Part shown: in pieces, positions 1-64,000 of the stretch | Numbering within the stretch: the first letter of the stretch is position 1 | How the letters are laid out: every line of letters begins with the position of its first letter | Virus record (IMG/VR): IMGVR_UViG_3300006754_000011 | Span: 1-64,000 of that record | DNA length: 64,000 nucleotides | From: a virus | Strand: one strand, 5' to 3' | Position numbers and translations under genes: made by a program | Notes under the pieces: generated by a model | The model's database searches: none | Told to the model about the DNA's origin: nothing | The model's input: only the letters and a program-made list of their open reading frames with translations

Positions 1-372
1 GACACATGGCCTGGCGGCAGGAAAAGAGGTGGATTCTTATCTAGTGCAAAAAATAGAGAAATTTTAAAACGAACATTAAGTGCAGCGGGTAAAATATTTG
101 GTTCTAACCAAGAAGAAGATGAAGGAATGGGAGGAGGAGTAACTGGTACAGGTAAAGGATTTGGTGGATCAGGGGCCACATTACCTGGTGTAGGTGCTGT
201 TATGACTCCAGGTGAGTATGCACCATTCACCGTTGCAGGAATGAAAGGTAGTAAGGGCTGGGGCGGAGCTGTAGGAAAACTTGCAGGAGGAATTATTGGA
301 AATGTTATTGCTCCAGGCGCAGGTGGTGTACTAGGGTCACAAATTGGTGAAACTGTTGGAGGGATAGTTTAA
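1..372 (+). CDS. Gly-rich virion-type protein, 5' end cut by window
   Basis: The frame is open from base 1 to the stop at 370-372, so the gene begins outside the window; the internal ATG at 127 is probably not its start. The C-terminal half is very rich in Gly and Ala, with runs such as GKLAGGIIGNVIAPGAGG that look like small-residue membrane or amphipathic segments. Similar Gly/Ala segments occur in the genes at 441, 7908 and 36987. Its place upstream of the terminase suggests a minor virion or ejected protein. No family is recognised. Confidence 0.75.
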   Translation, partial: DTWPGGRKRGGFLSSAKNREILKRTLSAAGKIFGSNQEEDEGMGGGVTGTGKGFGGSGATLPGVGAVMTPGEYAPFTVAGMKGSKGWGGAVGKLAGGIIGNVIAPGAGGVLGSQIGETVGGIV

Positions 373-440
373 TGATTAAAAATAGTAGCTGTAAAATATT
401 AGATAGGATGATAAATCTTAAGGACGTAAGGTATTAAATT

Positions 441-1076
441 ATGGCATTTTGGCTTCCGGCTATAGGTGGAACATTAGGAGCCATCGAAGGATATAGAAGA
501 GGTGGTTTAGGAGGTGCAGTAACAGGTGCTGCTTTAGGCGCAGTAACTCCTAGAGGATTAAGAATGGCAGGTGCTGCATTGGGATCAAAACTTATGCCTA
601 GTTTAGTAAAATCAGGAGTTCCTTTAGCACATAGAATTACATCTACAGGAATAGGAAACCAAGCAGCACTTTTGGGAACAGGTTTAGGTGTTCCTACTTT
701 AGTTGGAGGCGCAGCTGGAGAACTTGTTGGAGGTCCAGGTGCTGGAGGCGCTACACCAGGAGGAACTGCAAGTGGTCCTAACGTTTGGGATATGCAAAAG
801 CCTTGGGGAGGTATTCAAGGTAGCCGTACTTTAGAACAGCAAAGAATCCAAGACCAACTTGAAGCACTTGATAAATTTGGTGCACAGCAATATAAATGGC
901 GTACTCAAATTTCTAAAGATGAATTAATGAGGCAATTAGTAGCAGCTAGAGAAAGACAAAATATTGCTACAGGTGCTCAATTAATTCAGCAAGGTCAAAG
1001 AGGTGCACAAGAATTAGGTCAAAGAGGCTTAGCAGGGATGAATCAAATTCTTGCTCAACAATATCAATATAGGTAA
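441..1076 (+). CDS. Gly/Ala-rich virion-type protein
   Basis: A 211-residue protein. The first ~110 residues are small-residue-rich and hydrophobic (GAIEGYRRGGLGGAVTGAALG and similar), which suits membrane insertion or packing. Residues ~135-211 are polar and helical, with many Gln and Arg (LEQQRIQDQLEALDKFGAQQ). The next gene starts 6 nt after its stop, so both are probably on one transcript. A minor head or ejected protein is inferred from composition and position. No named domain is seen. Confidence 0.75.
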   Translation: MAFWLPAIGGTLGAIEGYRRGGLGGAVTGAALGAVTPRGLRMAGAALGSKLMPSLVKSGVPLAHRITSTGIGNQAALLGTGLGVPTLVGGAAGELVGGPGAGGATPGGTASGPNVWDMQKPWGGIQGSRTLEQQRIQDQLEALDKFGAQQYKWRTQISKDELMRQLVAARERQNIATGAQLIQQGQRGAQELGQRGLAGMNQILAQQYQYR

Positions 1077-1082
1077 TCAGAT

Positions 1083-2009
1083 ATGTACGATTTTTCTGGC
1101 TCTAGTAACTCAAGTGATCTTCTTGATGCAGGATTAGATTTTCTTAGACATAGAATAGTTCCACATTCTGAACAAACAGATCAATTTAGAAATCGTTATA
1201 TGCTTGATCAACATCAAGGTCAATTTTATGGTACGAATCAACAACCTGTAAATGTTCAGCCTACTAATGTAAAAATTATTCCAGCTACTCCTGCGAGTGG
1301 AACAAATACAAGCACAGGTCAAAGAAATGTTGTAGTAAGTCCTACTTCTCAAGTAAATGTTAATCCACAAGAAGTAGGAGTATATGGTGAACAAAAATAT
1401 CTTAATCCAGAAGATTTAACAGTTTTAACACCTGGACAAAAAGGAAGAAAAGGAATTATTGTTGCAAAAGACGCACCTACAGGATTAGGTGCATGGTTTG
1501 CAGGAATAGGAGATGCAATCACGGGACAAAAAACAGATTTAGATAAACAAGGAGGAGTAAACATACAACAACCTGATGGTAGTTGGGCTTATTCAAAAGT
1601 CGATCCAAAAACAGGATTCGGTGGAAAATTCGTAGAAGCTGAAATTAATCCTGAATTTACAGCAGATAAAAAAGCTGCTAAAGAAAAATTAATATCAAAA
1701 CAAGATGAAAAAGAAAAATATCTTAGAGATACAGAACGTTTGAAGCAATCATTAGGTTTACAAAGACAACACGAAGTAGGAATGATCGATCAATTAGCAC
1801 AACGATCATTAGAACTTGCACGTGCTCGTACACAGATGAATTTAGATGCAAGTCTTGGTTATGAGAAAGCATCTCCACGTGTTGCACAAGCTCAAAGAAA
1901 ACTGGCATCTGATGCATTCTCAAATGAACAAATAGCAATGGCACAAGCAGCAGCTGCAGCAGGACAAGCTATGTCACATGGCGCACAAAGAAGAGTCGGA
2001 CGTGGTTAA
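1083..2009 (+). CDS. Probable virion protein, C-terminal coiled coil
   Basis: A 308-residue protein with three visible parts. Residues 1-110 are polar and rich in Gln, Asn, Thr and Pro. A compact middle of ~110-180 includes VLTPGQKGRKGIIV. The C-terminal half is highly charged and likely coiled coil (KKAAKEKLISKQDEKEKYLRD), ending in an Ala-rich, basic tail. It lies in the same transcript direction as the genes at 441 and 2059. No enzyme motif is seen, so an internal or ejected virion protein is a guess from context. Confidence 0.75.
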   Translation: MYDFSGSSNSSDLLDAGLDFLRHRIVPHSEQTDQFRNRYMLDQHQGQFYGTNQQPVNVQPTNVKIIPATPASGTNTSTGQRNVVVSPTSQVNVNPQEVGVYGEQKYLNPEDLTVLTPGQKGRKGIIVAKDAPTGLGAWFAGIGDAITGQKTDLDKQGGVNIQQPDGSWAYSKVDPKTGFGGKFVEAEINPEFTADKKAAKEKLISKQDEKEKYLRDTERLKQSLGLQRQHEVGMIDQLAQRSLELARARTQMNLDASLGYEKASPRVAQAQRKLASDAFSNEQIAMAQAAAAAGQAMSHGAQRRVGRG

Positions 2010-2058
2010 AAATTACTTGAAGTAAAATTAAAATAATAGTTTCAAATAGATATTAATT

Positions 2059-2808
2059 ATGGGGAAAAAGAAACGTGCGCCCTCCCCAAGGACTGTTTAT
2101 ACACCAGCCCCGCCACCACCTGAAACACATAAAGTAAAGACGTATTCGTATAAGAATCAACGAAAGTTGATGAAATATTCGGGTCATCAAACTCGACGCA
2201 ATATGCAGGAATCTGCAAGATTAGATCGTGCTAATGAATCACATTTTGCATCACAAGATATACGTCGTTATCAAGCACAAGGTTCAGAGAATCGTTTAGG
2301 AATTAAAGTTACAGGACAAGAGAATAGACGATTAGCCAGAACAGAAGGTAGAGAAGCACGTAAAGGATACAGAGTACAAGGAAAACAACAACGTAAAGGG
2401 ATGAGGACTGTAGGAAGACAAGATCGTCTAACTCAAGCACAGCTCCTCGCAGGACAGGAACGTCAGATTGGTTTAAGAGGTACAGAAGAACGAAGAGCAA
2501 TTGGAGCTAGAGGTACAGAACAACGTAAAGGAATTGCAGCTACTGGCACAGAACAAAGATTGACGCAATCTCAACTCTTAGCAGGGCAAGAACGTCAAAT
2601 TGGTCTTAGAGGTGGAGAAGAACGATTAACACAAGGGCAATTATTGTCAGGACAAGAAAGACAAATTGGAATGAGAGGTCAAGAAGAACGTGCAACAATT
2701 AGTAGAGGTGCTGAAGAAACAAGAAAAACATCACAACAACAAGAACTCTTTAGACGATTTAAAGAGAATAGAGATTATGATCAGTCTCGAAGCGCCTATC
2801 GATCATGA
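2059..2808 (+). CDS. Repeat-rich basic helical protein
   Basis: A 249-residue protein with a basic Pro-rich N-terminus. From about residue 60 it consists of near-exact short repeats: a unit like LLAGQERQIGLRG occurs three times (DNA about 2440-2680) among shorter GTEQR and GREAR variants. The pattern, rich in Gln, Arg and Glu with spaced Gly, predicts a long straight helix or fibrous rod. It ends four nucleotides inside the next gene (ATGA overlap), so it is translationally coupled to the terminase genes. A structural or ejected protein is likely; no family recognised. Confidence 0.75.
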   Translation: MGKKKRAPSPRTVYTPAPPPPETHKVKTYSYKNQRKLMKYSGHQTRRNMQESARLDRANESHFASQDIRRYQAQGSENRLGIKVTGQENRRLARTEGREARKGYRVQGKQQRKGMRTVGRQDRLTQAQLLAGQERQIGLRGTEERRAIGARGTEQRKGIAATGTEQRLTQSQLLAGQERQIGLRGGEERLTQGQLLSGQERQIGMRGQEERATISRGAEETRKTSQQQELFRRFKENRDYDQSRSAYRS

Positions 2809-3290
2809 ATGAGTGGTTAAGTAACCTCCCTTCTAAAGACAAAGAAACATACTTAACCTTCTGTAAACAAACAAATTCTCCTATTCAGATGTATCTTTAT
2901 GCCAGATTTTTAGGCTATAAAGGTTCAATTTCTACTTGTAGTGAATGGTCTATAGATCAATTTAAAAAACGAAATTTTAATTCTATTCTTGAAGTAGAAA
3001 TAGATGCAATGCAGCAAGACATTTCTAAATTAAGAGATGGCATTGATCTTGGAATGGTTAAACAAGATATGGGAGCAGCACGAATTGCTATGTTACAAAA
3101 AGAATTACGTGGCGCTATAAAACAACTAAATGATGAAAAACATTTGATTGATAAACAAGGTTTAATTCTTGCAGGTGCAGATCGAGCTTTAAGAGAGATT
3201 CTTTTGATCTTTAGAGATGATCCAATAGAAGGACCCTTACAAGAAGCCACAATGGGAGTTTGGACAAAAATTTTACAAGAAGAATCTTAG
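2805..3290 (+). CDS. Putative small terminase subunit
   Basis: A 161-residue protein directly upstream of the large terminase, overlapping the previous gene by ATGA. The N-terminal ~65 residues could form a helix-turn-helix-like bundle; residues ~66-135 are a charged, likely coiled-coil segment (QQDISKLRDGIDLGMVKQD). Size, position and helical layout fit a small terminase subunit, which binds phage DNA and hands it to the packaging motor. The assignment rests on context because these subunits are poorly conserved. Confidence 0.5.
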   Translation: MNEWLSNLPSKDKETYLTFCKQTNSPIQMYLYARFLGYKGSISTCSEWSIDQFKKRNFNSILEVEIDAMQQDISKLRDGIDLGMVKQDMGAARIAMLQKELRGAIKQLNDEKHLIDKQGLILAGADRALREILLIFRDDPIEGPLQEATMGVWTKILQEES

Positions 3291-3314
3291 AGTTTAGTAA
3301 GGTAATGTTAATGG

Positions 3315-4850
3315 ATGGCAGGAACCAGTATTTATTCGGTTTATCGCAGAACTGCACGTGCAGCTGCAAAACAACAAGTTGTTAAAAAAACTTCAACTAT
3401 TGATATTGATAAAGCACGTACCAATTTTGCATATTTTTGTGATGTTGTAGGAGATAAACCTCCTGCAGAACATATGGAATTATGGCATGAGCACCTGTAT
3501 ACTCATGAAGATAGTGAATGTTTAATTTCAATTGCGGGACCTAACGTTGATATTCTTGCTCCACGAGGCTCTGCTAAATCAACCGTACTTGGTTTATTTA
3601 CTGCATGGGCGATTGGGATACATGCTCTCCATCGCAAACCCCTAAAGATCCTCTATATTTCTTATACTGTTGATGTAGCTCGTCCTAAAAGTGCAGCAAT
3701 AAAACGAATTATTGAAGATAGTAAGATTTATAGAGAAATCTTTCCTACAGTAAAAATTGCTAAAGGAATTAATTCCAATGAATATTGGAGTATTGATTGG
3801 AAGTTCGCAGGAATAAGATCTACAGGTGAAGAAGAATTTAGTTTATGTTGTGCAGGATTAAAAGGTGCAGTGACTTCGAAACGTTCTCATCTTTGTATTA
3901 TTGATGACGCAATTAAATCTGCTGATGATATTAAAAATAGAGATATACGAGTAGCAATGGAGGATAACTGGAACTCAGTTATTGTCCCAACAATGTTTGA
4001 AGGTGGAAGAGCTATATGTCTTGGGACACGTTTTCGTCATGATGACATTCATCAGACAACTTTTATTCCTGATAATGATTGGATCCAGATTGTTCAATCT
4101 GCAGTAACACTAGATGAGCATGGAGATGAGAAATCTTATTGGCCAAAAATGTGGTCTTTAGATTATTTAAAAGATAGAAGAAGACAAGCACCCATTAGTT
4201 TTAGTTTTCAATATCAAAATCAAATTGTTAGAACTAGTGAGATGTCTATTTCACCAGATCTTATTATCAAAGGACAAATTCCTACTGAATTTGAATGTTT
4301 AGGAGTAGGAGTTGATTTATCTGCAGGAATACGTGAAAGAAATGATTATACAGCTTTTGTTATGGGTGGTCGTGTTGGCGACAAAATTTATATTATTGAT
4401 TGTAAACGTTTAAGGATTATGGGTAACGTCGAAAAATTAGAAGCCATTATGGAAATGATGTATGAATGGGGGGTTGTTCATAAAGACCATGATAGAAATA
4501 AAGATGTTTATTTTCCTACAGGAAGTACTGTTGATATTTGGTCAGAAGCTGTTGCATATCAAGCTTCTTTAGAAGCTGATTTTAAACGTATATGTCTTGA
4601 AGAACAAGGCCTGCACAATCTTTTATGGCATCCAGTAAAAGGTTTTCGTGGAGATAAAGTTGCACGTTTTAGAGGTATTATGGGATTATTCGAACGTCAT
4701 AAAATCCGCTTTAACAAGTATCGCAAATTCCAAGCTTTAACAGATGAAATTGTAAATTTTGGAGTTAGTTCCCATGATGACTGTGTAGATGCGTTGGTAT
4801 GGCTTTGCAATGGATTAATGTCTAGAGGAAAACTAGAGTTAGAGTATTGA
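3315..4850 (+). CDS. terL: Terminase large subunit
   Basis: The DNA-packaging ATPase and nuclease, 511 residues. The ATPase half has a Walker A-like APRGSAKST at 82-90 and a Walker B LCIIDDAI with the acidic pair near 197. The RNase H-like nuclease half has GVGVDLSAG (Asp near 334) and a C-terminal SHDDCVDALVW near 486-496, the expected acidic metal-binding residues. It should dock on the portal encoded downstream, cut concatemeric DNA and pump it into the head. The ATG at 3315 is preferred over the out-of-frame ATG at 3311. Confidence 0.93.
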   Translation: MAGTSIYSVYRRTARAAAKQQVVKKTSTIDIDKARTNFAYFCDVVGDKPPAEHMELWHEHLYTHEDSECLISIAGPNVDILAPRGSAKSTVLGLFTAWAIGIHALHRKPLKILYISYTVDVARPKSAAIKRIIEDSKIYREIFPTVKIAKGINSNEYWSIDWKFAGIRSTGEEEFSLCCAGLKGAVTSKRSHLCIIDDAIKSADDIKNRDIRVAMEDNWNSVIVPTMFEGGRAICLGTRFRHDDIHQTTFIPDNDWIQIVQSAVTLDEHGDEKSYWPKMWSLDYLKDRRRQAPISFSFQYQNQIVRTSEMSISPDLIIKGQIPTEFECLGVGVDLSAGIRERNDYTAFVMGGRVGDKIYIIDCKRLRIMGNVEKLEAIMEMMYEWGVVHKDHDRNKDVYFPTGSTVDIWSEAVAYQASLEADFKRICLEEQGLHNLLWHPVKGFRGDKVARFRGIMGLFERHKIRFNKYRKFQALTDEIVNFGVSSHDDCVDALVWLCNGLMSRGKLELEY

Positions 4851-4878
4851 CGCAATTAGACTATTAAAAGTACCCAAC

Positions 4879-5067
4879 ATGTCCTCTCATTTTTATTACG
4901 AAGGTATTGAACTTGAGCAAGATGCTTATGGTTCAGCCATCATCAATCTACCAGATGAATTATGTCATGATCTTGGACTCCGACCTGGTGAAAGGTTTGA
5001 AGTTGAAGCTGATGATGAATGTTTGAATTTCAAACGAATCGCTGCAGGTTATGTGGTTGAGTCATAA
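4879..5067 (+). CDS. AbrB/MazE-like swapped-hairpin protein
   Basis: A 62-residue protein. The stretch INLPDELCHDLGLRPGERFEV matches the AbrB/MazE/SpoVT fold, in which a 'Pxe...lgLkpGd.vev' strand-turn dimer binds DNA. No toxin partner lies beside it. It sits alone between large terminase and portal genes, about 20 nt from each. It could regulate the late operon or bind DNA during packaging; both ideas are inference. The family match is by eye. Confidence 0.65.
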   Translation: MSSHFYYEGIELEQDAYGSAIINLPDELCHDLGLRPGERFEVEADDECLNFKRIAAGYVVES

Positions 5068-5087
5068 TAGAAAAAAAGAAGTAACTG

Positions 5088-7358
5088 ATGAGCGTAACTA
5101 ATTCTGCTTTTAAATCAATGCTGGATGCAGCAATTAACCGTGACAGTACCGGAGGAGCTGACACGATGTTGATTAATGCTCATCTAGCCCAAATGAAAAT
5201 GTTTGGGATTAGACAGGGTGTTGAGTTTTATCCAGAGCAAGATAATTTCGGAACACAGCGTTTTGATTTTATTCAACAAGTTATTAAATTCAATCAATTA
5301 GATGCACGTCTCGATGCTATTTGGGATAAATTCCTCGCTTGGGGAAAAGGTTTATTCTATATTCGTCCAACAGAAAAAACTTATCGTATTTATTGGTTTG
5401 ATAAAGATTCTTACCGCAGTTATTATTCTCCTGAAGGTAACTTAGAAGAAGTTATTATTATCTATCCATATAAAGTTAAGGCTTCAAAAGGTTTTACCAA
5501 TACACAAGTAGGTATTGGAACTAATAAACGTTATATGCGTCTTCGTATCACAATTGACACGATTGAAGAAATGCATAGTGAGCAAGAACTTAGTTTCGAT
5601 ACACCTCAAGAATTTAGTACATTAAATAAAACAGAGACTATTAATACACTTCAATTTATTCCTTGTGTAGAAGTCTTTAATAATCCAGATGCTTTTGGAA
5701 CAGATGGACGAGGTGATTTTGATTGGATAGCCAATCAGATTGTTGCCCATGATGAGATGGTTAAAAATATTAGAGCAAATTTATCTTTCTTCGGAAATCC
5801 TACTTTACTTTCTTCTCGACCTAAGCAAGACATTGTTGAAAGCAACAATGATAATCCTCCACAAAGACCTAGTATTTCTAGCCAATCTGGATTTACTTCT
5901 GATCTCAGTATTCTTCAATCAACTTATAAGCAAGATCCTGTAACTCGAAATCCTGCAGGATATATAGGTAGCCCTGGTGGAGGTATGCGTGTACCTAGAG
6001 TTATTGCAAATTTAGAACCTACTGATCGTGTTGGTTTTATTACTCCTAATGCAGTTAGTACCGATCAAGCACGGTATGCAGAACAGTTGCGTTCAGAGAT
6101 AAGATTAGCTCTTGGTGGTATCGATGATCTTTCTGTTCAGAATGTAACAGCAACTGAAATTAAATCTGCATACGGACGTGTTAGCGCTACAGCTAAGAAA
6201 AAATGCTTGCAATTATATAACTATGGAATCTGTAAATGCTTCGAGTTAATGATATTCCAGGAAGAACAAATCTTCCGTAAGACAATGGCACAAGCCAGCG
6301 GAATTAAATATCCTGAAGCTCCTGAAGATGATTCACCTGAAGCATTAAATAAGTATGAGAAGCAGAAATTAAAATATGAAGATAAATTAGATGCTGCAAT
6401 TACTAAAGCTGAAGAGACAAAAGAGATTCCTGAAGGAGTGTTAGGGCTTGCACCAGATGGGGTTAGATCAGTTGCATGGAGATGGATGGGGCCTGTTTAT
6501 GAAGACACAGCACAAGATAAGCTCAATCAATCTATGTTTATAAGAAACCTACAAGAATTAGGGGTAGATAGTATAGAAGCACTGAAGTACTTATTCCCTT
6601 CTAAAACTGATGATGAGATAGCAGCAATGTTATCTGGTTTTCCGTTTAGAATGGTAGGTCAAGTACAAAGGGCATATTCCACATTTATTGATTTAATTAA
6701 TCAAGAAATGCGGACACCACATCCGCAGCAGCCGGACCTTCCGATGTCTGCAGATCCGAGACTCGATCTCACCCCATTTTTATATCGAACACTTGAAAGT
6801 TTACAAAAGGAAGTAACCTATGCCGGACGTTATCGCTCAGCCGACCCAATCGGCACCCCAGACATCCCCGACCCAGCCGAGCAATTACGCGGCGGGTCCC
6901 GTGGCAACAATAGCCTCACAGGCTCCACAGGTGGTGTCGACAGCCCCACAATGGGTGGCACCGCAGACAACCAGCGTAGCGCCAGCACCTCAAATGCAGG
7001 CCCAGATGGGGGCGGTTCAACCACAATACAGCCCTACTCAGTCTTACCCCCAGGCAGCCCCCTCGGTAGCACCGCAGGGACAGGACAATCCTTACAGGGA
7101 GGCGTTCAACAAAGTAGTGGGACTCCTGAGTTCACCAGTCCAGCTCCCCTTCCAGGGTCAACCATCAAGTCAGATCTCGGAAACCGTTCAGCCCAATTAC
7201 AGTTCCCCGCAAGCAACCCAGTACAACAACCAGGGTCAGCTGATCTCGCAGCCTGGGATAGGGAACAACCAGGATTACTACAACGGCTATTCCCAACCTT
7301 CACAGGAGATCAGCCAGGAACAGCTCCTCGCAAACGGAGTAAGTCCAGAAAGTCTTGA
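5088..7358 (+). CDS. Portal protein with C-terminal extension in an overlap
   Basis: A 756-residue protein placed between large terminase and scaffold/capsid genes, as portals normally are. Residues 1 to about 577 look like an ordinary globular portal (LAWGKGLFYIRPTEKTYRIY, later RMVGQVQRAYSTFIDLI). The last ~180 residues are low-complexity (Gly, Ser, Pro, Gln, Thr) and lie wholly over the start of the scaffold gene in another frame. T7-type portals are about 540 residues, so this tail is extra. It may have arisen by loss of an earlier stop near 6820. The portal forms the 12-mer vertex for packaging and tail attachment. Confidence 0.85.
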   Translation: MSVTNSAFKSMLDAAINRDSTGGADTMLINAHLAQMKMFGIRQGVEFYPEQDNFGTQRFDFIQQVIKFNQLDARLDAIWDKFLAWGKGLFYIRPTEKTYRIYWFDKDSYRSYYSPEGNLEEVIIIYPYKVKASKGFTNTQVGIGTNKRYMRLRITIDTIEEMHSEQELSFDTPQEFSTLNKTETINTLQFIPCVEVFNNPDAFGTDGRGDFDWIANQIVAHDEMVKNIRANLSFFGNPTLLSSRPKQDIVESNNDNPPQRPSISSQSGFTSDLSILQSTYKQDPVTRNPAGYIGSPGGGMRVPRVIANLEPTDRVGFITPNAVSTDQARYAEQLRSEIRLALGGIDDLSVQNVTATEIKSAYGRVSATAKKKCLQLYNYGICKCFELMIFQEEQIFRKTMAQASGIKYPEAPEDDSPEALNKYEKQKLKYEDKLDAAITKAEETKEIPEGVLGLAPDGVRSVAWRWMGPVYEDTAQDKLNQSMFIRNLQELGVDSIEALKYLFPSKTDDEIAAMLSGFPFRMVGQVQRAYSTFIDLINQEMRTPHPQQPDLPMSADPRLDLTPFLYRTLESLQKEVTYAGRYRSADPIGTPDIPDPAEQLRGGSRGNNSLTGSTGGVDSPTMGGTADNQRSASTSNAGPDGGGSTTIQPYSVLPPGSPLGSTAGTGQSLQGGVQQSSGTPEFTSPAPLPGSTIKSDLGNRSAQLQFPASNPVQQPGSADLAAWDREQPGLLQRLFPTFTGDQPGTAPRKRSKSRKS

Positions 7359-7839
7359 AGTCATTGACCATTTCGGTCCTGATGCTGCAGCTGTTCTTAA
7401 CAACTATTCTTGTCAAATAGAAGATCATCTTATTCATACAGACGGTCAACTACAAGAATCAGTCGGTTTACTTAAAGAGTTGTCTAATGAGCATAAAGCT
7501 TATGAAACAATTCTGACTAATCCTGATGTTTTAGCTGACTACACATGTGAATTCTTTGGACCTAATGGCCCTTATCCTGTACGTGAAGAGCAAGCTCCTA
7601 CTTATCAAGCTGTAGGACAAACTGGACAACCTGCACAGGCTCCACAACCACGTGCTGAGCAACAGCAGTTCCAACGTCCTCAAATGCCAGTTCCTCCACA
7701 GCCTCAAGCTCCTGAGAATTCTGGTGAATTCTGGAATAACTTTGGCAACTTAGCTGATCGTGATCCACAGAATGCATGGCGTTATTTGAATGCTCAGTCA
7801 CCTGAGACCTTCAGACAAAAGATGCTCGTAATGGAATAA
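6820..7839 (+). CDS. Putative capsid scaffolding protein
   Basis: A 339-residue protein between portal and capsid, where a scaffold is expected. The first ~180 residues are Pro/Gln/Ala/Ser-rich and disordered and share DNA with the portal tail for 539 nt. Residues ~185-260 are acidic and helical (SPESLEVIDHFGPDAAAVLN), then another Pro/Gln linker leads to a C-terminal helix near FWNNFGNLADRDPQNAWRYL, a typical capsid-binding end. Pro/Gln-rich scaffolds of this type occur in cyanophages. It should guide procapsid assembly and then leave. A terminator follows its stop. Confidence 0.75.
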   Translation: MPDVIAQPTQSAPQTSPTQPSNYAAGPVATIASQAPQVVSTAPQWVAPQTTSVAPAPQMQAQMGAVQPQYSPTQSYPQAAPSVAPQGQDNPYREAFNKVVGLLSSPVQLPFQGQPSSQISETVQPNYSSPQATQYNNQGQLISQPGIGNNQDYYNGYSQPSQEISQEQLLANGVSPESLEVIDHFGPDAAAVLNNYSCQIEDHLIHTDGQLQESVGLLKELSNEHKAYETILTNPDVLADYTCEFFGPNGPYPVREEQAPTYQAVGQTGQPAQAPQPRAEQQQFQRPQMPVPPQPQAPENSGEFWNNFGNLADRDPQNAWRYLNAQSPETFRQKMLVME

Positions 7840-7863
7840 AGATAAACTTAGTAAATGTAAAAT

Positions 7864-7892
7864 AAAGGGTAGTAATCAACTGCCCTTTTTTT
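7864..7892 (+). terminator. Intrinsic terminator after scaffold gene
   Basis: An AAGGGTAG / CTGCCCTT stem of 8 pairs including one T-G wobble and a 7-nt loop, followed by a run of T. It sits 25 nt after the scaffold stop and would end or attenuate the terminase-portal-scaffold transcript. Confidence 0.8.
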
Positions 7893-7907
7893 ATAGAATT
7901 AGATATT

Positions 7908-8351
7908 ATGTCAATTGCAAATACATTACGAATGGCAGGGCAAATAGGAGCTGGTTTAGGAGCCGTTGCAAAGGCTTATCCAGTACCAACAGCAATGTTA
8001 GGAGTTGGTCTAGGATCAATACCAGTAGCTGCTATGCATGGTGAAAAAGCAGCATATGCAGATCCTACTAGAAGTGGATTAGGAGGTACTCTTGGTTATG
8101 GTCTATTCGCTAATCCTATAGCAGGAGCTGCGTATGGATTAGGACATGAACGTGGAAGAAATAAAGAATCTGGCATTTTAGGTGATATGGTTAATCAAGT
8201 GATACCAGTAGCTACTACACCTCAAGATAAAGCTATAGAAGAATATTTAAGAAGGAGACAAGCTAGACAAGATACGATTAGAAGTCTAGTGAAAGCAGTG
8301 AATCCAATGCCTGGAGGATATAATCCTACAATTTACGGAGGTAATATTTAA
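7908..8351 (+). CDS. Gly/Ala-rich hydrophobic virion-type protein
   Basis: A 147-residue protein with Gly/Ala-rich hydrophobic stretches over residues ~8-45 and ~58-85 (MAGQIGAGLGAVAKAYPVP, TLGYGLFANPIAGAAYGLG) and a charged C-terminus. It resembles the genes at 1, 441 and 36987 in composition. It lies just after a terminator, before the capsid gene, and is tightly followed by the gene at 8354. A minor head or ejected protein is inferred; no catalytic motif is seen. Confidence 0.7.
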   Translation: MSIANTLRMAGQIGAGLGAVAKAYPVPTAMLGVGLGSIPVAAMHGEKAAYADPTRSGLGGTLGYGLFANPIAGAAYGLGHERGRNKESGILGDMVNQVIPVATTPQDKAIEEYLRRRQARQDTIRSLVKAVNPMPGGYNPTIYGGNI

Positions 8352-8353
8352 TT

Positions 8354-8704
8354 ATGGCTAACACTCCCGAAGCTGCTTTAGCAAAAGCACAAAAAGTAAA
8401 AGAATTATTTGCAGCTCAAGCTTTACAGAATGAGATTGCACAACAACAAGCAAGAGTTAATCCTGAAATAACTTCAGAAGCTATTACAATGCAGCCTCAA
8501 GTTATTCAACCTAATTCAAGAATAGGAACTGTACCTAGCAATGTTTGGTCTACAGGAAATTTAATTCCTGGTCCTTCAGGTGAATCAAAATTAGCTGCTA
8601 CATGGAATCCTTCAATGGATCCTGCAGGTATAACAAACCAACAACAAAATGCTTTGGGTTGGAATAACGTTCAAGTAGGTGCTCCTGATCCTTGGATTGG
8701 GTAA
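8354..8704 (+). CDS. Small probable virion protein
   Basis: A 116-residue polar protein beginning two nucleotides after the previous stop. The N-terminal ~45 residues are helical and Ala/Gln-rich (KAQKVKELFAAQALQNEIAQ); the rest is Pro/Asn/Gly-rich and probably unstructured. Its position next to the capsid gene suggests a minor head component. No family is recognised. Confidence 0.6.
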   Translation: MANTPEAALAKAQKVKELFAAQALQNEIAQQQARVNPEITSEAITMQPQVIQPNSRIGTVPSNVWSTGNLIPGPSGESKLAATWNPSMDPAGITNQQQNALGWNNVQVGAPDPWIG

Positions 8705-8736
8705 TAACTAATTAATAACCGACATAAGTAAGTCAC

Positions 8737-8745
8737 TGTTATAAT
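8737..8745 (+). promoter_or_regulatory. Extended -10 promoter for capsid gene
   Basis: TGTTATAAT matches the extended -10 consensus (TG, one base, TATAAT) exactly. No good -35 hexamer lies at the usual distance, which extended -10 promoters tolerate. It lies about 100 nt upstream of the capsid start and would give a leader containing the two hairpins at 8778-8816. Confidence 0.55.
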
Positions 8746-8777
8746 ATTTATTAATGGAGCTTTTTGTTCCAGGAGTG

Positions 8778-8816
8778 ATAACAGCTTGTCTGTTATTGAA
8801 GTTACTATAACTTCAA
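8778..8816 (+). promoter_or_regulatory. Two adjacent hairpins in capsid leader
   Basis: Two back-to-back perfect inverted repeats lie upstream of the capsid ATG. ATAACAG (8778-8784) pairs with CTGTTAT (8790-8796). TTGAAGTTA (8796-8804) pairs with TAACTTCAA (8808-8816) across a 3-nt loop; the two repeats share base 8796. Neither is followed by a T run, so they are not terminators. They may stabilise the mRNA or be an RNase processing site for this highly expressed gene. Confidence 0.6.
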
Positions 8817-8847
8817 CTATCAGCTAAACCTTTACGCTGAGTAGACA

Positions 8848-9999
8848 ATGTTTATTGATAACGATTTCCCAAAACTGCTGGGTGCGGAACTTTACCGTCC
8901 CCATCCAGCGTATATCGTGGAGATGGCGGTTGAACCCGTCGTAGTCCATGACTTTACAAAACAACCTGGTCAGACTGTTCAGCTTGATCGCTACAGATTC
9001 TTTGGCGCTCCTGGTACTAAAACCAGTCGTGAGCGTACTCAAGACCAGACGATAGGTACAGCTAATAGCCGTTCTATTGTTAAAGACAAAGTTCTGGTTT
9101 CTCTTCGTGAGTACACCGGACCTGCAGATCCAAACAATACGAACCTTCCTAGTACTTTCAAGATTGCTCGTGAGACCTTGATGACAGCGCAGCGTTTGCT
9201 GCTTGACACAGGGAACCTCAACATGTTCCACCAGTCAATAGGTAGTTTAACCCTTTTGGATGATTACCGTCGTTGGCGTGACCGTGTGTTCCTTGATGAA
9301 CTCTTCAAGGCCGAGTCTCGTGGTAAGTCATCTGATACTCAAGGTGGTTACTACTATCCTGAGAATCCTACAAAGGCTACTAGTACTTCGCTACCTGCAT
9401 ATACAGCAGCTCAGTATGCTTCTGAGCGCTTCAAATTTAATGTTAAAACTGACCTTCTAGAAGTTGTCAAAGGGCTTCGCAAGCGTAACGTTCCTGTCTT
9501 TGCCGACGGTTACTATCGTTGTATTGCCGATCCTTCTTTCATGAAGGACATGAGAGCCGACTCCGGCTTCCGTGAAGTTGCTCGCTATCCTGGTATGGGA
9601 CAGCCTAACCCTCTAATGGGTGCGCAGTCTCCTAACTCTGCCGTTTACGGTGGTGGCCAGTATGGACAAGCTCAGTTTGTTGGCGGTGAACCCGTTATGC
9701 CTTCAGGTTTCGTCTTTGAAGGTGTAAGGTTCTTCGAATCAACCAACATGCCTAGTAAAACCATTTCGGTCGATATTGGTGATGGTAACGGTGCACAGAC
9801 ACGTGACACCCCTCCCGCCCTCTTCTTCGGACCTCAGTCTGTTGGTGTCGGCATTGGTGGTCCTAACGCTCAAGTTTTAATCAATAACAATGATGACTTT
9901 TCACGATTCATTATTTTGATCTGGCAGCTTTATGCTGGCTTCGCAAACTTGAACAAAGACTTTACCACTGTTGGTTTCACCATCACTGAAACATATTGA
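8848..9999 (+). CDS. Major capsid protein (N4 gp56-like)
   Basis: A 383-residue protein after the scaffold gene, with more C/G-ending codons than its neighbours, as expected for the most abundant virion protein. The N-terminus (FIDNDFPKLLGAELY) and the segment KGLRKRNVPVFADGYYRCI followed by a conserved Pro and a 'MKDMRADSGF' helix resemble the N4-gp56 family of HK97-fold capsid proteins. It has its own promoter-like site and a structured leader. It would form the icosahedral shell. The capsid role is strong; the family name is a match by eye. Confidence 0.85.
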   Translation: MFIDNDFPKLLGAELYRPHPAYIVEMAVEPVVVHDFTKQPGQTVQLDRYRFFGAPGTKTSRERTQDQTIGTANSRSIVKDKVLVSLREYTGPADPNNTNLPSTFKIARETLMTAQRLLLDTGNLNMFHQSIGSLTLLDDYRRWRDRVFLDELFKAESRGKSSDTQGGYYYPENPTKATSTSLPAYTAAQYASERFKFNVKTDLLEVVKGLRKRNVPVFADGYYRCIADPSFMKDMRADSGFREVARYPGMGQPNPLMGAQSPNSAVYGGGQYGQAQFVGGEPVMPSGFVFEGVRFFESTNMPSKTISVDIGDGNGAQTRDTPPALFFGPQSVGVGIGGPNAQVLINNNDDFSRFIILIWQLYAGFANLNKDFTTVGFTITETY

Positions 10000-10019
10000 T
10001 AGGAGGTAATTAACTTAAA

Positions 10020-10835
10020 ATGGCAACTTACAAAGCTGATGCTGGGGCAATTCTTAATCCTGGCAACCAAATTAACCGTCTATCCTCCTATAACACTGAA
10101 GGAGTATATGGCTGGCCTGGATTAGAACTTTTTGAACTAATTGGTTATGCAAAGGTTTCAAACCTTTCTGCTGATAAAGGTTCTTATAAGAGTTTTGATC
10201 TAATAATTCCTTCTCCTGATCGTCGTCCTGGTGATCGTGTAAGGAATGATCGTACAAGCATGGTCGTTCAAGCAAGTGCTGCTCGTCCTGCATATATTTA
10301 TGGTGCTTCTATTGCTGTCGGTCAGGATATTCCTGCTGGTGGTCTAGCAACATATCCTGCGTCTCCTGTAACCGCTGGTCTCGGCGCTACTACAGGTGAG
10401 CTTCTACTATTAGGTCCAGCCAACAGCGCTGTACCTTATGGTGTACCAACTGCACAGCTCAATGGTTTAGCTGCTGCTTCTTCTTCACTTACTGCAGCTA
10501 GTTCTGCATTTGCAGAAGGTGCTGCTGATACAACCACAGGTGATGTACCTTTCTGGACAACTGTAACTTCTACCATTGCTCGCGCTGATGCTGCGAATTC
10601 AATGATGTATAAAGTGACAGCAGATACTACGATGAAAGTTTTCAACGTAGACGCTATTACTGATACTTCTGTATCTGGTGATGGTGTATACATCAGTCAG
10701 GCTGATTCAGACGCTGGACGCGCTGGATATATTCTTGGTCGTGTCAACTATCTACGTCCTGCAACCAATGTATCTTGGAATGATATTCAAGAATTCATTG
10801 ACTTTGCTTCTCAAGTAGGTGGAAACGACGAGTAA
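10020..10835 (+). CDS. Putative head decoration or minor capsid protein
   Basis: A 271-residue protein following the capsid gene, with a near-perfect Shine-Dalgarno AGGAGGT at 10001-10007, unusually strong for this genome, which implies high expression. The middle is Ala/Thr/Ser-rich and low-complexity (residues ~125-175). The C-terminal part has a folded look (GRAGYILGRVNYLRPATNV). It ends just before a terminator, so it and the capsid form one unit. Abundance signals and position suggest a decoration or second capsid protein; function is inferred. Confidence 0.6.
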   Translation: MATYKADAGAILNPGNQINRLSSYNTEGVYGWPGLELFELIGYAKVSNLSADKGSYKSFDLIIPSPDRRPGDRVRNDRTSMVVQASAARPAYIYGASIAVGQDIPAGGLATYPASPVTAGLGATTGELLLLGPANSAVPYGVPTAQLNGLAAASSSLTAASSAFAEGAADTTTGDVPFWTTVTSTIARADAANSMMYKVTADTTMKVFNVDAITDTSVSGDGVYISQADSDAGRAGYILGRVNYLRPATNVSWNDIQEFIDFASQVGGNDE

Positions 10836-10859
10836 TCTAGATTTATAGATTAAAAAAAG

Positions 10860-10890
10860 AAAGACTAGTCTTAATGGCTAGTCTTTTTTA
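10860..10890 (+). terminator. Intrinsic terminator after capsid unit
   Basis: AAAGACTAG (10860-10868) pairs perfectly with CTAGTCTTT (10878-10886), followed by more T. It closes the capsid and decoration transcript 25 nt after the stop at 10835. Confidence 0.88.
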
Positions 10891-10941
10891 TTGCTCTAAA
10901 GATTAATCAAGGTATTGTACTAATAGTCAATTTAGATAGTA

Positions 10942-11382
10942 ATGCTTTACCAGTACAAGCCAACTGGGTCTCTTGTCGAGAAAATTTCTCAACATGGGGA
11001 TGGAATCATAATGTGTATAGATTCGCAAGATGAAGTTCTCTATGTTGAAGAAAGTGAATTAGTTCCTCATTTAGATGCGACAAGTGACCAAGTTAAAACA
11101 GAAGAACGTCTTACAGAACAATTAAAAGCAGAAGGTGTTAATCCAGCAAAACCAACAAAAAAAGAAACTTTTCCAATTGATGTTAGATTAAATGTCAATA
11201 CTGCCAGTGCAAGACAGATAGCTGATGCGTTGCCTGGTGTAGGATTAAAGACAGCCAGGGATATTAAGGACTTACAAAGTTCTATGCTTGGTGAAAAGTT
11301 CATCAAATTAGAACAGCTTAAATCTATTAAGCGTGTTGATTGGGATGAATTAATTAAAGAGAATCTTATTCGCGTTGAATAA
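10942..11382 (+). CDS. Helix-hairpin-helix (ComEA-like) protein
   Basis: A 146-residue protein. Residues ~85-125 (LNVNTASARQIADALPGVG, then LKTARDIKDLQ) match the helix-hairpin-helix DNA-binding motif of ComEA-type proteins, with a second shorter helical region after it. The N-terminal ~45 residues look like a small beta barrel with YKPTGSLVEKIS. It overlaps the next gene by one base (TAATG). Its place between capsid and connector suggests a head-completion role that touches DNA; that is inference. Confidence 0.7.
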   Translation: MLYQYKPTGSLVEKISQHGDGIIMCIDSQDEVLYVEESELVPHLDATSDQVKTEERLTEQLKAEGVNPAKPTKKETFPIDVRLNVNTASARQIADALPGVGLKTARDIKDLQSSMLGEKFIKLEQLKSIKRVDWDELIKENLIRVE

Positions 11383-11861
11383 TGCAACTTGATAGCTTTC
11401 TTAAGTCTAAAATTCGTTGGCATCTAGGTTATAACCAAACCTCAATACCTGCTGGCGACCTTGCAAGACTTGAAGAAGCTCTTGATAATATTCAAGATTC
11501 TTTCTGGTATTCAAAAATAACTGAACAAATTACCCGTTGTGATGAAGCTGAGAAGCGGACTGATATGACAGGTAGTGTTAATAATTGGAACACCCCAGCA
11601 GGAAGAAGAGAAAATATTGCAGGTGATGTTGACCGTACAGTTAGTACAACAGATTACAAAGATACTTTACGAGCATGGAATACAATATATTTATATGAAA
11701 CAGATCGTTTAGCACAACATTTATATGTCCCGAATTATCGAAATCCTGAACAAGCCAGATATCGTTTTGAAAGAGAAGGTGCAGAGTTTATACAAGCTCT
11801 TCCTGGTCCAGCTGATGTGGCAATAGGTACGCGAATGATGCTAGCAACATCTTCTCGATAA
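11382..11861 (+). CDS. Putative head-tail adaptor (tail tubular A-like)
   Basis: A 159-residue mainly helical protein, coupled to the previous gene by TAATG. Its size and place after the capsid fit the adaptor ring below the portal (T7 gp11 is 196 residues). The N-terminal half starts DSFLKSKIRWHLGYNQ; the C-terminal half has aromatic and Arg-rich helices (DTLRAWNTIYLYETDRLAQH). No diagnostic motif is visible, so the role rests on order and length. Confidence 0.5.
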   Translation: MQLDSFLKSKIRWHLGYNQTSIPAGDLARLEEALDNIQDSFWYSKITEQITRCDEAEKRTDMTGSVNNWNTPAGRRENIAGDVDRTVSTTDYKDTLRAWNTIYLYETDRLAQHLYVPNYRNPEQARYRFEREGAEFIQALPGPADVAIGTRMMLATSSR

Positions 11862-11902
11862 AAATATGCGTTAAAATAGTTATATAAATAGGATATTTTC
11901 TA

Positions 11903-12082
11903 ATGGCTAAAGGTAAAATGCCACCTCAGTTACTTGAATATTTTAAGAAAAAAGTATCAAAAGAGAACGGAGACAAACCAGAGACAGATGAATCTAAACG
12001 TTCAGAAGCACTGTCTAAAGCTAAAGCGAAAATAGAAGAAAAGAATTCTCAATCACGTGCTAAAAAAGAAACAACTAATTAA
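11903..12082 (+). CDS. Small Lys/Glu-rich protein
   Basis: A 59-residue highly charged, likely unstructured or helical protein beginning MAKGKMPPQLLEYFKKK. It lies between the adaptor gene and the tail genes with a matching strand and overlaps the next small frame. No family is recognised; a tail or assembly accessory is possible. Confidence 0.5.
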   Translation: MAKGKMPPQLLEYFKKKVSKENGDKPETDESKRSEALSKAKAKIEEKNSQSRAKKETTN

Positions 12083-12200
12083 AAAGGCATTACAACAACC
12101 TGATTTATATACCTCTGCTGAATTAATCTATTTAAAACTTTGGAAAACAGAAAAAAAACGTTTGAAAAAGCTTAGAAAAGTTAAGAAGAAATCTAATTAG
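12057..12200 (+). CDS. Small basic protein, GTG start, overlaps previous gene
   Basis: A 47-residue Lys-rich frame from a GTG at 12057 to a stop at 12198-12200, overlapping the previous small gene by 26 nt in another frame. It contains a helical core (QQPDLYTSAELIYLKLWK) and a strongly basic C-terminus. It fills the gap before the gene at 12234. Its composition is protein-like but it is short, and the start is uncertain. Confidence 0.4.
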   Translation: MLKKKQLIKKALQQPDLYTSAELIYLKLWKTEKKRLKKLRKVKKKSN

Positions 12201-12233
12201 AGTAGAATAAATCATAGTAAAGGTAACAAAAAA

Positions 12234-13022
12234 TTGGCATCCACTTCTACGAATAAGCAACCAATGCTGCTGGATAGACCAGCAACAGAAAGTACATTGG
12301 TTACAGTTGCGTCAGGTCAACTCTTTTCAACAAGTTTAATTCCTACTGCTGTTGGTAATACAACTAAAGTTTTTGATGTAGATTCTGCATTATCAGATAG
12401 TTCTATTAGTGGTGCATATATTGATGAAATCTGGATTCGTTATACTAAAGATGTAGCTATATTTATAGATGCACAAGGAGCAGGTGCTGCAACATATACA
12501 CAAAATAATGGCTCAGGCGGTGCAGGAAATATATTAACTGTTACTCTTGCTAACCATAATTTCAAAGTAGGTCAAAAAGTTTATTGTGATTTTACATCAG
12601 GTACTGGAGTTGACCAAACAATTACAACTACTGCAGTAACTCCAACAACTTTTACAGCTACAGCTAATAATTCAATTAATGATACAGGTAACGTTAGTGT
12701 TTATACTCCTGTTGACATTTGTTTTTATCTATTAAATGTGGGAACCATTACTAATGTTAATCAATTCTTTCCTTTATTTATAGCGAATATAGAAGCAGTT
12801 GTTGATGATCAAAATTATAGTTTGACTTTAAAAGAAAAACTTCCTTTTATTAATACTCCAGTTCCACATTCAGGAGATAATTTCGGAACACAATTTAATG
12901 AAGTGTCACCTAAAACACGTGGTTTAATTCTTCCAACAGGTACAGCTTTATACGCATCTGTAAGTGGAACAACTGCTTTAACTAACGGTTTCTATGTTAA
13001 TGTCCAAGGTGGATATTATTAA
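12234..13022 (+). CDS. Tail-associated protein with one beta module
   Basis: A 262-residue protein with a TTG start (AAAGGT lies just upstream). Residues ~92-150 (ILTVTLANHNFKVGQKVY, CDFTSGTGVD, TTTFTATANN) form a ~60-residue all-beta module that also occurs three times in the 771-residue protein two genes downstream. The flanking parts are beta-rich, with an N-terminal MLLDRPATESTLVTVASGQ. The shared module and adjacent genes suggest both are part of one tail or fibre-attachment assembly. Confidence 0.65.
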   Translation: MASTSTNKQPMLLDRPATESTLVTVASGQLFSTSLIPTAVGNTTKVFDVDSALSDSSISGAYIDEIWIRYTKDVAIFIDAQGAGAATYTQNNGSGGAGNILTVTLANHNFKVGQKVYCDFTSGTGVDQTITTTAVTPTTFTATANNSINDTGNVSVYTPVDICFYLLNVGTITNVNQFFPLFIANIEAVVDDQNYSLTLKEKLPFINTPVPHSGDNFGTQFNEVSPKTRGLILPTGTALYASVSGTTALTNGFYVNVQGGYY

Positions 13023-13024
13023 AC

Positions 13025-13228
13025 ATGGAAGAGTTAGATAAGTTTAGAAAAGAATTTGGATATGAAGATTTAACTTCTTCTTATAAAGATCCTTGTGGAG
13101 ATATTGGAGTAAAAAATATGAATGCCATGAACTGGTGTAGAGCTAATGATATTGCTACAAAATGGCAACAAGGAACAAGATGGGGACCTAGGACTCAATA
13201 TCCTAATCCAGCTCAGAAACATCGTTAA
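13025..13228 (+). CDS. Small hypothetical tail-region protein
   Basis: A 67-residue polar protein starting 3 nt after the previous stop and ending 3 nt before the next gene, so it is inside a tight operon. It has two Cys (DPCGDIG and NWCRAND) and a basic, Pro-rich end. No family recognised. Confidence 0.6.
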   Translation: MEELDKFRKEFGYEDLTSSYKDPCGDIGVKNMNAMNWCRANDIATKWQQGTRWGPRTQYPNPAQKHR

Positions 13229-13231
13229 TAA

Positions 13232-15547
13232 ATGCCTAGGAAAACCGCAAGTTTTGGTGCATCTTTTGATACATCTTTTCAAAAAATGTCAGGTGGTTTT
13301 GATAGGGGCTTAACAGATTACAAAGAAAAGATAGCTTTTGAAGCTCTTAAACCTTATCAATTTTTTCCACCAGGTGAACAACCTGAATACAGTCCTATTC
13401 GTTTTTATGATCAAGACGGATCATGGGTTAGATGGAGACGTGGGTATGAACTTTATTGTATAACTCAAAGTTATTTAGGCTCAAGTGCTAAAGAAAGAAA
13501 TAGTCGTGGAGATTTCAGAATGTATCTTACATTTGAATTATTTCCTGGTCTATTTATTCCTGCTCGAATTTTTACCTTTCCAAGTAGTGGGCCTGAATAT
13601 GGAGAATATACTGTAGGGATCAGAGATACAAATGGATTTAATTTTTATAATGTTGGATTACCTATTGATTCAGTTAGATATTTAACAGCACCTAAAGCTG
13701 CTACATATAATAAAACTGGTACAACAGTTGTAGTTACTCTTATTGATCATGGTTTACGTGTTGGCGAAAGTGTCTATTTAGATTACACCTCTGGTACAGC
13801 AGTTGATGAAACATTAACTATTTCTTCAGTCACTAATAATACATTTACATGTACTAGTTCTGTCTCAGTTACTACTGGTGGAAATGTGCAAGTACGTCAA
13901 CAATTTGCTGATACAGCTGAAGGATTTGCAGATACCCGTTGGACAGAACAAAGAGTAACAGTACGTTTTTTACCAACACCAGTTACATTATTTAAAGGAG
14001 AACGTTTAGCAGATCGTGTCATAGAACGTGATCCTGGAATAGCTTGTACTTATTCTCAATCAACATTTACGATTACGGTTACATGTGCTTCAGCACACGG
14101 CCTATCTACAGGCAATAAAGTTTTCCTTAACATAACCAGTGGGAATGGTATAACTAATATTTATACAATTACAGTAACAAGTGTCACACAATTTACAGTA
14201 ATTTCTAGTGCCAGTACAACAACAAGTGGAGCAGGCACTGTTGATAGAAGAATTAAAGGATATGATTATAACAATTATGTAGGATATACAGTAACTGGAG
14301 TAGATTTAACTACTAATGAAATACTATTCCAACGTGAGGATAGTTATGGAACAAAAATAGTTAGTGATAAAGCTACAACATCAGTACCCGCTCATCGAGG
14401 ATTTCTTACTAGTTCTAAAAGATTTTTAACAACTGAAATTCGTTATCAATGTAATTGTCCTGACTTTATGCGGCGTAAAGATTACAATTTATATAAGAAA
14501 ACGGATGAAGAAAGATTTCCTCGTACAGGGATTAGTTCTGTAGTTCCTGGATCAAGACAAGATAAAGAAGGCGACATTATAAATACTAGAGATGATATTG
14601 GTGTTTTTAGTGACTTTGGATATTCACCTGTTAGTAATTTCTATCAAATACCAACGTATGATGATACGTCCGATTCTTCTTTCATGAGTTTACAGTACTA
14701 TCAAACACGTTGGTGCAAACATATTTATGCAGCAATGTTTTCAATAGTACATGATGAAGGTAATGAAAAATTTAGTTTAAAAGCTACTTACACACAAACA
14801 GGAACAAATGTTACTGTTACATATATAAATCATGATCTATTAGCTAATACAAGAATAAAAATAGACTTCACTAGTGGTGATCTTATAGATGGTGAATACA
14901 CAATAACTTCAGTTATAGATGCTAATAACTTTGTTATTGTCTATCCTTATATAGGCACTTCTAGTGGTTATTGCACAATTAAGAATTTAAATATGCATGA
15001 ATATGTAGGTACTTGGTTATTAGAACCTAATGATCAACCTGTCGGAGATGCCTTGAATATTTTTTATAAACGTTTTGAGAAAGAACAAGATAGAACTAAA
15101 AAAGCAGCCGAAAGAATGTCAATGATGGGCTATGGATTGCCTTGGAAAGGTAATAGAGAGATTAAAGAGGGAGCAAGTAACTTACCAGAAGAGATAGCTG
15201 AATTTAATCCAAATCTTGTCACCATGAAATTAGTTGATGCTGTTAAAAGAGAAGATAAAAAATTAACTCGCGATGGAATATTAATGAATAAAGCAGCAAC
15301 AACTTTAATGACAATGCAAAAAGTTTTAAATTTAGATTTTGATTTAATTGAAGATATACGTATAGGAATGCTTACTCAGCCTTTAATTAACTATACAGAC
15401 GATTTTCAATTTGGTGAAGTAGAAGGAGGTACCTATTTAAATGGAATACCTGATACAGGAAGTGGGGTCAGTAAAATGGATTGTTCAACATATAATCCTG
15501 TTGTTTTCCAAGATATGAATGTAGATTCCAATATCTATATCAACTAG
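13232..15547 (+). CDS. Large tail protein with SWIM-type zinc finger
   Basis: A 771-residue protein, near the length of the T7 nozzle protein (794), in the matching place after the adaptor. Three ~60-residue beta modules are visible (starting near VVVTLIDHGLRVGESVY, FTITVTCASAHGLSTGN, NVTVTYINHDLLANTRI), each carrying an 'FTSG' or 'YTSG' signature. Between the second and third is a SWIM-like metal site: CNCPDF at about residue 408 and WCKHIYAAMF at about 494, a CxC...CxH pattern with a long insert. A nozzle or tail-hub role is inferred. A zinc finger of this type in a virion protein is unusual. Confidence 0.7.
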   Translation: MPRKTASFGASFDTSFQKMSGGFDRGLTDYKEKIAFEALKPYQFFPPGEQPEYSPIRFYDQDGSWVRWRRGYELYCITQSYLGSSAKERNSRGDFRMYLTFELFPGLFIPARIFTFPSSGPEYGEYTVGIRDTNGFNFYNVGLPIDSVRYLTAPKAATYNKTGTTVVVTLIDHGLRVGESVYLDYTSGTAVDETLTISSVTNNTFTCTSSVSVTTGGNVQVRQQFADTAEGFADTRWTEQRVTVRFLPTPVTLFKGERLADRVIERDPGIACTYSQSTFTITVTCASAHGLSTGNKVFLNITSGNGITNIYTITVTSVTQFTVISSASTTTSGAGTVDRRIKGYDYNNYVGYTVTGVDLTTNEILFQREDSYGTKIVSDKATTSVPAHRGFLTSSKRFLTTEIRYQCNCPDFMRRKDYNLYKKTDEERFPRTGISSVVPGSRQDKEGDIINTRDDIGVFSDFGYSPVSNFYQIPTYDDTSDSSFMSLQYYQTRWCKHIYAAMFSIVHDEGNEKFSLKATYTQTGTNVTVTYINHDLLANTRIKIDFTSGDLIDGEYTITSVIDANNFVIVYPYIGTSSGYCTIKNLNMHEYVGTWLLEPNDQPVGDALNIFYKRFEKEQDRTKKAAERMSMMGYGLPWKGNREIKEGASNLPEEIAEFNPNLVTMKLVDAVKREDKKLTRDGILMNKAATTLMTMQKVLNLDFDLIEDIRIGMLTQPLINYTDDFQFGEVEGGTYLNGIPDTGSGVSKMDCSTYNPVVFQDMNVDSNIYIN

Positions 15548-15556
15548 AAATTTGCT

Positions 15557-15985
15557 ATGACCATTCAGATTCTTAGTCGAAGATCTTCTCTCCTTAACGA
15601 CAGGCCTGTACCAACTCGAATAGGAGCTGGAGAGCTTTGTGTTAATACGAATGCAAGCGATCCTGGACTTTATTTTGCAGATAATACAGCCTCTCCTAGT
15701 ACAGGATTAATTAAAGCTGGTCCTGTTCATATCGGTTCAACACAGCCAAATAATTCTCCAACAGGCTTTACTAGTTTTTCAAAAGGAGAACAATGGTTAG
15801 ATACAGCCAGTACACACGTTTTAAAAATACATGATGGAACTAGTTGGCAGCTTCCAAAAGCAATAGCATCTGTAACTAGCTCAGGTTATCCTTCTAATCC
15901 TGTTAATGGACAACTCCACTATAACGAAACAACCCCTGCTTTATATATTTATAGAACAAGTACAAGTACTTGGGTTGCTATTTAG
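15557..15985 (+). CDS. Tail-fibre-related protein
   Basis: A 142-residue protein with RIGAGELCVNTNASDPGLYF near residues 21-40, a stretch often seen at the N-termini of phage fibres and tip proteins. Two repeated 'G.QW.dt....lkihdGtsW' and 'GqLhYNe..paLYIY' segments follow, likely beta modules. It begins the fibre region. It may be a fibre adaptor or a small fibre. Confidence 0.65.
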   Translation: MTIQILSRRSSLLNDRPVPTRIGAGELCVNTNASDPGLYFADNTASPSTGLIKAGPVHIGSTQPNNSPTGFTSFSKGEQWLDTASTHVLKIHDGTSWQLPKAIASVTSSGYPSNPVNGQLHYNETTPALYIYRTSTSTWVAI

Positions 15986-16241
15986 ATTTTTGTGAAATGA
16001 GATAAGCATTCAAAAATTCCCAAATCTTATCTAATTTTTGATTAACACTGTTCATTTCACGGATAAGATCTTGTTTCATAACATAATCTCGAAGCATATC
16101 ATCTTCGACTCGGTTAATTTTTTGTTCTAATTTATAAAAGCGTTTTTGCAATTTATCATTAAATCCATTTATAGCTCTAACAACTCCAGCAAAAGCTGCT
16201 AGAGCACTTGTAATAGCAATAGCAATTACTTCTGGAGTCAT
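15978..16241 (-). CDS. Small membrane protein with coiled coil
   Basis: An 87-residue protein on the opposite strand to its neighbours, overlapping the end of the previous gene by 8 nt. Residues ~5-24 (VIAIAITSALAAFAGVVRAI) form one membrane span. The rest is a charged coiled coil (KLQKRFYKLEQKINRVEDDM). The layout resembles phage spanin- or holin-associated proteins. A lysis role is possible but unproven. Confidence 0.6.
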   Translation of the reverse strand: MTPEVIAIAITSALAAFAGVVRAINGFNDKLQKRFYKLEQKINRVEDDMLRDYVMKQDLIREMNSVNQKLDKIWEFLNAYLISQKSK

Positions 16242-16297
16242 TCTTTTATTCTAAAGGATTTAACAACTTAGAATAAGAAACAAGTATCGAAGATTAT

Positions 16298-16825
16298 ATG
16301 GCCTCATACGAGCCAAATGTGGAAGGTGCAATAAATGCACTTATAGATTTAATGACCGCTAATGCGTTTACGATGACACGTAAACCATATGCAAATAATT
16401 ATCGTGGATTAGTAGATGCAGTTGTTGATTTAAAAGAAGGCTTTCCTACATTTTCTCCTGTTCGTGTTGGATTTGATGCGACGACCTTTGAAGCAGTCAC
16501 TAATGGGGATGCATTATATATGCGTACATCAGATGGACAAGTAGGAAAAGCAACTGCTGCTGCTGGAGGTTCAGAGGCTGCAAGTGTTGTTGGATTTGCG
16601 GATAGCACTGTTGGTTCTTCTAATACAGTCAAAGTTGTTGTTATTGGTGTTAAAACTCTTTCAGGATTAGATGCTGGAGATCTTTATTATTTATCTCCAA
16701 CTACAGCAGGAGCAATGACAACAACAGCTCCTTCAGGTTCAGGACAAGCTGTTACTCGTTTAGGTGAAGCAGCGACTACTGCAGATTTTAGTATTCAAAT
16801 TGAACCACCTATACTTCTTGTCTGA
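16298..16825 (+). CDS. Fibre or capsid-decoration type protein, paralogue 1
   Basis: A 175-residue protein. Residues ~65-175 (DALYMRTSDGQVGKATA, GLDAGDLYYLSPTTAG, VTRLGEA) form a beta module common in phage fibre proteins. The next gene has the same module (ALYARSSDGKVGKAIA, GDDYYLSAASAG, LTRIGEA), so the pair is a tandem duplication; they overlap by one base (TGATG). The N-terminal ~50 residues are helical and may mediate assembly. Confidence 0.7.
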   Translation: MASYEPNVEGAINALIDLMTANAFTMTRKPYANNYRGLVDAVVDLKEGFPTFSPVRVGFDATTFEAVTNGDALYMRTSDGQVGKATAAAGGSEAASVVGFADSTVGSSNTVKVVVIGVKTLSGLDAGDLYYLSPTTAGAMTTTAPSGSGQAVTRLGEAATTADFSIQIEPPILLV

Positions 16826-17295
16826 TGCCAAATCCAGGAGTTCTTGATCATGAACCATATGAATCTAATGATGTTGGCTTAATTGGCGCATTAATAGATT
16901 TAAAAGAAACAATGGCCGATAAACAGGTTTACTCTGTTGTTGGTTATCGTTCTATAGCTTTTGAAAATGTCGCTCAAGGTGAGGCACTTTATGCAAGAAG
17001 TAGTGATGGAAAAGTAGGAAAAGCAATAGCTAATGATACTTTTGATAAAGCATTAGTAGCAGGGTTTGCTGAAACAACAAAAAGTACAGGAGAAACAGTT
17101 CAAATTGTAGTTAGAGGTTTACTTGCAACATCAGGATTAGATCAAGGTGATGATTATTATTTATCTGCTGCTTCAGCAGGTTCTATTACAAAAACACCGC
17201 CCTCATCTGCTAGTCAATATTTAACGCGTATTGGCGAAGCTGCAGGGTCAACTCAATTAATTATTAAGGTTGATCCTCCTGTTCTTTTACGTTAA
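16825..17295 (+). CDS. Fibre or capsid-decoration type protein, paralogue 2
   Basis: A 156-residue paralogue of the preceding gene, coupled through TGATG at its start. It keeps the same order: an N-terminal helix (NDVGLIGALIDLKETM, compare EGAINALIDLMTANAF upstream), then the 'G.v...DG.vGKA', 'GL..GD.YYLS' and 'T.iGEA' beta elements. Divergence is large, so the duplication is not recent. The two may form hetero-oligomers. Confidence 0.7.
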   Translation: MPNPGVLDHEPYESNDVGLIGALIDLKETMADKQVYSVVGYRSIAFENVAQGEALYARSSDGKVGKAIANDTFDKALVAGFAETTKSTGETVQIVVRGLLATSGLDQGDDYYLSAASAGSITKTPPSSASQYLTRIGEAAGSTQLIIKVDPPVLLR

Positions 17296-17371
17296 AAACT
17301 TTAGTCATCGTAAGATAGAAACAATGAGCAGTTCCCTATTGATAACGAACTCCAGAAGATTGGATTAAAAC

Positions 17372-19243
17372 ATGGCAACTAGAAATCCACTAATAATTGT
17401 CTCTGGATTATTCCAAGAGTTAAATACTTCATCAGACAAATTAAATTTCGCTGGAAATACTACAGCTGATCTTAGTGAAAATACTAATCTTTACTATACA
17501 AACGCTAGAGCAAGAGGCGCTGTTTCAATAACAGATAGTGGAGGTGACGGCAGTTTAGCTTATAACAGCGGTACAGGAGTTATTACATATACTGGACCAT
17601 CTGCTTCAGAAGTTAGAGCACATATCAGTGTTGCATCTGGTTCAGGTCTAACTTATTCATCTGGAGAAATAGGAACAAGTGCAATTCCTAATGCTCAGTT
17701 AGCAAATGATGATGTAACAGTTGGTAGTACAGCGATTGCTTTAGGTGCTACAGCTGGAACTATTACAGGCTTAACTTCTTTAGCATCAGGAACTTTAATA
17801 GCAGGTGTAGAAGATGCAGCAAATGCTATTGAAATTACTAGTGGAAGTATTATTTTTGAAGGATCGACTGCAGATGCTTATGAAATATCACTAACAGCAA
17901 CTGATGCATCCGGTTCAGACAAGACGATTACACTGCCTGATGCGACAGGTACAGTTGCTCTTACAAGTGATATTGTTTATCCAGTAACTACTTCTAATTC
18001 AGTTACTCTTACTAATAAGACAATTGCTCTAGGAAGCAATACAATTTCAGGAACTACTGCACAATTCAATACTGCATTAACAGATGGAAGTTTTGTAACT
18101 TTAGCTGGATCTGAAACACTAACTAATAAAACTTTAACTTCACCAGCAATTAATTCAGGAATATTAGATGCTCCAACATTAAAAGCTACTTCCGCTACTG
18201 TTGCAGGTAAGATTTTATTTAAAGAAGGTACAGATAATGGAACAAATACAGTAACTTTACTTGGAGCTGCTGCTACTGCAGATGTAACTCTTACTCTTCC
18301 AGCAGAAACAGGAACAGTACTTTCAACAGGCTCTTCTATTGCCAATAGTAATCTTGCTAACAGTTCAGTAACAATAGGATCAACAGCTGTAAGTCTTGGA
18401 GCAACAACAGCATCCCTTGCAGGAGTTACTTCTATAACTTCCGCTGCTGTAGTTACTGACGATGATGGATTTAGAGTTCGAGATAACTCTGACGCAACTA
18501 AACAATTAGCTTTTGAATGCTCAGGAATTACGACTAGTACAACACGTACTATGACTATTCCTGACGCAGACGGAACGATCGCAACGCAAGCATATGTTAA
18601 TGCACAGATAACAGCAGAAGATCTTGATGTAAGCGATGGAACTACTGCTATTTCTATTGATTTAAATTCAGAAACACTAACACTTGCTGGAGGTACAGGT
18701 GTAACAAGTACAGCAGCTACTAATACAGTTACTTTTGCAATTGACGCAACAGTTGCTACCTTGGCTGGTTCACAGACCTTAACAAATAAAACAATAACTG
18801 CACCTACTGTTTCTTCATTAACTCTTAGTGACGCATCAATTATTTTTGAAGGTGCTACTGCGAATCTTCATGAAACAACAGTTACAGTTACTGATCCAAC
18901 AGGTGATAGAACAATCACATTGCCTGATACAACAGGTACAGTTTCTTTAATTACAGCTACAGAAACTCTTACAAATAAAACACTTACAGATCCTACAATT
19001 AATGCAGCTACAGTAACAGGAACAGTAGCTTCAACTGCCACTGTTACTGGAACATTAGACCTGACTGGATGTGTTTTAGCAGGAGCTAGTCCTTTAGTTT
19101 TTGAAGGTGCTAGTGCTAATGCTCACGAAACTACATTTGCTTTTGTAGATCCAACAGCAGATCGAACAATTACTTTCCCAGATGATTCTGGAACTATGTC
19201 AACTGAAAGTTTCGCTACTGCAATTGCAGTTGCATTAGGATAA
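17372..19243 (+). CDS. Repetitive tail fibre protein
   Basis: A 623-residue fibre. The N-terminus (PLIIVSGLFQELNTSSDKLN) is followed by repeated Thr/Ser/Ala-rich beta units. Examples are TLTNKTL occurring several times, IIFEG(S/A)TA with 'he...t..DptgdrTItlPD.tGTv' repeated at least three times, and 'VTIGSTAVSLGATT'. Such arrays form trimeric beta shafts in cyanophage fibres. The gene lies at the head of a fibre operon. The repeats could recombine. Confidence 0.85.
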   Translation: MATRNPLIIVSGLFQELNTSSDKLNFAGNTTADLSENTNLYYTNARARGAVSITDSGGDGSLAYNSGTGVITYTGPSASEVRAHISVASGSGLTYSSGEIGTSAIPNAQLANDDVTVGSTAIALGATAGTITGLTSLASGTLIAGVEDAANAIEITSGSIIFEGSTADAYEISLTATDASGSDKTITLPDATGTVALTSDIVYPVTTSNSVTLTNKTIALGSNTISGTTAQFNTALTDGSFVTLAGSETLTNKTLTSPAINSGILDAPTLKATSATVAGKILFKEGTDNGTNTVTLLGAAATADVTLTLPAETGTVLSTGSSIANSNLANSSVTIGSTAVSLGATTASLAGVTSITSAAVVTDDDGFRVRDNSDATKQLAFECSGITTSTTRTMTIPDADGTIATQAYVNAQITAEDLDVSDGTTAISIDLNSETLTLAGGTGVTSTAATNTVTFAIDATVATLAGSQTLTNKTITAPTVSSLTLSDASIIFEGATANLHETTVTVTDPTGDRTITLPDTTGTVSLITATETLTNKTLTDPTINAATVTGTVASTATVTGTLDLTGCVLAGASPLVFEGASANAHETTFAFVDPTADRTITFPDDSGTMSTESFATAIAVALG

Positions 19244-19247
19244 TCTT

Positions 19248-19652
19248 ATGGCCACCCAAGTACAATTCCGAAGAGGAACAACAGGAGAAAATGACAACTT
19301 TAAAGGAGTTGTTGGAGAAATTACTGTTGATACATCTATAAATACTGTTCGTATTCATGACGGGAGTGTTGTCGGAGGTTTCCCTTTATTACGAAATGAT
19401 GGCAGTAATTGTGAACTAGCAATTGGTTCATTAACAAGTTGTGCTTTAAAATTTGCAGGAGATCCTAATACTGGAGTTATTAGACCAGGTGCTGACCAAT
19501 TAGGTTTAGTTACTGGAGGAGTTGCTAGGCTTACAATAGATGCAGCAGGCGCTATTACTATTCCAGGGAATTTAAATATCTCAGGAAATCTAAGTGTAAC
19601 TGGTGCCGCCAGCATCGGTGACCAACTCGCTCTTATACTCGCATTAAGCTAA
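19248..19652 (+). CDS. Short tail fibre with Mtd-like N-terminal module
   Basis: A 134-residue protein. The start (VQFRRGTTGENDNFKGVVG, EITVDTSINTVRIHDGS) is the classic short N-terminal module found on many phage fibres and tropism proteins. The C-terminal half (TIPGNLNISGNLSVTGAASI) is a short beta-helix shaft. At 134 residues it is short, so it is either a small fibre or a connector. It follows the long fibre gene by 4 nt. Confidence 0.8.
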   Translation: MATQVQFRRGTTGENDNFKGVVGEITVDTSINTVRIHDGSVVGGFPLLRNDGSNCELAIGSLTSCALKFAGDPNTGVIRPGADQLGLVTGGVARLTIDAAGAITIPGNLNISGNLSVTGAASIGDQLALILALS

Positions 19653-19994
19653 ATGGCAAATACTTTCAAAATTGAAACTAAATCGAGTGTTGTAACAGAT
19701 GCAGTTACCCATTCAAACTCAAATGTATTATCCGCTGGAGGGTCAGCTACATTAATTCTTTTAAGTATATTAATTTCAAATAAAACAGGTTCTAGTGTTG
19801 ATGCAGATGTTTATTTAGTTACAAGTTCAGGTGATGATATTTATATCATTAAGACAGCTCCTATACCTGCGGGATCATCTCTTGAACTTATTAGCGGAAG
19901 TAAAGTAGTTATGGAATCGAGTGATATTCTACGAATACGAGCAGGAACTGCGACTTCATTAGACGCTTCTATTAGTTATCTTGAACAAACATAA
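19653..19994 (+). CDS. Small structural protein of fibre operon
   Basis: A 113-residue beta-rich protein beginning directly after the previous stop. It has alternating hydrophobic strands (ATLILLSILISNKTGSSVDA, DADVYLVTSSGDDIYI, SGSKVVMESSDILRI). It lacks a signal peptide. It is probably a jelly-roll-like fibre accessory. I recall similar proteins in cyanophage fibre operons, but that is memory, not something searched here. Confidence 0.65.
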   Translation: MANTFKIETKSSVVTDAVTHSNSNVLSAGGSATLILLSILISNKTGSSVDADVYLVTSSGDDIYIIKTAPIPAGSSLELISGSKVVMESSDILRIRAGTATSLDASISYLEQT

Positions 19995-20006
19995 GGGGGA
20001 CTAATA

Positions 20007-21116
20007 ATGGCACTTACTGAAATTGATGGATCTGCTTTAGGTCCCACAGCTCAAAGAATTTTAGGAAGACGTAATTTAGTTGTTAATGGAGCTATGAATA
20101 TAGCTCAACGTGCTACAACATCTACAGCTACTGGTTATCAGACAGTTGATAGATTTGCGATTCAATATGGTGGCGCAGATGAAAATCCTACACAGGCACA
20201 AGTTGATATAACTGCTGATACAGATCCTTGGAATAAAGGGTTTAGAAAAGCTCTTAAGATTACTAATGGTGATCAAGCTAGTGGTGCCGGAGCTGCTGAT
20301 TATGTAGAAATTCAATTAAAGTTAGAAGCACAAGACATAGCCAATTCTGGTTGGGAGTATACTTCAACAAGTGACTATATAACTCTTTCTTTTTGGGTAA
20401 AATCAAGCGTTGCACAAACTTTCTATGGTTACATAGACACTATAGATGGTACAGGTCAAAGATATTCCTTTTCTTTTGCTTTATCTGCTAATACTTGGAC
20501 AAAAGTTATTAAGACAATCCCAGGTGCTGCTAATATCACTGTTAATAATGATAACGGTCAAGGTTTACTGATTTCATTTGTTCCTTTTTACGGTACTGAT
20601 TACACAAATAATAATACACTTGATACGTGGGCTGAAAAGGTCACTGGCAATTATTTTCCAGATCAAACATCAACATGGTGGACTACTGATAACGCAACTT
20701 TTGAAATAACAGGAGTTCAAGTAGAAGTAGCAAACAGTGAAACAGAATTTGAACATAGATCCTATGGTGATGAATTACTCAGGTGTCAGAGGTATTATTA
20801 TTGTGTTGCTAAAGGAGATAGTCAAAGTCTGGGATTAGGAATTATGTCAAGAACAATAGAAATGTACACTACAGTTTATTTCCCTGTAGTGATGAGAGCT
20901 ACTCCGACATTAAGTGTTACGACAGGTACAGACTTTTATAAAATACTGAGAGACAATGCTAATGATACTTTTAACGACTTTGAGCTTGGATCTGCTACAA
21001 CAAACCTTATCGGTGAATTACTCAATGATGATGAAGTATCAGGCGCGCTGGGAGATGGGGGTTTTGTGAGAACAAATAACGCTTCATCCCATGTAGGTTT
21101 TTCAGCGGAGTTATAA
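20007..21116 (+). CDS. Tail fibre with carbohydrate-binding-like domain (cassette 1)
   Basis: A 369-residue fibre. RRNLVVNGAMNIAQRATTS near residues 20-40 leads into a jelly-roll domain (ITLSFWVKSSVAQTFYGYI, TWTKVIKTIPG). The signature FEHRSYGDELLRCQRYYY near 245-262 follows, then a C-terminal variable region from ~265. It is paralogous to the gene at 38079. A strong GGGG motif lies just upstream of its ATG. Such proteins likely bind host surface glycans. It is the first gene of a three-gene cassette with 21119 and 21552. Confidence 0.85.
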   Translation: MALTEIDGSALGPTAQRILGRRNLVVNGAMNIAQRATTSTATGYQTVDRFAIQYGGADENPTQAQVDITADTDPWNKGFRKALKITNGDQASGAGAADYVEIQLKLEAQDIANSGWEYTSTSDYITLSFWVKSSVAQTFYGYIDTIDGTGQRYSFSFALSANTWTKVIKTIPGAANITVNNDNGQGLLISFVPFYGTDYTNNNTLDTWAEKVTGNYFPDQTSTWWTTDNATFEITGVQVEVANSETEFEHRSYGDELLRCQRYYYCVAKGDSQSLGLGIMSRTIEMYTTVYFPVVMRATPTLSVTTGTDFYKILRDNANDTFNDFELGSATTNLIGELLNDDEVSGALGDGGFVRTNNASSHVGFSAEL

Positions 21117-21118
21117 CT

Positions 21119-21496
21119 ATGGCATTATATAAATTAGGTAAATCATACGATGGAGAAGCTGTAAGGGTTGTGTTGAAACAGGACAACCCTAATCTAACGG
21201 TTAGCATTCCATTCGATCCAGCAAACACATCCTATCAAGAGTACCTAGCTTGGATAGATGCAGGTAATACACCTGATCCTGCAGATAGTAATTTAGAGAC
21301 TTGGGAATCTATTAGAGATAAAAGAGATCAATTATTAAAAGAATCTGATTGGACAATGACAACAGGAGCAACTATTGATCAAGCACAATGGGCTGCTTAT
21401 AGAGAAAAACTTAGAGATATTCCTCAAAAGTATAGTAGTCACTCAGATGTTGTATGGCCTACACCACCTTCAACTAAAGGCCCTAATACGAAATGA
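21119..21496 (+). CDS. Tail fibre assembly chaperone-like protein (cassette 1)
   Basis: A 125-residue protein directly after a fibre gene. The N-terminal half has TSYQEYLAWIDAGNTPDPAD; the C-terminal half has DWTMTTGATIDQAQWAAYRE with REKLRDIPQK, the typical end of phage tail-fibre assembly proteins ('DWt....a....WA.YRq.LRdip'). A 57-residue remnant of its N-terminal half lies at 39254. It probably helps the fibre fold or trimerise. Confidence 0.8.
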   Translation: MALYKLGKSYDGEAVRVVLKQDNPNLTVSIPFDPANTSYQEYLAWIDAGNTPDPADSNLETWESIRDKRDQLLKESDWTMTTGATIDQAQWAAYREKLRDIPQKYSSHSDVVWPTPPSTKGPNTK

Positions 21497-21551
21497 TTAG
21501 AGTTGTCACTTGTAAAATAAATAAAAGCAGATACTTTTTTGTTAATTAATT

Positions 21552-22958
21552 ATGGCATATATTGGAAATAACTTACAGGTTGCTTTTGAGAGTTACCAAA
21601 ATATTGATGATATAAGTAGCAGTTTTGATGGTTCTACTACATCTTTTGCCTTACAAGTGGGTGGAGTTGCTCCTACTCCTTTTCCAAAATTAGAGCAAAA
21701 TGTTTTAATTTCTGTAGGTGGTGTAATACAGAAGCCTGATTCTGGTGGAACTACTGGATTTAAATTTACTGGAACGAATATTGTTTTTAGTTCTGCTCCA
21801 GCAACAAGTGAATCTTTCTTTGGTGTAATACTTGCAGGTGCTGATTATGTTAATGCAGGAACTAATTTTCCAGTAGGAGCTGTGGGTACACCCTCTGTCA
21901 CCTTCAAAGATGATGAAGATACTGGTTTATACCATCCATCTGCTAATACAGTTAGTGTCACAACAGGTGGAACAGAACGTGCCACTTTTGCTTCAAACGG
22001 ACGAGTTGGTATCGGAGTTACAAGTCCTAATAGAACTTTAGATATTCAGTCAGCTACAAACGATAATGGATTTTCTTTAAATTGTATAGGTACTCCTGCT
22101 AATTATTTCTTTGATATAAGAGATGATGATTCAGTTGTTTCCCGACTTGATAATGCTGGCAACCTCGGTATTGGTGAGGGTACTCCTGATGTTAGATTGC
22201 ACGTAACTGAGACATTTAATACTGCATATACTGTTGATAATGCTACTACTGAATCAAATAATTTAGTAAAACTAGAAAATCCTAGTTCAACTGCAAACGC
22301 TTTTGCTGGAATAGCCTTCCGTACCGGTAGTGGCGCGGATATGTATTTTGGATCAATACAACAGTCTGGAAATGATGGGGACTTCTATTTTGCTAATCAG
22401 AACTCAGCTAATAAAGAACTACTAAGAATAAAATCAACTGGAGATGTAAATATAGTAGATGGAAACCTAATAATAGGAACGTCTGGTCACGGTATTGACT
22501 TTAGCGCCACTGCTGACTCTGGCGGTACAGTGGCATCGGAACTTCTTGCGGATTATGAAATTGGAACTTGGACACCTCAATTAGGTGGATCTGGTAATTC
22601 CTTTACTTATCATGCTGATTGTGGTGGAAGTTATATCAAAGTCGGCCAATTAGTCACATTGCTAGGAGCTATAAGGCTAACTGCTAGAAGCGGCTCATCT
22701 CAGTTAACTCTCCATAATTTTCCATTTACTGTAGGAGATGTTTCAAGTGGAGACTCAAATCATGAAGGTGGTGTTGTCACACATTATACAGATAACTCTG
22801 CATCTGGTACTCATGGACCGCTAGGACATTGTACAAGTGGTTCTGGTAGCGTCTCCTTATCTCATCAACTTAGTAGTGGAAATGGTAGTGCTTTAAATGC
22901 TGACGAAATTGATACTACATTTGTTTGGCGATTTATGGTGACATATCCATCAGCCTAA
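21552..22958 (+). CDS. Tail fibre (cassette 1, third gene)
   Basis: A 468-residue fibre. The N-terminus has NIDDISSSFDGSTTSFALQ, shared with the gene at 39462. The middle contains 'DEDTGLYHPSANTVSVTTGG' and GRVGIGVTSPNRTLDIQS, a beta-helical motif common in phage fibres. Unlike its counterpart it ends without an S74 chaperone domain; instead its end is His/Gly/Ser-rich (NHEGGVVTHYTDNSASGTHG). It would be a receptor-binding tip or shaft. Confidence 0.8.
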   Translation: MAYIGNNLQVAFESYQNIDDISSSFDGSTTSFALQVGGVAPTPFPKLEQNVLISVGGVIQKPDSGGTTGFKFTGTNIVFSSAPATSESFFGVILAGADYVNAGTNFPVGAVGTPSVTFKDDEDTGLYHPSANTVSVTTGGTERATFASNGRVGIGVTSPNRTLDIQSATNDNGFSLNCIGTPANYFFDIRDDDSVVSRLDNAGNLGIGEGTPDVRLHVTETFNTAYTVDNATTESNNLVKLENPSSTANAFAGIAFRTGSGADMYFGSIQQSGNDGDFYFANQNSANKELLRIKSTGDVNIVDGNLIIGTSGHGIDFSATADSGGTVASELLADYEIGTWTPQLGGSGNSFTYHADCGGSYIKVGQLVTLLGAIRLTARSGSSQLTLHNFPFTVGDVSSGDSNHEGGVVTHYTDNSASGTHGPLGHCTSGSGSVSLSHQLSSGNGSALNADEIDTTFVWRFMVTYPSA

Positions 22959-23022
22959 AACAGACCGTTTGCACGTCTAAAAACTACGCCATAAACCTGT
23001 TTCGTTCGGAGAACGTCCCTAA

Positions 23023-23316
23023 ATGGCAATCACAAAAACAACTGAAAACGACAAGATAGAAGTCGTTAGTAAGTGGAACATTCAAGTAAGAAAAGCAACT
23101 ATCATTAAAGAAGACGGTAAAGAACTAACTCGTACTTTTCATCGTAAGGTTTTAACACCAGGAACACTTGATGCAAGTGATAAATTAGTTGAGACAGATA
23201 TCAGTGGAGAGGACAGTGATGTTCAAGCAATCTGTAATACAGCTTGGACTTCTCAAGTTAAAACAGACTTTACTGCTTTCCTAGTAGCTAATAAACCCAC
23301 TCCACCATCTAGCTAA
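23023..23316 (+). CDS. Small conserved cyanophage-type protein
   Basis: A 97-residue protein beginning MAITKTTENDKIEVVSKW and containing RTFHRKVLTPGT and VQAICNTAWT. I recall very similar proteins following tail fibre genes in T4-like cyanophages, but I could not check. It probably is a minor tail or fibre accessory. Confidence 0.7.
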   Translation: MAITKTTENDKIEVVSKWNIQVRKATIIKEDGKELTRTFHRKVLTPGTLDASDKLVETDISGEDSDVQAICNTAWTSQVKTDFTAFLVANKPTPPSS

Positions 23317-23325
23317 TAAAAATTA

Positions 23326-23817
23326 ATGAAACCGCCTAATACGAATAACTGTTATAACTTTAGAGTTATCTCTGTTGATCGTGTTGTCGATGGCGATACC
23401 ATAGATGTAACTTTAGATTTAGGTTTTAATATTTGTAAATCTGAAAGAATTCGAGTAGCAGGAATTGATACGCCTGAAAAACGTACTCGTAATTTAGAAG
23501 AGAAAGAATTAGGTATTGATGCTACAGAATGGATTAAAGCTAAATTAGAAGGTGCAATTACTGGCGAAGAAGATTTAGTTATTAAAACTGAATTAGAAGG
23601 AGGTATGGGTAAATATGGAAGACTTCTTGGCTGGCTTTATATAGGATATCCAAAATGTAATGCTGATTGTAATTGTGAGTGTCATCAACAAAAATCTATT
23701 AATGAATTAATCGTTGAAGAAGGATATGCATGGGAGTATGATGGGGGCACAAAAACTAAAGACTTGGATGATTTAAGAAAGATTCGTCAATTAAAAGGTA
23801 CTTTAGTTATTCCCTAA
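23326..23817 (+). CDS. SNase-like thermonuclease with Cys-rich insert
   Basis: A 163-residue nuclease of the staphylococcal nuclease (TNase) family. VDGDTIDVTLDLG, then RIRVAGIDTPEKRT (Arg and Asp/Glu active-site residues) and GKYGRLLGWLY (second active-site Arg) are in the right order. A Cys-rich insert CNADCNCECH near residues 108-117 may bind metal; it is not part of the basic fold. It could degrade host DNA or trim DNA, with Ca2+ dependence expected from the family. No signal peptide is seen. Confidence 0.88.
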   Translation: MKPPNTNNCYNFRVISVDRVVDGDTIDVTLDLGFNICKSERIRVAGIDTPEKRTRNLEEKELGIDATEWIKAKLEGAITGEEDLVIKTELEGGMGKYGRLLGWLYIGYPKCNADCNCECHQQKSINELIVEEGYAWEYDGGTKTKDLDDLRKIRQLKGTLVIP

Positions 23818-23830
23818 TCGGAGAAATGTC

Positions 23831-24073
23831 GTGCAAAAAATTATAAATGTCATCGCAGTTTCGGCTGGTGTTGTATCTCTTGCCGTTATTGGGAGTGGTT
23901 TATATATATACGTACAGCGAGATAAACTCATTAATAACATCAAGTCACAAGTTATGGAAGCAGTTTCTGGATCACTTCCTTCCTTGGTTGATACAAAAAT
24001 GCCTTCACTTCCTACAGCAACTGGAGGAGCTTTAATGAGTCCAGGTTTAGGTATGGGTATTCCGAAATTCTAA
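23831..24073 (+). CDS. Small single-span membrane protein
   Basis: An 80-residue protein with a GTG start; the nearby ATG at 23826 is in a frame that stops at once. Residues ~4-25 (IINVIAVSAGVVSLAVIGSG) form one membrane span; the rest is helical and Pro/Gly-rich. Its last base starts the next gene (TAATG). I recall related membrane proteins in T4-like cyanophages. A lysis or envelope role is possible. Confidence 0.75.
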   Translation: MQKIINVIAVSAGVVSLAVIGSGLYIYVQRDKLINNIKSQVMEAVSGSLPSLVDTKMPSLPTATGGALMSPGLGMGIPKF

Positions 24074-24840
24074 TGGCTGAAATTCCTGATATTCAAATCA
24101 GGAATGTTCATCTAAATTCAGTTCCTGATTATTTAATATATCCTCCTCATAATATTCCTGTTGCTGTACCTGTAACAGTAAAAATAGGAGTACCGATTAT
24201 TGATATGCCTGGCTGTGTTGAAGCACACGATGGCAATAGAAATTCTAGAACATTAGTTGATAATGATCCTAAAGGTTCAAGAGTATTTTGTGATGGGCAT
24301 GTGCCAAGTTATCGGTCAATGGATTATGTACCTGAACAATTAGTTTATACAAAAGAAGCAGATGTTCCACCTATACAGTCTCCACCAGATGCAGGAGAAG
24401 TAGAAGCACCGAAGACTGATATTCCTGATATTCCTAAAGAAGAGGTTCCTTGTCCTGGACCTAATGCACCCCGTATAGGTGATATAGCACAGAATAAAAA
24501 AGAGAAAGTAAAAGGATTTGAATTAAATGAAGATAAAACAATTTGTATTACTTTGTATGAAGACATAGGAATAGTTCAACAATATTTACCTGCACCTCAA
24601 GTTGTAACAACTACTGCGGCAATTGCGACGGTGGCAACGACATCGGCCCTCCTAGCAAAACCTCTGGCTGATCTTCTTCTAAAGGTGGTGAAGCCTGCTG
24701 TGAAAAAGGCCATTGGAGCCATCCAAACCAAGCTCGGTCGGAAACCTCGGAAACTGACTCTTTCTGAGGTGAAATCAAATCTTTATCGAGAGAAGAGGGG
24801 TTTACTTCCTTTGAAGGAATTGAAGAGGAAGAAGAATTAA
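24073..24840 (+). CDS. Cyanophage-type protein with C-terminal hydrophobic region
   Basis: A 255-residue protein with an extended Pro-rich N-terminal two thirds (IPDIQIRNVHLNSVPDYLIY) and a Cys-containing segment. A hydrophobic Ala/Thr-rich stretch at ~180-205 (VTTTAAIATVATTSALLAKP) and a basic C-terminus follow. Its last 230 nt run antisense to the exported-protein gene at 24611. It may be membrane-anchored. No function is known to me. Confidence 0.7.
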   Translation: MAEIPDIQIRNVHLNSVPDYLIYPPHNIPVAVPVTVKIGVPIIDMPGCVEAHDGNRNSRTLVDNDPKGSRVFCDGHVPSYRSMDYVPEQLVYTKEADVPPIQSPPDAGEVEAPKTDIPDIPKEEVPCPGPNAPRIGDIAQNKKEKVKGFELNEDKTICITLYEDIGIVQQYLPAPQVVTTTAAIATVATTSALLAKPLADLLLKVVKPAVKKAIGAIQTKLGRKPRKLTLSEVKSNLYREKRGLLPLKELKRKKN

Positions 24841-25492
24841 TTTCAGGTATTGAATGTTTATGTTGTCCTACAACTCCTGGAGGATTCACAAGAACAACAT
24901 CTGAACAAATAGCAGCATATTTAGATTTTGGATGAAACATAATTCCTGCTTTCATTAGTTCACCGCAATTTTTTAATCTTGCGATTTCAAAATCTAAGCG
25001 CTTATTAGCAACTAATTGATTACGCATAGCAATATGAGAATCGACGCTTTGCTTACATCTATCTTGTAAACTTCCATCTAAAGGCATAGAGAAAGTAGCT
25101 GAAATTCCCCAGTTAAAAGTAAAAGTATCTTTTTGTCCTGTTCTAGTTGGTACATAATAAAGAATTTCTCCTGGATTATTTAAGTTTCCATCATCATCAG
25201 TTGTCATGTCGTAGACAGGCGTATCATAAAATTCTTCATTAGGAAGCTGCCAAGATTTTGTATCAGTTAAAAATGGCGTAATATTTAAAGTAGGACCCTG
25301 GCACGAGATTCCGTCCCCATAGGTATCGGTAATGTACGGTCCTTGTAATACTTGGATGGCTTGGTTGGTAACAGAGCCTGAGCTATTAGCCACAGGATTA
25401 GCAGTGGCGCTAACACCACCAACACTCTCTGCGCGTACTGGCGTGGGGAATAAAACATTCGCATTTAATAATATTAATAAAAAATATTTTAC
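24611..25492 (-). CDS. Exported protein, start codon degenerate (GTA)
   Basis: About 293 residues with a signal peptide (KYFLLILLNANVLFPTPVRA) followed by ESVGGVSATANPVANSSGSV. No ATG, GTG or TTG lies near the signal sequence. The nearest in-frame ATG is at 25660, deep inside the neighbour. The first codon here is GTA, overlapping the neighbour's stop as GTAA. A GTGA start-stop overlap would have been normal, so a single G-to-A change fits both. The C-terminal 76 residues overlap the gene at 24073 in antisense and look like a low-complexity extension. Confidence 0.65.
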   Translation of the reverse strand, partial: VKYFLLILLNANVLFPTPVRAESVGGVSATANPVANSSGSVTNQAIQVLQGPYITDTYGDGISCQGPTLNITPFLTDTKSWQLPNEEFYDTPVYDMTTDDDGNLNNPGEILYYVPTRTGQKDTFTFNWGISATFSMPLDGSLQDRCKQSVDSHIAMRNQLVANKRLDFEIARLKNCGELMKAGIMFHPKSKYAAICSDVVLVNPPGVVGQHKHSIPEINSSSSSIPSKEVNPSSLDKDLISPQKESVSEVSDRAWFGWLQWPFSQQASPPLEEDQPEVLLGGPMSLPPSQLPQ

Positions 25493-25914
25493 TGACTGAA
25501 GGTACTTGTTGTATCTGTGACTGATGTTATTTCTGTCACTCTTTGAATTATTGTTTGAGTCGATAATCCTGGTTGACTTAATGTAGCAGAAAATTGCCAA
25601 GGCTGTGTTGCATCCTTTATTGAAAAGTTTGGCATTTCGTTTGCATTTAAGCTCGTCCATGTAGAAGATATTCCATTAACCGAATTAGAACTATTCGTTG
25701 CGGACGGTACTAGACTATCTCCACTATGCTTAATATTAGTTCCTGTCACTGTATATTGCCATCCTGTTTGATAATCAATCGAATTAATTGTTTCTGTTAC
25801 TTTTGAAGTCGTTTCAGTATGAGAAGTCATACTACCACTTTGAAAATTAGGAACAACAGGAACTGCATTTACAGGTGAAGCAAATAATAGTAACAACCAT
25901 AAAAGTCGTTTCAT
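25489..25914 (-). CDS. Exported protein with signal peptide
   Basis: A 141-residue protein with an N-terminal signal (KRLLWLLLLFASPVNA) and a mature part rich in Ser and Thr (SGSMTSHTETTSKVTETINS, GWQYTVTGTNIKHSGDS). It is the middle gene of three - strand exported proteins. Mature parts of this type are probably beta-rich. I recall similar secreted triplets in T4-like cyanophages but could not check. An envelope or surface-blocking role is possible. Confidence 0.8.
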   Translation of the reverse strand: MKRLLWLLLLFASPVNAVPVVPNFQSGSMTSHTETTSKVTETINSIDYQTGWQYTVTGTNIKHSGDSLVPSATNSSNSVNGISSTWTSLNANEMPNFSIKDATQPWQFSATLSQPGLSTQTIIQRVTEITSVTDTTSTFSQ

Positions 25915-25916
25915 TT

Positions 25917-26426
25917 CTAATCCACAGTTAGTTCACTTACAAATTGTCCAGTTGCAGTCGTACCAGCACCTCCAGCGGTAATTGTCATTACTCCTGAACT
26001 TAAAATTGTTCCTGCAAGAGTACCTGCTACGCCACCAGATTGTGTTGTTGTTGCTCCAAATGCTGGCATATCTGCAACAACTCCAGATGTAACATCAACA
26101 CCAGCTCCTATTGCTGGGACAGCATCTCCTTGAGTAAATCCTTCCGAGAATGAAAATGCAGATCCTACAGTATTTACATCATAAGTACCTGCTTTCATAG
26201 TTGCTGCTGTTGTTGCACTACCAGCTGTTAAGCCTCCAAATACATCACTATTTCCTGTTCCAACTTTTATATTTGAACCTGAAACTGTATAGGTACTTCC
26301 TATTCTTTCTGCAGCTGTTGCTGCACCGTTAACGGTTAATTGAGTGCTTGTTGATAAACGATGTACTAAATCTGCGCGAGCACTAGGCGCAACAAATAAT
26401 ATTAACAGTGGTAAAAGTTTCCACAT
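25917..26426 (-). CDS. Exported protein with signal peptide, first gene of triplet
   Basis: A 169-residue protein starting with a signal (WKLLPLLILFVAPSARA) and a mature Gly/Thr/Ala-rich beta part. It includes the motif YTVSGSNIKVG, echoing YTVTGTNIKHS in the next gene, so the two are distant paralogues. It leads the operon from the divergent region at 26427-26497. It ends 2 nt before the next start. Confidence 0.8.
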   Translation of the reverse strand: MWKLLPLLILFVAPSARADLVHRLSTSTQLTVNGAATAAERIGSTYTVSGSNIKVGTGNSDVFGGLTAGSATTAATMKAGTYDVNTVGSAFSFSEGFTQGDAVPAIGAGVDVTSGVVADMPAFGATTTQSGGVAGTLAGTILSSGVMTITAGGAGTTATGQFVSELTVD

Positions 26427-26436
26427 ACTAAAAATT

Positions 26437-26486
26437 AATACTTACCTTTATTATAAGTTTATATGATTGTAAACTTAGAAAGTATT
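26437..26486. promoter_or_regulatory. Nested dyads in divergent intergenic region
   Basis: Two nested perfect inverted repeats lie between divergent genes at 26426 (-) and 26498 (+). The outer is AATACTT (26437-26443) with AAGTATT (26480-26486). The inner is AAGTTTA (26455-26461) with TAAACTT (26470-26476). This could be an operator or overlapping divergent promoters. Confidence 0.45.
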
Positions 26487-26497
26487 GCCACTATACG

Positions 26498-26959
26498 ATG
26501 GATGAAAATGTAAAAGAGACTGTAAAAGAGTCTACAAAACAATCTGAAAAGAAGAAAAGTCTTTTTGGAAAAGTAAAATCAGCACTCCTACCTGATCAAG
26601 AAGAACAGGCTGCAATTGTCTCTACCATGGTGAGAATTGGAGTACTTGTTTGGAGTGGTGGAATTCTTACATTAAACTATGTAACGATACCTGGACTCGT
26701 ACAGCAAAAAATAGATCCAACTTTCATCGCGTCGGTCTTCACTGGAGTTTTAGCCAGTTTTGGAATTCAGACAGCAAGTAAAAAAGGTGATGGAACTATG
26801 AAAATGAATGGTGAAAGTGGACAAGTAAGTAAGAAAGATATGGAACAAATGATTGAAAAAGCTGCAGCTAATTCTTCTGTACAAACTATTAGAATTGAGC
26901 AAGCTCCTTTAGTTATTAAAGCTGAAAATCCTCAAGAGAAAGATAAATATCAAATGTAA
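26498..26959 (+). CDS. Holin-like two-span membrane protein
   Basis: A 153-residue protein. The N-terminal ~35 residues are highly charged. Two hydrophobic spans follow: ~47-67 (VRIGVLVWSGGILTLNYVTI) and ~75-97 (DPTFIASVFTGVLASFGIQT). A charged C-terminal tail follows. This layout fits small holins and similar membrane proteins reported from cyanophages. The function as a holin is inference. The gene is transcribed divergently from the exported-protein triplet. Confidence 0.6.
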   Translation: MDENVKETVKESTKQSEKKKSLFGKVKSALLPDQEEQAAIVSTMVRIGVLVWSGGILTLNYVTIPGLVQQKIDPTFIASVFTGVLASFGIQTASKKGDGTMKMNGESGQVSKKDMEQMIEKAAANSSVQTIRIEQAPLVIKAENPQEKDKYQM

Positions 26960-26979
26960 AGCAGATCAAAGCCTAGTTT

Positions 26980-27022
26980 GAAGAGGATAACTGATGTAAG
27001 ATTCTCATAGTTTGTCCTCTTC
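26980..27022 (+). promoter_or_regulatory. Hairpin upstream of small gene
   Basis: GAAGAGGA (26980-26987) pairs perfectly with TCCTCTTC (27015-27022). AACT (26989-26992) with AGTT (27009-27012) can extend the helix. No T run follows, so it is not a clear terminator. It ends 4 nt before the ATG at 27027 and could control its translation. Confidence 0.5.
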
Positions 27023-27026
27023 TTTC

Positions 27027-27266
27027 ATGGGTCTTGATCTAGCTAATATCGGTTCTCAAGTTGATACTCAGTTATCTGATTTAACTCAGCAGATTAGAAC
27101 TGCTGAAGATAGTTTAATGCGTTTAAAAGAGACTTATTTAAAAGTACAAGGAGCTAAAGAGATGCTTACTATCATTAGAGAAGAAGATAAACCAGCTGTA
27201 ACCACTCCTGAACACAGCATGGTAACTGATACAGCAGAATACATTCCAGATGGCACGGCAGACTGA
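27027..27266 (+). CDS. Small helical protein, coiled coil
   Basis: A 79-residue protein beginning MGLDLANIGSQVDTQLSD. Residues ~10-50 are a coiled coil; the C-terminus is Thr/Pro-rich. The ATG at 27027 is chosen; a TTG at 27012 would lie in the preceding hairpin. Its last base is shared with the next start (TGATG). No family recognised. Confidence 0.65.
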   Translation: MGLDLANIGSQVDTQLSDLTQQIRTAEDSLMRLKETYLKVQGAKEMLTIIREEDKPAVTTPEHSMVTDTAEYIPDGTAD

Positions 27267-27478
27267 TGTTAACTGAATTCACTAAAGGACGTTACAAAGC
27301 TCTAGAATTACTTTCAGAGTATTTAAAAACTCCTCCACGTGAATTAAGACTCGACGCAATTTTTAGAAATATACCAGAAGAAGATCTTCGCTGGGTAACT
27401 GAACGTTTTCATTACTACGTTCTAAAATTGCTTGAAGAAGCAGAAGATAAAGTACAAAGAGAAGACTATATAAAATAG
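27266..27478 (+). CDS. Small hypothetical protein
   Basis: A 70-residue charged helical protein, translationally coupled to the previous gene through TGATG. It contains LELLSEYLKTPPRELRL and aromatic RFHYYVLKLLEE segments. No family recognised. Confidence 0.65.
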   Translation: MLTEFTKGRYKALELLSEYLKTPPRELRLDAIFRNIPEEDLRWVTERFHYYVLKLLEEAEDKVQREDYIK

Positions 27479-27517
27479 AATGATAACTTAGAGCATTCAC
27501 AAAAAAAGCATTTCATC

Positions 27518-27757
27518 ATGGCAATAGATAAAAGGATTCAGTATAGAGATGTTGTAGAAGGCTCTCCACAAGAGCGACAACTTGCTAGTGATAATTATGA
27601 TGCAGGTAAAGCAAAAGAAGCAAAGACTTTTTTAGGTAATAAAGCAGAAGATATTATTCAACAGTTAAGAGACGGGCGTTTAAAAACTAATGATGCTTTT
27701 TCTGATCGACCTAGTATGGAATTAGCTTCTAATGAAAGAAATGATAATTATCTCTAA
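27518..27757 (+). CDS. Small hypothetical polar protein
   Basis: A 79-residue charged protein. Its opening (QERQLASDNYDAGKAKEAKT) and general shape resemble the gene at 30594 (VNTEQASDNESGKKFLAQ), so the two may be distant relatives. It precedes a convergent oxygenase gene. No function recognised. Confidence 0.6.
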   Translation: MAIDKRIQYRDVVEGSPQERQLASDNYDAGKAKEAKTFLGNKAEDIIQQLRDGRLKTNDAFSDRPSMELASNERNDNYL

Positions 27758-27787
27758 TGAATAAAGAAGAAAAATGGTTATTAAAAT

Positions 27788-28594
27788 CTAATCTGTCATC
27801 TTAAGTAAAGGCCACGATCTAAACCATTTAGTAATTATATATTTATTCCCACTGATTGGAGGTAAAGCTTCATGCAAGGTTTTATAATTTGGCCAACCAT
27901 TTTTATAAAGATTATTCCAAAAGACTGCTGTACCCTTTTTAGGTTTAATTTTTAAATTTAAATGTTTAAAATAAGTTTCTCCTCCTTCTTCAACATCATT
28001 TAAATAAACCGTGAATGTCCATGTACGTTGACCCATCCATTCTGTATATGTTTTATATTCAGTTGTAAAGCGAGGAAAATAATCATGATGAGCTTTATAA
28101 AATTCTCCTGGTAAGTAGCGTTGAGCTTGTACCCATTCTGCGAGAAGACAGTCCAATCCCATGTAATTTGCGATTACTTCATTTAAATCTGTACCTACAT
28201 CACTTAATCTGTAATCAAAACCAGATGTACTTGATGTTCTATAGTCGCTATGTACAATGTTATCGTCTTCATTTGCAACAGTAGAAGGAACTAATTCTTC
28301 ACACATTTGTTTGATTGCTATCTCACAATTTTCTTCACTAAGAAAATTATCTTGAATATAAATTTGAGTAAAAGGAAATTTAATTCTTTTTGCAGTAGAT
28401 GGAATAGCTAAATTATAAAATTTTTCATAATTAATAAATAAAGGTTTCAGATTCAAGCCTGGATCAGAAATTAATTTATTTATTTCCTTATCAGTAAGCT
28501 TATAAGCTTCTTTATATTCACGTATCAAATAAGTTTTAGTTGCTCCTGATATAGCAGCAATTAAGAAATCTTGCTTAATTGGTTCATCTATCAT
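27788..28594 (-). CDS. Prolyl 4-hydroxylase-like 2OG-Fe(II) oxygenase
   Basis: A 268-residue 2-oxoglutarate-dependent dioxygenase. The iron site is visible as AHHDYFPRF (HxD), then GGETYFKHLNLKIKPKKGTA, and TLHEALPPISGNKYIITKWF with the distal His and the basic 2OG-binding residue. This order matches prolyl 4-hydroxylases. Phages of cyanobacteria often carry such enzymes, whose substrates are mostly unknown. The N-terminal ~85 residues are specific to this protein. It is convergent with the gene at 27518. Confidence 0.85.
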   Translation of the reverse strand: MIDEPIKQDFLIAAISGATKTYLIREYKEAYKLTDKEINKLISDPGLNLKPLFINYEKFYNLAIPSTAKRIKFPFTQIYIQDNFLSEENCEIAIKQMCEELVPSTVANEDDNIVHSDYRTSSTSGFDYRLSDVGTDLNEVIANYMGLDCLLAEWVQAQRYLPGEFYKAHHDYFPRFTTEYKTYTEWMGQRTWTFTVYLNDVEEGGETYFKHLNLKIKPKKGTAVFWNNLYKNGWPNYKTLHEALPPISGNKYIITKWFRSWPLLKMTD

Positions 28595-28646
28595 TTTTTT
28601 CTGTATCTTACTCTTAAACTATAGGAAGTAAAGAGGCAATGCAAGA

Positions 28647-28796
28647 ATGAGCGCAGTTATCCTTACTTCTTTTATGATTTTTTATGCCATGTATCTTAGT
28701 AGCTCTTATCTATTAACACATGACTATGAAAGAGAAGAGAAGGATTTTCATTTACAAGCTTTAAAGAGGTATAAAAAAATACGAAATCAAACCTAG
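28647..28796 (+). CDS. Small membrane protein
   Basis: A 49-residue frame with an N-terminal membrane span (AVILTSFMIFYAMYLSSSYL) and a charged cytoplasmic-type tail (HDYEREEKDFHLQALKRYKK). AGAGG lies upstream of its ATG. It sits between the oxygenase and nblA. The hydrophobic-then-charged layout looks real, but it is short. Confidence 0.5.
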   Translation: MSAVILTSFMIFYAMYLSSSYLLTHDYEREEKDFHLQALKRYKKIRNQT

Positions 28797-28822
28797 TGTC
28801 CACATTGGCAGTTTTTTTATCC

Positions 28823-28851
28823 TTGACTTGAAATATCCTTATGGTTATTAC
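28823..28851 (+). promoter_or_regulatory. Sigma70-like promoter for nblA
   Basis: TTGACT (28823-28828, 5 of 6 to the -35 consensus), a 17-nt spacer and TATTAC (28846-28851, 4 of 6 to the -10). It would start transcription near 28858, giving a short leader before the nblA start. Host RNA polymerase should be able to use it. Confidence 0.6.
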
Positions 28852-28884
28852 TGTTAGGATGAGTAAATAACGACGGAAACTCAC

Positions 28885-29103
28885 TTGGCTTCCATGCTAG
28901 ATCTGCCCGTTGATCAGCAATTTGCTATTCATGCAGCGGCAGTCGCAATCAAAGAACTTGATCGAGAAGAGCTAGAAGAAGCTTTTGTTGACATGCTTCA
29001 CCAAAAAGCTACTGAACGTCAGATCTTTTTGAACATTTTAAAAGAACATGGTATCGATGCCGATATCAGTTTTAAATTTTTAAAAGCAAACCAGAACTCT
29101 TAA
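28885..29103 (+). CDS. nblA: NblA-like phycobilisome degradation adaptor
   Basis: A 72-residue protein matching NblA in length and pattern. After a short lead comes LPVDQQFAIHAAAVAIKELD, aligned with the 'L.leQQF.i' start of NblA. The helical part ends in RQIFLNILKEHG, matching the C-terminal 'y..LLk' element that contacts phycobiliproteins. NblA tethers phycobilisomes to the ClpC protease. In infection this should strip antennae and release amino acids. Freshwater cyanophages and an uncultured marine lineage carry nblA. The start is TTG 28885 (GGA at fair spacing) or ATG 28894. It has its own promoter. Confidence 0.85.
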   Translation: MASMLDLPVDQQFAIHAAAVAIKELDREELEEAFVDMLHQKATERQIFLNILKEHGIDADISFKFLKANQNS

Positions 29104-29107
29104 TCCA

Positions 29108-29482
29108 ATGGCAACTAGAACTATTAAAGGAACCCTAGACACTCTACAAGTGAATACTGGAAGTGAAATAACCTATAAAGGGCAGTCTTTAACAGGTAAA
29201 GGAAAACGTGCTTTCCAAGTAAATCCAGGTGGAACAGGTAGTTTAATTGTTGATATTGATCAAAGTTCGGGTGTGTCCGAACTAGAAATTTTCCAAGAAG
29301 ATGCTTATACAGGATCTGCTCGTGCTACAGGTTATCAAACCATTGCAAATATTGGAAAAGCTGGAAAAGGTAAAGGAGCTGTTGCTGTTACAGTAAGTGA
29401 TGCAGCAAAGAATTATATTGTTATGCTTACTCTAAGCGGTTATTCAGAAGTTGCCTACAGCGGATCTGTCACCATCCCGTAA
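29108..29482 (+). CDS. Beta-rich protein of unknown function
   Basis: A 124-residue protein with strand patterns (RTIKGTLDTLQVNTGSEITY, KGAVAVTVSDAAKNYIVMLT), Gly-rich linkers and no signal peptide. It starts 4 nt after nblA stops, so they could be co-transcribed. It overlaps the next gene if that begins at the TTG. No family recognised. Confidence 0.65.
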   Translation: MATRTIKGTLDTLQVNTGSEITYKGQSLTGKGKRAFQVNPGGTGSLIVDIDQSSGVSELEIFQEDAYTGSARATGYQTIANIGKAGKGKGAVAVTVSDAAKNYIVMLTLSGYSEVAYSGSVTIP

Positions 29483-30179
29483 GCTCGATATTTCATATGC
29501 AAATGATTATGCATATGATTTAATTAAATATTATGCAGTAGCCAGGACTCTTATGGGTTCTGGCCTTTATGCTTCTTATAAAGCGCATGGAGAATCTATT
29601 TGGAAGATTGGTTTTGATAGTACTGAAATAAGAAGTAAAGTAATTTCAGCACGAACTAAAGCTACTTATGAAGAAGTTGATGAACAATTAAAATTAGATC
29701 TAAAGAAATTATCATATAAAATTGCAAATTTAATTTTTTGGCCTTTGAATGCAAAAAAGAAAGCTGCAGTTTTAAGTTATGCTTTTAGTATTGGATTTCC
29801 AAAATTTAAGAATTCTGATTTACTTGAAGTAATCAATAGAGGAGCTAAAAGAAAAGAAATTATTAAGATTTGGTCACCTTATATTAATAAAAATTGGAGA
29901 CATTTAGGAGAGAATTTTTTTGATAAACGTAGATCAGAACTGAATTTATTCCTTGCTCCTGATAAAGATATTCCTACATTAGTTCCACATAAATGTAAAC
30001 TTAATCGTTGCCTCCTAAATATAGGTGATACATATAATGGCAATATAAACCAAATTAAGGCAATTAATTACTTAGAGAAAAAGCTTCTTGAATTAGATCC
30101 GTCTGGTGAGGTTCTTCGTAGGTTTTTTCGATACTGGGATCAAGTACCTGGAGGTCTGGGATCTCCACGATGTCTCTAG
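29451..30179 (+). CDS. Lysozyme-fold (GH24-like) endolysin, divergent
   Basis: A 242-residue protein. The pattern AVLSYAFSIGFPKFKNSDLL and 'EVINRGAKRKEIIKIW' plus HLGENFFDKRRSELNLFL matches the second half of phage lysozymes, which have 'lvSFaFNvG...f..StLL...N.G'. The first half has GESIWKIGFDST like 'g..TIGyG'. The catalytic Glu expected upstream is not obvious, since that place reads MGSGLYASYKA. It may be a non-catalytic or shifted-site muralytic protein. The start is TTG 29451, overlapping the previous gene; the first in-frame ATG is ~100 nt later. Confidence 0.55.
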   Translation: MPTADLSPSRKLDISYANDYAYDLIKYYAVARTLMGSGLYASYKAHGESIWKIGFDSTEIRSKVISARTKATYEEVDEQLKLDLKKLSYKIANLIFWPLNAKKKAAVLSYAFSIGFPKFKNSDLLEVINRGAKRKEIIKIWSPYINKNWRHLGENFFDKRRSELNLFLAPDKDIPTLVPHKCKLNRCLLNIGDTYNGNINQIKAINYLEKKLLELDPSGEVLRRFFRYWDQVPGGLGSPRCL

Positions 30180-30249
30180 TATCCTGAAGCCAATCCAGAC
30201 AATTAATAATTTTCCATTCTTCGCTATCTAGAATTTTATCTGCGTTCAT
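30064..30249 (-). CDS. Small acidic hypothetical protein
   Basis: A 61-residue protein on the - strand that starts inside the end of the next upstream gene (14-nt overlap) and runs 116 nt antisense into the lysozyme-like gene. It has helical SEEWKIINCLDWLQDTRDIV and an acidic tail. Coupling to the DUF1599 gene supports it; the antisense overlap is a caution. Confidence 0.5.
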   Translation of the reverse strand: MNADKILDSEEWKIINCLDWLQDTRDIVEIPDLQVLDPSIEKTYEEPHQTDLIQEAFSLSN

Positions 30250-30565
30250 TAAGCTCTTTCCAAATTTTTAAAAGGATTAAATAACCAATTAGATCTTGAA
30301 TTACATCCTCATCTGTTTCTAGGATATCACTTCCTTGTTTGATTCGATTTAATTTATCATCGATACGAACTAAGATCTGTTCATTGGTAGGTGCCTTACT
30401 AAATACTCGAAGAGGTTCCAATGCAGAATTCCCGTAAGAGAGATTCTTTTCTAATAGAAGATCTCGAATATCATCACAAATCTTGGCAATTAAAAGTGCC
30501 GTCTCATTCTTCTCATGGTTTTTCAGCACGACAAGTGAGGTGGAAGGAGCTGTTTTCTTTACCAT
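30236..30565 (-). CDS. DUF1599 / nucleotide-modification-associated protein
   Basis: A 109-residue protein. LLEKNLSYGNSALEPLRVF, then ILVRIDDKLNRIKQG, then DEDVIQDLIGYLILLKIW match the DUF1599 pattern ('YGnsa..p...fs', 'RiDDKl.Ri', 'eD...DliGYliLlki'). The family has been linked to nucleotide or base modification in phages, and its fold resembles MazG-like all-alpha NTP hydrolases. It lies near an adenine methyltransferase-like gene. Its exact reaction is unknown. Confidence 0.75.
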   Translation of the reverse strand: MVKKTAPSTSLVVLKNHEKNETALLIAKICDDIRDLLLEKNLSYGNSALEPLRVFSKAPTNEQILVRIDDKLNRIKQGSDILETDEDVIQDLIGYLILLKIWKELNERR

Positions 30566-30593
30566 TACCGATTAGTATCGGTAGAATATTATC

Positions 30594-30833
30594 ATGGCTA
30601 AAAATAGATCACAAGACTACGACGTAGACCATCGTCGTGTAAATACAGAACAAGCTAGTGATAATGAATCAGGTAAAAAATTTTTAGCACAATATTTAGA
30701 ATCAAAGCGAAGAAAAGATGCTTATCCAATTGGTAATGAACGAGAAAGAGATGATCGCTTTATTGTTCCAGCATTAAATCAAACAGATGGAGAAATCACT
30801 TTTAAGAATTTATTCAGAGCTACTCAAACTTAA
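30594..30833 (+). CDS. Small hypothetical polar protein
   Basis: A 79-residue charged protein beginning MAKNRSQDYDVDHRRVNT. It contains KRRKDAYPIGNERERDDRF and a C-terminal FKNLFRATQT. It lies divergent from the DUF1599 gene and convergent with the methyltransferase by a 4-nt overlap. It shares weak similarity with the gene at 27518. Confidence 0.6.
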   Translation: MAKNRSQDYDVDHRRVNTEQASDNESGKKFLAQYLESKRRKDAYPIGNERERDDRFIVPALNQTDGEITFKNLFRATQT

Positions 30834-31459
30834 TTAATTATTTTTCCAATATTAGAAAAGATCTCTCTAAATCTTTCTCCTGATTGAAAGTCTGTACGAG
30901 GTGGGGGTAAGTAAATAAAAAATCCCCATGTAAAGGGAGTTTTAAAACGATAATATTTTTTCCCTTGGATTAAATTAGCTCGTTTAGTAGGAATACATAT
31001 AGGATAATCCCACATATTTGGGCATGCTCGCATCATTTCATGGTTACAGGAAAATAATAAAGCTTCATAAACATTGCGTAGTTTCCATTCACGTTCTAAA
31101 CGTTTAAACCATGCAATAGAAGGACTCATTGATCCTGTTCCACCGTGTAATCCCCAGCGCCATGTTCCTCTTTGTTTACTAAAAGAACAACGTCCGTAAG
31201 TAGGAGGGAAACAATATACTTTTCCTGTCCATGCAATATCTATATTTAAACCATCATCTTCTTTTGTATAGAAATTTTTAGCATGAATAAAATCTTTATT
31301 AGCATGTTCAGTACTACAAGGATCTAAATCAATATGATATTCAAATAGAGCTGCTATATAAGGTAAATATTCAGCAGGTGTAATCCAATCTTCTTCTAAT
31401 CTCCAAATTCTTTTTGCATTTTCAAATTTTCTACGCGATTCAGCATAGCTCTTTTTCAT
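30830..31459 (-). CDS. Dam-family (phage N6-adenine) methyltransferase, altered motif
   Basis: A 209-residue protein. DWITPAEYLPYIAALFEYHI, then DLDPCSTEHANKDFIHAKNF and YTKEDDGL, match the phage DNA N-6-adenine-methyltransferase family. The catalytic motif, normally NPPY, reads CFPPTYGRC here, so the first residue is Phe and Thr is inserted. The remaining C-terminal core (VYEALLFSCNHEMMRA, FTWGFFIYLPPP) is typical. It may be inactive, or bind DNA without transferring methyl. It couples by ATGA to the next upstream gene. Confidence 0.75.
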   Translation of the reverse strand: MKKSYAESRRKFENAKRIWRLEEDWITPAEYLPYIAALFEYHIDLDPCSTEHANKDFIHAKNFYTKEDDGLNIDIAWTGKVYCFPPTYGRCSFSKQRGTWRWGLHGGTGSMSPSIAWFKRLEREWKLRNVYEALLFSCNHEMMRACPNMWDYPICIPTKRANLIQGKKYYRFKTPFTWGFFIYLPPPRTDFQSGERFREIFSNIGKIIN

Positions 31460-31854
31460 ATAGCACGAACTGAAACTTTCTCATCTTTGTCATAGTGGAT
31501 TAAAGATACATACTTAGGATCCTGAAGAATGAATAAAGCTTCTTTTTTAGGATCAATCGATTCAGCTTTTACAATTGCTCTACGCATTACATCAGCAAGT
31601 TCTTCCATATCTCTACTTACCATGTCACTTACAGCATTCATTAAATGGTCAACAGTTAAATAGAACATTGTATTATCTTCAGATTTAGGCGCATAGACCA
31701 TTGCCCCAGGTCCTTCTGCTTTGAAAAATTTTTCATAAAATTCTGCCATATCTATTGTTACACGTTCAATAACAATATCAAGCATCTTCTGTTCTGCTTC
31801 AGAAGGATTAGCTTTTAACAGGTTGTTTAGAATCTTTTTCCTTCGGTCGCTCAT
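31456..31854 (-). CDS. Hypothetical helical protein
   Basis: A 132-residue protein, mostly helical and acidic, with DMAEFYEKFFKAEGPGAMVY and 'DMVSRDMEELADVMRRAI'. It overlaps the start of the methyltransferase by 4 nt and the upstream gene by 47 nt. It may be a partner of the methyltransferase. No family recognised. Confidence 0.6.
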   Translation of the reverse strand: MSDRRKKILNNLLKANPSEAEQKMLDIVIERVTIDMAEFYEKFFKAEGPGAMVYAPKSEDNTMFYLTVDHLMNAVSDMVSRDMEELADVMRRAIVKAESIDPKKEALFILQDPKYVSLIHYDKDEKVSVRAI

Positions 31855-32395
31855 GTCGAATAAAACGAGACAGATCAGAGTTTTTTAAAGTCTCATGTAG
31901 CTTAGGAAGCCCACGATATAAAACAACTGGTTTCCCAGCATTACCAATCTTTTTAACTAACTTACCATCCTGATCCCTGACTTTTATTAATTCTTCTTGT
32001 CTTAATAAGTACTCCGCCACACAGCGATAACGCCGTTTTGAATTTAAATCGATGTCAGGAAAACGATCACAAATTGTAGCTGCTTTCATATCACTAAAAG
32101 CAATTCTGATTTGATCTGCTAGTGATAGACCTAAAACCATATCATTAGTAGATGTTTCATAAGTCTGAATTAATTCAAGATATCGTCTTAGATCAACAGT
32201 TTCAAAACTTCCTGAAGGTGGAATAAACATTTCTACTTGAATGATCAGAGAAGAAACTAGTTTTTTTCTATAATTTTTAATAGTTACACTATTGATATCA
32301 AGTTCTTTAAAACGATAACTTTTATATTTAGCTATGGGTTCTAGTTGTATATTCGTATCTTTACCCTCTGTCAACAACCAATCCACAAGTTTCAT
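31808..32395 (-). CDS. Hypothetical protein
   Basis: A 195-residue protein beginning MKLVDWLLTEGKDTNI. The middle has hydrophobic helices (TNDMVLGLSLADQIRIAF) and a basic, likely winged-helix-like segment (CVAEYLLRQEELIKVRDQDG). It ends 47 nt inside the next gene, the longest tandem overlap in this operon. No family recognised. Confidence 0.6.
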   Translation of the reverse strand: MKLVDWLLTEGKDTNIQLEPIAKYKSYRFKELDINSVTIKNYRKKLVSSLIIQVEMFIPPSGSFETVDLRRYLELIQTYETSTNDMVLGLSLADQIRIAFSDMKAATICDRFPDIDLNSKRRYRCVAEYLLRQEELIKVRDQDGKLVKKIGNAGKPVVLYRGLPKLHETLKNSDLSRFIRHERPKEKDSKQPVKS

Positions 32396-32420
32396 GTAGA
32401 AATACTTTAATCTAATTATT

Positions 32421-32747
32421 TTAACGCTTTTTCAAAGCTTCGCACCATTGTTTTTCATGATCCATTCTTAAAACCCATTCAAGATAGTCACGTTTAGGTT
32501 CCATATCTTTGAAATTTCCTGGCTTTGGTTTGCCTCCATAATTAGAGGCTTCCCATAATGCTTGTGCAAATTGTCTTTGACCTGGTGTAGAAAGTTCACC
32601 AAATAGAAGTTCTTCTGGCAGAGATTTTAGAAGTTTGCTAAACTCTTCACTGTCAGGTGCACACTTTTTATGATGCGTAGAACTATCACTTGGGCTGAGT
32701 TGCTTCTCGTTCTCATTATTGTTCCTAGTGGAATTTACGGACTTCAT
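32421..32747 (-). CDS. Hypothetical protein
   Basis: A 108-residue protein with a polar N-terminal ~40 residues and a conserved-looking core (EELLFGELSTPGQRQFAQAL, MEPKRDYLEWVLRMDHEKQW). Its 5' part runs antisense to a small membrane-protein frame at 32670. No function recognised. Confidence 0.6.
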   Translation of the reverse strand: MKSVNSTRNNNENEKQLSPSDSSTHHKKCAPDSEEFSKLLKSLPEELLFGELSTPGQRQFAQALWEASNYGGKPKPGNFKDMEPKRDYLEWVLRMDHEKQWCEALKKR

Positions 32748-32807
32748 AAAGGCTATGAGTATTTAACTGATAAAATTACTATAGAGATTAACATTCATCA
32801 GAAATAG
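32670..32807 (+). CDS. Possible small membrane protein
   Basis: A 45-residue frame with two tandem ATG codons and a membrane span (TWAELLLVLIIVPSGIYGL), then a short polar tail. It ends 2 nt before the gene at 32810. It is antisense to the start of the gene at 32421-32747, and neither has a clear ribosome-binding site. Plausible but unproven. Confidence 0.4.
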   Translation: MMRRTITWAELLLVLIIVPSGIYGLHKGYEYLTDKITIEINIHQK

Positions 32808-32809
32808 AT

Positions 32810-33169
32810 ATGGGAAAGAAATCCCCCTCAGCACCTGTTACTTATATACAAAAAAAAGGCGCACCCATTGTTTATCAAACATATGTTCCTGATGAGCATT
32901 ATGCAGAAGGTGATCGTGATACTGCAGAATTGCAATCTGAGATAAATCAAGCTAAATTAGATCTTGAAAATATTGAAGGCTTAGGTGCAGCAAGTAGAGC
33001 AAGAATAAATAAAGAAACAGAGGATCGTTTTAAAGCAAACTATGCAGCGTCCCTTCCTGATACACGTGAAGTTCATTCTGGTTTAGTTGAGCAACCTGAA
33101 TGGGATGCGGAACCTGGTCCACGTCGTATTAGACTTGCAGGACAAAAAATTAAAAAGAAAACTTCTTAA
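32810..33169 (+). CDS. Small hypothetical protein
   Basis: A 119-residue polar protein with a Pro-rich start (KKSPSAPVTYIQKKGAPIVY) and coiled-coil-like middle (AELQSEINQAKLDLENIEGL). It ends overlapping the convergent Phd-like gene by 4 nt. Its composition is like the minor virion proteins at 2059 and 35868. Confidence 0.6.
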   Translation: MGKKSPSAPVTYIQKKGAPIVYQTYVPDEHYAEGDRDTAELQSEINQAKLDLENIEGLGAASRARINKETEDRFKANYAASLPDTREVHSGLVEQPEWDAEPGPRRIRLAGQKIKKKTS

Positions 33170-33432
33170 GATACAGTAAGACCTATTTTTGCTTCTTCTT
33201 CTTCATTAGGATATCTAATACCATTTTCTTCAAGCCATTCTTCATAAACAGCTGACATCACTTCATAATCTTCTGTCGGAATAACAACTACAGCTTTTTC
33301 TTCCCATACATGGTTCGAATCAAAATTTGAAACCCAACTAATTTTTACTGTATAGTGTTCTTGCTGGTCAATAACATCATCAAGGATGCGATCTAAATCA
33401 CGCTCCATCTGTTGAAGAGTTACAACCTTCAT
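33166..33432 (-). CDS. Phd/YefM-like antitoxin, no toxin seen
   Basis: An 88-residue protein. MKVVTLQQMERDLDRILDDV, then a short beta region with KAVVVIPTEDYEVMSAVYEE, matches the Phd/YefM fold ('...e...n...lld.v', 'vvlip.edye.l.e'). No RelE or Doc-type toxin gene is adjacent. Phages carry orphan antitoxins to block host toxins or to act as repressors; both are possibilities here. Confidence 0.65.
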   Translation of the reverse strand: MKVVTLQQMERDLDRILDDVIDQQEHYTVKISWVSNFDSNHVWEEKAVVVIPTEDYEVMSAVYEEWLEENGIRYPNEEEEAKIGLTVS

Positions 33433-33471
33433 TTATTATTTGCAGATTATTTAAGATTAGCAGGATTAATA

Positions 33472-34173
33472 CTAATCACCTATTACCTTACCGAAGTTAA
33501 TTGTCTCACCTACTTGACTAGTCACAGCACCCCAATCTTGAGCATCGTCAATAGAACTCATATCTAATTTTTCATCATTACCTGTAGCACTTGCATGCCA
33601 ATCTGTATCATATCCTTTAATCGTGATTGAGAATTCAGTATCTAGGTATCTAAAATCATTAGTAATTACAAATATATAAACTCCAACATCTAACATTGTA
33701 GATGTGTAATCAGTAACTACAATACTTTCTTCTCCTACATCAATACTGGCTTCTGCTACTACATAACCTAAATCATTAATTGGTAGTTCTTTACGAGCCG
33801 TACCATCTATTAATTTATAAAAAGCAATAAGAGTATTTCTATTTGTTTTTTTAGTTAAAGCAGTTTGACTATAATTTTGAACAACTTGTAAGGAGCGTTT
33901 CTTATGTAATCTAAGTTTATAAAAAGTAGAAGTTTTTCTACTAAGTCCTCCATGAGTACCTGAAATACTTACTTCCCGAAATAAAGGAGAGAAATCGCCG
34001 AGATCAATAGGAGAATTAAGGTTATCTCCGTAACGCGGAGGTAATGGATCAGATCCAAAGTATGTTGTAGGTCCATATGCAACTGGGCCTGTACCACCTG
34101 TAGGATATGCTTGTACTTTGCCTAAATTTACATAGCCAAGATTATTTGGAACTGTCGTTAGAAATCTTGCCAT
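33472..34173 (-). CDS. Beta-rich protein of unknown function
   Basis: A 233-residue protein. The N-terminal third is Gly/Pro/Tyr-rich (VQAYPTGGTGPVAYGPTTYF); the rest has a jelly-roll-like strand pattern (TRKELPINDLGYVVAEASID, LDVGVYIFVITNDFRYLDTE). It could be a virion or fibre protein on the - strand or a pre-peptidase-type beta domain. It overlaps its upstream gene by 32 nt. Confidence 0.65.
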   Translation of the reverse strand: MARFLTTVPNNLGYVNLGKVQAYPTGGTGPVAYGPTTYFGSDPLPPRYGDNLNSPIDLGDFSPLFREVSISGTHGGLSRKTSTFYKLRLHKKRSLQVVQNYSQTALTKKTNRNTLIAFYKLIDGTARKELPINDLGYVVAEASIDVGEESIVVTDYTSTMLDVGVYIFVITNDFRYLDTEFSITIKGYDTDWHASATGNDEKLDMSSIDDAQDWGAVTSQVGETINFGKVIGD

Positions 34174-34489
34174 ATTCTTCTGCTATTCCTGTAAACAAAC
34201 CGTGCATTGGGTGATCTTCTGCATCTCTACCTAATTCTTTATATCTTTCTGCCACGATTCTAGCACGTTCTGGATAGCAACCTTCTCCTTCCATTGTTCT
34301 TATATCAGCGTAGTTAATACTTTCTGCTAAATCTTCTAAAGCTTCTTCAGCTTCTTTACGTGTTTCATATCTTTCTGTATAAAGTGTGTCTCCATCTACA
34401 CTTATATAACCTATATAATCAGGATTAGGAACATGCCAAGCAGTAGGAAAAACGCATTTTTCTTTAAAGACAACTTTTTGCGTGGTCAT
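34142..34489 (-). CDS. Hypothetical acidic protein
   Basis: A 115-residue charged protein with TRKEAEEALEDLAESINYAD. It overlaps the HNH gene by 26 nt and the following gene by 32 nt, so it is in a compact - strand run. No family recognised. Confidence 0.6.
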   Translation of the reverse strand: MTTQKVVFKEKCVFPTAWHVPNPDYIGYISVDGDTLYTERYETRKEAEEALEDLAESINYADIRTMEGEGCYPERARIVAERYKELGRDAEDHPMHGLFTGIAEEYGKISNDSSK

Positions 34490-35051
34490 AAATAGTTTTC
34501 CCTTTAAGTTCTAGCTTAATGACCGAAATATTTTTCGGGTTTTTTAACTGTACTCCCATTATTCTTAGATGCAAGGGGTTACAACAAGTGAAATCACATC
34601 CTTCTTGATGAGTAATTCTTAACTTACCTGTATATCCACGCGATAGCCAGAAAGCTACACGTGCTGCTGAATGTGTTTTTGCTTTGTGAAAAGGACTGAT
34701 CATATAAGCTACTGTTTCATATTTACTTTGTCTAATTGAACCTTTCCAAGGCCAGCATTCTGTTGGTCCTTTAATTTCTATCTTGGACCAAAAAGATCTG
34801 AAATAATAAAACATATCAATATCAAATTGTTCGATATCAATCAAACATTTTCCTTTTTTAATTTCTTCCATGCAATGTAAACACTCACAATCAGGTCCAA
34901 AATTTCCTGAATGTTTTTTACTTTTACCTTTATGCCATAAACATAATTGAGATTTCAAATCCTGTTCTTCTTTTAAGAGTTTTTGTTGTAGCATTTCATC
35001 TCCAAAAGATTCAATTAATTTTTTAGGAAGATCTGTATCAATTATCCGCAT
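34464..35051 (-). CDS. HNH endonuclease-like protein 1
   Basis: A 195-residue protein. It has Cys/His pairs (CLWHKGK, CECLHCMEE), then a core PTECWPWKGS, AARVAFWLSRGYTG, ITHQEGCDFTCCNPLHLRI, which matches the HNH_3-type pattern ('C..W.G', 'aHr..w...G', 'H.C.n..CvNP.HL'). It probably cuts DNA and may be a homing endonuclease. It overlaps a second HNH gene by 14 nt. No intron boundary is seen. Confidence 0.75.
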   Translation of the reverse strand: MRIIDTDLPKKLIESFGDEMLQQKLLKEEQDLKSQLCLWHKGKSKKHSGNFGPDCECLHCMEEIKKGKCLIDIEQFDIDMFYYFRSFWSKIEIKGPTECWPWKGSIRQSKYETVAYMISPFHKAKTHSAARVAFWLSRGYTGKLRITHQEGCDFTCCNPLHLRIMGVQLKNPKNISVIKLELKGKTIYDHAKSCL

Positions 35052-35577
35052 AATTACAGATCCTACGAACTGTGTTATAGCTTAAATTAAATTCTTTGGC
35101 AATATCTCTATAGCAAATGTTCTTTTTATTTCTTTTATATTTCCAAACAATCTGACCAAAGATATATTTATCAATATTGATACCCTTTCTTTGCCATTTT
35201 TCAATAGTGAAATCAATTTTATCTCCATAAAAAAGATGACGTGGATTTATACAATGGAAGTTTTTACAGCTTCCTTTTCTAATCAAGATTGTTTCTTCTT
35301 TTTCTTTAACTGGAAAGATATTATAAACAGCAAGAATTAAGGGATTAGCATTCTTTCCTTTGTAGCGTGTACAATATTGATTTGATAAAGTAAAACCTCT
35401 TTCTAATTGACGCATACTAGCAATATCCCAGCATTGATCTGAACCGTAATACTGTTGTAATTTATTTAAAGAATTAGCAATTCTATAAATATCTTCTCCA
35501 TTTAGACCTACTTCACGAAAGATTTTCCTGACCTTTTCTACGTAGCATTCATAAACAGAAGAATCCATAGAGATCAA
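35038..35577 (-). CDS. HNH endonuclease-like protein 2 with C-terminal helix-turn-helix
   Basis: A 179-residue protein. It has KNFHCINPRHLFYGDKI, the second half of an HNH site, and a C-terminal helix-turn-helix (YRDIAKEFNLSYNTVRRIC), an arrangement typical of homing endonucleases that bind DNA with a separate domain. The first half of the site is less clear (DQCWDIASM). It starts just upstream of the gene at 34464. Confidence 0.7.
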   Translation of the reverse strand: MISMDSSVYECYVEKVRKIFREVGLNGEDIYRIANSLNKLQQYYGSDQCWDIASMRQLERGFTLSNQYCTRYKGKNANPLILAVYNIFPVKEKEETILIRKGSCKNFHCINPRHLFYGDKIDFTIEKWQRKGINIDKYIFGQIVWKYKRNKKNICYRDIAKEFNLSYNTVRRICNYADN

Positions 35578-35723
35578 TCATAGTCCATTTAGTCTAACTG
35601 TTAGCTCCTTCACAACCCAAACTCGTGATAGAACGTAACCCTTCTATTAATTACCTATGAACTAACTTGTGGTTATGAATTACACAGACCCTCTCTGTAT
35701 CCTTCAAAACCACAAGCCATTTC

Positions 35724-35822
35724 CTAGGGAATTTTTTTCTTTTCTCTTTTCAAACGAATGTGTTCTGCATGAAGACACAATCGATTGCAGTACAAGGGTT
35801 TGTAGTTTCCTGCACAACCCAA
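35724..35822 (-). CDS. Possible Cys/His-rich small protein
   Basis: A 32-residue frame with a TTG start and AGG upstream, rich in Cys and basic residues (YKPLYCNRLCLHAEHIRLKR). The Cys/His spacing looks like a small metal-binding protein. It lies in a 290-nt gap between the HNH gene and the next + gene. No other coding signal is clear here. Low confidence because of its size. Confidence 0.28.
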   Translation of the reverse strand: MGCAGNYKPLYCNRLCLHAEHIRLKREKKKIP

Positions 35823-35867
35823 CCTGAACGATGCTGCTGTTAAAATTGAAGAAAATAAAGATAAAAT

Positions 35868-36503
35868 ATGTCAGCACGATATGGACTTCGCTCTCTTTTA
35901 AGAGATCTTCATCAACGTCGGGTGAGAAGTGATGTTCTTTCTCAAACAGCTGTAGAGACAGGTAAAAGAGGTTTCTTTCCTGAATTTGGTTTTGGAGAAG
36001 CAGCAAGAGGTCTTCTTGGTATGGATTTAGATCAAGCTGATCAACTTGATCCTACTTTTCAAACTAATTTACAAGAACGTATAAAGCGTGTTCTTCCAAG
36101 TAGTAATCCTTATGTAGGAACATTAGGAACAGATGAAGCTGGAGATCCATACAATTTTCCTGATACTAAACAAGAACGAACTGGTCAATATGTAGATAAG
36201 ACACCCCTAGAAGCTCCTTGGTCATCAGGAGGAGACCAAGCTGTTCCTGTAACAACATCAACACCAGTCACACCAGCAACAGAAACTCCTACTAGTACTT
36301 CAGATAAAGTTGATAACTTCTTAAATAAAAACGACGCTAGAACGCAATGGCTACAGGATACTTCTAGGAGTCCAGCTGCTAGAGCTAAAACACATGGTAA
36401 ACCTACATGGTCAGATGAAGAAAGATGGCAGATACATTTAAAAAATCAACAATGGAGAAAAAATAAAGGACGTAATTTCACTCATGGTGAATTTCTTAGT
36501 TAG
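35868..36503 (+). CDS. Probable virion protein
   Basis: A 211-residue protein opening the second + strand virion block. The N-terminus is basic and helical (ARYGLRSLLRDLHQRRVRSD); a Pro/Thr linker (VTTSTPVTPATETPTSTSDK) leads to a basic C-terminal end with EERWQIHLKNQQWRKNKGRN. Composition resembles other minor proteins here. No function recognised. Confidence 0.65.
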   Translation: MSARYGLRSLLRDLHQRRVRSDVLSQTAVETGKRGFFPEFGFGEAARGLLGMDLDQADQLDPTFQTNLQERIKRVLPSSNPYVGTLGTDEAGDPYNFPDTKQERTGQYVDKTPLEAPWSSGGDQAVPVTTSTPVTPATETPTSTSDKVDNFLNKNDARTQWLQDTSRSPAARAKTHGKPTWSDEERWQIHLKNQQWRKNKGRNFTHGEFLS

Positions 36504-36544
36504 ATAGTTATAGCTTTATAATTAGTAAGGGTAAGTAAAATAAA

Positions 36545-36739
36545 ATGAATCCAAATTATTCAAATGTAACTCCACTCAATGCTGATGGTTCTATTGATCA
36601 TCGAGTAGGAGATGTAGGAGCAAAAGCAGCTGCATTAGCTGCGTTAGGAATTTCTCCTTTACATGGTACTCAAGTCCCTACACAAGCTAATTACTTTACT
36701 CAACAACCTACTCAACAACAAGGAGAGGTACGTTATTAA
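36545..36739 (+). CDS. Small Gln/Ala-rich protein
   Basis: A 64-residue protein with an Ala-rich helix (VGAKAAALAALGISPLHG) and a Gln-rich tail. Its stop overlaps the next start by one base (TAATG). It is part of the second virion block. No family recognised. Confidence 0.55.
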   Translation: MNPNYSNVTPLNADGSIDHRVGDVGAKAAALAALGISPLHGTQVPTQANYFTQQPTQQQGEVRY

Positions 36740-36984
36740 TGCCTGGATTTGATGATAGTGCTTTGATGAATGAACCTACCAGTAGACAACGTAGTTTACC
36801 TGGGGGTTATTCCAATCAAGGTGAAATGGTAAGTGCTCCTTATCAAGGAAAATCTAAAAAAAGACAGGTGTATAACACCAATCCTGAAAACACAATTTCT
36901 CAGATGGCCGATAAAGATCTTGATCAAAACATTGGTATTCGAGATCGTGTCGACAACTTTATCCAAGATATGGAGGAAAATTAA
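36739..36984 (+). CDS. Small polar protein
   Basis: An 81-residue disordered-looking protein (FDDSALMNEPTSRQRSLPGG) coupled by TAATG to the preceding gene and 2 nt from the next. Its ending DRVDNFIQDMEEN echoes DKVDNFLNKND in the gene at 35868. No family recognised. Confidence 0.55.
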   Translation: MPGFDDSALMNEPTSRQRSLPGGYSNQGEMVSAPYQGKSKKRQVYNTNPENTISQMADKDLDQNIGIRDRVDNFIQDMEEN

Positions 36985-36986
36985 TC

Positions 36987-37415
36987 ATGGGCAAACGTAA
37001 AGGAAAATCTTTGAAATTTGGAGGTTTAATAGGAGGAGCAGTAGGAGCAGCAGCTAAACAAGGACGAAGAATGGCAGGAATGTTCAGTCCAATGGGCGTA
37101 CTTACAGGTGGAATACTTGGAGGTATGTATGGAAAAGGCAGATCTCGTGCTAAACCTGGCATGGGAATGGGAGAAGATAAACCAATCGTAAATGTTGATA
37201 GAGGACCTTGGGGAGGACGACGAGGAGGAAGACGAGGAGGCGGTGGAGGACAGCGAGGCCAATGGGTTAATAACGAAACTGGAGATGCTTGGCTAAGTAA
37301 AGGTAGAGGAGATCTTGCACCAGGCCGTCGTTCAGGCCAGGGAGATAAACCCGAAGATTGGTCAGATGATCCAAGATTAGATCAATATAGTTTTAAACCT
37401 AAATATAGAAGGTAG
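36987..37415 (+). CDS. Gly/Arg-rich virion-type protein
   Basis: A 142-residue protein. The N-terminal ~60 residues are Gly/Ala-rich and hydrophobic (GGLIGGAVGAAAKQGRRMAG, LTGGILGGMYGKG), like the genes at 1, 441 and 7908. The centre has an Arg/Gly run (GGRRGGRRGGGGGQRG), which could bind nucleic acid. The C-terminus is charged. Ejected-protein or DNA-binding roles are guesses. Confidence 0.65.
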   Translation: MGKRKGKSLKFGGLIGGAVGAAAKQGRRMAGMFSPMGVLTGGILGGMYGKGRSRAKPGMGMGEDKPIVNVDRGPWGGRRGGRRGGGGGQRGQWVNNETGDAWLSKGRGDLAPGRRSGQGDKPEDWSDDPRLDQYSFKPKYRR

Positions 37416-37436
37416 AAGAAGTTCCTATAACTCGTA

Positions 37437-37703
37437 ATGAATTCTTATGCACAATGGTTTCAAATACCTAGAGGTAATAGGGGAACTCAATCTCGTTTTA
37501 ATCCAGGAGTTCCTCGATTAGCAAACCATCCTGTTGCACCTTATCAAGGACCTTGGGGTAGATCTGTAGAACCTACCGAACCTAGACATCCTCATGAGCC
37601 TACTGAACCTATACACCCACATGAACCAGTTAATGATAAAACAACTAAAGGATCTATTAGAAGTAAAATTGGTACGTTTTTAAGTAAAGGTGGTCATGTA
37701 TAA
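37437..37703 (+). CDS. Small Pro/His repeat protein
   Basis: An 88-residue protein with a short Pro/His/Glu repeat (EPTEPRHPHEPTEPIHPHEP) in the middle and a basic end. Its PYQGPWGRS echoes WGGRRG-type segments in the preceding gene. It lies in the same operon. No family recognised. Confidence 0.55.
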   Translation: MNSYAQWFQIPRGNRGTQSRFNPGVPRLANHPVAPYQGPWGRSVEPTEPRHPHEPTEPIHPHEPVNDKTTKGSIRSKIGTFLSKGGHV

Positions 37704-37734
37704 AAGAAATACAGGGAGGTTAAAATAACTAGTA

Positions 37735-38055
37735 ATGGATAATGATTTTCCGACTGTAATGGCTAATGAACCTGTTGGTTTTCTCCAACAATACTTACGT
37801 GGAAAAAATATGTATAGTCAGAGTGGCACTGCTATACCTGATTTTTCTACTGAAACTGGATATGAACAAGATAGAGGAGGTCCCTTAATTTCTCAAACTA
37901 GTTTTGATATTAATAAAAGAGGAGGGTCTTTAGGAGGACGTTCAGGAGAACAACTATTAAGAATTCATGATTCAAGTATTGATAATCAACAGCTTCAGAA
38001 AGAATTAAAATTACGTCAACTTTTACCAACTGGACTTCAATTACCCACTGTATAA
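37735..38055 (+). CDS. Small hypothetical virion-block protein
   Basis: A 106-residue polar protein starting MDNDFPTVMANEPVGFLQ. It has Gly-rich SLGGRSGEQLLRIHDSS and a helical C-terminus. The fibre gene at 38079 follows with an AGGAG-like site in between. No family recognised. Confidence 0.6.
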   Translation: MDNDFPTVMANEPVGFLQQYLRGKNMYSQSGTAIPDFSTETGYEQDRGGPLISQTSFDINKRGGSLGGRSGEQLLRIHDSSIDNQQLQKELKLRQLLPTGLQLPTV

Positions 38056-38078
38056 TTAAATATAGGAGTTTTTTATAG

Positions 38079-39251
38079 ATGTCACAAACAAAAGCACAAT
38101 TACTTAGCGGAACTTCTGCTCAAGATTTAACAGTTGATAATATTAGTGCAGCAACTTTTAACCAAGGTGGATTAGCAACTAAAAATTTATTTATTAATGG
38201 AGCTTGTGTCGTAGCACAAAGAAGCACTGCGGCTTCAGGTAGTAATGGTTTTAATACTCTTGATAGACTTTATTTTGAGACTGGTGGTAATGATGAAGCT
38301 GCAACACTTCAACAAGTAGATGTAGCTAGTGGTACAACACCTTATACATTAGGATTTAGGAAGTGTGCAAAGATACTTAATGGTAATCAAACAGGTGGAG
38401 CAGGTGCATCAGATACGGTTGAATTTAATTATAGTTTTGAGGCACAAGATTTAGCTACTTCTGGATGGAATTATAAATCTGCTTCAAGTTATGTAACATT
38501 TTCTTTTTGGGTTAAATCTAGTGTTGCTCAAAATTTCTATGGATATTTTAGAGCCAGAGATGGTTCTGCACAAATGTATTCATTTGATACTGGATCTTTA
38601 AGTGCAGATACTTGGACAAAAGTAACAAAAACTATACCTGGAGATTCAAACCTTACATTTGATAATGATAATGGGAACGGTTTAACAATTACATTTGATG
38701 GTTACCGAGGAACAAGTGCTGGTGGAAACGGTGCAACTTTGCATACATGGTTTGCAGAAGATAACGCAACTAGAACACCAGCTCAAACAACTACTTGGTA
38801 TACCACTAATGATTCAACATTAGAATTTACAGGTATGCAATTAGAAGTAGGAGATACTGCAAGTTCATTTAATCATAGATCGTATGGTGATGAATTAGCT
38901 AGGTGTCAGAGGTATTTTTGGCAAGCTACAAAACAAGGATCTACAGGTGAAGTTACAAATAAACCAGTATGTATGGCAACTTATACTTCATCAAGTGAGA
39001 TAAGAGGAGTAATCGACTTTCCTGTAGAAATGAGATCAGAACCTACTCTTAGTTCCAATGATAATAGTAATAGTTGGTATATAAATGCTGGTTCTGGTGG
39101 TGATACGTTTAATGACTTTGCCTTATACAGTGCTACTTCAAAACGTGCAATTGTTAAGAATAGTGCTGATGTTAGTGGTACAGCAGGTGCCTGTGGGATG
39201 ATTGCCCAAGAAACAGGGGATTCATCACTTTCTTTTAGTGCGGAGCTTTAA
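38079..39251 (+). CDS. Tail fibre with carbohydrate-binding-like domain (cassette 2)
   Basis: A 390-residue paralogue of the gene at 20007. Shared landmarks: LFINGACVVAQRST, VTFSFWVKSSVAQNFYGYF, ADTWTKVTKTIPG and FNHRSYGDELARCQRYFW. The N-terminal ~30 residues (SQTKAQLLSGTSAQDLTVDN) and the C-terminus differ from it. The jelly-roll core predicts glycan binding. Two copies may let the phage use two receptors. Confidence 0.85.
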   Translation: MSQTKAQLLSGTSAQDLTVDNISAATFNQGGLATKNLFINGACVVAQRSTAASGSNGFNTLDRLYFETGGNDEAATLQQVDVASGTTPYTLGFRKCAKILNGNQTGGAGASDTVEFNYSFEAQDLATSGWNYKSASSYVTFSFWVKSSVAQNFYGYFRARDGSAQMYSFDTGSLSADTWTKVTKTIPGDSNLTFDNDNGNGLTITFDGYRGTSAGGNGATLHTWFAEDNATRTPAQTTTWYTTNDSTLEFTGMQLEVGDTASSFNHRSYGDELARCQRYFWQATKQGSTGEVTNKPVCMATYTSSSEIRGVIDFPVEMRSEPTLSSNDNSNSWYINAGSGGDTFNDFALYSATSKRAIVKNSADVSGTAGACGMIAQETGDSSLSFSAEL

Positions 39252-39253
39252 CT

Positions 39254-39427
39254 ATGGCTGATTACAAACTTATTTCTGATAGAGGTTCAACTAGTGGAAT
39301 TATCAAAAAAACTAAGGATATACCTGCTAATACATCAGTTAATATCCCTATAGCTTTAGATAACACAGACTACCAAGAGTACCTTAAGTGGGTAGCAGCA
39401 GGTAACACACCTGATCCTGCTGATTAG
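39254..39427 (+). CDS. Truncated fibre-assembly-like protein (cassette 2)
   Basis: A 57-residue protein two nucleotides after the fibre gene. It matches the N-terminal half of the gene at 21119 (TDYQEYLKWVAAGNTPDPAD against TSYQEYLAWIDAGNTPDPAD) and stops where the assembly domain should begin. It is either a decayed copy or a stand-alone N-terminal domain. Confidence 0.75.
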   Translation: MADYKLISDRGSTSGIIKKTKDIPANTSVNIPIALDNTDYQEYLKWVAAGNTPDPAD

Positions 39428-39461
39428 TCCGTTTAAAATGAATTTATTACTGAGAATTTAA

Positions 39462-40850
39462 ATGCCATACATAGGACGAGATCTTGTAAGAGGACAAAAT
39501 CGAGAAATCGATGATATTTCCAGTAGTTTTAATGGAAGTACAACTGCTTTTACATTACAAACAGCTAGCGTAAATACATCAGCAGGAAGTGCTAATCAGC
39601 TTTTTGTATGCTTGGGTGGTGTTATGCAAAACCCAAATACTGATTATACAGTTGATGCAAGTACAATTACATTTACAACTGCTCCTGCAAGTGGATTAAC
39701 TTTTTGGGCATTAATACAAGGTGATGCAGTTGATATAAATACTGCAGCTGACGGCAGTATTACTACTATTAAATTAGGTGCAGACGCTGTAACAGGTGCT
39801 AAGATTGCAAATGATGCAGTTGGTTCTGAACATATAGAAGTATTAGACGGTAATCTACAATTTGGAGATAGTGTTAAAGCTTTATTTGGTACAGGAAATG
39901 ATCTAGAAATTTACCATTCAGGATCTAATTCATTTATAGATGAAGTTGGTACTGGAAATTTACTTATACGAGCTGCTGAAGAAGTACAGATTAAAGATTC
40001 AGATAGTAGTGAAGCTATGGGAATCTTTAAAAAGAATGGACCCGTAGAACTATATGAAGATGGAAATAAGAAGTTTGAAACCAGAAGTAATGGATTTATG
40101 TCCCAAGGAGCTGATGCAGTTTATATATGTGCAGGATCAACTAATGCTGGAGGTGCTGGGATACTACTAGATGGAGATTCTAATGGTGATTTCTCTGGTG
40201 CTGATTACGCTCATATCGTACATAATACAACTGGAGATATAGAAATTGCTGCAAGAAGACCTTCAGGTGGAAATGCAGCAGTTATTATCAAGGCTTATGA
40301 TGGCACAGCTGATTCCTTAGGTACTGCTTGTGTAGCTGCTCATGATGCTATTTGGTCTTATCATGCATTTTATCCTTGGACTGACGGTAACCGTGACCTT
40401 GGTTATAGTGGTAGAAGATGGGAGGATATATACGCTACTAACTCTACTATCCAAACATCTGATAGAAATACGAAAGATAACATCACTAATACTGATTTAG
40501 GATTACCATTTATCAATAAACTAACACCTAAATCCTATAAATTTAAAGGTAAAACAAGAACTCATTACGGTTTAATTGCTCAAGATGTTGAGACTGTTTT
40601 ATCAGATATAAGTAAGCCGACTTCTGGTTTTGCTGGCTTTATTAAAGCAGATGTACCAGTTGACTATTATACAGAGTATGATGACTCTATACCAGAAGGT
40701 AAGAGTATTGGTGACGTTAAAAACGCTGCACATACAACCTATGGTTTAAGATATAGTGAATTCATAGCACCGCTTATTAAAGCAGTACAAGAACTTTCAA
40801 CAGAAGTCGAAACCCTTAAAACAAAAGTAGCAGCACTGGAGGCAGCTTAA
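39462..40850 (+). CDS. Tail fibre with S74 auto-cleaving chaperone (cassette 2)
   Basis: A 462-residue fibre. The start (EIDDISSSFNGSTTAFTLQ) is shared with the gene at 21552. The middle carries FGTGNDLEIYHSGSNSFID and a 'DGSITTIKLGADAVTGAK' unit. The end is a peptidase S74 chaperone: QTSDRNTKDNITNTDLGL with the catalytic Ser, YGLIAQDVE, and a final coiled coil (LSTEVETLKTKVAALEA). The domain folds the trimer and is then cleaved before that Ser. Only this copy of the cassette has it. Confidence 0.88.
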   Translation: MPYIGRDLVRGQNREIDDISSSFNGSTTAFTLQTASVNTSAGSANQLFVCLGGVMQNPNTDYTVDASTITFTTAPASGLTFWALIQGDAVDINTAADGSITTIKLGADAVTGAKIANDAVGSEHIEVLDGNLQFGDSVKALFGTGNDLEIYHSGSNSFIDEVGTGNLLIRAAEEVQIKDSDSSEAMGIFKKNGPVELYEDGNKKFETRSNGFMSQGADAVYICAGSTNAGGAGILLDGDSNGDFSGADYAHIVHNTTGDIEIAARRPSGGNAAVIIKAYDGTADSLGTACVAAHDAIWSYHAFYPWTDGNRDLGYSGRRWEDIYATNSTIQTSDRNTKDNITNTDLGLPFINKLTPKSYKFKGKTRTHYGLIAQDVETVLSDISKPTSGFAGFIKADVPVDYYTEYDDSIPEGKSIGDVKNAAHTTYGLRYSEFIAPLIKAVQELSTEVETLKTKVAALEAA

Positions 40851-40893
40851 ATGGCTAAGTATGATGAATTAAAAGCAGGTTAATTTTTTAATT

Positions 40894-41034
40894 TTGGATA
40901 ATATACCAATAGATGAATGGAAGAAAATAAGGGATAAGATGCATGAGTCTCATCCTGATGATGAAGATCGTCCTCGTTTATCTATAGACATAAAAGATCC
41001 TCCTAAAGAGGAGGATACAAAAGAGTCTAAATAA
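40894..41034 (+). CDS. Possible small acidic protein
   Basis: A 46-residue frame from a TTG, with DEWKKIRDKMHESHPDDEDR and an acidic/Pro-rich end. It lies between the second fibre cassette and the - strand region. It contains a perfect ATCCTCC / GGAGGAT repeat. No good ribosome site is seen, so it is uncertain. Confidence 0.33.
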   Translation: MDNIPIDEWKKIRDKMHESHPDDEDRPRLSIDIKDPPKEEDTKESK

Positions 41035-41061
41035 GATTAAGTAATATCTTTAAAAAGCTTG

Positions 41062-41307
41062 TCAGCCTAGTACGCTACCTAGAGCGCCCTGTGCTATTCC
41101 TCTTCCTGTATCACCTCTAGGGTCACGTGCATCTAGATCCCAAGGCTTACCTTGTTCTTGACCTAGCCAACTTCCAGCACCACTTGATTGTTGTTGTGGG
41201 GCTAAGCCTTGTTGACCTAATTGTGCAGGTTCATTTCCAGCTTCTGCTCCTCTAAGTGCATCACTATATTTTTTAAGGTGTAGTAAAGCTGCCCCAGGGT
41301 TAAACAT
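41062..41307 (-). CDS. Small Gln/Gly-rich protein
   Basis: An 81-residue protein beginning MFNPGAALLHLKKYSDAL. The centre is Gln-rich and the end Gly/Asp/Arg-rich (ARDPRGDTGRGIAQGALG). It looks like the minor virion proteins here but is on the - strand. No family recognised. Confidence 0.5.
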   Translation of the reverse strand: MFNPGAALLHLKKYSDALRGAEAGNEPAQLGQQGLAPQQQSSGAGSWLGQEQGKPWDLDARDPRGDTGRGIAQGALGSVLG

Positions 41308-41351
41308 TATTTTTTGATTGAAATACTTTTTCTTACTTTACGACAGCTAAA

Positions 41352-41429
41352 TCAATCTTTCACTGTGTAGTAAGCAGCACCTCCTATTGCAACGCTAATC
41401 ATTATGAGCATAGTTATAATAGAAAGCAT
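41352..41429 (-). CDS. Possible tiny membrane peptide
   Basis: A 25-residue frame, one hydrophobic span (LSIITMLIMISVAIGGAAYY) with a short polar end. The length fits small photosystem-type or phage membrane peptides. It lies in the 570-nt stretch before psbA. Low confidence. Confidence 0.33.
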   Translation of the reverse strand: MLSIITMLIMISVAIGGAAYYTVKD

Positions 41430-41496
41430 TAGATTAATCTGTATTTTTTTAAATATACTTCAGATATTTTAATTAGTTTGTACAGCTTATTACAAA

Positions 41497-41589
41497 ATGA
41501 ATGATTTTTTAGAAGTAATCCTATGGAGTTATTGCACAGGATTAGCTATAGTTTTACTTTATAAGTTTATTCAAGACACTGAAAATTAA
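41497..41589 (+). CDS. Possible tiny membrane peptide
   Basis: A 30-residue frame with a single span (VILWSYCTGLAIVLLYKFI) between acidic ends. It lies on the opposite strand to the 41352 and 41586 genes and overlaps the end of the latter. The size and span recall small photosystem subunits, but no family is recognised. Confidence 0.35.
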   Translation: MNDFLEVILWSYCTGLAIVLLYKFIQDTEN

Positions 41590-41747
41590 TGTTCCATTAA
41601 AATATGATTTATTGTATTGGGATGTTCATGAATGAACCTAACTGATTCTATAGCTACTTGACGAGCTTCATAACAGTCCTTTGCATAAGCGCAAATCGCT
41701 TGTTTATGATGTTGAGAATCGTAATAACAGACTGTATAGTGCTTCAT
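41586..41747 (-). CDS. Small conserved cyanophage-type protein
   Basis: A 53-residue protein with MKHYTVCYYDSQHHKQA and KDCYEARQVAIESVRFIHEH. AGGAGA sits just before the ATG. I recall proteins with a similar 'YTV.Y......YEAR..A.E....l..HP..I' pattern in cyanophages. Function unknown. It may share the region's transcript with psbA. Confidence 0.6.
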   Translation of the reverse strand: MKHYTVCYYDSQHHKQAICAYAKDCYEARQVAIESVRFIHEHPNTINHILMEH

Positions 41748-41821
41748 TCTCCTGGCACAAATACTTATCTACATTATAGTAGGTAAAAGATATAAAAATT
41801 TTATAAATATCAAAGAAAGCA

Positions 41822-41851
41822 AATAAAAAACCCCTCTTTTTAGGAGGGGTT
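41822..41851 (-). terminator. Intrinsic terminator after psbA
   Basis: On the - strand a GAGGGG / CCCCTC stem flanked by AA/TT pairs and followed by a T run (loop TAAAAAG-type). It lies 26 nt after the psbA stop. Together with the terminator at 42992-43029 it isolates psbA as a separate unit. Confidence 0.9.
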
Positions 41852-41876
41852 AGTGAGATATCTCTAAGAGAATTAT

Positions 41877-42965
41877 TTACCCAATAGCAGGTGCTAATAG
41901 AGCAATAGGGGTAGATTCAGTGCTTGCTAAATCAAGAGGGAAATTATGAGCATTACGCTCATGCATTACCTCCATTCCTAAGTTCGCTCTATTGAGGACA
42001 TCAGCCCAAGTAGGAACTACTTTTCCATCAGCAGAAAGAATTGATTGATTAAAATTAAAACCATTCAAGTTAAAAGCCATTGTGCATACCCCCATTGAGG
42101 TAAACCAAATAGCTACTACAGGAAAGACAGCAAGAAAGAAATGAAGTGAACGGCTATTATTGAACGAAGCATATTGGAAGATCAAACGACCGAAGTAGCC
42201 ATGAGCTGCGACGATATTGTAAGTTTCTTCCTCTTGTCCAAATTTATATCCGTAGTTCTGAGATTCAGTTTCAGTTGTTTCTCTAATGAGTGATGATGTA
42301 ACCAAGGAACCGTGCATAGCAGAGAACAAAGAACCTCCAAACATTCCCGCAACTCCCAACATATGGAAAGGATGCATAAGGATATTATGTTCCGCCTGAA
42401 AGACAAACATAAAGTTGAACGTTCCCGATATCCCCAATGGCATACCGTCAGACAAACTTCCTTGTCCGAACGGATAAATGAGGAAGACCGCAAAGGCCGC
42501 TGATACTGGTGCAGAATAAGCAACACAAATCCAGGGACGCATCCCTAGTCGATAGCTAAGTTCCCATTGTCGTCCCATGTAAGCAGAGATACCAATGAGG
42601 AAGTGGAAGATGATAAGTTGATACGGTCCACCGTTGTAGAGCCATTCATCAATTGTCGCAGCTTCCCATATTGGGTAAAAATGCATTCCGATTGCGTTTG
42701 AGCTAGGGACGATTGCTCCTGAGATGATGTTGTTTCCATAGAGAAGGGATCCAGCAATAGGCTCACGAATCCCATCAATATCGACGGGTGGAGCAGCTAT
42801 AAACGCAATTATGAAACAGGTGGCAGCAGTTAAGAGACAAGGAATCATTAATACACCAAACCAGCCTACATAGAGGCGGTTATTTGTTGATGTAGTCCAG
42901 TCACAAAACTCTGTCCACCCATTTAACATAGCGCCAGAATTACGCTGAGTAAGAGTGGAAGCCAT
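41877..42965 (-). CDS. psbA: Photosystem II reaction-centre D1 protein
   Basis: A 362-residue D1 protein that replaces damaged host D1 in the thylakoid PSII core during infection. All landmarks are present: five-span pattern, [14 protein letters not shown], and the manganese ligands in [16 protein letters not shown]. The C-terminal extension after Ala is 15 residues, removed by the host CtpA protease. The residue in [13 protein letters not shown] is Gln, the low-light (D1:1) type. Its codon use and base composition look cyanobacterial. It is flanked by terminators and has a hairpin in its leader. Confidence 0.99.
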
Positions 42966-42972
42966 TAGTCCG

Positions 42973-42989
42973 ATAAAAGTTTCTTTTAT
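42973..42989 (-). promoter_or_regulatory. Hairpin in psbA leader
   Basis: ATAAAAG (42973-42979) pairs perfectly with CTTTTAT (42983-42989) across a 3-nt loop, ending 7 nt before the psbA ATG. It would cover the ribosome-binding region and may modulate psbA translation or stability. Confidence 0.5.
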
Positions 42990-42991
42990 AA

Positions 42992-43029
42992 GAAAAAATA
43001 AAAATGATGAGCAGTAAATTGCCCATCAT
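42992..43029 (-). terminator. Intrinsic terminator after primase-helicase
   Basis: On the - strand an ATGATGGGCA / TGCTCATCAT stem (43004-43013 with 43020-43029, one G-T wobble) is followed by a long T-rich tail. It lies 40 nt after the primase-helicase stop, between that gene and psbA. Confidence 0.85.
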
Positions 43030-43069
43030 CGTATTAATTTTAACAGAATTGTTTGGCTATCAAGACATT

Positions 43070-45688
43070 CTATTCTGACTCTTTTCCCTCAGGCAAAATC
43101 GTTGCAAACTCTTTATATTTAATATCAGATTTACGTATTGCCAAACCTTTAAATAGTGGCATTCCTTTACGAGTAAAAGTAAATATATCTGTAAGAGCAA
43201 GTTGACTCTTACAACAATCCATTAATAAAGCAATGAATCTTTTTTGACCAACAGCTTTAGATCCAGTTGCTTCACAATGCTCACAATAGCTGGGATAAAG
43301 ATGAAAACTGCTATTGAAATATCTTTCAGACATTTCTTTATTTGTATTAGGAATTTTCTTTCCTACAGCAACGACATTATCTTTATCGAGAACAATTTCT
43401 GATTGGAGCCATTCAATTAAATTGTTACTTGTAACCATAATATTATTACGTACTTTCTTTAAAGAAGGAGCTGCTTCATAAGTATCTAAAAGATAATAAC
43501 GCATTTCTTTTTCATCTATTTGTAAAATCCAGTTCACTAATCCAGGTAAATAATCCTTCCATAAGCCTGCTACACGACCTTTACTAATTTTTATCATGTC
43601 TTTTGCTTCAGAATTTTTCTTATATAATTTACGATTGAATTCAATTGTTAAACGTCTACGAATCAAACCACTGGTGTTATCTGTTGTTTGTATAGGCTCA
43701 TTAGCTGCAACCATAACCATGCCTGTATAAACAAAAGGTTCACCTATGTTTTTCATCTTTTCTTCATATCGAAGATTATCTCCTCCTGTTAAAGCTTTAA
43801 AGACTTGAGCAGAACCTCCATAGCGTTCTGAATCATTAATTAAAGTCATTCTTTTACCTTTAATTGAAGCTAATTCAAAACGAGATTGTTCAAGTTGATT
43901 GAGTGTAGTACTGGCATAATTGCCTGCTCCAACTAAAGCACAACAGAGATTTGCAAAGGTAGATTTACCTCGTCCACCTGGGCCTACAATTTCTAAAAAT
44001 CTTTGTAATTCATGCCCATGTCCTACAAGACAAGCTCTTAACCAAGCTCTAAGAACTTGTACTCTAGATTCATCTCCGTATTGAGTACGTTGAATCCATT
44101 CAGTAATAGGACCAGGATTAATTTCTGGATTGTATTTGAAATCTAATCCCCAAGTAATATAATCTTCTTTATTATGTTCAGAGAAATCACCTGTAGCAAC
44201 TTCTAGTACTCCATTAAGAAATACAATTTTATCTGTACCATCATTCCAATAGACTCTAGATATCTTTTGTTTTAAAAGTTCTACTACATCAGAAACTAAA
44301 TTTGCACTAAATCCTGCAGGAGTATAAGAACGATTCGTAGTTAATTCATCTTGAATAATATGATGAAATTCTTTTCTATAGTCCTCTCTACGCCAGAAAC
44401 CACGATTAGGCATGTAATACATAAAAGTATCAAAGCGTGGATCAAAACACCAACCGATACTCAAAGCCCATTCTTGAAGATATTCTGCAATAGTAGAAGA
44501 AGGAGGATTCCTTACTTTGTTATCACCACTTTTTGTACCACGCTTGCTTACTTTTCTGGTTGTAAAAGGAATATTAATATCATCATTTAAAAGCGCTTCA
44601 ACACCACCTTCACTTTGAACAGTTGAAAGTAAATGATCTAATAATTCAGGTTCAACTTCTTGTTGACGTTCTTCTACTTTTTTACTGAGTTCTTCAAAAG
44701 ACATGGCTGTATAGCCTCCCATATCCACCCAACCATCTTCTTTTGCCATTGCTTTTAATGTATGTAAGCCTCTCCCATCTACTGGTGTAGGCCCTCCTGG
44801 AAGGCGTTCAAAACTTTCCCATTTCTCTTGACAAACACCTGATTCAAATGATTTAGATTTGGTAGACCATTCAAGCCAGGCGCCTAATAATTTTTCATTT
44901 GTTTGGTGTAAAGCCATTCCAACAGCTAACCATTCTTCATAATCATTACAACGTTCTAGACTTAAATGTTCTAAATATTCACAAGCTTCTTCAATAATTG
45001 CTTCTTCTTTATATGAGCTATCTTGATCATAAGAAAGATGAATATTTTGAGAGATAAATGGTGAAGGTTTACTTGTTACTCGGCGATATTTTGAAGAGGG
45101 ATAAGCATTAGAGATAGCTGTATATAACCACTCTGGCATATCAGGTAAGCTATCAATATATTCAAAACCACCATGAGAAGTTGTTTTATATCCTTCTGTA
45201 TCAGGATGTGCACCCATGAGTGCACCTTGACGTGAACGCCAAAGAATTTCCCAAGGTGCTTTATCTACTTTAATTGTTGCTCTATCAGGTAATTGTTGAA
45301 TTCTTTTATTTGGAATACGAAAAAGTAATCTAAATTTTCCTTTCTTTCCACTTGTAATAGTTAGAGTAGATGGAAAAATAGAATGAATAGGACCTCCACC
45401 TAGCTTTTCAATTTCAGGTATAGCTTCTTCTCCATCAATATCAACAAAAATCAAACCATATGTATTACAAAATTGACCACATAATAGACCAACACCAGTT
45501 GCTCTTCCTTCTTCTAATTCCCTTTCAATTTGTGAAACAGTAAAAGGATTCTTAGTCCAACCAGGAATATAAGCTTTTTTACCTTGTAAGGGAGTTAGGG
45601 GCCAGTCAGTAGAGACTAAAGACAGGTTTATCTCACCTGAACTAAGAGGTTTTTGAGAGGGTGGTTGATCAGGAAACGTAGTGCTCAT
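43070..45688 (-). CDS. Primase-polymerase / SF3 helicase (bifunctional)
   Basis: An 872-residue replication protein with three regions. The N-terminal prim-pol has FVDIDGEEAI with the DxD near 83-85 and TITSGKKGKFRLLFRI near 110-124. A PriCT-2-like linker at ~235-320 (EYLEHLSLERCNDYEEWLAV) follows. The SF3/D5-type helicase has Walker A GPGGRGKST near 569-577, then KRMTLINDSERYGG and VMVAANEPIQTTDNTSGLIR. It would prime and unwind phage DNA. This differs from the T7-type gp4, which has a TOPRIM primase and RecA-like helicase. Confidence 0.9.
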   Translation of the reverse strand: MSTTFPDQPPSQKPLSSGEINLSLVSTDWPLTPLQGKKAYIPGWTKNPFTVSQIERELEEGRATGVGLLCGQFCNTYGLIFVDIDGEEAIPEIEKLGGGPIHSIFPSTLTITSGKKGKFRLLFRIPNKRIQQLPDRATIKVDKAPWEILWRSRQGALMGAHPDTEGYKTTSHGGFEYIDSLPDMPEWLYTAISNAYPSSKYRRVTSKPSPFISQNIHLSYDQDSSYKEEAIIEEACEYLEHLSLERCNDYEEWLAVGMALHQTNEKLLGAWLEWSTKSKSFESGVCQEKWESFERLPGGPTPVDGRGLHTLKAMAKEDGWVDMGGYTAMSFEELSKKVEERQQEVEPELLDHLLSTVQSEGGVEALLNDDINIPFTTRKVSKRGTKSGDNKVRNPPSSTIAEYLQEWALSIGWCFDPRFDTFMYYMPNRGFWRREDYRKEFHHIIQDELTTNRSYTPAGFSANLVSDVVELLKQKISRVYWNDGTDKIVFLNGVLEVATGDFSEHNKEDYITWGLDFKYNPEINPGPITEWIQRTQYGDESRVQVLRAWLRACLVGHGHELQRFLEIVGPGGRGKSTFANLCCALVGAGNYASTTLNQLEQSRFELASIKGKRMTLINDSERYGGSAQVFKALTGGDNLRYEEKMKNIGEPFVYTGMVMVAANEPIQTTDNTSGLIRRRLTIEFNRKLYKKNSEAKDMIKISKGRVAGLWKDYLPGLVNWILQIDEKEMRYYLLDTYEAAPSLKKVRNNIMVTSNNLIEWLQSEIVLDKDNVVAVGKKIPNTNKEMSERYFNSSFHLYPSYCEHCEATGSKAVGQKRFIALLMDCCKSQLALTDIFTFTRKGMPLFKGLAIRKSDIKYKEFATILPEGKESE

Positions 45689-45803
45689 CTAGTTATTTCG
45701 ACTTAGGTATAAACCAGCATCCCAGCCTACCTCGTTTTGGAGATAAAGGTAGTGATTAGCTGAACAGTTATAGAAATAATGTAGACGGAATAGACCTGTC
45801 CTT

Positions 45804-46304
45804 TTAGGCTTTTGTAAGTTCATGATCCCAAGGATTAAGCAATAAAGAAACTCTGGTGCCTTTAAAATCTTTTACTGTATGAAATTTATCAGAAGAAAAA
45901 ATAACTAATCTATTTGTTTTTGGAGTAACTATAAAGTCATCTTCAATAACAAGTTGTCCTCCAATTAAATCATTAACTTCTAGATAATAAGCTGTAGAGC
46001 ATATAGGATGTTTTAGTATTTTTTCTTTTTCATAAAGAACTTCATCTTTATCATAGTGCCAATCTACTTTTGTATTATTTTGATCCCAAAATTCATATCC
46101 AACAATACCAGTTAAGTCAACACAAGTTGATGTTATTCGTAGAATGCTATGACAAAAATCAGCATATAAATGTTCATCTTCTAAAGCATACCAAGTTAAA
46201 TTTGGAAGAGGCTCTTTAATAAGTTTAGTTATCTCAGGAGATACTTCTTCAAACACGTCATCAATTACTATTAATGATTGTTGATTTGCTTGAGAAAATT
46301 TCAT
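45804..46304 (-). CDS. 2OG-Fe(II) oxygenase (second)
   Basis: A 166-residue dioxygenase. WHYDKDEVLYEKE gives the HxD, then GGQLVIEDDFIVTPKTNRLV, and SSDKFHTVKDFKGTRVSLLL gives the second His and the 2OG-binding Arg. It is smaller than the enzyme at 27788 and not closely related. It overlaps the exonuclease by 4 nt, so it is coupled to DNA metabolism genes. Its substrate is unknown and could be a protein or a base. Confidence 0.82.
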   Translation of the reverse strand: MKFSQANQQSLIVIDDVFEEVSPEITKLIKEPLPNLTWYALEDEHLYADFCHSILRITSTCVDLTGIVGYEFWDQNNTKVDWHYDKDEVLYEKEKILKHPICSTAYYLEVNDLIGGQLVIEDDFIVTPKTNRLVIFSSDKFHTVKDFKGTRVSLLLNPWDHELTKA

Positions 46305-47215
46305 TCAGTTTCTTTATCTAAATCAACAGCTTCCATTTCAATTTCAGGAAGTTTGTAAAATTCTTCATAGTATTTATTGACAGTCTGTAACCATTTTTCT
46401 TTATACTTTTCAATTGTTCTTTCTTGAATTGCAAAGACTTGAGGACGCTGTATCGTAGCAACAAGAATCATATGTATATCTGGTTTGATACCGATAGTAT
46501 GTTCGATTGCTAAATGATAAGCAGCCAATTGCATACAACATTTTTGATACTTAACGAAGCCAGCACGCCGCATTCCGTATTCATTTTTAGGTGTATCAGG
46601 ACCTGGCCATTTACCATAGTACAACCCATTAGAAGTTTTTAAATCACCTAGAACAGTTTTACCTTTATAAGTAGCAATAATATCTGGAGCACCTGCCCAG
46701 CCATAATTAGTATTATCTTCTACTCCAGGATGCCATACACGGCTAATACCATCACCTCCGATTGTCCAAGCAAAGTCATCACTGATTGGATTCTCTGCCC
46801 AGATAATGTCTTCAAATTTATCTAATTTTTCAGGTAGACCTTTCCAAAAAGGATCAACGATTTCATCTTCAGGAAACTCACGTTCACCTAAAAGATAATG
46901 CTCCATGCGACTATGTACAGCTGTTCCGCGTGCAGCTGCTTCTTCTCGTTTACCAGGATTTTTTTTATTCCATCTTTCAAGAGAAGCTTTATTTCCTTGA
47001 GTAGCTGAAAGAATCGTGGTTACAGAAGGCAGTGCTCCATAGGGAGTTTTATAGTGTCTAGATCCATCAATACTGAGTCTTGTATCACCTAAAGACTTGT
47101 AATTCACGTACTGGGAAAAATCATTTTTCCTAGAGTACGTTGTATAAACTTTCGATCTATCTATTACTTTGTTAATGACTTCTACATCAATTGTTGATGT
47201 CGATGCTTTAGACAT
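46301..47215 (-). CDS. RecB/Cas4-like PD-(D/E)XK exonuclease
   Basis: A 304-residue nuclease. The N-terminal YGALPSVTTILSATQGNKAS leads to GTAVHSRMEHYLLGE (His and Glu), GAPDIIATYKGKTVLGDLKT (Asp...DxK) and QLAAYHLAIEH (final Gln/Tyr). This is the order of the RecB-like nuclease family found in cyanophages. It likely resects DNA for recombination or degrades host DNA. It is coupled to the oxygenase gene by an ATGA overlap. Confidence 0.88.
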   Translation of the reverse strand: MSKASTSTIDVEVINKVIDRSKVYTTYSRKNDFSQYVNYKSLGDTRLSIDGSRHYKTPYGALPSVTTILSATQGNKASLERWNKKNPGKREEAAARGTAVHSRMEHYLLGEREFPEDEIVDPFWKGLPEKLDKFEDIIWAENPISDDFAWTIGGDGISRVWHPGVEDNTNYGWAGAPDIIATYKGKTVLGDLKTSNGLYYGKWPGPDTPKNEYGMRRAGFVKYQKCCMQLAAYHLAIEHTIGIKPDIHMILVATIQRPQVFAIQERTIEKYKEKWLQTVNKYYEEFYKLPEIEMEAVDLDKETE

Positions 47216-47246
47216 GATTTATCCCATCTCGATAAAGGATAGCAAT

Positions 47247-47275
47247 AAAAAACCCCACCGAACCACCAGTGAGGT
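47247..47275 (-). terminator. Terminator after hli
   Basis: On the - strand an ACCTCAC / GTGGGGT stem with T-G pairs is followed by T6. It sits ~30 nt after the hli stop. It may also help delimit the exonuclease unit start. Confidence 0.75.
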
Positions 47276-47306
47276 AAATCATGCAGACTTTTGGTCCAAC
47301 TAGATC

Positions 47307-47498
47307 TTACAGGATTCCTGGAATCAATTGTCCAGTTGTTACATAAGCTCCTAATGCTGCAACAAAACCAATCATGGCCCAACGACCATTAGCTTTTTCA
47401 GCAGCTTCTACATAGGAAATTTCTCCTTTCATTACAGCAATCTGTGGTTCTTTTGCGTATATGTTTTGATGGCCACCAGATTCATTAGTAATAGTCAT
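47307..47498 (-). CDS. hli: High-light-inducible protein
   Basis: A 63-residue single-helix chlorophyll-binding protein. EKANGRWAMIGFVAALGAY matches the Hlip core ExxNGRxAMxGF exactly. Phage Hlips are thought to protect photosystems or stabilise PSII during infection. The N-terminal half has VMKGEISYVEAAEKAN. The gene is a single transcription unit with its own terminator. Confidence 0.96.
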   Translation of the reverse strand: MTITNESGGHQNIYAKEPQIAVMKGEISYVEAAEKANGRWAMIGFVAALGAYVTTGQLIPGIL

Positions 47499-47561
47499 CT
47501 TTATTAGAAGAATTTATACCTATATTCTATATGTAGATTTGTTAAGTCTAGGTATTTATGC

Positions 47562-47852
47562 CTATTTGGAGATCTTATAGAATGTATATTTCAAAAATAA
47601 TTCTTCTTCTGCTTTTATAGTTTGGATAGTTCTTATAAAATAATAGCCATCCTCATAATATTTAATGCAGTTAGGCTTTTCAGAATGGTTGATAAATCCT
47701 CCTAAAGGAGAACGATAGATAATGTCATCTATTACTAAATGAGACATGCCTAAATCAGTACCGATAGGGATCTCTGTCTTAGCAAAAACGCCTTGACCTG
47801 CTATTGGACTGTCTTTAATGTGAAGACTTTTAGGTAGTGCTTGGTAAGTCAT
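47562..47852 (-). CDS. SET-domain protein
   Basis: A 96-residue protein. IAGQGVFAKTEIPIGTDLG, then GGFINHSEKPNCIKYYEDG and a final KAEEELFLKYTF, match the SET core ('G.Gvfa...i..G', 'NHS..PNC', 'I..geEl...Y'). SET proteins transfer methyl groups to lysine. This copy is a minimal domain without pre- or post-SET extensions. A virion or host target is unknown. Similar short SET genes are known in phages and bacteria. Confidence 0.8.
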   Translation of the reverse strand: MTYQALPKSLHIKDSPIAGQGVFAKTEIPIGTDLGMSHLVIDDIIYRSPLGGFINHSEKPNCIKYYEDGYYFIRTIQTIKAEEELFLKYTFYKISK

Positions 47853-47855
47853 AAT

Positions 47856-47886
47856 AAAAAAACCTCACTATAAAGATAGCGAGGCT
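47856..47886 (-). terminator. Terminator after outer-membrane-like gene
   Basis: On the - strand a CCTCGCTAT / ATAGTGAGG stem with one G-T pair is followed by T7. It sits 27 nt after the stop of the gene at 47913. Confidence 0.88.
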
Positions 47887-47912
47887 TAATTATATCTTCT
47901 TAACTAATTATC

Positions 47913-48281
47913 TTAGAAAGAATACTTTGCTCCAAGTTTTGTGGACCAATCTTTGTCATCATCTGAATCTTCAGGAGTAACAACAGCTACTTCACCATAG
48001 ATTCCGAGTCTTTCTGTAGCAGCGATGTTAGCACCTACTTTACCAGATAACCTGGTATCAGAGTCTTCACCATCTTCAGCTACAACAGCTGGACCGCCTT
48101 GAGCATACCAATCAACACTACCAACTTTATCTTCATATCCTAGATGAAAATCGGTTGTACGATTCTCATACTGATCGCCAGTGTAAGAAGCATTGGATTC
48201 AATGTTGGCATAAAAGCCACCAGCAAAAGCAGCAGGAGCGGCGAAAGCAGCTGCAGTTGCTAAAAGAATAGGTTTAATCAT
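47913..48281 (-). CDS. Small outer-membrane-like beta-barrel protein
   Basis: A 122-residue protein with a clear signal peptide (KPILLATAAAFAAPAAFA) and a mature part of alternating strands (GGFYANIESNASYTGDQYEN, STKLGAKYSF) ending in Phe, the outer-membrane insertion signature. It would be a very small beta barrel or a barrel-like decoy. A role in blocking superinfection or altering the envelope is inference. Related phage proteins are recalled from cyanomyoviruses. Confidence 0.75.
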   Translation of the reverse strand: MIKPILLATAAAFAAPAAFAGGFYANIESNASYTGDQYENRTTDFHLGYEDKVGSVDWYAQGGPAVVAEDGEDSDTRLSGKVGANIAATERLGIYGEVAVVTPEDSDDDKDWSTKLGAKYSF

Positions 48282-48313
48282 TTTTGTTCTATTAATAGAA
48301 AAAGGCCACCGCT

Positions 48314-48319
48314 ATTATA
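48314..48319 (-). promoter_or_regulatory. -10 candidate for outer-membrane-like gene
   Basis: TATAAT on the - strand, 33 nt upstream of the ATG at 48281. No good -35 is present at the standard distance. This gene ends in a terminator, so a local promoter is expected. Confidence 0.4.
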
Positions 48320-48370
48320 GAAGTAATAGTAGTTAATAAATACCTAGTAGAAGTGACACCCTGTAAGTTG

Positions 48371-48679
48371 TCAGTCACTTTCAACTTCAGGAGGACGTTC
48401 ATTAAAACAACCTTCTACATTAGAAGCAAATGTCATTGATTGATACTGTCCTACATGCTGTTGTATCTTGCTATAAATTTCAAAACTACTTTTAACTGCA
48501 TCATCTGTACTCAACATAAATTTAGAATTAGCAAGCAATCCTGCAGTGATAATGCAGACACCCAACTCTTGTGGATGGTTCATGAATGAACGAAGTGACC
48601 GTCCATTATCAGTGAAGGATGCTAAGAGATAAGCTATATCCATCATTGGATTTGGTTGATCAGGATTTTGTGTTGTCAC
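48371..48679 (-). CDS. Hypothetical protein
   Basis: A 102-residue protein with NPMMDIAYLLASFTDNGRSL and DAVKSSFEIYSKIQQHVGQY. It overlaps the winged-helix gene by one base, so it is co-translated with it and could be its partner. No family recognised. Confidence 0.6.
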   Translation of the reverse strand: MTTQNPDQPNPMMDIAYLLASFTDNGRSLRSFMNHPQELGVCIITAGLLANSKFMLSTDDAVKSSFEIYSKIQQHVGQYQSMTFASNVEGCFNERPPEVESD

Positions 48680-48945
48680 TAATAGTCTTCCTCGCTAGTA
48701 ATACTGTACAGGGCTACATAATCTTTTTTTATAATAGTCTTAATCAATCCTTCGGCTTTTAATGCTGAAAGCCTACGGCTAACTGTGCGGTGGTTACGAT
48801 CAAATTTCCTAGCGATAACAGTAATAGGAAGAAGAACCAGCTTTCTATCTTCAAAAACAGTTGATTCTTCTAGGAGATATTCATAGATACTCCAAGCAAG
48901 ATCATCCATCAGATTATTCTTTTCAATACTCTTCACACCCAGCAC
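48679..48945 (-). CDS. Winged-helix transcriptional regulator-like protein
   Basis: An 88-residue protein with ITVIARKFDRNHRTVSRRLS and ALKAEGLIKTIIKKDYVALY, the recognition helix and wing of a winged helix-turn-helix. The N-terminal 20 residues are helical. It could switch phage transcription between phases. It lies upstream of and overlaps the gene at 48371. Confidence 0.7.
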   Translation of the reverse strand: MLGVKSIEKNNLMDDLAWSIYEYLLEESTVFEDRKLVLLPITVIARKFDRNHRTVSRRLSALKAEGLIKTIIKKDYVALYSITSEEDY

Positions 48946-48953
48946 GGTTTTAA

Positions 48954-49193
48954 TTACGTAGTTGATTCTACGATATTATCTTTGTTCTCCTTCCAATGCA
49001 AAACAGATTTTTTTGCATTCTCTAAATCCATTCCCCAACAGGGTTCAAAGTCTTCTCGACGTGGATATCGATAAAGAATTTGTCCTGTATTTCCATGTTT
49101 TAAAACTCTAATTTTATAACCTTCAAATTCAATTGCTTCCTTTTCTTCAGAAGGTTTTCCTTTGTATCGAAACTTCCTAGCGTTACGAGACAT
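48954..49193 (-). CDS. Small basic hypothetical protein
   Basis: A 79-residue protein, basic at its start (SRNARKFRYKGKPSEEKE) and with a core YRYPRREDFEPCWGMDLENA. It lies 8 nt before the winged-helix gene. No family recognised. Confidence 0.6.
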   Translation of the reverse strand: MSRNARKFRYKGKPSEEKEAIEFEGYKIRVLKHGNTGQILYRYPRREDFEPCWGMDLENAKKSVLHWKENKDNIVESTT

Positions 49194-49234
49194 ATGAAAG
49201 ATGCAGTTATCTCTCTAAGCTACCAAGCATACAT

Positions 49235-49414
49235 CTAAGATTTGACTTGATTCTCAATAAATTCTTTTGCTTTCTCAATATCGTTAAAGAATTGACAAGT
49301 ACCTGAGTAACATCCCAGATAACGTTCAAAAGTTTTTTTACCACCTGTTAAGGGATAAGTATGAATAGTTCCTCCATTACTAGTAGTTTCAATTAGAAGA
49401 GGTTTGACAGACAT
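49235..49414 (-). CDS. Small hypothetical protein
   Basis: A 59-residue protein (SVKPLLIETTSNGGTIHTYP, RYLGCYSGTCQFFNDIEKAK). Strand-then-helix composition and neighbouring small genes support it, but no family is recognised. A separate unit lies on each side. Confidence 0.55.
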   Translation of the reverse strand: MSVKPLLIETTSNGGTIHTYPLTGGKKTFERYLGCYSGTCQFFNDIEKAKEFIENQVKS

Positions 49415-49447
49415 GTTAATCGATAGTTAGTTTCATTTTAATTAGAA

Positions 49448-49654
49448 TTAATCAAGATAAGGCATATATATTTCAAGTTGTTCTATTGCTTCTTTAATAT
49501 CTTTTTTAGCTTGTTCATATCCTTTTATCCATTCTTCATTACAAGACGGATCTCCAAGGTAATTAATAAGATGTAATCCCATACGTTGGTTCACTCTATT
49601 TTTAAGACCACGAACATCCATTCTTGAATCCGATTTTCCTATTGAAGTAGACAT
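49448..49654 (-). CDS. Small hypothetical protein
   Basis: A 68-residue protein with basic N-terminus and QAKKDIKEAIEQLEIYMPY at its end. It is preceded by a strong hairpin terminator, so it probably has its own promoter. No family recognised. Confidence 0.58.
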   Translation of the reverse strand: MSTSIGKSDSRMDVRGLKNRVNQRMGLHLINYLGDPSCNEEWIKGYEQAKKDIKEAIEQLEIYMPYLD

Positions 49655-49697
49655 TAATAATGATAAGAGATCTGTTCTTAAAAGATGAGAAAATATA

Positions 49698-49727
49698 ATA
49701 CTCCCTTACAAAAAAGTAAGGGAGTAT
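49698..49727 (-). terminator. Strong 12-bp hairpin after Gp157-like gene
   Basis: ATACTCCCTTAC (49698-49709) pairs perfectly with GTAAGGGAGTAT (49716-49727) over a 6-nt loop. On the - strand the bases after it are AT-rich but not a clean T run, so it is a terminator or an RNA-stabilising 3' end for the gene at 49756. Confidence 0.7.
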
Positions 49728-49755
49728 AGGGGATCCAAGATTATTAAACCATATT

Positions 49756-50355
49756 TCATACGCTTGTCAATCGCTCACGTCTTTTAAAACTGAAACGGTA
49801 AGATTCTCTAAGTTCTGCTGTTACAGGAACATTAATTTCTTTTTGTTTCAAATTTTTACGTAAACGATCTTTATCTGGAACTTGTTCCTCTTTAACTTCT
49901 AGAACTTGATCATCTTTTAAACGACTAATTGTTGTCGTCTTTTTAAGACCATACTCTTGGATTTCTTTATCTTCCCACTGCTCAAAATTATCAATTAACT
50001 TTGATTGTGTTTTAGCAACAGTTGCTTGATATTTATTACCAGTAGGTGAGTTAGTTATTAACTCTTGCTGGTATGCATACTTAATAATATCAGTAAGCAA
50101 TTTTTTGTTGCGTTCCCAAGCTTCCTTAGCTCTTTTAATTTCCTTCATCTCCTTATCAAGAAGATCAATACGAGTTTCACATTCCTTAATGTAATGACAA
50201 ATCCCATCGAACTTACTTGCTTGACGGGACACTAGATCATGAAGAACTTGTTCAAATTGTTTATGTTCATCTTCAGTGATCTCAGGCATCTCTTTTAAGA
50301 AAGAGAGATGATCAACATCTCGTGAGAGTTGAATGAAAGAAGTTTTGTCTGACAT
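49756..50355 (-). CDS. Siphovirus Gp157-like protein
   Basis: A 199-residue protein. It has a long coiled coil (CETRIDLLDKEMKEIKRAKE), then a beta segment KYQATVAKTQSKLIDNFE, a LRKNLKQKEINVPVTAE element and a final RESYRFSFKRRER strand. This resembles phage Gp157 proteins, which are often beside SSB and recombination genes. Here it sits near SSB-like genes. Function is not established. Confidence 0.5.
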   Translation of the reverse strand: MSDKTSFIQLSRDVDHLSFLKEMPEITEDEHKQFEQVLHDLVSRQASKFDGICHYIKECETRIDLLDKEMKEIKRAKEAWERNKKLLTDIIKYAYQQELITNSPTGNKYQATVAKTQSKLIDNFEQWEDKEIQEYGLKKTTTISRLKDDQVLEVKEEQVPDKDRLRKNLKQKEINVPVTAELRESYRFSFKRRERLTSV

Positions 50356-50379
50356 GATTTTAAAAGTGAAAGGATTAAA

Positions 50380-51240
50380 TTAATGAGAAGAACTGTTCAT
50401 AACACTGGCAATAGCTTCTGAATAAGGGTGTATTTTATATCCATGATTCAAAGCGCCTGTTAATACTTGCCAACAGGAACCAGTTGGTATGCCTGCTGAA
50501 TCATAAATTGGTTTCTTTCTCCAACCATTTATAGGTAACCATTGTGAATTAGTCTTAAGACCATTTTCGGAAACTCGATAAAGAATTTCTCCTTTACGAT
50601 AGTCGTAATGGTAAGCACAAATTTTTGAATTAAATTTACCAGCCAACTTTTGTTGTGCTGCAAAGCTTGTAGCTTTTAATTCAATATTGTAGTTATACCA
50701 TTGAAGATGTTTACAAAGAGGAGTGAATTTAATAGAAGTAAATTCCTCAAATTCTTTTGTTAACTCAGCTTTGTTCTCATACATTTGATGCCAAGAACCA
50801 CAAGTACAAGTTTGTTCTTTTTGCTTGACATAGTAAACACGTTTAGTACCTTCTTTATCTACAGAAACTTGAGGTGAACGTCCAATTTGAAAAGCTAAAG
50901 CTTCTACAACTGTACTTGCTCCTTTGTAATTCAAAGTAGCAACAGGTTCACCCTGGTAAGGACCAGTAAGAAAATATTCTCTCCAAATTTTGTGAGAGAA
51001 ATAAGAAGGGACACGTGTTCGATGTGCCCAGAAATTTTCTAGAACTGCTTTACGTTTAACAACGAGCTGTTTTTCTTGTAGTTGAATAAGTACATTCTCA
51101 TTTTCTAAGCTAATAAAATCAATATCAGTAGCTTGAATATCTTTATACTTATTATCTGCTGCATGAAGAACATCTACGATACGACGACGACCGTAGATCA
51201 TCTGTTGACAGTCACTTAAGACTGTCTGAACAATAGTCAT
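50380..51240 (-). CDS. SWIM zinc-finger protein
   Basis: A 286-residue protein. Residues ~135-180 contain QTCTCGSWHQMYENKAELTK and FTPLCKHLQWYNYNIEL, the CxC...CxH SWIM pattern. SWIM domains bind DNA or protein through one zinc. The rest is beta-rich with many aromatics; the C-terminal third has RVSENGLKTNSQWLPINGWR. It lies in the replication operon and is unrelated in sequence to the SWIM-bearing tail protein at 13232. Confidence 0.72.
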   Translation of the reverse strand: MTIVQTVLSDCQQMIYGRRRIVDVLHAADNKYKDIQATDIDFISLENENVLIQLQEKQLVVKRKAVLENFWAHRTRVPSYFSHKIWREYFLTGPYQGEPVATLNYKGASTVVEALAFQIGRSPQVSVDKEGTKRVYYVKQKEQTCTCGSWHQMYENKAELTKEFEEFTSIKFTPLCKHLQWYNYNIELKATSFAAQQKLAGKFNSKICAYHYDYRKGEILYRVSENGLKTNSQWLPINGWRKKPIYDSAGIPTGSCWQVLTGALNHGYKIHPYSEAIASVMNSSSH

Positions 51241-51302
51241 AATGGTGTTGGTGAAAGTGCAAAGGATGCTTTTAAAGTCTTCCCAGGACTAGTGATTACA
51301 TT

Positions 51303-51437
51303 CTATTTACCTTGGCCACGATAAGGCTTTTTTCTTTTCACTTTGTAAGATCCTCTTTTTCTTCTTCCATCTCCAATAGAAGTTAACTTAGGCTTTGCTT
51401 CTGTAACTAAAGATGAAGTTAAACTTTTTTTGTACAT
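51303..51437 (-). CDS. Small very basic protein
   Basis: A 44-residue protein, Lys/Arg-rich (GDGRRKRGSYKVKRKKPYRG). It lies between SWIM and DUF5895-like genes. The terminator at 51473-51500 precedes it, so it may need its own promoter. It could bind nucleic acid. Confidence 0.45.
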   Translation of the reverse strand: MYKKSLTSSLVTEAKPKLTSIGDGRRKRGSYKVKRKKPYRGQGK

Positions 51438-51472
51438 TACTTTGTAAACGATCTTTCAATTGTAAAACAAGT

Positions 51473-51500
51473 AATAAAAAAGCCAGGTATTACCCTGGCC
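51473..51500 (-). terminator. Terminator after DUF5895-like gene
   Basis: On the - strand GCCAGG pairs with CCTGGC and is followed by T6. It lies 23 nt after the stop at 51523. Confidence 0.88.
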
Positions 51501-51522
51501 TTTATTAGATTTTAGAACGAAG

Positions 51523-52554
51523 TTAGAAAGGAATCTCTCCTGTTTCAGGATCACGTTCTCCAATAACACGTTCAGCAGGAGGAAGAGCAGCAGTTCCTTG
51601 AGGCTTAAGTGCAGGAACACCTTCGGCAATTCCATAAGCACCAGCAAGTTTTGCAGCTTCCTGTCTGCTATGTCTATTGATATAGTCACCTAAGAAGTCG
51701 TCTTTTAACTGTTTCCAAGTTTCAGGTCTTAATTCATCTGGAATAGTCAGTTTAAGTAATGCCTTTTCAGCAGTTTCTTGATCAGAATATTCAGGAAGTT
51801 TTACATCCTTTATAGAACAAACTTCATTTTTATAATGACCTTTAACTTCTGCAATTAATTCTGGTGAGAAAACACAGAGAGATTTAAAACGATTATCAAA
51901 TTTAACTCCAGCATCCATACCAAGAGCTGTGCTTAAACACTTCTCCATTTTTGTATAGAAATCTTTGAGTTTATTTGATAGATCTACACTGACTAAACCT
52001 TTTACAGTTAAGACAATAGGTACTTCATGTGCAGGAGTATTGTCTTTTGTAAGAACATTAACTAGATATTTAACTCTAGTTGAGAAACGCCTAGGAGACT
52101 TATCTCTTTCAGCTTTTTCTTGATCTTCCTTAAAGGCTTCTTGAATATGCTCCATTGAAAAATCTCCAACAATAATGTTTTTAGATTTTCCAGTTTTTGG
52201 ATCAATAATAGAATCATCTACTACTAAGATTTCAGAAGTATGAATGATTTGAAGACGAGGTTCTATAAAGCAATGCATTCTTTCTTTAGCTCTACCTCTA
52301 AAGGTATGAACATGATTAAAAAGAACACTTCCTTCTTCAAAATCTTTTGCAGTAGCAGTCCATTTACAAGTTGCCCAGTTATCTTCTTTAACACCGAAGT
52401 AGGCAGTACCTTCTCGGTCATCAACGAGAGGTTGTAGTGTTCCTAATCCTTGAATACCTGTGATGTATTCAGGATCTTTAAAGATGGCAAAGGAATCAAA
52501 ACTACGTGTACTTAACGCAGTTTTAGCAGGCTTAGAAGGCGACATAGTAGGCAT
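51523..52554 (-). CDS. DUF5895-like protein with SSB-type C-terminal tip
   Basis: A 343-residue protein. The core (DPEYITGIQGLGTLQPLV, VLFNHVHTFRGRAKERMH, VPIVLTVKGLVSVDLSNK) resembles a family found in cyanobacteria and their phages (DUF5895). It ends in DPETGEIPF, an acidic tip with final Pro-Phe like that of SSB. Such tips recruit DNA-processing partners. It follows the SSB-like gene across a structured spacer. It may be a second single-strand binding or annealing protein; the role is inferred. Confidence 0.65.
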   Translation of the reverse strand: MPTMSPSKPAKTALSTRSFDSFAIFKDPEYITGIQGLGTLQPLVDDREGTAYFGVKEDNWATCKWTATAKDFEEGSVLFNHVHTFRGRAKERMHCFIEPRLQIIHTSEILVVDDSIIDPKTGKSKNIIVGDFSMEHIQEAFKEDQEKAERDKSPRRFSTRVKYLVNVLTKDNTPAHEVPIVLTVKGLVSVDLSNKLKDFYTKMEKCLSTALGMDAGVKFDNRFKSLCVFSPELIAEVKGHYKNEVCSIKDVKLPEYSDQETAEKALLKLTIPDELRPETWKQLKDDFLGDYINRHSRQEAAKLAGAYGIAEGVPALKPQGTAALPPAERVIGERDPETGEIPF

Positions 52555-52582
52555 TGTTAGATGCGGTAAATGTGTGACAGGT

Positions 52583-52634
52583 CCTCAATGCAGGAGTTGC
52601 ACCCACACAAGACAAGCTTGGTGCTGACTTGAGG
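52583..52634 (-). promoter_or_regulatory. Nested stem structure in spacer
   Basis: CCTCAA (52583-52588) pairs with TTGAGG (52629-52634), and GCACC (52599-52603) with GGTGC (52620-52624). The stretch is more GC-rich than its surroundings. It lies 29 nt upstream of the DUF5895-like start and may be a leader regulating it, or an origin-like element. Confidence 0.45.
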
Positions 52635-52649
52635 TAGTTAAGAGCCTAC

Positions 52650-53396
52650 CTAGAAGGGAAGCTCTTCCTCACCTTTTGTTTTCATAGTTGATGATTCTTT
52701 ATCTTCCTTAATAGTTGATTGATAAGGTTCAATTACAACGGGTTGAGGTGCTTCATATTTTTTTCCATTTGTTACAACTCTTGTTTCAGTATCAGGGTTT
52801 TCAACTTTCTTTTTACCGAAGAATTGATAGAGACCAGCACGAGTTCTAATACTGTAACCGCCTCGTCTTTGTCCTTCAGCACTTTGCCAAGTTGAATAAC
52901 GAAGACTACCTTCCATAATCATTTGTCTTCCTTTATGTCCTAACATATCAATTCGTTTTGCATCATCTTCCCAAGCTTCTATTCTAAAACTTAAGCTATC
53001 ATTCCAATCATGATTAAGTAAAGGTTGTGCAGGCGCGTTAGACATAACTGTAAACTTAAGTAAATTAGACAGAGGTTGTTCTTTAGCTTTCACATAACCA
53101 CCTCCTAGTGTTACTTTATTCAATGTCAAACTACCCGGTACAATTTGAATTTCAGAATTAGGTACGAAATACATTTTATAATCTTGGCGACTTGGATAAA
53201 GACGACCATTCAGTAATAGTCTTACTCCAGGTGCAAAAGAATTTAATATATCTCCAGCAGCTTTATTTGGTACGACATAAAGAGGAACGTCAGCACTTTT
53301 AGTACCTATTTTTGGTAGATTAATATGTAGAAAGCGTAAGCCACTGTCACTAGTGAACTCACCTTGATAGATGCCAACGCCAACAAAAGTGTTCAT
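52650..53396 (-). CDS. ssb: Single-stranded DNA-binding protein with two OB folds
   Basis: A 248-residue protein. Residues ~1-88 and ~90-195 both look like OB folds; the second has IEAWEDDAKRIDMLGHKGRQ and MEGSLRYSTWQSAEGQRRGG, the SSB pattern ('W...A......KG..v.veG.l....w...G.rr'). It ends in GEEELPF, the SSB tip. It would protect single-stranded DNA and recruit partners during replication. The upstream gene overlaps by 4 nt. Two OB folds in one chain are less common than one. Confidence 0.82.
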   Translation of the reverse strand: MNTFVGVGIYQGEFTSDSGLRFLHINLPKIGTKSADVPLYVVPNKAAGDILNSFAPGVRLLLNGRLYPSRQDYKMYFVPNSEIQIVPGSLTLNKVTLGGGYVKAKEQPLSNLLKFTVMSNAPAQPLLNHDWNDSLSFRIEAWEDDAKRIDMLGHKGRQMIMEGSLRYSTWQSAEGQRRGGYSIRTRAGLYQFFGKKKVENPDTETRVVTNGKKYEAPQPVVIEPYQSTIKEDKESSTMKTKGEEELPF

Positions 53397-53605
53397 GATT
53401 TGATTGTGATTTGATTTGGGGTACTGTAGAAAGCATTGTCAAGCCTGTCTAATATAACTTCTTCTACTGCAATCTGTCTGTGTATTAATAAATCAATTAA
53501 CACACAGAGGTCATCACTCATGGCATTTAATTCTTTTGTATCAAAATCTTTAAGAGATTTCTTAAGTAATTCTTTTAAATGACGGAAGTCAGTGACAGGT
53601 TTCAT
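53393..53605 (-). CDS. Small hypothetical protein
   Basis: A 70-residue helical protein (DFRHLKELLKKSLKDFDTKE) coupled by ATGA to the SSB gene. It may be a regulator or partner of SSB. No family recognised. Confidence 0.6.
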   Translation of the reverse strand: MKPVTDFRHLKELLKKSLKDFDTKELNAMSDDLCVLIDLLIHRQIAVEEVILDRLDNAFYSTPNQITIKS

Positions 53606-53637
53606 TGTGCTTTTAAAAATAGGATTACTCTATGCTT

Positions 53638-53862
53638 TCACTCTAATATGTCAAGCAATTTATCTATAATCTTTTGAATAATGCTTACATCAATGTCCAT
53701 AAAGGGTGGAATGATTCCTAAAACTCTTAATAATCCGTCAATAAATGCAGCCATAATAATAAACCCTAAAGCCATGCTTATCAGGGTTGCATTACGATTA
53801 TGCTTGGCCATTGCGAAATCAATAGCCTCTTTAATCATTTCATCAACTTCTTGTCGATTCAT
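53638..53862 (-). CDS. Small membrane protein
   Basis: A 74-residue protein. The N-terminus is charged and helical, then one span (TLISMALGFIIMAAFIDGLL) and an acidic amphipathic C-terminus. A holin-like or membrane-anchor role is possible. It leads the - strand SSB unit. Confidence 0.6.
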   Translation of the reverse strand: MNRQEVDEMIKEAIDFAMAKHNRNATLISMALGFIIMAAFIDGLLRVLGIIPPFMDIDVSIIQKIIDKLLDILE

Positions 53863-53920
53863 CTTAGTTTTTACTAAAGAATCTTTGATTTAGAATACAA
53901 CTAATAGTTATTTTAAGTTG

Positions 53921-54358
53921 ATGAGGTTTGCGGGACAAGGGCTTGTTGCTCAACCGAAATGGGATCATAATCCTGTTATGGATGAAATACCTCGTTGGCA
54001 TAATCCAAAAACAGGTAAATTAGAACCTATCAATCCTCCAGAGACAGGTCATGGATGGCCTGATAGAGGAGGTGGAGCAGTACATGGATCTAGAATAATG
54101 AAACCTATAGGTACTGAGCATCCGCTTGATCAACCAACTGGTTTAGATCCTTATCAAGATATGAATAATGTAGAAGTTGCAGGTTTACCTGAAGCTCTTA
54201 CTGAATGGATAACAGGAACAACACGTTTTCCTGGAGCCAAAACAGTTGATTCTTGGTTAGATAGAAAAAGAAGTAGGGGATTAGAGTTACCTGATGTAAC
54301 TAGCGGCACTACTTTTAATTTAAGAGGTGGCAATAGCCTTCTTCAGCCACCGTATTAA
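53921..54358 (+). CDS. Hypothetical Pro-rich protein
   Basis: A 145-residue polar protein, with NPKTGKLEPINPPETGHGWP and a C-terminal helix-rich part. A TTG at 53918 in frame is possible, but the ATG at 53921 is preferred. Its composition is like the virion-block small proteins and it is a lone + strand gene among - strand genes. Confidence 0.6.
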   Translation: MRFAGQGLVAQPKWDHNPVMDEIPRWHNPKTGKLEPINPPETGHGWPDRGGGAVHGSRIMKPIGTEHPLDQPTGLDPYQDMNNVEVAGLPEALTEWITGTTRFPGAKTVDSWLDRKRSRGLELPDVTSGTTFNLRGGNSLLQPPY

Positions 54359-54360
54359 CT

Positions 54361-54453
54361 ATGACAGTTTTAGATTCGCCTCCTGATTGGCGACCAAAAA
54401 TTCCAACAAGAGTTTTTAAAAGAACATGGGATGTGATAGGTTTAAATTACTAA
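54361..54453 (+). CDS. Tiny hypothetical protein
   Basis: A 30-residue frame starting 2 nt after the previous stop (TVLDSPPDWRPKIPTRVFKR). The tight spacing supports coupling to the gene before, but it is very short. Confidence 0.4.
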   Translation: MTVLDSPPDWRPKIPTRVFKRTWDVIGLNY

Positions 54454-54590
54454 GGTAAAAAATCAGTAGGCCCAATTCCTTCAATTCCTCTATGATTGGG
54501 ACGAGAGTTTTCATGTATCATTCTCATTACAAGAATGATACATAATGCAATAAAAATTGCAGCTAAAATACAAATTGTTAGTAACTTAAT
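54450..54590 (-). CDS. Possible membrane protein with no standard start
   Basis: A frame of about 47 codons from an ATT at 54590 to a stop at 54450, with one strong membrane span (LTICILAAIFIALCIILV) and a polar tail. No ATG, GTG or TTG lies before the span. It starts at the end of the polymerase gene, so rare-start coupling is possible. Low confidence. Confidence 0.28.
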   Translation of the reverse strand: MKLLTICILAAIFIALCIILVMRMIHENSRPNHRGIEGIGPTDFLP

Positions 54591-56436
54591 GGGTTTCCAT
54601 CCAATTATTTCCTATCCTAGCTTCACCTGTTAAGGGACATTTCAGTTTGAAATATTCACCAGATTTTCTAAAAGAATCGATTGCAAGTTCTTTAAAAATT
54701 TCAGTATGGTGAGGACGGACTAAAGCTTGAACTTCATCGTGGACGTGAGCAACAAAGCCCCAGTCTTCTCCAAACTTTAAACCTTTATTTTCTAAATCAT
54801 CATAAAGAATCGTAGTAGCTTTCTTAACTGTGATAGCTCCAGTTGATTGAAGTAATTGATTTAAAGCAGAATGTTTTGATCTGATTTGTAGATGTCTACC
54901 ATCAATACCTTTTAGATAGTTACGATCTCTTAAAGCAACATCAATATTATCTTTTAACTTTTTAATAGCTGGAAGATTTTTATAAAAGGTATCAATAGTT
55001 TGTTTACCTTTACGGTACTGTTGATCTTCAGTACCCTTTGGCATAATTATTGAACCTGTTTTCTTACCTCCTCCGCCATAAAGAATGCAATAAATCAGAC
55101 GCTTACTAAGATCTCTAGTAGCTTTCTCTATAGGTTTATCCTGTTCTTGTATACCAAAGAGACATGCATTATGGAAATGAATATCACGATCTGGATTACT
55201 AACTAGTGCTGCATATTCACCTCCATCATAATAAGCAAGCCATGCACCAAGTGCACGAAGTTCAAGCCCAGAAGCATCAGCTCCGACTAACTTCCAGCCC
55301 TCTGGAGCATAGAAGAGAGCACGGCACTCAGCACCGTAAGGGTGCCCAACGCTAGGAATTTGCGCTGTATTCGGACGTTTGTGACTACATCGTCCACTGA
55401 TTGCCGCGTTGGTGATAACTTCACCATGTATTTTGCCATCATGGTATCGATCACAGTGTTTAAGCCATGCCTCTTTCCCTTCCGCAATTTGACCTATCCT
55501 TTTATTTAGAAGTTGATATTCAGCTAGTAGTTTAGCTTCGGGATATTTAGTTCCAAGTTTTTCAAGAACATCATCATCTACTTTTGGAGAACCTTTTTCT
55601 GTTGATTCAAAAGTTATTTCAGGATACTTTTCTTTCAAACGTTCAGATGTTTGTTGTCTTGAAGCTGGATTAAAATTAGTTACTTTAGTTTTTAATTTTC
55701 TTCCAGTTTTTTCTGACCACCTTTCTTTTTCAATTGGAGGAAATGTATCTTGAAGATTGGTTTCTAATTCAGATCGTCTTACTTTTAAATCATTAACTAA
55801 TGCATAAGCAGATTTTGAATTAAAAGGGAAACCAAAACGTTCTTGTAAAGAAATAACTTTAGCGAATTCATGTTCTAATTTCAATGCTCGTTTATCCATT
55901 TCTTGAGCACGAAAATACTCATATAATTTATGTGTAACTAGAACATCTTGTTCACAGTATTCTTGCATACTTAAAGACCAAGATTCCCAGACGTCTTTAA
56001 CATCTAATTCTTTTTTTGCTTCTTCTTTAAATGCAATTTTTTGTGTACCTAAACGTTCTCCCCATGCAGCTAAAGAATGTCTTCCTTTATATTTAGAATC
56101 AATATGAGTCCATTTAGTATAGTCAAAACTTTCTAGTTCTGGTGCCCATAGACGGCTAGTAATTAGTGTATCAAAAACTAAACAATTTTTTTTCAGTTTA
56201 AAGAATTTGGGGTATAGTTTTTCTAAAACAGGGATATCATATTTAATAACGTTATGACCAACTAATAGATGTGCTGAATTAAGAATAGAAATTCCAGTTT
56301 CAATTGGAGCATAACCTTCTTGATCACAACAACTAATAAATGTTCCATCATTAATATTTCGAAGAACTAAAGAATGAATAGTACTTACTGTATCTAGTAA
56401 GCCATTTGTTTCTAAATCAAAAATGTAAGAATTCAT
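54586..56436 (-). CDS. Family A DNA polymerase
   Basis: A 616-residue replicative polymerase. The 3'-5' exonuclease is complete: FDLETNG (7-12), GHNVIKYD (60-67) and EYCEQD (159-164). The polymerase has motif A GADASGLELR (385-394), motif B RDLSKRLIYCILYGG (441-455) and motif C HVHDEV (564-569). The residue equal to E. coli Pol I 762 is Tyr (449), as in T7. At 616 residues it is shorter than T7 Pol (704). Overlap by 4 nt with the upstream gene suggests coupled translation. Confidence 0.95.
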   Translation of the reverse strand: MNSYIFDLETNGLLDTVSTIHSLVLRNINDGTFISCCDQEGYAPIETGISILNSAHLLVGHNVIKYDIPVLEKLYPKFFKLKKNCLVFDTLITSRLWAPELESFDYTKWTHIDSKYKGRHSLAAWGERLGTQKIAFKEEAKKELDVKDVWESWSLSMQEYCEQDVLVTHKLYEYFRAQEMDKRALKLEHEFAKVISLQERFGFPFNSKSAYALVNDLKVRRSELETNLQDTFPPIEKERWSEKTGRKLKTKVTNFNPASRQQTSERLKEKYPEITFESTEKGSPKVDDDVLEKLGTKYPEAKLLAEYQLLNKRIGQIAEGKEAWLKHCDRYHDGKIHGEVITNAAISGRCSHKRPNTAQIPSVGHPYGAECRALFYAPEGWKLVGADASGLELRALGAWLAYYDGGEYAALVSNPDRDIHFHNACLFGIQEQDKPIEKATRDLSKRLIYCILYGGGGKKTGSIIMPKGTEDQQYRKGKQTIDTFYKNLPAIKKLKDNIDVALRDRNYLKGIDGRHLQIRSKHSALNQLLQSTGAITVKKATTILYDDLENKGLKFGEDWGFVAHVHDEVQALVRPHHTEIFKELAIDSFRKSGEYFKLKCPLTGEARIGNNWMETH

Positions 56437-56693
56437 TTTAGAAATTTGTTATACAACCGAGCAACATTAATAATTTGTAATTCTGGAAAGGAAGGATCAA
56501 AGTTTACAATTCTTTCTTGTACTGTTTTAGCAGCAGTAATAGTATTGAAACACATTGAATTGTTTAATATTTTTGAATTAAATATTTCAGATAAGATAAA
56601 ACCATCTTTATCTTTATTAATGCAAACGACTTTATCTAACTCTGGAGTAGAGAGTGTATATCCGCGTTGCATATCACTGCCTCGGTGCTTCAT
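56433..56693 (-). CDS. Small hypothetical protein upstream of polymerase
   Basis: An 86-residue protein with ELDKVVCINKDKDGFILSE and a C-terminal VARLYNKFLK. It overlaps the polymerase by ATGA, so it is likely co-translated and may be a polymerase accessory. No family recognised. Confidence 0.6.
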   Translation of the reverse strand: MKHRGSDMQRGYTLSTPELDKVVCINKDKDGFILSEIFNSKILNNSMCFNTITAAKTVQERIVNFDPSFPELQIINVARLYNKFLK

Positions 56694-56958
56694 TGCTGGG
56701 AACCTTATGCATGATGTACATATCTAAAGCAATGTGGAGTAATAAAGGAGCCATTAACATTGCTTTCTTTGGTAGCCCACCGAAGAAACTTTCTAACTTG
56801 TCATTGAGATCACTTCTTTCTAACTCACGAAATTCAATTGAGAACATCTGTGCTAAACCTATTAAGAAATCTTCGAGTTCCTCATCTTGATTTTTAAGAC
56901 GTTCAATCAGTTCCCATAATTCGGGATCATTTTGAATCATCTGAATTAATTCATACAT
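56674..56958 (-). CDS. Small helical protein
   Basis: A 94-residue acidic, helical protein (LIQMIQNDPELWELIERLKN) with a hydrophobic segment KKAMLMAPLLLHIALDMYIM that may be membrane-associated. It overlaps the next gene by 20 nt and begins divergently to the gene at 56960, whose ATG lies two bases away. No family recognised. Confidence 0.6.
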   Translation of the reverse strand: MYELIQMIQNDPELWELIERLKNQDEELEDFLIGLAQMFSIEFRELERSDLNDKLESFFGGLPKKAMLMAPLLLHIALDMYIMHKVPSNEAPRQ

Positions 56959-56959
56959 A

Positions 56960-57538
56960 ATGACTTATCGTGTACGCCGCAAGCTTATCAGTACTACATT
57001 CAAAATCAACAGTACTTTATGTAAGCTCTTTATTGAACCTTGGGGAATATCTCAAAAGAATTTTTGGGTATGGAATGTAGGTTTTGTAATAGGAAAATCA
57101 AACCGACAACTCAATGATTGGTATACAGAACGTAGAAATAAGAGAGCAAGAAGTATTACTGAAAAAGTTATAGGAAAAGAAGGAGTAACAACCATTACTC
57201 AAGGGTGGAAAAGAGTTTTAAAATACCGTTGGTTAATTCCACCAGGAGATACCATTTGTCTTGACTGTACAAGTGGAGATCCAGATAAACAATTTAGAGC
57301 TTGGAATTTCTTAAAAAGACATCATCATGATTGGGAGGTCGATGAAGTAAAGAAAGAATTTTATTGGACTAGACCTCCTTATCCTAGAGATCCTGTTTGG
57401 GATACATCAATAATTATTCCTCGGATTCCGAAGGATCCTTTGGGATCAATTTCGGATCAGGATTACTTTGATTGTTTTGATGCTCTTCCAAAAGATCGAC
57501 ATAGGGCCATATCCAAGAATCAAAATAATCGAGAATAA
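56960..57538 (+). CDS. Hypothetical basic protein
   Basis: A 192-residue basic protein with many aromatic residues (WGISQKNFWVWNVGFVIGKS, LKYRWLIPPGDTICLDCTSG). The C-terminal 125 nt overlap the gene at 57414 antisense. A CLDC pair may bind metal. It lies alone on the + strand. No family recognised. Confidence 0.6.
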   Translation: MTYRVRRKLISTTFKINSTLCKLFIEPWGISQKNFWVWNVGFVIGKSNRQLNDWYTERRNKRARSITEKVIGKEGVTTITQGWKRVLKYRWLIPPGDTICLDCTSGDPDKQFRAWNFLKRHHHDWEVDEVKKEFYWTRPPYPRDPVWDTSIIIPRIPKDPLGSISDQDYFDCFDALPKDRHRAISKNQNNRE

Positions 57539-57695
57539 AATTTGTTTCTACTCGATAGCTTAAAGTTCCTAAAATTCCTTTAAGGATCTGTTTAGAGTCT
57601 TTGTTTCCTTCTACAGATTGCTCTAATAATTCTTCTAGAATTGCGCGTAACCAGCGGTGGGGATCTTCTCTTGGATCAAGATAGTTAGTAGTCAT
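57414..57695 (-). CDS. Hypothetical acidic protein
   Basis: A 93-residue protein (PHRWLRAILEELLEQSVEGN, LDYFDSWIWPYVDLLEEHQN). It overlaps the gene at 56960 antisense by 125 nt and its start is overlapped by the membrane gene at 57685. No family recognised. Confidence 0.55.
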   Translation of the reverse strand: MTTNYLDPREDPHRWLRAILEELLEQSVEGNKDSKQILKGILGTLSYRVETNFILDYFDSWIWPYVDLLEEHQNNQSNPDPKLIPKDPSESEE

Positions 57696-57837
57696 TTTCT
57701 TCTAAGAAGATAGAAGCTACTATAAATAATATATTAATTAGAACTAAATAACCAGCTGGATGGTAAAAATTAAATAAGAAAAATAAATTAGATACTATCC
57801 AAACTGTTGAGATTATGAGTGTGTATTTAATGGGCAT
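57685..57837 (-). CDS. Two-span small membrane protein
   Basis: A 50-residue protein with two hydrophobic spans (TLIISTVWIVSNLFFLFNF and YLVLINILFIVASIFL). Its stop lies 11 nt inside the next gene. The hairpin-forming size resembles tiny class II holins, but that is only a shape match. Confidence 0.5.
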   Translation of the reverse strand: MPIKYTLIISTVWIVSNLFFLFNFYHPAGYLVLINILFIVASIFLEENDY

Positions 57838-57858
57838 GTTTACCTATAGTATGGAACG

Positions 57859-57931
57859 AAGAAAGGTGAAGAAGAACAACGTCAACCTTTCTTAATAGAG
57901 GGAGTCATAGTTTTTGTTGTTTCCTATGACT
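57859..57931. promoter_or_regulatory. Two tandem hairpins in intergenic gap
   Basis: AAGAAAGGT (57859-57867) pairs with ACCTTTCTT (57885-57893), and AGTCATAG (57903-57910) with CTATGACT (57924-57931). They lie just after the gene at 57945 on the - strand. Neither has a T run, so they may be processing or stability signals. Confidence 0.4.
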
Positions 57932-57944
57932 AGTAAGGAAGCTC

Positions 57945-58124
57945 CTATTCATTAGAGAAATCCTGAGTAGGAGACCCCTCTGCTTCTGTAAAATAAGGAA
58001 TTACATCTAATTTTTTACAGATTTCTATATATGTTTTTTGTTCAGGCTCTGTAAATTCATAATACATTTCTTCCAAACAATGAATAATTAAAGAACGTTG
58101 TTGTCTAGTAAAAAAATCTTTCAT
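57945..58124 (-). CDS. Small acidic protein
   Basis: A 59-residue helical protein (KDFFTRQQRSLIIHCLEEMY) with an acidic tail. It lies 5 nt after the next upstream gene. No family recognised. Confidence 0.55.
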   Translation of the reverse strand: MKDFFTRQQRSLIIHCLEEMYYEFTEPEQKTYIEICKKLDVIPYFTEAEGSPTQDFSNE

Positions 58125-58129
58125 AGGAT

Positions 58130-58360
58130 TTAAGATAATGGATCATCATAAATAGAAGTACCATCTGGATAGTAATGTCCTTCTTCTGGTACTAAACCGA
58201 TACTCCATTCAAAGGTAATCCTATTATCACTATAGAAAGTAGAATCTTTATGAGAGCCATCTGTAAATCCTGCATCAAGCTGTTGTTGTATATGATAGAG
58301 AACATCATGATATTCTTCAATAGCAGGAGCATCAATTTGAATTCGGAGACGATGTTGCAT
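58130..58360 (-). CDS. Small hypothetical protein
   Basis: A 76-residue protein with HRLRIQIDAPAIEEYHDVLY. Its start codon overlaps the + strand gene's start at CATG (58358-58361). No family recognised. Confidence 0.6.
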   Translation of the reverse strand: MQHRLRIQIDAPAIEEYHDVLYHIQQQLDAGFTDGSHKDSTFYSDNRITFEWSIGLVPEEGHYYPDGTSIYDDPLS

Positions 58361-58544
58361 GGCTAAGGAATCGAAGACAAATCAGATTAAATCTGAATGG
58401 TATTATTTTTTTTGGGCAATCATGGCAGCCAGTGTTGTTATAGGACAGATCTATGTAGGAACTGGCTATCGTGAAATGAATAATACTATTGAAGAGTTTA
58501 TTCAATGTTCTGTTTCGAAAGATAAGAATCGACAGTATTTGTAA
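58359..58544 (+). CDS. Small membrane protein
   Basis: A 61-residue protein with an aromatic span (EWYYFFWAIMAASVVIGQIY) and polar end. It begins at the CATG shared with the - strand gene and runs 47 nt into the end of the ArdC-like gene. Related membrane proteins are recalled from cyanomyoviruses. Function unknown. Confidence 0.62.
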   Translation: MAKESKTNQIKSEWYYFFWAIMAASVVIGQIYVGTGYREMNNTIEEFIQCSVSKDKNRQYL

Positions 58545-59421
58545 TCATTTCATACGTATCAAAAATACGTTTTCCTGAATTAGCAATCTCTTCTAGAACG
58601 TCATCAGTTGCCGTATTGTGATGAACGATGTACTCAAAAGAACGCTTACCAATATCAATATTGTAATGAGAACAGACCAGATAAGCTACTGATTCTGCTT
58701 CAAGTTCTTTAATAGACCCTGGAGTATTAATACGATATTCGTGACCATTGTGCAGAATTGCGTGGCCAAGCTCATGAGACATAACACTAAACGTTGTGGC
58801 AGCATTAAGTCCTTTAACCAATTTGATTTTGCTTGCTGTTTGTTCATCACCTGTAAACCAACATTGACCTAATGCAGCTCCCATTTCTTCTTTAGAGACA
58901 TCTACTTGGACCGCAAGCTTACGTTTCGATGCTACTTGGCATAAACCATTAAAGAGGTCTGGAGATATGTCAGCTTCGATTTGATCCAGCATTGATGAAG
59001 TATCTGGTTCACTAATAGGTTCACCTTCTGTTTGATGGTGATCAAAGACATGAGCTGTCTTAAATCGGTAAGGCTTTCTAATAGGATTCCCTTCATCATT
59101 GAATAAAGGATTACCTGTATCATCAGTAACGGTATACATAACTGGTGCAAGGATATGGATACTTTTTTCGCCCTTTCTAACAGTGCGATTAAATTTAGTT
59201 TTCCATGTTTTAAAACCAGCAACGAGAGAACTAATTCCATAGCCTCGTCTTTGTTGTTCTAAAGCAATTAAGAAACGATTATTAAAACTGTAATGATGTA
59301 TCTTCCTCATTGTATTAAGAAAGCCTGCCCAATCTTTATCATTAAGAATTTGTTGGACACCTTCCTTTAAAGATCCCAAGAGTTCTTCTGGAATCTTTGA
59401 GAGTTTTGTTTCCGTAGTCAT
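58498..59421 (-). CDS. ArdC-like anti-restriction / zinc peptidase protein
   Basis: A 307-residue protein with two domains. The N-terminal ~110 residues (SFNNRFLIALEQQRRGYGIS, GFKTWKTKFNRTVRKGEKSI) match the ArdC ssDNA-binding domain. The C-terminal domain has a zincin site SHELGHAILHNG with ELEAESVAYLVCSH as third-ligand region. ArdC protects incoming DNA from restriction. This may guard the phage DNA on entry or degrade a host protein. Confidence 0.75.
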   Translation of the reverse strand: MTTETKLSKIPEELLGSLKEGVQQILNDKDWAGFLNTMRKIHHYSFNNRFLIALEQQRRGYGISSLVAGFKTWKTKFNRTVRKGEKSIHILAPVMYTVTDDTGNPLFNDEGNPIRKPYRFKTAHVFDHHQTEGEPISEPDTSSMLDQIEADISPDLFNGLCQVASKRKLAVQVDVSKEEMGAALGQCWFTGDEQTASKIKLVKGLNAATTFSVMSHELGHAILHNGHEYRINTPGSIKELEAESVAYLVCSHYNIDIGKRSFEYIVHHNTATDDVLEEIANSGKRIFDTYEMITNTVDSYLSKQNIE

Positions 59422-59490
59422 AAAACTTTTTTAAAAGGACAGCAATTTTATAAAGAAAATTTAGTGAGCTAAACCTTCTCATTATTAAAC

Positions 59491-59688
59491 TTACTTTTTA
59501 ACTTTGTAATAATTTTGATCTTCTCGATTTAAAAGTCTACAAAGAGAAAAAGCATCCAAGCCAGAATCAAGAGCTACAAAAGCACTCTTTGATTTATCAA
59601 AGATAGTTAAATGATACTGGCCATTCTCATCGAGTAATAGGTTATAAAGTTTAACTACATTTAATTGATGTGGTTCAGTAGTAGTCAT
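59491..59688 (-). CDS. Small hypothetical protein
   Basis: A 65-residue protein beginning TTTEPHQLNVVKLYNLLLDE. It has a short strand-helix pattern and leads into the ArdC-like gene after ~70 nt. No family recognised. Confidence 0.55.
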   Translation of the reverse strand: MTTTEPHQLNVVKLYNLLLDENGQYHLTIFDKSKSAFVALDSGLDAFSLCRLLNREDQNYYKVKK

Positions 59689-59691
59689 TTG

Positions 59692-59829
59692 TTAATCATC
59701 CAATTCTTTAATGAGTTTTTTTAAAGCTTGATCAAGTTTTTTACCTAATCGTTTCAGGTTTTCAATTTGATCTGGAATAGACATTGACATGTAAAATTCC
59801 AACTCTTCTTCATAAGTTTTTTCAGGCAT
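59692..59829 (-). CDS. Small coiled-coil protein
   Basis: A 45-residue helical protein (PDQIENLKRLGKKLDQALKK). It overlaps the upstream gene by TAATG, so it belongs to the coupled operon. No family recognised. Confidence 0.5.
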   Translation of the reverse strand: MPEKTYEEELEFYMSMSIPDQIENLKRLGKKLDQALKKLIKELDD

Positions 59830-60056
59830 TAATTTCTATCCGATTCAGCTTTCTCTATTTTCGCATCTAGAAGACGTTGATCTCTATCAGAGATATCCGC
59901 TTCATGTAATGCATAAAGAAGTCTAGACTGAAGCTCATAACATTCAGCCCTCCAAACAAGACTGCCATTACGATTAGCTTGTTTAATTTGTTTTTCAGCT
60001 AAGTCGCTAAGTCTATAAAGTTCTGAGAAAGACATTTCAACATTAACTTTTTTCAT
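59829..60056 (-). CDS. Small helical protein
   Basis: A 75-residue protein (KVNVEMSFSELYRLSDLAEK, ESDRN at its end). It has TAATG overlaps at both ends. Its length fits one or two helix pairs. No family recognised. Confidence 0.58.
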   Translation of the reverse strand: MKKVNVEMSFSELYRLSDLAEKQIKQANRNGSLVWRAECYELQSRLLYALHEADISDRDQRLLDAKIEKAESDRN

Positions 60057-60214
60057 TAGCCTTTTTTAATAGTGGTGAGCTTTAAATACTTTTCATAAAG
60101 TTCTCCCATCTTTGGTTCAGTTTTAGATGATTTCCACATCTGGCGTAAGATTAGTTCGAAATCATCTATTGGAATGACTACTGAAAGAGAACCGTTCATG
60201 TAAGGTTCAGTCAT
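60056..60214 (-). CDS. Small hypothetical protein
   Basis: A 52-residue protein (NGSLSVVIPIDDFELILRQM). TAATG overlaps join it to both neighbours. No family recognised. Confidence 0.55.
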   Translation of the reverse strand: MTEPYMNGSLSVVIPIDDFELILRQMWKSSKTEPKMGELYEKYLKLTTIKKG

Positions 60215-60366
60215 TAAATTTCCTCAAATGTTTGATCGCCATCAATGGCATATTTATTTTCAAGTTCTCTCCTGAATTCTTCTTGTCTCTCTTCATAATG
60301 AGGATCAAGTTTATTCAGAAAATCTTTGAACATAAAATCAGTTATTGGTTTTCCGTTGAGAATCAT
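60214..60366 (-). CDS. Small hypothetical protein, internal ATG start chosen
   Basis: A 50-residue protein starting MILNGKPITDFMFKDFLN. The start at 60366 has AGGAG at 7-9 nt spacing. A longer frame to 60414 would overlap the upstream gene by 77 nt, so the shorter form is preferred. It carries a charged EERQEEFRRELENKYAID helix. No family recognised. Confidence 0.58.
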   Translation of the reverse strand: MILNGKPITDFMFKDFLNKLDPHYEERQEEFRRELENKYAIDGDQTFEEI

Positions 60367-60592
60367 GGATAAGCTCCTGTACTTTTTGTTGACATTCTTC
60401 AATTGCTTCGTCACTTAAATGAGAAGCAAAAGAATTAATCAGCTCAGTACATTCATTAGCCTTTTCATCAGTCGAAGCTGTGATATAAAGAACTAATGCT
60501 TTAACTAGAGCTGTGCGGAATTCTGCTTCTGATTGAGAAACAGTTTTGTAAGGATCAGTGGATTGAATAAATCTTTGGTGGATGGTAGACAT
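60338..60592 (-). CDS. Small helical protein
   Basis: An 84-residue acidic protein (EAEFRTALVKALVLYITAST, NECTELINSFASHLSDEAIE). It has TAATG coupling upstream and a 29-nt overlap downstream. No family recognised. Confidence 0.58.
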   Translation of the reverse strand: MSTIHQRFIQSTDPYKTVSQSEAEFRTALVKALVLYITASTDEKANECTELINSFASHLSDEAIEECQQKVQELIHDSQRKTNN

Positions 60593-60774
60593 TAGTAATT
60601 ACAGATAGTTGAATGTAATTTTTTTGTATCCTGATAGTACAAATCAACATCACATTTACATGATTTAGATACATGGTGAGCTGTATCTATAGCAACGTCA
60701 TAAGGCATTGTTCCATTTTCTTTAGGAACATTCTTACAACGAAGATCAAGATAGTGAGAAGATTTTAATTTCAT
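60592..60774 (-). CDS. Small Cys-containing protein
   Basis: A 60-residue protein starting at MKLKSSHYLDLRCKNVP. An earlier ATG at 60807 would run into the upstream gene, so 60774 is chosen. Three Cys and two His lie near CKNVP, HHVSKSCKCDVD and suggest a metal or disulfide site. Confidence 0.55.
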   Translation of the reverse strand: MKLKSSHYLDLRCKNVPKENGTMPYDVAIDTAHHVSKSCKCDVDLYYQDTKKLHSTICNY

Positions 60775-60776
60775 AA

Positions 60777-61031
60777 TTAAGAATGCAAAAGTTGGTGTTG
60801 ATTCCAAGCATTTTCATACCTTTCATTAGAGGTATGACCTAAGTAAGCATTGTTTAGATCAGCATCAGTAGGCTCCCAATAAATGATCTCTTCAAGACGC
60901 TCAATGATTTCTTCAATCATTTCTCTATGTTCTGGAAAGAGCTGTTCGTCTTGCATATCTCTTTTATCTTCTCTCTTTAACATGAGCTGAAGATCTTTAT
61001 TCATAGCCTCAAGAATAGTTAGTTCACTCAT
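60777..61031 (-). CDS. Small acidic protein
   Basis: An 84-residue protein starting at MSELTILEAMNKDLQLML, with a strong GGAGG upstream at good spacing, which fixes the start at 61031 rather than 61061. It has a helical acidic part (EMIEEIIERLEEIIYW). TAATG couples it to the gene before. Confidence 0.65.
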   Translation of the reverse strand: MSELTILEAMNKDLQLMLKREDKRDMQDEQLFPEHREMIEEIIERLEEIIYWEPTDADLNNAYLGHTSNERYENAWNQHQLLHS

Positions 61032-61387
61032 TAGGATTCCTCCTTCAATGTATCTACACATTCACTTTGACATTCCTTATCATCAGGAGTACAAGTGGTA
61101 ATACATTGGAAATAATCTTCTACTGGATCTTCATCATCCCATTCATCTTTAATAAATAACTTAGAAGCTTCTAGTTCTGCGTGGTTTTTAAGATGAACAC
61201 AGAAAGTAATAAACATATTAAATTCTTTAGGATTCTTAAAATCCTTTTGATTTAATTCATAAAGTTTCCAACCTCGTCCTTTAGTTCTAAAAGTTCCATC
61301 AGAACAATCATCCATATAACGTAACATTTTCAATGCACGAAATGCATAAAGAGCTGGTGGATGAGAAGGAATAAAAGAATGTTTCAT
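61031..61387 (-). CDS. Hypothetical protein
   Basis: A 118-residue protein (ALKMLRYMDDCSDGTFRTKG, FITFCVHLKNHAELEASKLF) with a Cys-rich C-terminus (CITTCTPDDKECQSECVD) that looks metal-binding or disulfide-bonded. No family recognised. Confidence 0.62.
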   Translation of the reverse strand: MKHSFIPSHPPALYAFRALKMLRYMDDCSDGTFRTKGRGWKLYELNQKDFKNPKEFNMFITFCVHLKNHAELEASKLFIKDEWDDEDPVEDYFQCITTCTPDDKECQSECVDTLKEES

Positions 61388-61395
61388 AAGATTGT

Positions 61396-61785
61396 TTAAG
61401 ATTTGTGACCTTTAGGAAATCCGTGCAAGTGAATACTTTTTTGTTCACTTAAAGAATAAACATGACATGTATAAATAGCAGCACTTCTTAAAGGTTCATT
61501 AGGCTCTAGTCCAGTAACTCTTCTGAATGTTTTTTCATCTTTACCTGCTGTGCAATAGTAGCCATAAAGGTTTAACCAAGAATCATCTAACTCAGCATTA
61601 TCTAATGCTTCAGCACGTGTTTCTAGTTTTTCAGAATGATAAACATCCATATCAAAAGTAGCTGTACCTAAGTGTCTAGGTTGATCTCCAATAGATTCAG
61701 GATCTTGAAAGTCTACAGGTTCGTTATATTTTATATAACGCAGTACTTCCCAATAAGCTTTTCCTAAATGTTCATCAAAAGTCAT
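61396..61785 (-). CDS. Hypothetical protein
   Basis: A 129-residue protein (DEHLGKAYWEVLRYIKYNEP, DSWLNLYGYYCTAGKDEKTF) and a His-rich end (KSIHLHGFPKGHKS). It begins the small-gene operon; the + strand leader region starts ~130 nt to its right. No family recognised. Confidence 0.62.
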   Translation of the reverse strand: MTFDEHLGKAYWEVLRYIKYNEPVDFQDPESIGDQPRHLGTATFDMDVYHSEKLETRAEALDNAELDDSWLNLYGYYCTAGKDEKTFRRVTGLEPNEPLRSAAIYTCHVYSLSEQKSIHLHGFPKGHKS

Positions 61786-61845
61786 AATTAAAATTTGTAA
61801 CAGGGTGTACTACACAAACTTGTCCTTTAGGTTTATAATACTTTT

Positions 61846-61922
61846 GTAGCAACCGCTACTAAACGTTCACCTTATGTAATATAAGGCGCAGTTCGACTCA
61901 AGCCAAGGAACGGGGACTTGAG
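61846..61922 (+). promoter_or_regulatory. Structured leader of DUF4278-like gene
   Basis: Three successive perfect hairpins: GTAGC/GCTAC (61846-61859), CCTTAT/ATAAGG (61870-61886), CTCAAG/CTTGAG (61897-61922). A TATAAT lies at 61834-61839 just before. This spacer separates divergent operons. Confidence 0.42.
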
Positions 61923-61941
61923 CATTTATCGGACTAAGATC

Positions 61942-62100
61942 ATGAATTCACTTCTTACTTATCGCGGAGTTAAGTACTCTAAGCACGACGTTCAGAAAGC
62001 TGTTGCAAAAAATGCAGAAGAGCTTTCACAAACTAAATCCCCGTTGGTTTACAGACGTATTAATTATCGTCCAGAAATCACAGTAACAAAGACTAAGTAA
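61942..62100 (+). CDS. DUF4278-like small protein
   Basis: A 52-residue protein with LLTYRGVKYSKHDVQ and a second LVYRRINYRPEI, the doubled 'L.YRG..Y' pattern of cyanobacterial DUF4278 proteins. Function unknown. The in-frame TTG at 61918 falls in the last hairpin, so the ATG is preferred. Confidence 0.65.
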   Translation: MNSLLTYRGVKYSKHDVQKAVAKNAEELSQTKSPLVYRRINYRPEITVTKTK

Positions 62101-62134
62101 AGTCTTTTAAACTAAAGGCAGTTGTTCTTTCTAC

Positions 62135-62377
62135 ATGGAAGATAAATCGCCTATCTATGATTTAAATCTGGAAGATTTTATGAGGTACTTCGATCCAGGA
62201 GATCCGTATCATCTTTCAGGTTTAAAAGAATTACAAGACAACATACCGAAGCGTCTTCTACGTAGCGATGCTGAATGGTTTAAGACGTGGAGCCAATCTG
62301 GCAAACGTGCAGATCCTTATTATCAGAATTCAATACCACAATATTTTTGGCCTTATAAAGAGAGCCAGTTTTATTAA
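62135..62377 (+). CDS. Small hypothetical protein
   Basis: An 80-residue protein (DLNLEDFMRYFDPGDPYHLS, RSDAEWFKTWSQSGKRADPY). It overlaps the convergent zinc-ribbon gene by 4 nt. No family recognised. Confidence 0.6.
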   Translation: MEDKSPIYDLNLEDFMRYFDPGDPYHLSGLKELQDNIPKRLLRSDAEWFKTWSQSGKRADPYYQNSIPQYFWPYKESQFY

Positions 62378-62724
62378 GTTAATACAAAATAAGAACATTC
62401 TTCTGCATCTAATTCAGGGATGTCTAGCCGACAAGAATTACCATAATAATGTGTGCATTGATGACAAGATTTTTTAGACTTTAAACTAAGACTGTTTTTT
62501 ATTTTAGTAATAATTTTTTTATTACTTAGATACTCTTCATATTCATCTGCAGTTATCTCATAAGTAGTAGCTTTGTATCCACACTGATTACAACGTTTTC
62601 TTCTACGTCTTAAGAAAGTCTTTGAGTTCCCATGGTTATTACCTCCTGAAGGACGTGATTCTATAACCTGAAATGTTTTTTCAGAGCACTTAGGACACTT
62701 ACTAGGTTCTCTTATAAAAGCCAT
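62374..62724 (-). CDS. NrdR-like zinc-ribbon protein
   Basis: A 116-residue protein. KCPKCSEKTFQVIESRPSGG and RRRRKRCNQCGYKATTYEI match the N-terminal zinc ribbon of NrdR ('CPfC......idSR......RRRR.C..Cg..fTTyE'). The ATP-cone that NrdR uses to sense nucleotides is absent. A second Cys/His group (SCHQCTHYYGNSCRLD) follows. It may be a DNA-binding regulator. Confidence 0.7.
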   Translation of the reverse strand: MAFIREPSKCPKCSEKTFQVIESRPSGGNNHGNSKTFLRRRRKRCNQCGYKATTYEITADEYEEYLSNKKIITKIKNSLSLKSKKSCHQCTHYYGNSCRLDIPELDAEECSYFVLT

Positions 62725-62728
62725 TTAA

Positions 62729-63004
62729 TCATTGTTCTCTAACTAACATGTGCTGAACATAAATCTCAGTACTCTTAAAACCATCTCTCAATACTTTGTA
62801 ATGGAAACGAGTCGATCCTTTTTTATCAGGAATGTTTTTAGAAGGAATGAATCCATCTTCAAGATCTTCAACAATAACTCCTTTCCATGCGCCTTTACCA
62901 ATAATACTTAAGCCTTCTTCTCCTGCGAATTGGTTCGTATTCTTTTTAATGACACGATCTCCTTTCTTATATTTAGGAGTTGGCGGACCTTTTCTAGTAG
63001 CCAT
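62729..63004 (-). CDS. Small SH3-like or KOW-like protein
   Basis: A 91-residue protein with KYKKGDRVIKKNTNQFAGEE and GAWKGVIVEDLEDGFIPSKN, a beta-barrel-like 'GdrV......G..G.v' pattern. It starts just left of the + strand promoter-terminator unit. Function unknown. Confidence 0.6.
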   Translation of the reverse strand: MATRKGPPTPKYKKGDRVIKKNTNQFAGEEGLSIIGKGAWKGVIVEDLEDGFIPSKNIPDKKGSTRFHYKVLRDGFKSTEIYVQHMLVREQ

Positions 63005-63082
63005 GTAGTACTTTTTAAAAAGATTGACAACTTCTTTACCATATCTTATTGAGGAGATACGGCTAAAGATTTAAGTAGTTTC

Positions 63083-63111
63083 TTTACAAATCATCTCATT
63101 ATGCTTACAAT
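63083..63111 (+). promoter_or_regulatory. Sigma70-like promoter
   Basis: TTTACA (63083-63088, 5 of 6), exactly 17 nt, TACAAT (63106-63111, 5 of 6). This is the best promoter match found in the window. It would start transcription near 63118, ahead of a terminator only 15 nt later. Confidence 0.68.
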
Positions 63112-63117
63112 AAAATG

Positions 63118-63163
63118 TGTGCAAAGGATCGTGGGTTGAGGGTGGTGCCTTAACCCTTTTTTT
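63118..63163 (+). ncRNA. Predicted ~46-nt small RNA
   Basis: A strong promoter is followed within about 20 nt by a hairpin terminator (63133-63163). The transcript would be about 46 nt with a 15-nt 5' tail. The only frame in it is 12 codons (ATG at 63115 to TAA at 63151-63153). No + gene follows. It could be a regulatory RNA or a decoy. This is inferred, not seen as RNA. Confidence 0.45.
63133..63163 (+). terminator. Intrinsic terminator of small RNA
   Basis: GGGTTGAGG (63133-63141) pairs with CCTTAACCC (63148-63156, one G-T pair) over a 6-nt loop, followed by T7 (63157-63163). The best terminator in the window. Confidence 0.85.
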
Positions 63164-63273
63164 ATGCATATATTCAAGACTGGTAGCGGGCGTGAATTTA
63201 TGTGTAATTCTGTTTGTATCCAGATGAACCTTACTACTCATCTTACAAATAAAAATATTAATTTTTTATACTT

Positions 63274-63471
63274 TTATTCTTCAGAGAAGTAATAAAGTTT
63301 TTTTAGATATTCATTATAACCAAGAGTAAAACATTCAGTAAAAAATTCACTGGCTGCCATATCTTTTTTAATTAATGTATGTGCTTTTAAATCTTTAATG
63401 AAGCAATTGATTTCATTTGCTTCTTTTTCTCCACCAATTGGAAGAACTATCTGATAACGTGACTCAACCAT
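63274..63471 (-). CDS. Small RHH-associated hypothetical protein
   Basis: A 65-residue protein (YQIVLPIGGEKEANEINCFI). It follows the ribbon-helix-helix-like gene by ~27 nt on the same strand. No family recognised. Confidence 0.58.
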   Translation of the reverse strand: MVESRYQIVLPIGGEKEANEINCFIKDLKAHTLIKKDMAASEFFTECFTLGYNEYLKKLYYFSEE

Positions 63472-63497
63472 AAAAGGTTTCAGCTTCCTTAGATAGT

Positions 63498-63767
63498 CTA
63501 CTCTGCTTTAGATGTAAGATCATTCAACATCAGGAATCGCTTAACTTCTTGATTAGGAGCTTCAATTAGTTTATTAATAGTCTTTAACTTCTTTTCAGCA
63601 GTTAAAGCTCGTTCACTCCAGTAAGCAAGAAGTTGATTGGTACTTCCTAGTTCAGTTTCAAGAGCTGTTTGAAATAAAGATGAAGGACTTATATCAAGGT
63701 CAGATTCTTTCCACCTGGTAAAGAGTTCATCAGGCACGCTGACGCTAACAACTTGAGCCACTCGCAA
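63498..63767 (-). CDS. Ribbon-helix-helix-like DNA-binding protein
   Basis: An 89-residue protein. VAQVVSVSVPDELFTRWKES then LDISPSSLFQTALETEL match the ribbon-helix-helix fold (strand, helix, helix). The rest is a coiled coil for oligomerisation. It is likely a transcription regulator or partition-like protein. Confidence 0.68.
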   Translation of the reverse strand: MRVAQVVSVSVPDELFTRWKESDLDISPSSLFQTALETELGSTNQLLAYWSERALTAEKKLKTINKLIEAPNQEVKRFLMLNDLTSKAE

Positions 63768-63818
63768 CCATTAAAGAGATGCACTTAAAATAACATGGAT
63801 AGCTTATGTAAGCCATAT

Positions 63819-64000
63819 TCATTTTTTAATAACTTTATGAAATTCTTTTTCAAGACTTTCAATTGTTTTAGTAACTGGATAGGGTTCAGTTACGATTACG
63901 TTTTCTTTAGGAAGAAGTGCTCGCATTGAGTTTGCATACTCTTCTGCTTCCTCTATGTAAGGAAAGAATGGAGTATAAAGCTTTGTATCTCCTTCTGTTT
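63819..64000 (-). CDS. Hypothetical protein, 5' end outside window
   Basis: A partial frame of 60 codons ending at the stop 63819-63821 and open to the window edge. It shows YTPFFPYIEEAEEYANSMRA and ends EKEFHKVIKK. No family recognised. It is the next gene of the small - strand operon. Confidence 0.6.
   Translation of the reverse strand, partial: TEGDTKLYTPFFPYIEEAEEYANSMRALLPKENVIVTEPYPVTKTIESLEKEFHKVIKK

Follow-up and report, generated by a model that had tools for sequence, protein, structure and literature searches.

A conserved out-of-phase overlap of the portal gene and a probable scaffolding gene in S-EIV1-like cyanophages

Overlapping head genes in described phages and in the window

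In phages T7 and P22, the portal and scaffolding proteins are encoded by separate genes with no overlap of the kind described here. In phage lambda C/Nu3, the scaffold reading is nested in an upstream head gene and begins by internal initiation in the same frame, so that the two proteins share sequence, unlike the pair studied here, whose frames differ. Two proteins are read from one stretch in different frames by internal initiation in Rz/Rz1 and phiX174 D/E, but these are lysis or ssDNA-phage genes and mostly shorter, whereas the present case concerns head genes of a dsDNA phage and ~500 nt. Annotation programs tend to remove long overlaps. To our knowledge, tailed dsDNA phages very rarely have long overlaps of the out-of-phase kind. 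Across 12,609 virus genomes, +1 overlaps have a median length of 14 nt with an interquartile range of 8–26 (PMC8903798); the overlap reported here has the same type of same-strand +1 shift but spans 539 nt. No report of an out-of-phase portal/scaffold overlap was found in the open-access literature searched.

Among 50,697 phage records, the sole relative of the window (the whole stretch analysed, 64,000 nt of a 74,205-base virus record) is Synechococcus phage S-EIV1 (KJ410740.1), with a portal 50% identical. S-EIV1 has the same gene order and, in the sequence of its own record, the same overlap (554 nt), its full second reading frame (ORF2) starting at 59287 (locus position 7727). The overlap is hidden in GenBank because the record starts the second gene only at 59863, past the portal stop, and lists its 134-aa product as hypothetical; the record is thus an instance of an overlap removed by annotation.

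In the window, the portal gene (5088–7358, + strand, 756 aa) adjoins the large terminase gene (3315–4850, + strand; phrog_38, E=3.5e-75; Pfam Terminase_6C) and lies 5′ of the major capsid protein gene (8848–9999, + strand; phrog_1357, E=1.6e-15). ORF2 (6820–7839, + strand), encoding a probable scaffolding protein of 339 aa and pI 4.3, is in the +1 frame relative to the portal, and the two ORFs have exactly 539 nt in common (6820–7358, + strand), confirming the same-strand overlap reported in the first-pass annotation. The shared stretch supplies 179 residues of the portal (G/S/P/T-rich) and 178 of ORF2 (Q/P/S/A-rich). As that annotation had also noted, it is more GC-rich than its flank (0.52–0.61, against mostly 0.31–0.40 on the 5′ side). 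This composition had been proposed to keep both frames free of stops, for which it is insufficient alone: with the portal-tail codons of the window randomised using core codon usage, the +1 frame stays open in 1.2% of trials, and in the same procedure on relatives in 15% on average. An open +1 frame alone is weak evidence for dual coding. Chance is ruled out because the arrangement is conserved in ~240 contigs of four clades and both frames are under selection (see below). Repeats were rejected as a cause of the overlap, none of at least 14 bp having been found.

The portal protein matches phrog_20475 'virion structural protein' (E=1.7e-208) over residues 8–750. Its AF2 model has a low mean pLDDT of 48; the top 34 Foldseek matches (E<=0.001) are all portal chains or portal complexes, and the best comparison of this low-confidence model, with VIA, gives Z 13.3 and rmsd 5.6 over 266 aligned residues. 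The predicted fold, common to the P22/T7-type portals, supports the identity of the gene product as a portal. The residues that match known portals are mostly 1–505, and pLDDT is below 50 at residues 540–729 and 736–756, in keeping with the earlier proposal that an ordinary portal core ends before the overlap. The C-terminal tail of ~179 aa (6819–7355, + strand), encoded only in the overlap, is predicted to be disordered and has a basic C-terminus (tail pI 9.2).

Conservation of the overlap and of the ORF2 start

The overlap is present in ~240 public contigs, a set whose members are related and in part duplicates of each other, falling into four clades (A–D) with portal cores 49–72% identical between clades and overlap lengths of 446–644 nt. 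All 130 loci with both ORFs complete in the first two sets of relatives place the ORF2 ATG at a constant offset from a portal motif, and the same offset holds in a further 59 loci, from the third clade (L166–L245) and from bacterial MAG bins (L162–L164), as well as in loci with a variant portal motif. A degenerate-pattern scan recovered a deep lineage, clade D (represented by L409), whose portal core is 48–49% identical to those of the other clades; here the overlap is found in 47/47 complete cases, at 446–536 nt, and ORF2 always starts with GTG, one codon later than the ATG of the other three clades. The portal tail is present in all complete relatives but one frameshifted contig. A portal stop near 6820, which the first-pass annotation had named among the observations that would speak against its reading, was looked for and found in none of the relatives.

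Two side observations concern the contig set. At L077, on the same contig as L366, portal and ORF2 are shortened together, leaving an overlap of 329 nt, a pattern that one indel within the overlap, or a misassembly there, could produce. The contigs of L162, L163, L164 and L165 are those of S-EIV1-like cyanophages and are assigned to MAGs labelled as Bacteroidetes, Puniceicoccaceae or 'bacterium'; they are probably misbinned phage DNA.

The start of ORF2 occupies one fixed site in every complete relative. In the window, the start signals (6807–6822, + strand) comprise an SD-like AAGGAAG (6807–6813), an in-frame TAA stop (6814–6816) and the ATG (6820–6822). An SD-like motif precedes the start in 51/52 representatives. 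The in-frame stop occupies position -6 in the window and in nine out of ten displayed genomes; in L044 and a few others it is farther upstream. The 12 clade D loci printed read AAGGAG, then TAA, then GTG. At the start site, TATGCAGGA is read by the portal as Tyr-Ala-Gly and contains ATG, and TACAGTGGA is read as Tyr-Ser-Gly and contains GTG; a portal Ser in place of Ala thus coincides with loss of the ATG and use of GTG. No sigma-70 promoter was found 5′ of ORF2, the region 6300–8900 holding one promoter-like site against 5.2 expected.

Motifs are conserved in both readings of the overlap. On the ORF2 side, NPYREAFNKVVGLLSSPVQ (7087–7143, + strand), predicted to form a helix at residues 91–103, retains its NP(Y/W)..AF core in clades A–D. 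On the portal side, PEFTSPAPLPGST (7125–7163, + strand), encoded partly by the same DNA as the ORF2 helix motif, retains a P.PG core in clades A–D. A second portal-tail motif, QPGLLQRLFP (7266–7295, + strand), is largely conserved in clades A and B, with Q727, P728, G729, L734, F735 and P736 invariant; it is recognisable in clade C and partial in clade D.

Purifying selection on both frames

The first-pass annotation had predicted constraint at synonymous sites of the overlap, and the check was borne out in the portal frame: among 63 disjoint pairs, divergence at portal four-fold sites falls from 0.417 in the core to 0.079 in the overlap, and 62/63 pairs show the lower value in the overlap. 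For ORF2, four-fold divergence in these pairs is 0.163 within the overlap, against 0.352 in the rest of the gene. Single changes were then grouped according to whether they alter one, both or neither of the proteins, with rates expressed per 1000 weighted opportunities; only changes inside the overlap were counted, so that regional rate effects were avoided. In the main set of 35 close pairs from clades A and B, with 36 events silent in both frames (SS), the rates were 51.4 (SS), 8.5 (SN, altering ORF2 only), 17.2 (NS, altering the portal only) and 1.6 (NN, altering both proteins). The resulting ratios, with confidence intervals below 1 in both frames, were 0.166 (0.114–0.241) for SN/SS in the ORF2 frame and 0.333 (0.242–0.494) for NS/SS in the portal frame, and remained at 0.12–0.17 and 0.25–0.35, respectively, when the transition weight was varied from 1 to 4. 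Clade C gave similar values (SS 76, SN 9.8, NS 24.8, NN 1.4; SN/SS 0.13, NS/SS 0.325). In clade D, where SS events were few (12), the rates were SS 53, SN 16.6, NS 23.4 and NN 3.6, with SN/SS 0.31 and NS/SS 0.44. The overlap is not simply a slow-evolving region, since its SS rate (51) is close to the synonymous rate of the non-overlapping, C-terminal part of ORF2 (55). Of 783 ORF2 four-fold sites at which a T would complete a stop codon in the portal frame, none carries T; the corresponding share is 17% at the other sites of the overlap and 47% beyond the portal stop. These substitution patterns show, at the level of sequence, purifying selection holding both frames of the overlap, ORF2 about twice as strongly as the portal.

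The same data bear on three other accounts of the locus. Following the S-EIV1 GenBank record (CDS 59863–60264), ORF2 could truly start 3′ of the portal stop as a 134-aa protein, the +1 frame of the overlap being a by-product left open by GC-rich, low-complexity portal-tail codons. Such a frame may indeed open by chance in some relatives, but ORF2-only changes are suppressed sixfold within the overlap, the start is fixed and preceded by an SD-like motif, the N-terminal motifs of ORF2 are conserved, and the GenBank start has no counterpart in the ORF2 protein of the window; we consider this account hardly credible. The converse, that the portal normally ends near residue 577–600, for instance by processing, and that the portal frame beyond is an unselected by-product of ORF2, draws on the predicted disorder of the tail and on its being the less constrained of the two frames. 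It is very improbable given NS/SS ratios of about one-third in the main set and in clade C and below one-half in clade D, the complete avoidance of portal stops at the 783 sites and the portal-tail motifs kept across clades, although the portal may still be cleaved after translation. ORF2 lies in the +1 frame of the portal, as would also be expected of a portal–ORF2 fusion made by programmed +1 frameshifting with no internal initiation. The in-frame stop, which in the window and most displayed genomes is at -6 and directly followed by the start region with its SD-like motif, makes such a fusion unlikely, and with clade D using GTG rather than ATG at the one fixed site we give it almost no credence.

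We conclude with high confidence that the 539 nt are a conserved out-of-phase overlap of two head-assembly genes in S-EIV1-like cyanophages, with both frames selected. The portal would be translated to its stop at 7358 and end in a disordered basic tail, while translation of ORF2 would begin inside the portal gene, at 6820, with a Shine-Dalgarno sequence and start codon of its own. The ORF2 product would be acidic, its N-terminal half disordered and rich in P/Q, its C-terminal half helical. Both proteins would come from a single mRNA, each with its own initiation. The scaffold of P22 touches the portal, and at the procapsid stage the C-terminal barrel has no ordered structure (PMC12005531). 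For the cyanophages, we postulate that the procapsid interior, towards which the portal C-termini of related phages point, holds both disordered segments, and that the two may touch each other.

Regarding origin, the first-pass annotation had read the locus as overprinting, perhaps after loss of a portal stop. The dual-coding overlap is upheld as genuine; the lost stop remains a conjecture. The overlap is already present in the deepest clade found (49% identical). No outgroup lacking it was found, all lineages found carrying both frames, and codon usage gave no signal as to which frame is older. The stronger constraint on ORF2 fits, as one possibility, a later-added portal tail. The overlap is old and well replicated, and the two morphogenesis genes that share it are probably essential. 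With a cultured isolate and sequences from hundreds of relatives available in the lineage, the locus is suited to direct tests of how dual-coded disordered proteins evolve.

The ORF2 product, the upstream constraint and neighbouring genes

The AF2 model of ORF2 is disordered in the N-terminal half except for the helix at 91–103, with a long helix at 189–233 and C-terminal helices at 302–338. No significant match to ORF2 was found in Pfam, PHROG or PDB, nor was sequence similarity detected between the portal and ORF2 and the portal and scaffolding proteins of the P22/T7 type. Scaffolds diverge fast in sequence, and strong acidity and a long helix are usual for them. From its acidity, its predicted helices and the position of its gene between portal and capsid genes, ORF2 is probably, by a modest balance of the evidence, the scaffolding protein. 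A less favoured but serious reading keeps the overlap and both translations as real and makes ORF2 an internal virion, ejection or minor head protein, with scaffolding performed by another gene or by a capsid domain. It can point to the missing family match and to two further ORFs (7908–8351 and 8354–8704) between ORF2 and the capsid gene; against it, ORF2 alone in that stretch has strong acidity and a predicted long helix, and the product of the ORF at 7908 is basic and G/A-rich.

A separate synonymous constraint is present in the portal gene 5′ of the ORF2 start (6550–6818, + strand). Over the ~90 portal codons (~270 nt) before ORF2, the synonymous rate is 19.9 per 1000 against 75 in the core, a 3–4-fold reduction that sets in abruptly near 6550 and is seen in clades A, B and C; the large terminase shows no such dip. 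The constraint is strongest at 6555–6589, a block that is deeply conserved and has no second copy in the window. Between clades A and B, the share of identical codons exceeds that of most of the core only in the first 15 constrained codons (0.61) and in one later bin (0.54). In clade D the constraint is absent except in the last 15 codons, so the overlap itself does not require it. A third ORF 5′ of 6820 was not found, there being stops in all five other frames, nor did Rfam give a match at E<=1 in 4800–9000. Taken singly, sequences of the stretch from clades A and B give better folds than their synonymous shuffles do (z about -2.4), in a comparison where one clade B control region reached z -1.9. 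Clade B is the only one with a conspicuous consensus structure (z -6.5), none standing out in A or C, so a common RNA structure across clades is not claimed. More speculatively, this ~270-nt element might control the amount of scaffold made per portal, with the portal tail and the scaffold front co-evolving as procapsid partners. This combined idea we hold to be rather unlikely; if true, the overlap would couple two interacting head proteins on the same DNA.

Directly after ORF2 lies a terminator-like hairpin with a T run (7864–7888, + strand), found in 24/26 clade A, 5/25 clade B and 7/24 clade C loci. Synonymous divergence of the capsid gene (8848–9999) is ~0.25 throughout, compared with ~0.43 for the large terminase in the same pairs, possibly reflecting codon bias for high expression. 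The comparison also corrects gene calls for a widespread cyanophage family. In addition to ORF2, the major capsid gene of S-EIV1 appears to be misannotated: GenBank gives a reverse-strand CDS (9224–9985) and a truncated forward CDS (9980–10450), whereas the sequence (KJ410740.1, L081 9299–10450) holds an intact forward capsid ORF of 383 aa, 69.5% identical to that of the window.

Follow-up and report, generated by a model that had tools for sequence, protein, structure and literature searches.

This locus raises the question of whether a short open reading frame beside the structural and lysis genes of a phage encodes NblA, and whether the phage could use it to turn the host protease against the light-harvesting antenna. 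In the window (the whole stretch of 64,000 nucleotides analysed, part of a record of 74,205 bp), a first-pass annotation had read this frame as an NblA gene with a dedicated promoter in a phage of phycobilisome-bearing hosts. That interpretation as a whole is partly supported. We consider it probable that the product is a phage NblA serving as a ClpC adaptor for antenna breakdown, that it is expressed from its own promoter, and that it belongs to the fixed gene set of the Synechococcus phage S-EIV1 lineage.

The open reading frame and its homology to NblA

28894-29103, plus strand: nblA-like coding sequence, 69 amino acids from ATG, matched by NF045916, PF04485, PDB entry 3cs5 and hhalign
28885-28893, plus strand: candidate N-terminal extension M-A-S from an in-frame TTG start, giving 72 amino acids, from the upstream alignment

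The reported open reading frame at 28885-29103 was confirmed, and both starts are possible as judged from the alignment of upstream regions. There, the TTG at 28885 is kept as TTG or GTG in close relatives and lines up with the ATG start in relatives whose product begins MDANAL, and a second group of relatives starts at the ML of the ATG at 28894. From the latter, the product begins (M)LDLPVDQQFAIH. The placement of the frame thus stands, but FLNILKEHG, which had been given as the end of the protein, occupies residues 45-53 of 69 and is followed by 16 more residues, IDADISFKFLKANQNS.

Among curated families, the best match was the NCBIfam equivalog model NF045916 (E=6e-7, 29.6 bits), and the top Pfam match was PF04485 (E=0.0042, 17.9 bits), so that the NblA profile match on which the earlier reading leaned was obtained. 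Both scores lie under the curated cut-offs (100 bits for NF045916, 25 bits for PF04485), and because all direct family scores do so, we assign the product to a divergent clade. These cut-offs are naming thresholds, not biological features, and a blunt test for phage NblA: the NblA of Planktothrix phage PaV-LD reaches 21.5 of the 100 bits on NF045916, lower than our product, and 46.8 bits on PF04485, which passes the cut-off and is well above our product. The published NblA of S-SCSM1 has no PF04485 match.

When all six frames of the record were searched with PF04485 at E<=1, this frame was the sole match, and the same place alone matched NF045916 (E=9.6e-8). A phmmer search of the PDB ranked the NblA structures 3cs5 (8.8e-5) and 1ojh (0.1) first and second, with 3cs5 recovered at 5.9e-6 by a profile of the clade; profile-profile alignment (hhalign) against eight reference NblAs gave 92% and E=5.7e-7 over 57 columns. 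With a profile built from 12 canonical NblAs only, the product scored 27.1 bits, compared with a maximum of 8.0 for 1000 shuffles of it and 5.4 for the next open reading frame of the genome. The gene is under purifying selection, with dN/dS of 0.03-0.06 against the closest relatives. Searching PHROGs with the product returned no NblA-type match, tblastn with reference NblAs into phage records gave nothing useful, and megablast with 10 kb of the record found no phage relative. In a weakly resolved NblA tree, which contains no picocyanobacterial host NblA, the clade sits on a long branch (0.78).

Residues and fold

The product resembles cyanobacterial NblA (3cs5, 1ojh, PF04485, NF045916) in length, in its predicted helix-loop-helix, in the LxxEQQF and (L/I)LK motifs and in a core of 50 residues that aligns without gaps; identity is about 25-30%, below the curated cut-offs, and this phage adds a tail, HGIDADISFKFLKANQNS. 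For NblA, published work links ClpC binding to a motif close to the N terminus, and phycobiliproteins to another close to the C terminus (PMC4103541). Here, the N-terminal one (LxxEQ[EQ]F) is kept as LPVDQQF with the E to D exchange as its sole change, and F10 is invariant within the clade. Toward the C terminus, the phycobiliprotein-binding positions are conservative (I48) or invariant among 21 relatives (K50). We take these two to be the equivalents of L51 and K53 of Anabaena. The loss of contact residues, to which the first-pass reading would have been sensitive, is thus not seen in the alignment, where the N-terminal motif is retained, as is I-L-K toward the C terminus. The clade also has features of its own, namely a C-terminal tail of the form HGIDADI..F...NQ and further invariant residues in the alignment of relatives.

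AlphaFold2 predicted a helix-loop-helix for the 69-residue product (helices 6-21 and 24-51, pLDDT 81), as it did for a canonical viral NblA used as control (helices 9-23 and 27-55). Foldseek searches of the PDB and BFVD with the model found no NblA or other meaningful match; the canonical control model likewise failed.

By analogy, the nblA product would be a two-helix proteolysis adaptor. The L-x-x-D/E-Q-Q/E-F motif of its N-terminal helix would be the docking site for the ClpC chaperone of the host, the end of the second helix (I48-L49-K50) would bind phycobiliproteins, and the host antenna would be handed to the ClpC-ClpP protease. Breakdown of the antenna during infection might free amino acids and lower light capture.

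Conservation in the S-EIV1 lineage

As judged from shared genes and their order, the phage is a member of the lineage of Synechococcus phage S-EIV1 (KJ410740). Common to both are terminase (60-64% identity), a portal-like protein (51%), capsid (69-72%), DNA polymerase (43%) and primase (35%), in colinear order. S-EIV1 has a colinear NblA-like gene beside its lysozyme, AHV82245.1 (73902-74222), annotated as 'hypothetical protein', whose product is 28% identical to ours in the NblA-like core and matches PF04485 at E=0.014. A -10-like TAGAAT lies upstream of it, as a -10 element does here. The S-EIV1 protein differs in its length of 106 amino acids, its acidic C-terminal tail and the absence of a lysine equivalent to K50, and the S-EIV1 genome, unlike this one, has no psbA.

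The surroundings of nblA in this phage are as follows:

27788-28594, minus strand: 2OG-Fe(II) oxygenase (PF13640, 1.1e-16), beside nblA in many but not all relatives
28647-28796, plus strand: 49-residue frame shortly before nblA, its N-terminal helix hydrophobic, found in a few relatives (37-44% identity)
29108-29482, plus strand: conserved 124-residue frame right after nblA, with a weak match to phrog_4588, a virion structural family (E=0.033)
29451-30179, plus strand: lysozyme/endolysin (PF00959, 9.7e-11), adjoining nblA in S-EIV1 too

The order of nblA, the 124-residue frame and lysozyme is conserved in relatives, and the 124-residue frame is syntenic in every scanned locus reaching that far. 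The 49-residue frame may encode a small membrane protein that belongs to the lysis module. Within its own neighbourhood, nblA is usually among the best conserved genes.

IMG/VR holds 331 nblA candidates of the type found in this phage and 103 of the S-EIV1 type. Prevalence was assessed in 13 contigs picked by their capsid gene, which avoided selection by nblA itself. Nine of them carry nblA; in those for which the distance was calculated, it lies some 18-21 kb downstream from the capsid gene. The other four end about 19 kb or less past the capsid gene, before or roughly where nblA would be expected; among contigs long enough to reach that place, the gene is therefore present in 9/9. By comparison, psbA occurs in 3/13 capsid-selected contigs and in 2/27 records selected by nblA. 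Because of this difference (9/9 versus 3/13), nblA looks like a core gene in the S-EIV1 lineage, psbA like an accessory one; judging from these contigs, nblA would be fixed in the lineage and not carried sporadically. Its place among the conserved genes of this lineage is new so far as the literature examined shows, and we do not claim priority.

In a scan of genome contigs, the sole find was QQUU01000116.1, a phage-like contig in a metagenome-assembled genome titled Bacteroidetes, which carries the same NblA gene and probably comes from a cyanophage through a binning error.

Photosynthesis genes and the host

The first-pass annotation placed the nblA homologue in a cyanophage that also carries psbA and hli, and all three genes were found:

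41877-42965, minus strand: psbA (D1), PF00124, 1.6e-87
47307-47498, minus strand: hli (high-light-inducible protein), PF00504, 1.8e-5 at 47331-47423

Near hli, a 96-residue frame at 47562-47852 on the minus strand matches a SET domain (PF00856, E=1.8e-10) and adjoins a gene for a cyanophage outer-membrane-like beta barrel at 47913-48281 (PF24653, E=7e-44).

A host with phycobilisomes had been taken as implied by nblA; for this phage such a host is unproven, as is a marine origin. In a tree with 14 phage PsbAs, its PsbA is placed on the side of the Prochlorococcus phages (support 98/94), and because it is of this type, the host may lack phycobilisomes: Prochlorococcus has neither phycobilisomes nor nblA (PMC7439483). 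One could thus suppose that the protein is an NblA derivative put to another use in a Prochlorococcus host, still docking on ClpC but handing over different proteins of the host or the phage, or nothing more than free phycoerythrin subunits. Consistent with such a change of role are the genome GC of 36%, below that of most relatives, and the clade's own tail and invariant residues. However, the PsbA of the Synechococcus phage S-SSM7 lies on the same side of the tree, phages exchange PsbA among themselves, I48 and K50, the positions tied to phycobiliprotein binding, are retained, and the sole cultured relative, S-EIV1, infects Synechococcus. We therefore regard a repurposed adaptor as unlikely. 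A broader version of the idea, in which NblA is an obligate core protein of the S-EIV1 lineage, some members (this phage included) live on Prochlorococcus-like hosts without phycobilisomes, and the divergent NblA acts there as an adaptor that brings other proteins of the host to ClpC, is speculative and seems improbable to us.

The nblA promoter

We return to the preferred reading, a phage NblA with a promoter of its own, for which the following elements come into question:

28852-28860, plus strand: conserved extended -10 element TGTTAGGAT (TG-n-TAGGAT); including the C before it, CTGTTAGGAT from 28851
28823-28828, plus strand: TTGACT, the -35 element of the first-pass annotation, 26 nt from TAGGAT, with TTGACA or CTGACA in some relatives only
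28846-28851, plus strand: TATTAC, the -10 element of the first-pass annotation, at a spacer of 17 from TTGACT, not conserved in relatives

A dedicated extended -10 promoter for nblA is well supported by comparison of upstream regions, because the TGnTAnnnT pattern is invariant amid otherwise divergent DNA: in CTGnTAnnnT, the C, T, G, T, A and T are the same in 47/47 non-redundant upstream regions, which elsewhere have a median ungapped identity of about 31%. The element lies 24 nt before the TTG or 33 nt before the ATG start codon, and TARAAT stands at the corresponding position in 18/18 relatives of the S-EIV1 type. No -35 element was found at 16-18 nt from TAGGAT. The exact string CTGTTAGGAT was also considered as a phage-wide promoter and rejected in this form, since it has a single copy in the genome.

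The claim of a dedicated promoter therefore holds, and its position has to be moved: the conserved element overlaps the last base of TATTAC and extends downstream of it. TTGACT is a 5/6 match with a 17-nt spacer, and some relatives also show TTGAC-like bases, but the 74-kb genome has 188 sites as good as TTGACT-17-TATTAC, and relatives have TTCTGC, TGCAGA and others in place of TATTAC while TGnTAnnnT immediately downstream is invariant; that transcription starts from the TTGACT-TATTAC pair instead is very doubtful. A regional promoter scan gave 19 sites against 24 expected from shuffles.

Having its own promoter despite its place beside structural and lysis genes, nblA could be transcribed independently of these neighbours. 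With its host-type extended -10 element TGTTAGGAT, it would be read by the host RNA polymerase, probably early. Such early use would parallel the early expression of nblA in the freshwater phage Ma-LMM01 (PMC4103541).

Terminator-like hairpins are more numerous in 26000-32000 than expected from shuffles (9 versus 2.9), and include a minus-strand hairpin across the nblA start (28873-28895).

That the product is instead a small helical protein of the phage whose function has nothing to do with NblA, such as a structural or lysis accessory, and that the likeness comes from short amphipathic helices, is hardly credible: relatives flank the gene with the 2OG oxygenase or small membrane-protein gene and with a putative virion protein and lysozyme, single-model scores are weak and two-helix proteins easily give false matches, but several independent methods rank NblA first, shuffles stay at 8 bits, LxxDQQF and the C-terminal ILK align gapless across 50 residues, 13/14 tested S-EIV1-type homologues match PF04485 (best 8.2e-6), and the gene has its own promoter element.

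Relation to known phage NblA proteins

Phage nblA had been described in the first-pass annotation as limited to freshwater cyanophages and one uncultured marine lineage, with this gene as a potential second marine case. This is contradicted by the many marine phage genes already published, and nblA is on record in freshwater phages, 14 cyanopodoviruses, S-TIM5, S-SCSM1 and others (PMC9602691). Viral nblA as such, marine included, is established, and this gene is a well-supported further, divergent example. The PaV-LD protein (ORF022L), reported to be active, is likewise phage-borne and matches the same models, but it belongs to another phage group, has 54 amino acids, is of the canonical type and has R at the K53 position. 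In S-SCSM1, S-TIM5 and the cyanopodoviruses, NblA is also an auxiliary gene of picocyanobacterial phages, of different phage families (PMC9602691). The S-SCSM1 protein has by far the longest branch in our NblA tree; the assignment of this frame (ORF237, 43952-44116 of the locus used) is based on HHpred only. Canonical-type NblA was also seen on seven IMG/VR contigs (26-119 kb), where its length is mostly 54-80 amino acids; in two of them the predicted product is about 100 amino acids long with an extended N terminus.

Functional work on marine-phage NblA exists, and viral NblA is thought to lower the light harvesting of oceanic picocyanobacteria measurably (both Nadel 2025, as cited in PMC12892361). 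G238, of the S-EIV1 lineage, made up about 3% of the cyanophage signal in one marine survey, where only hli and ptoX are listed as photosynthesis genes of this lineage (PMC5332604). If the whole S-EIV1 lineage indeed has nblA as a core gene, such estimates of light harvesting may miss its contribution, because the divergent sequences fall under the family cut-offs. Cultured S-EIV1 and its Synechococcus host make the function of this NblA directly testable, and the conserved promoter offers an anchor for the timing of its expression.
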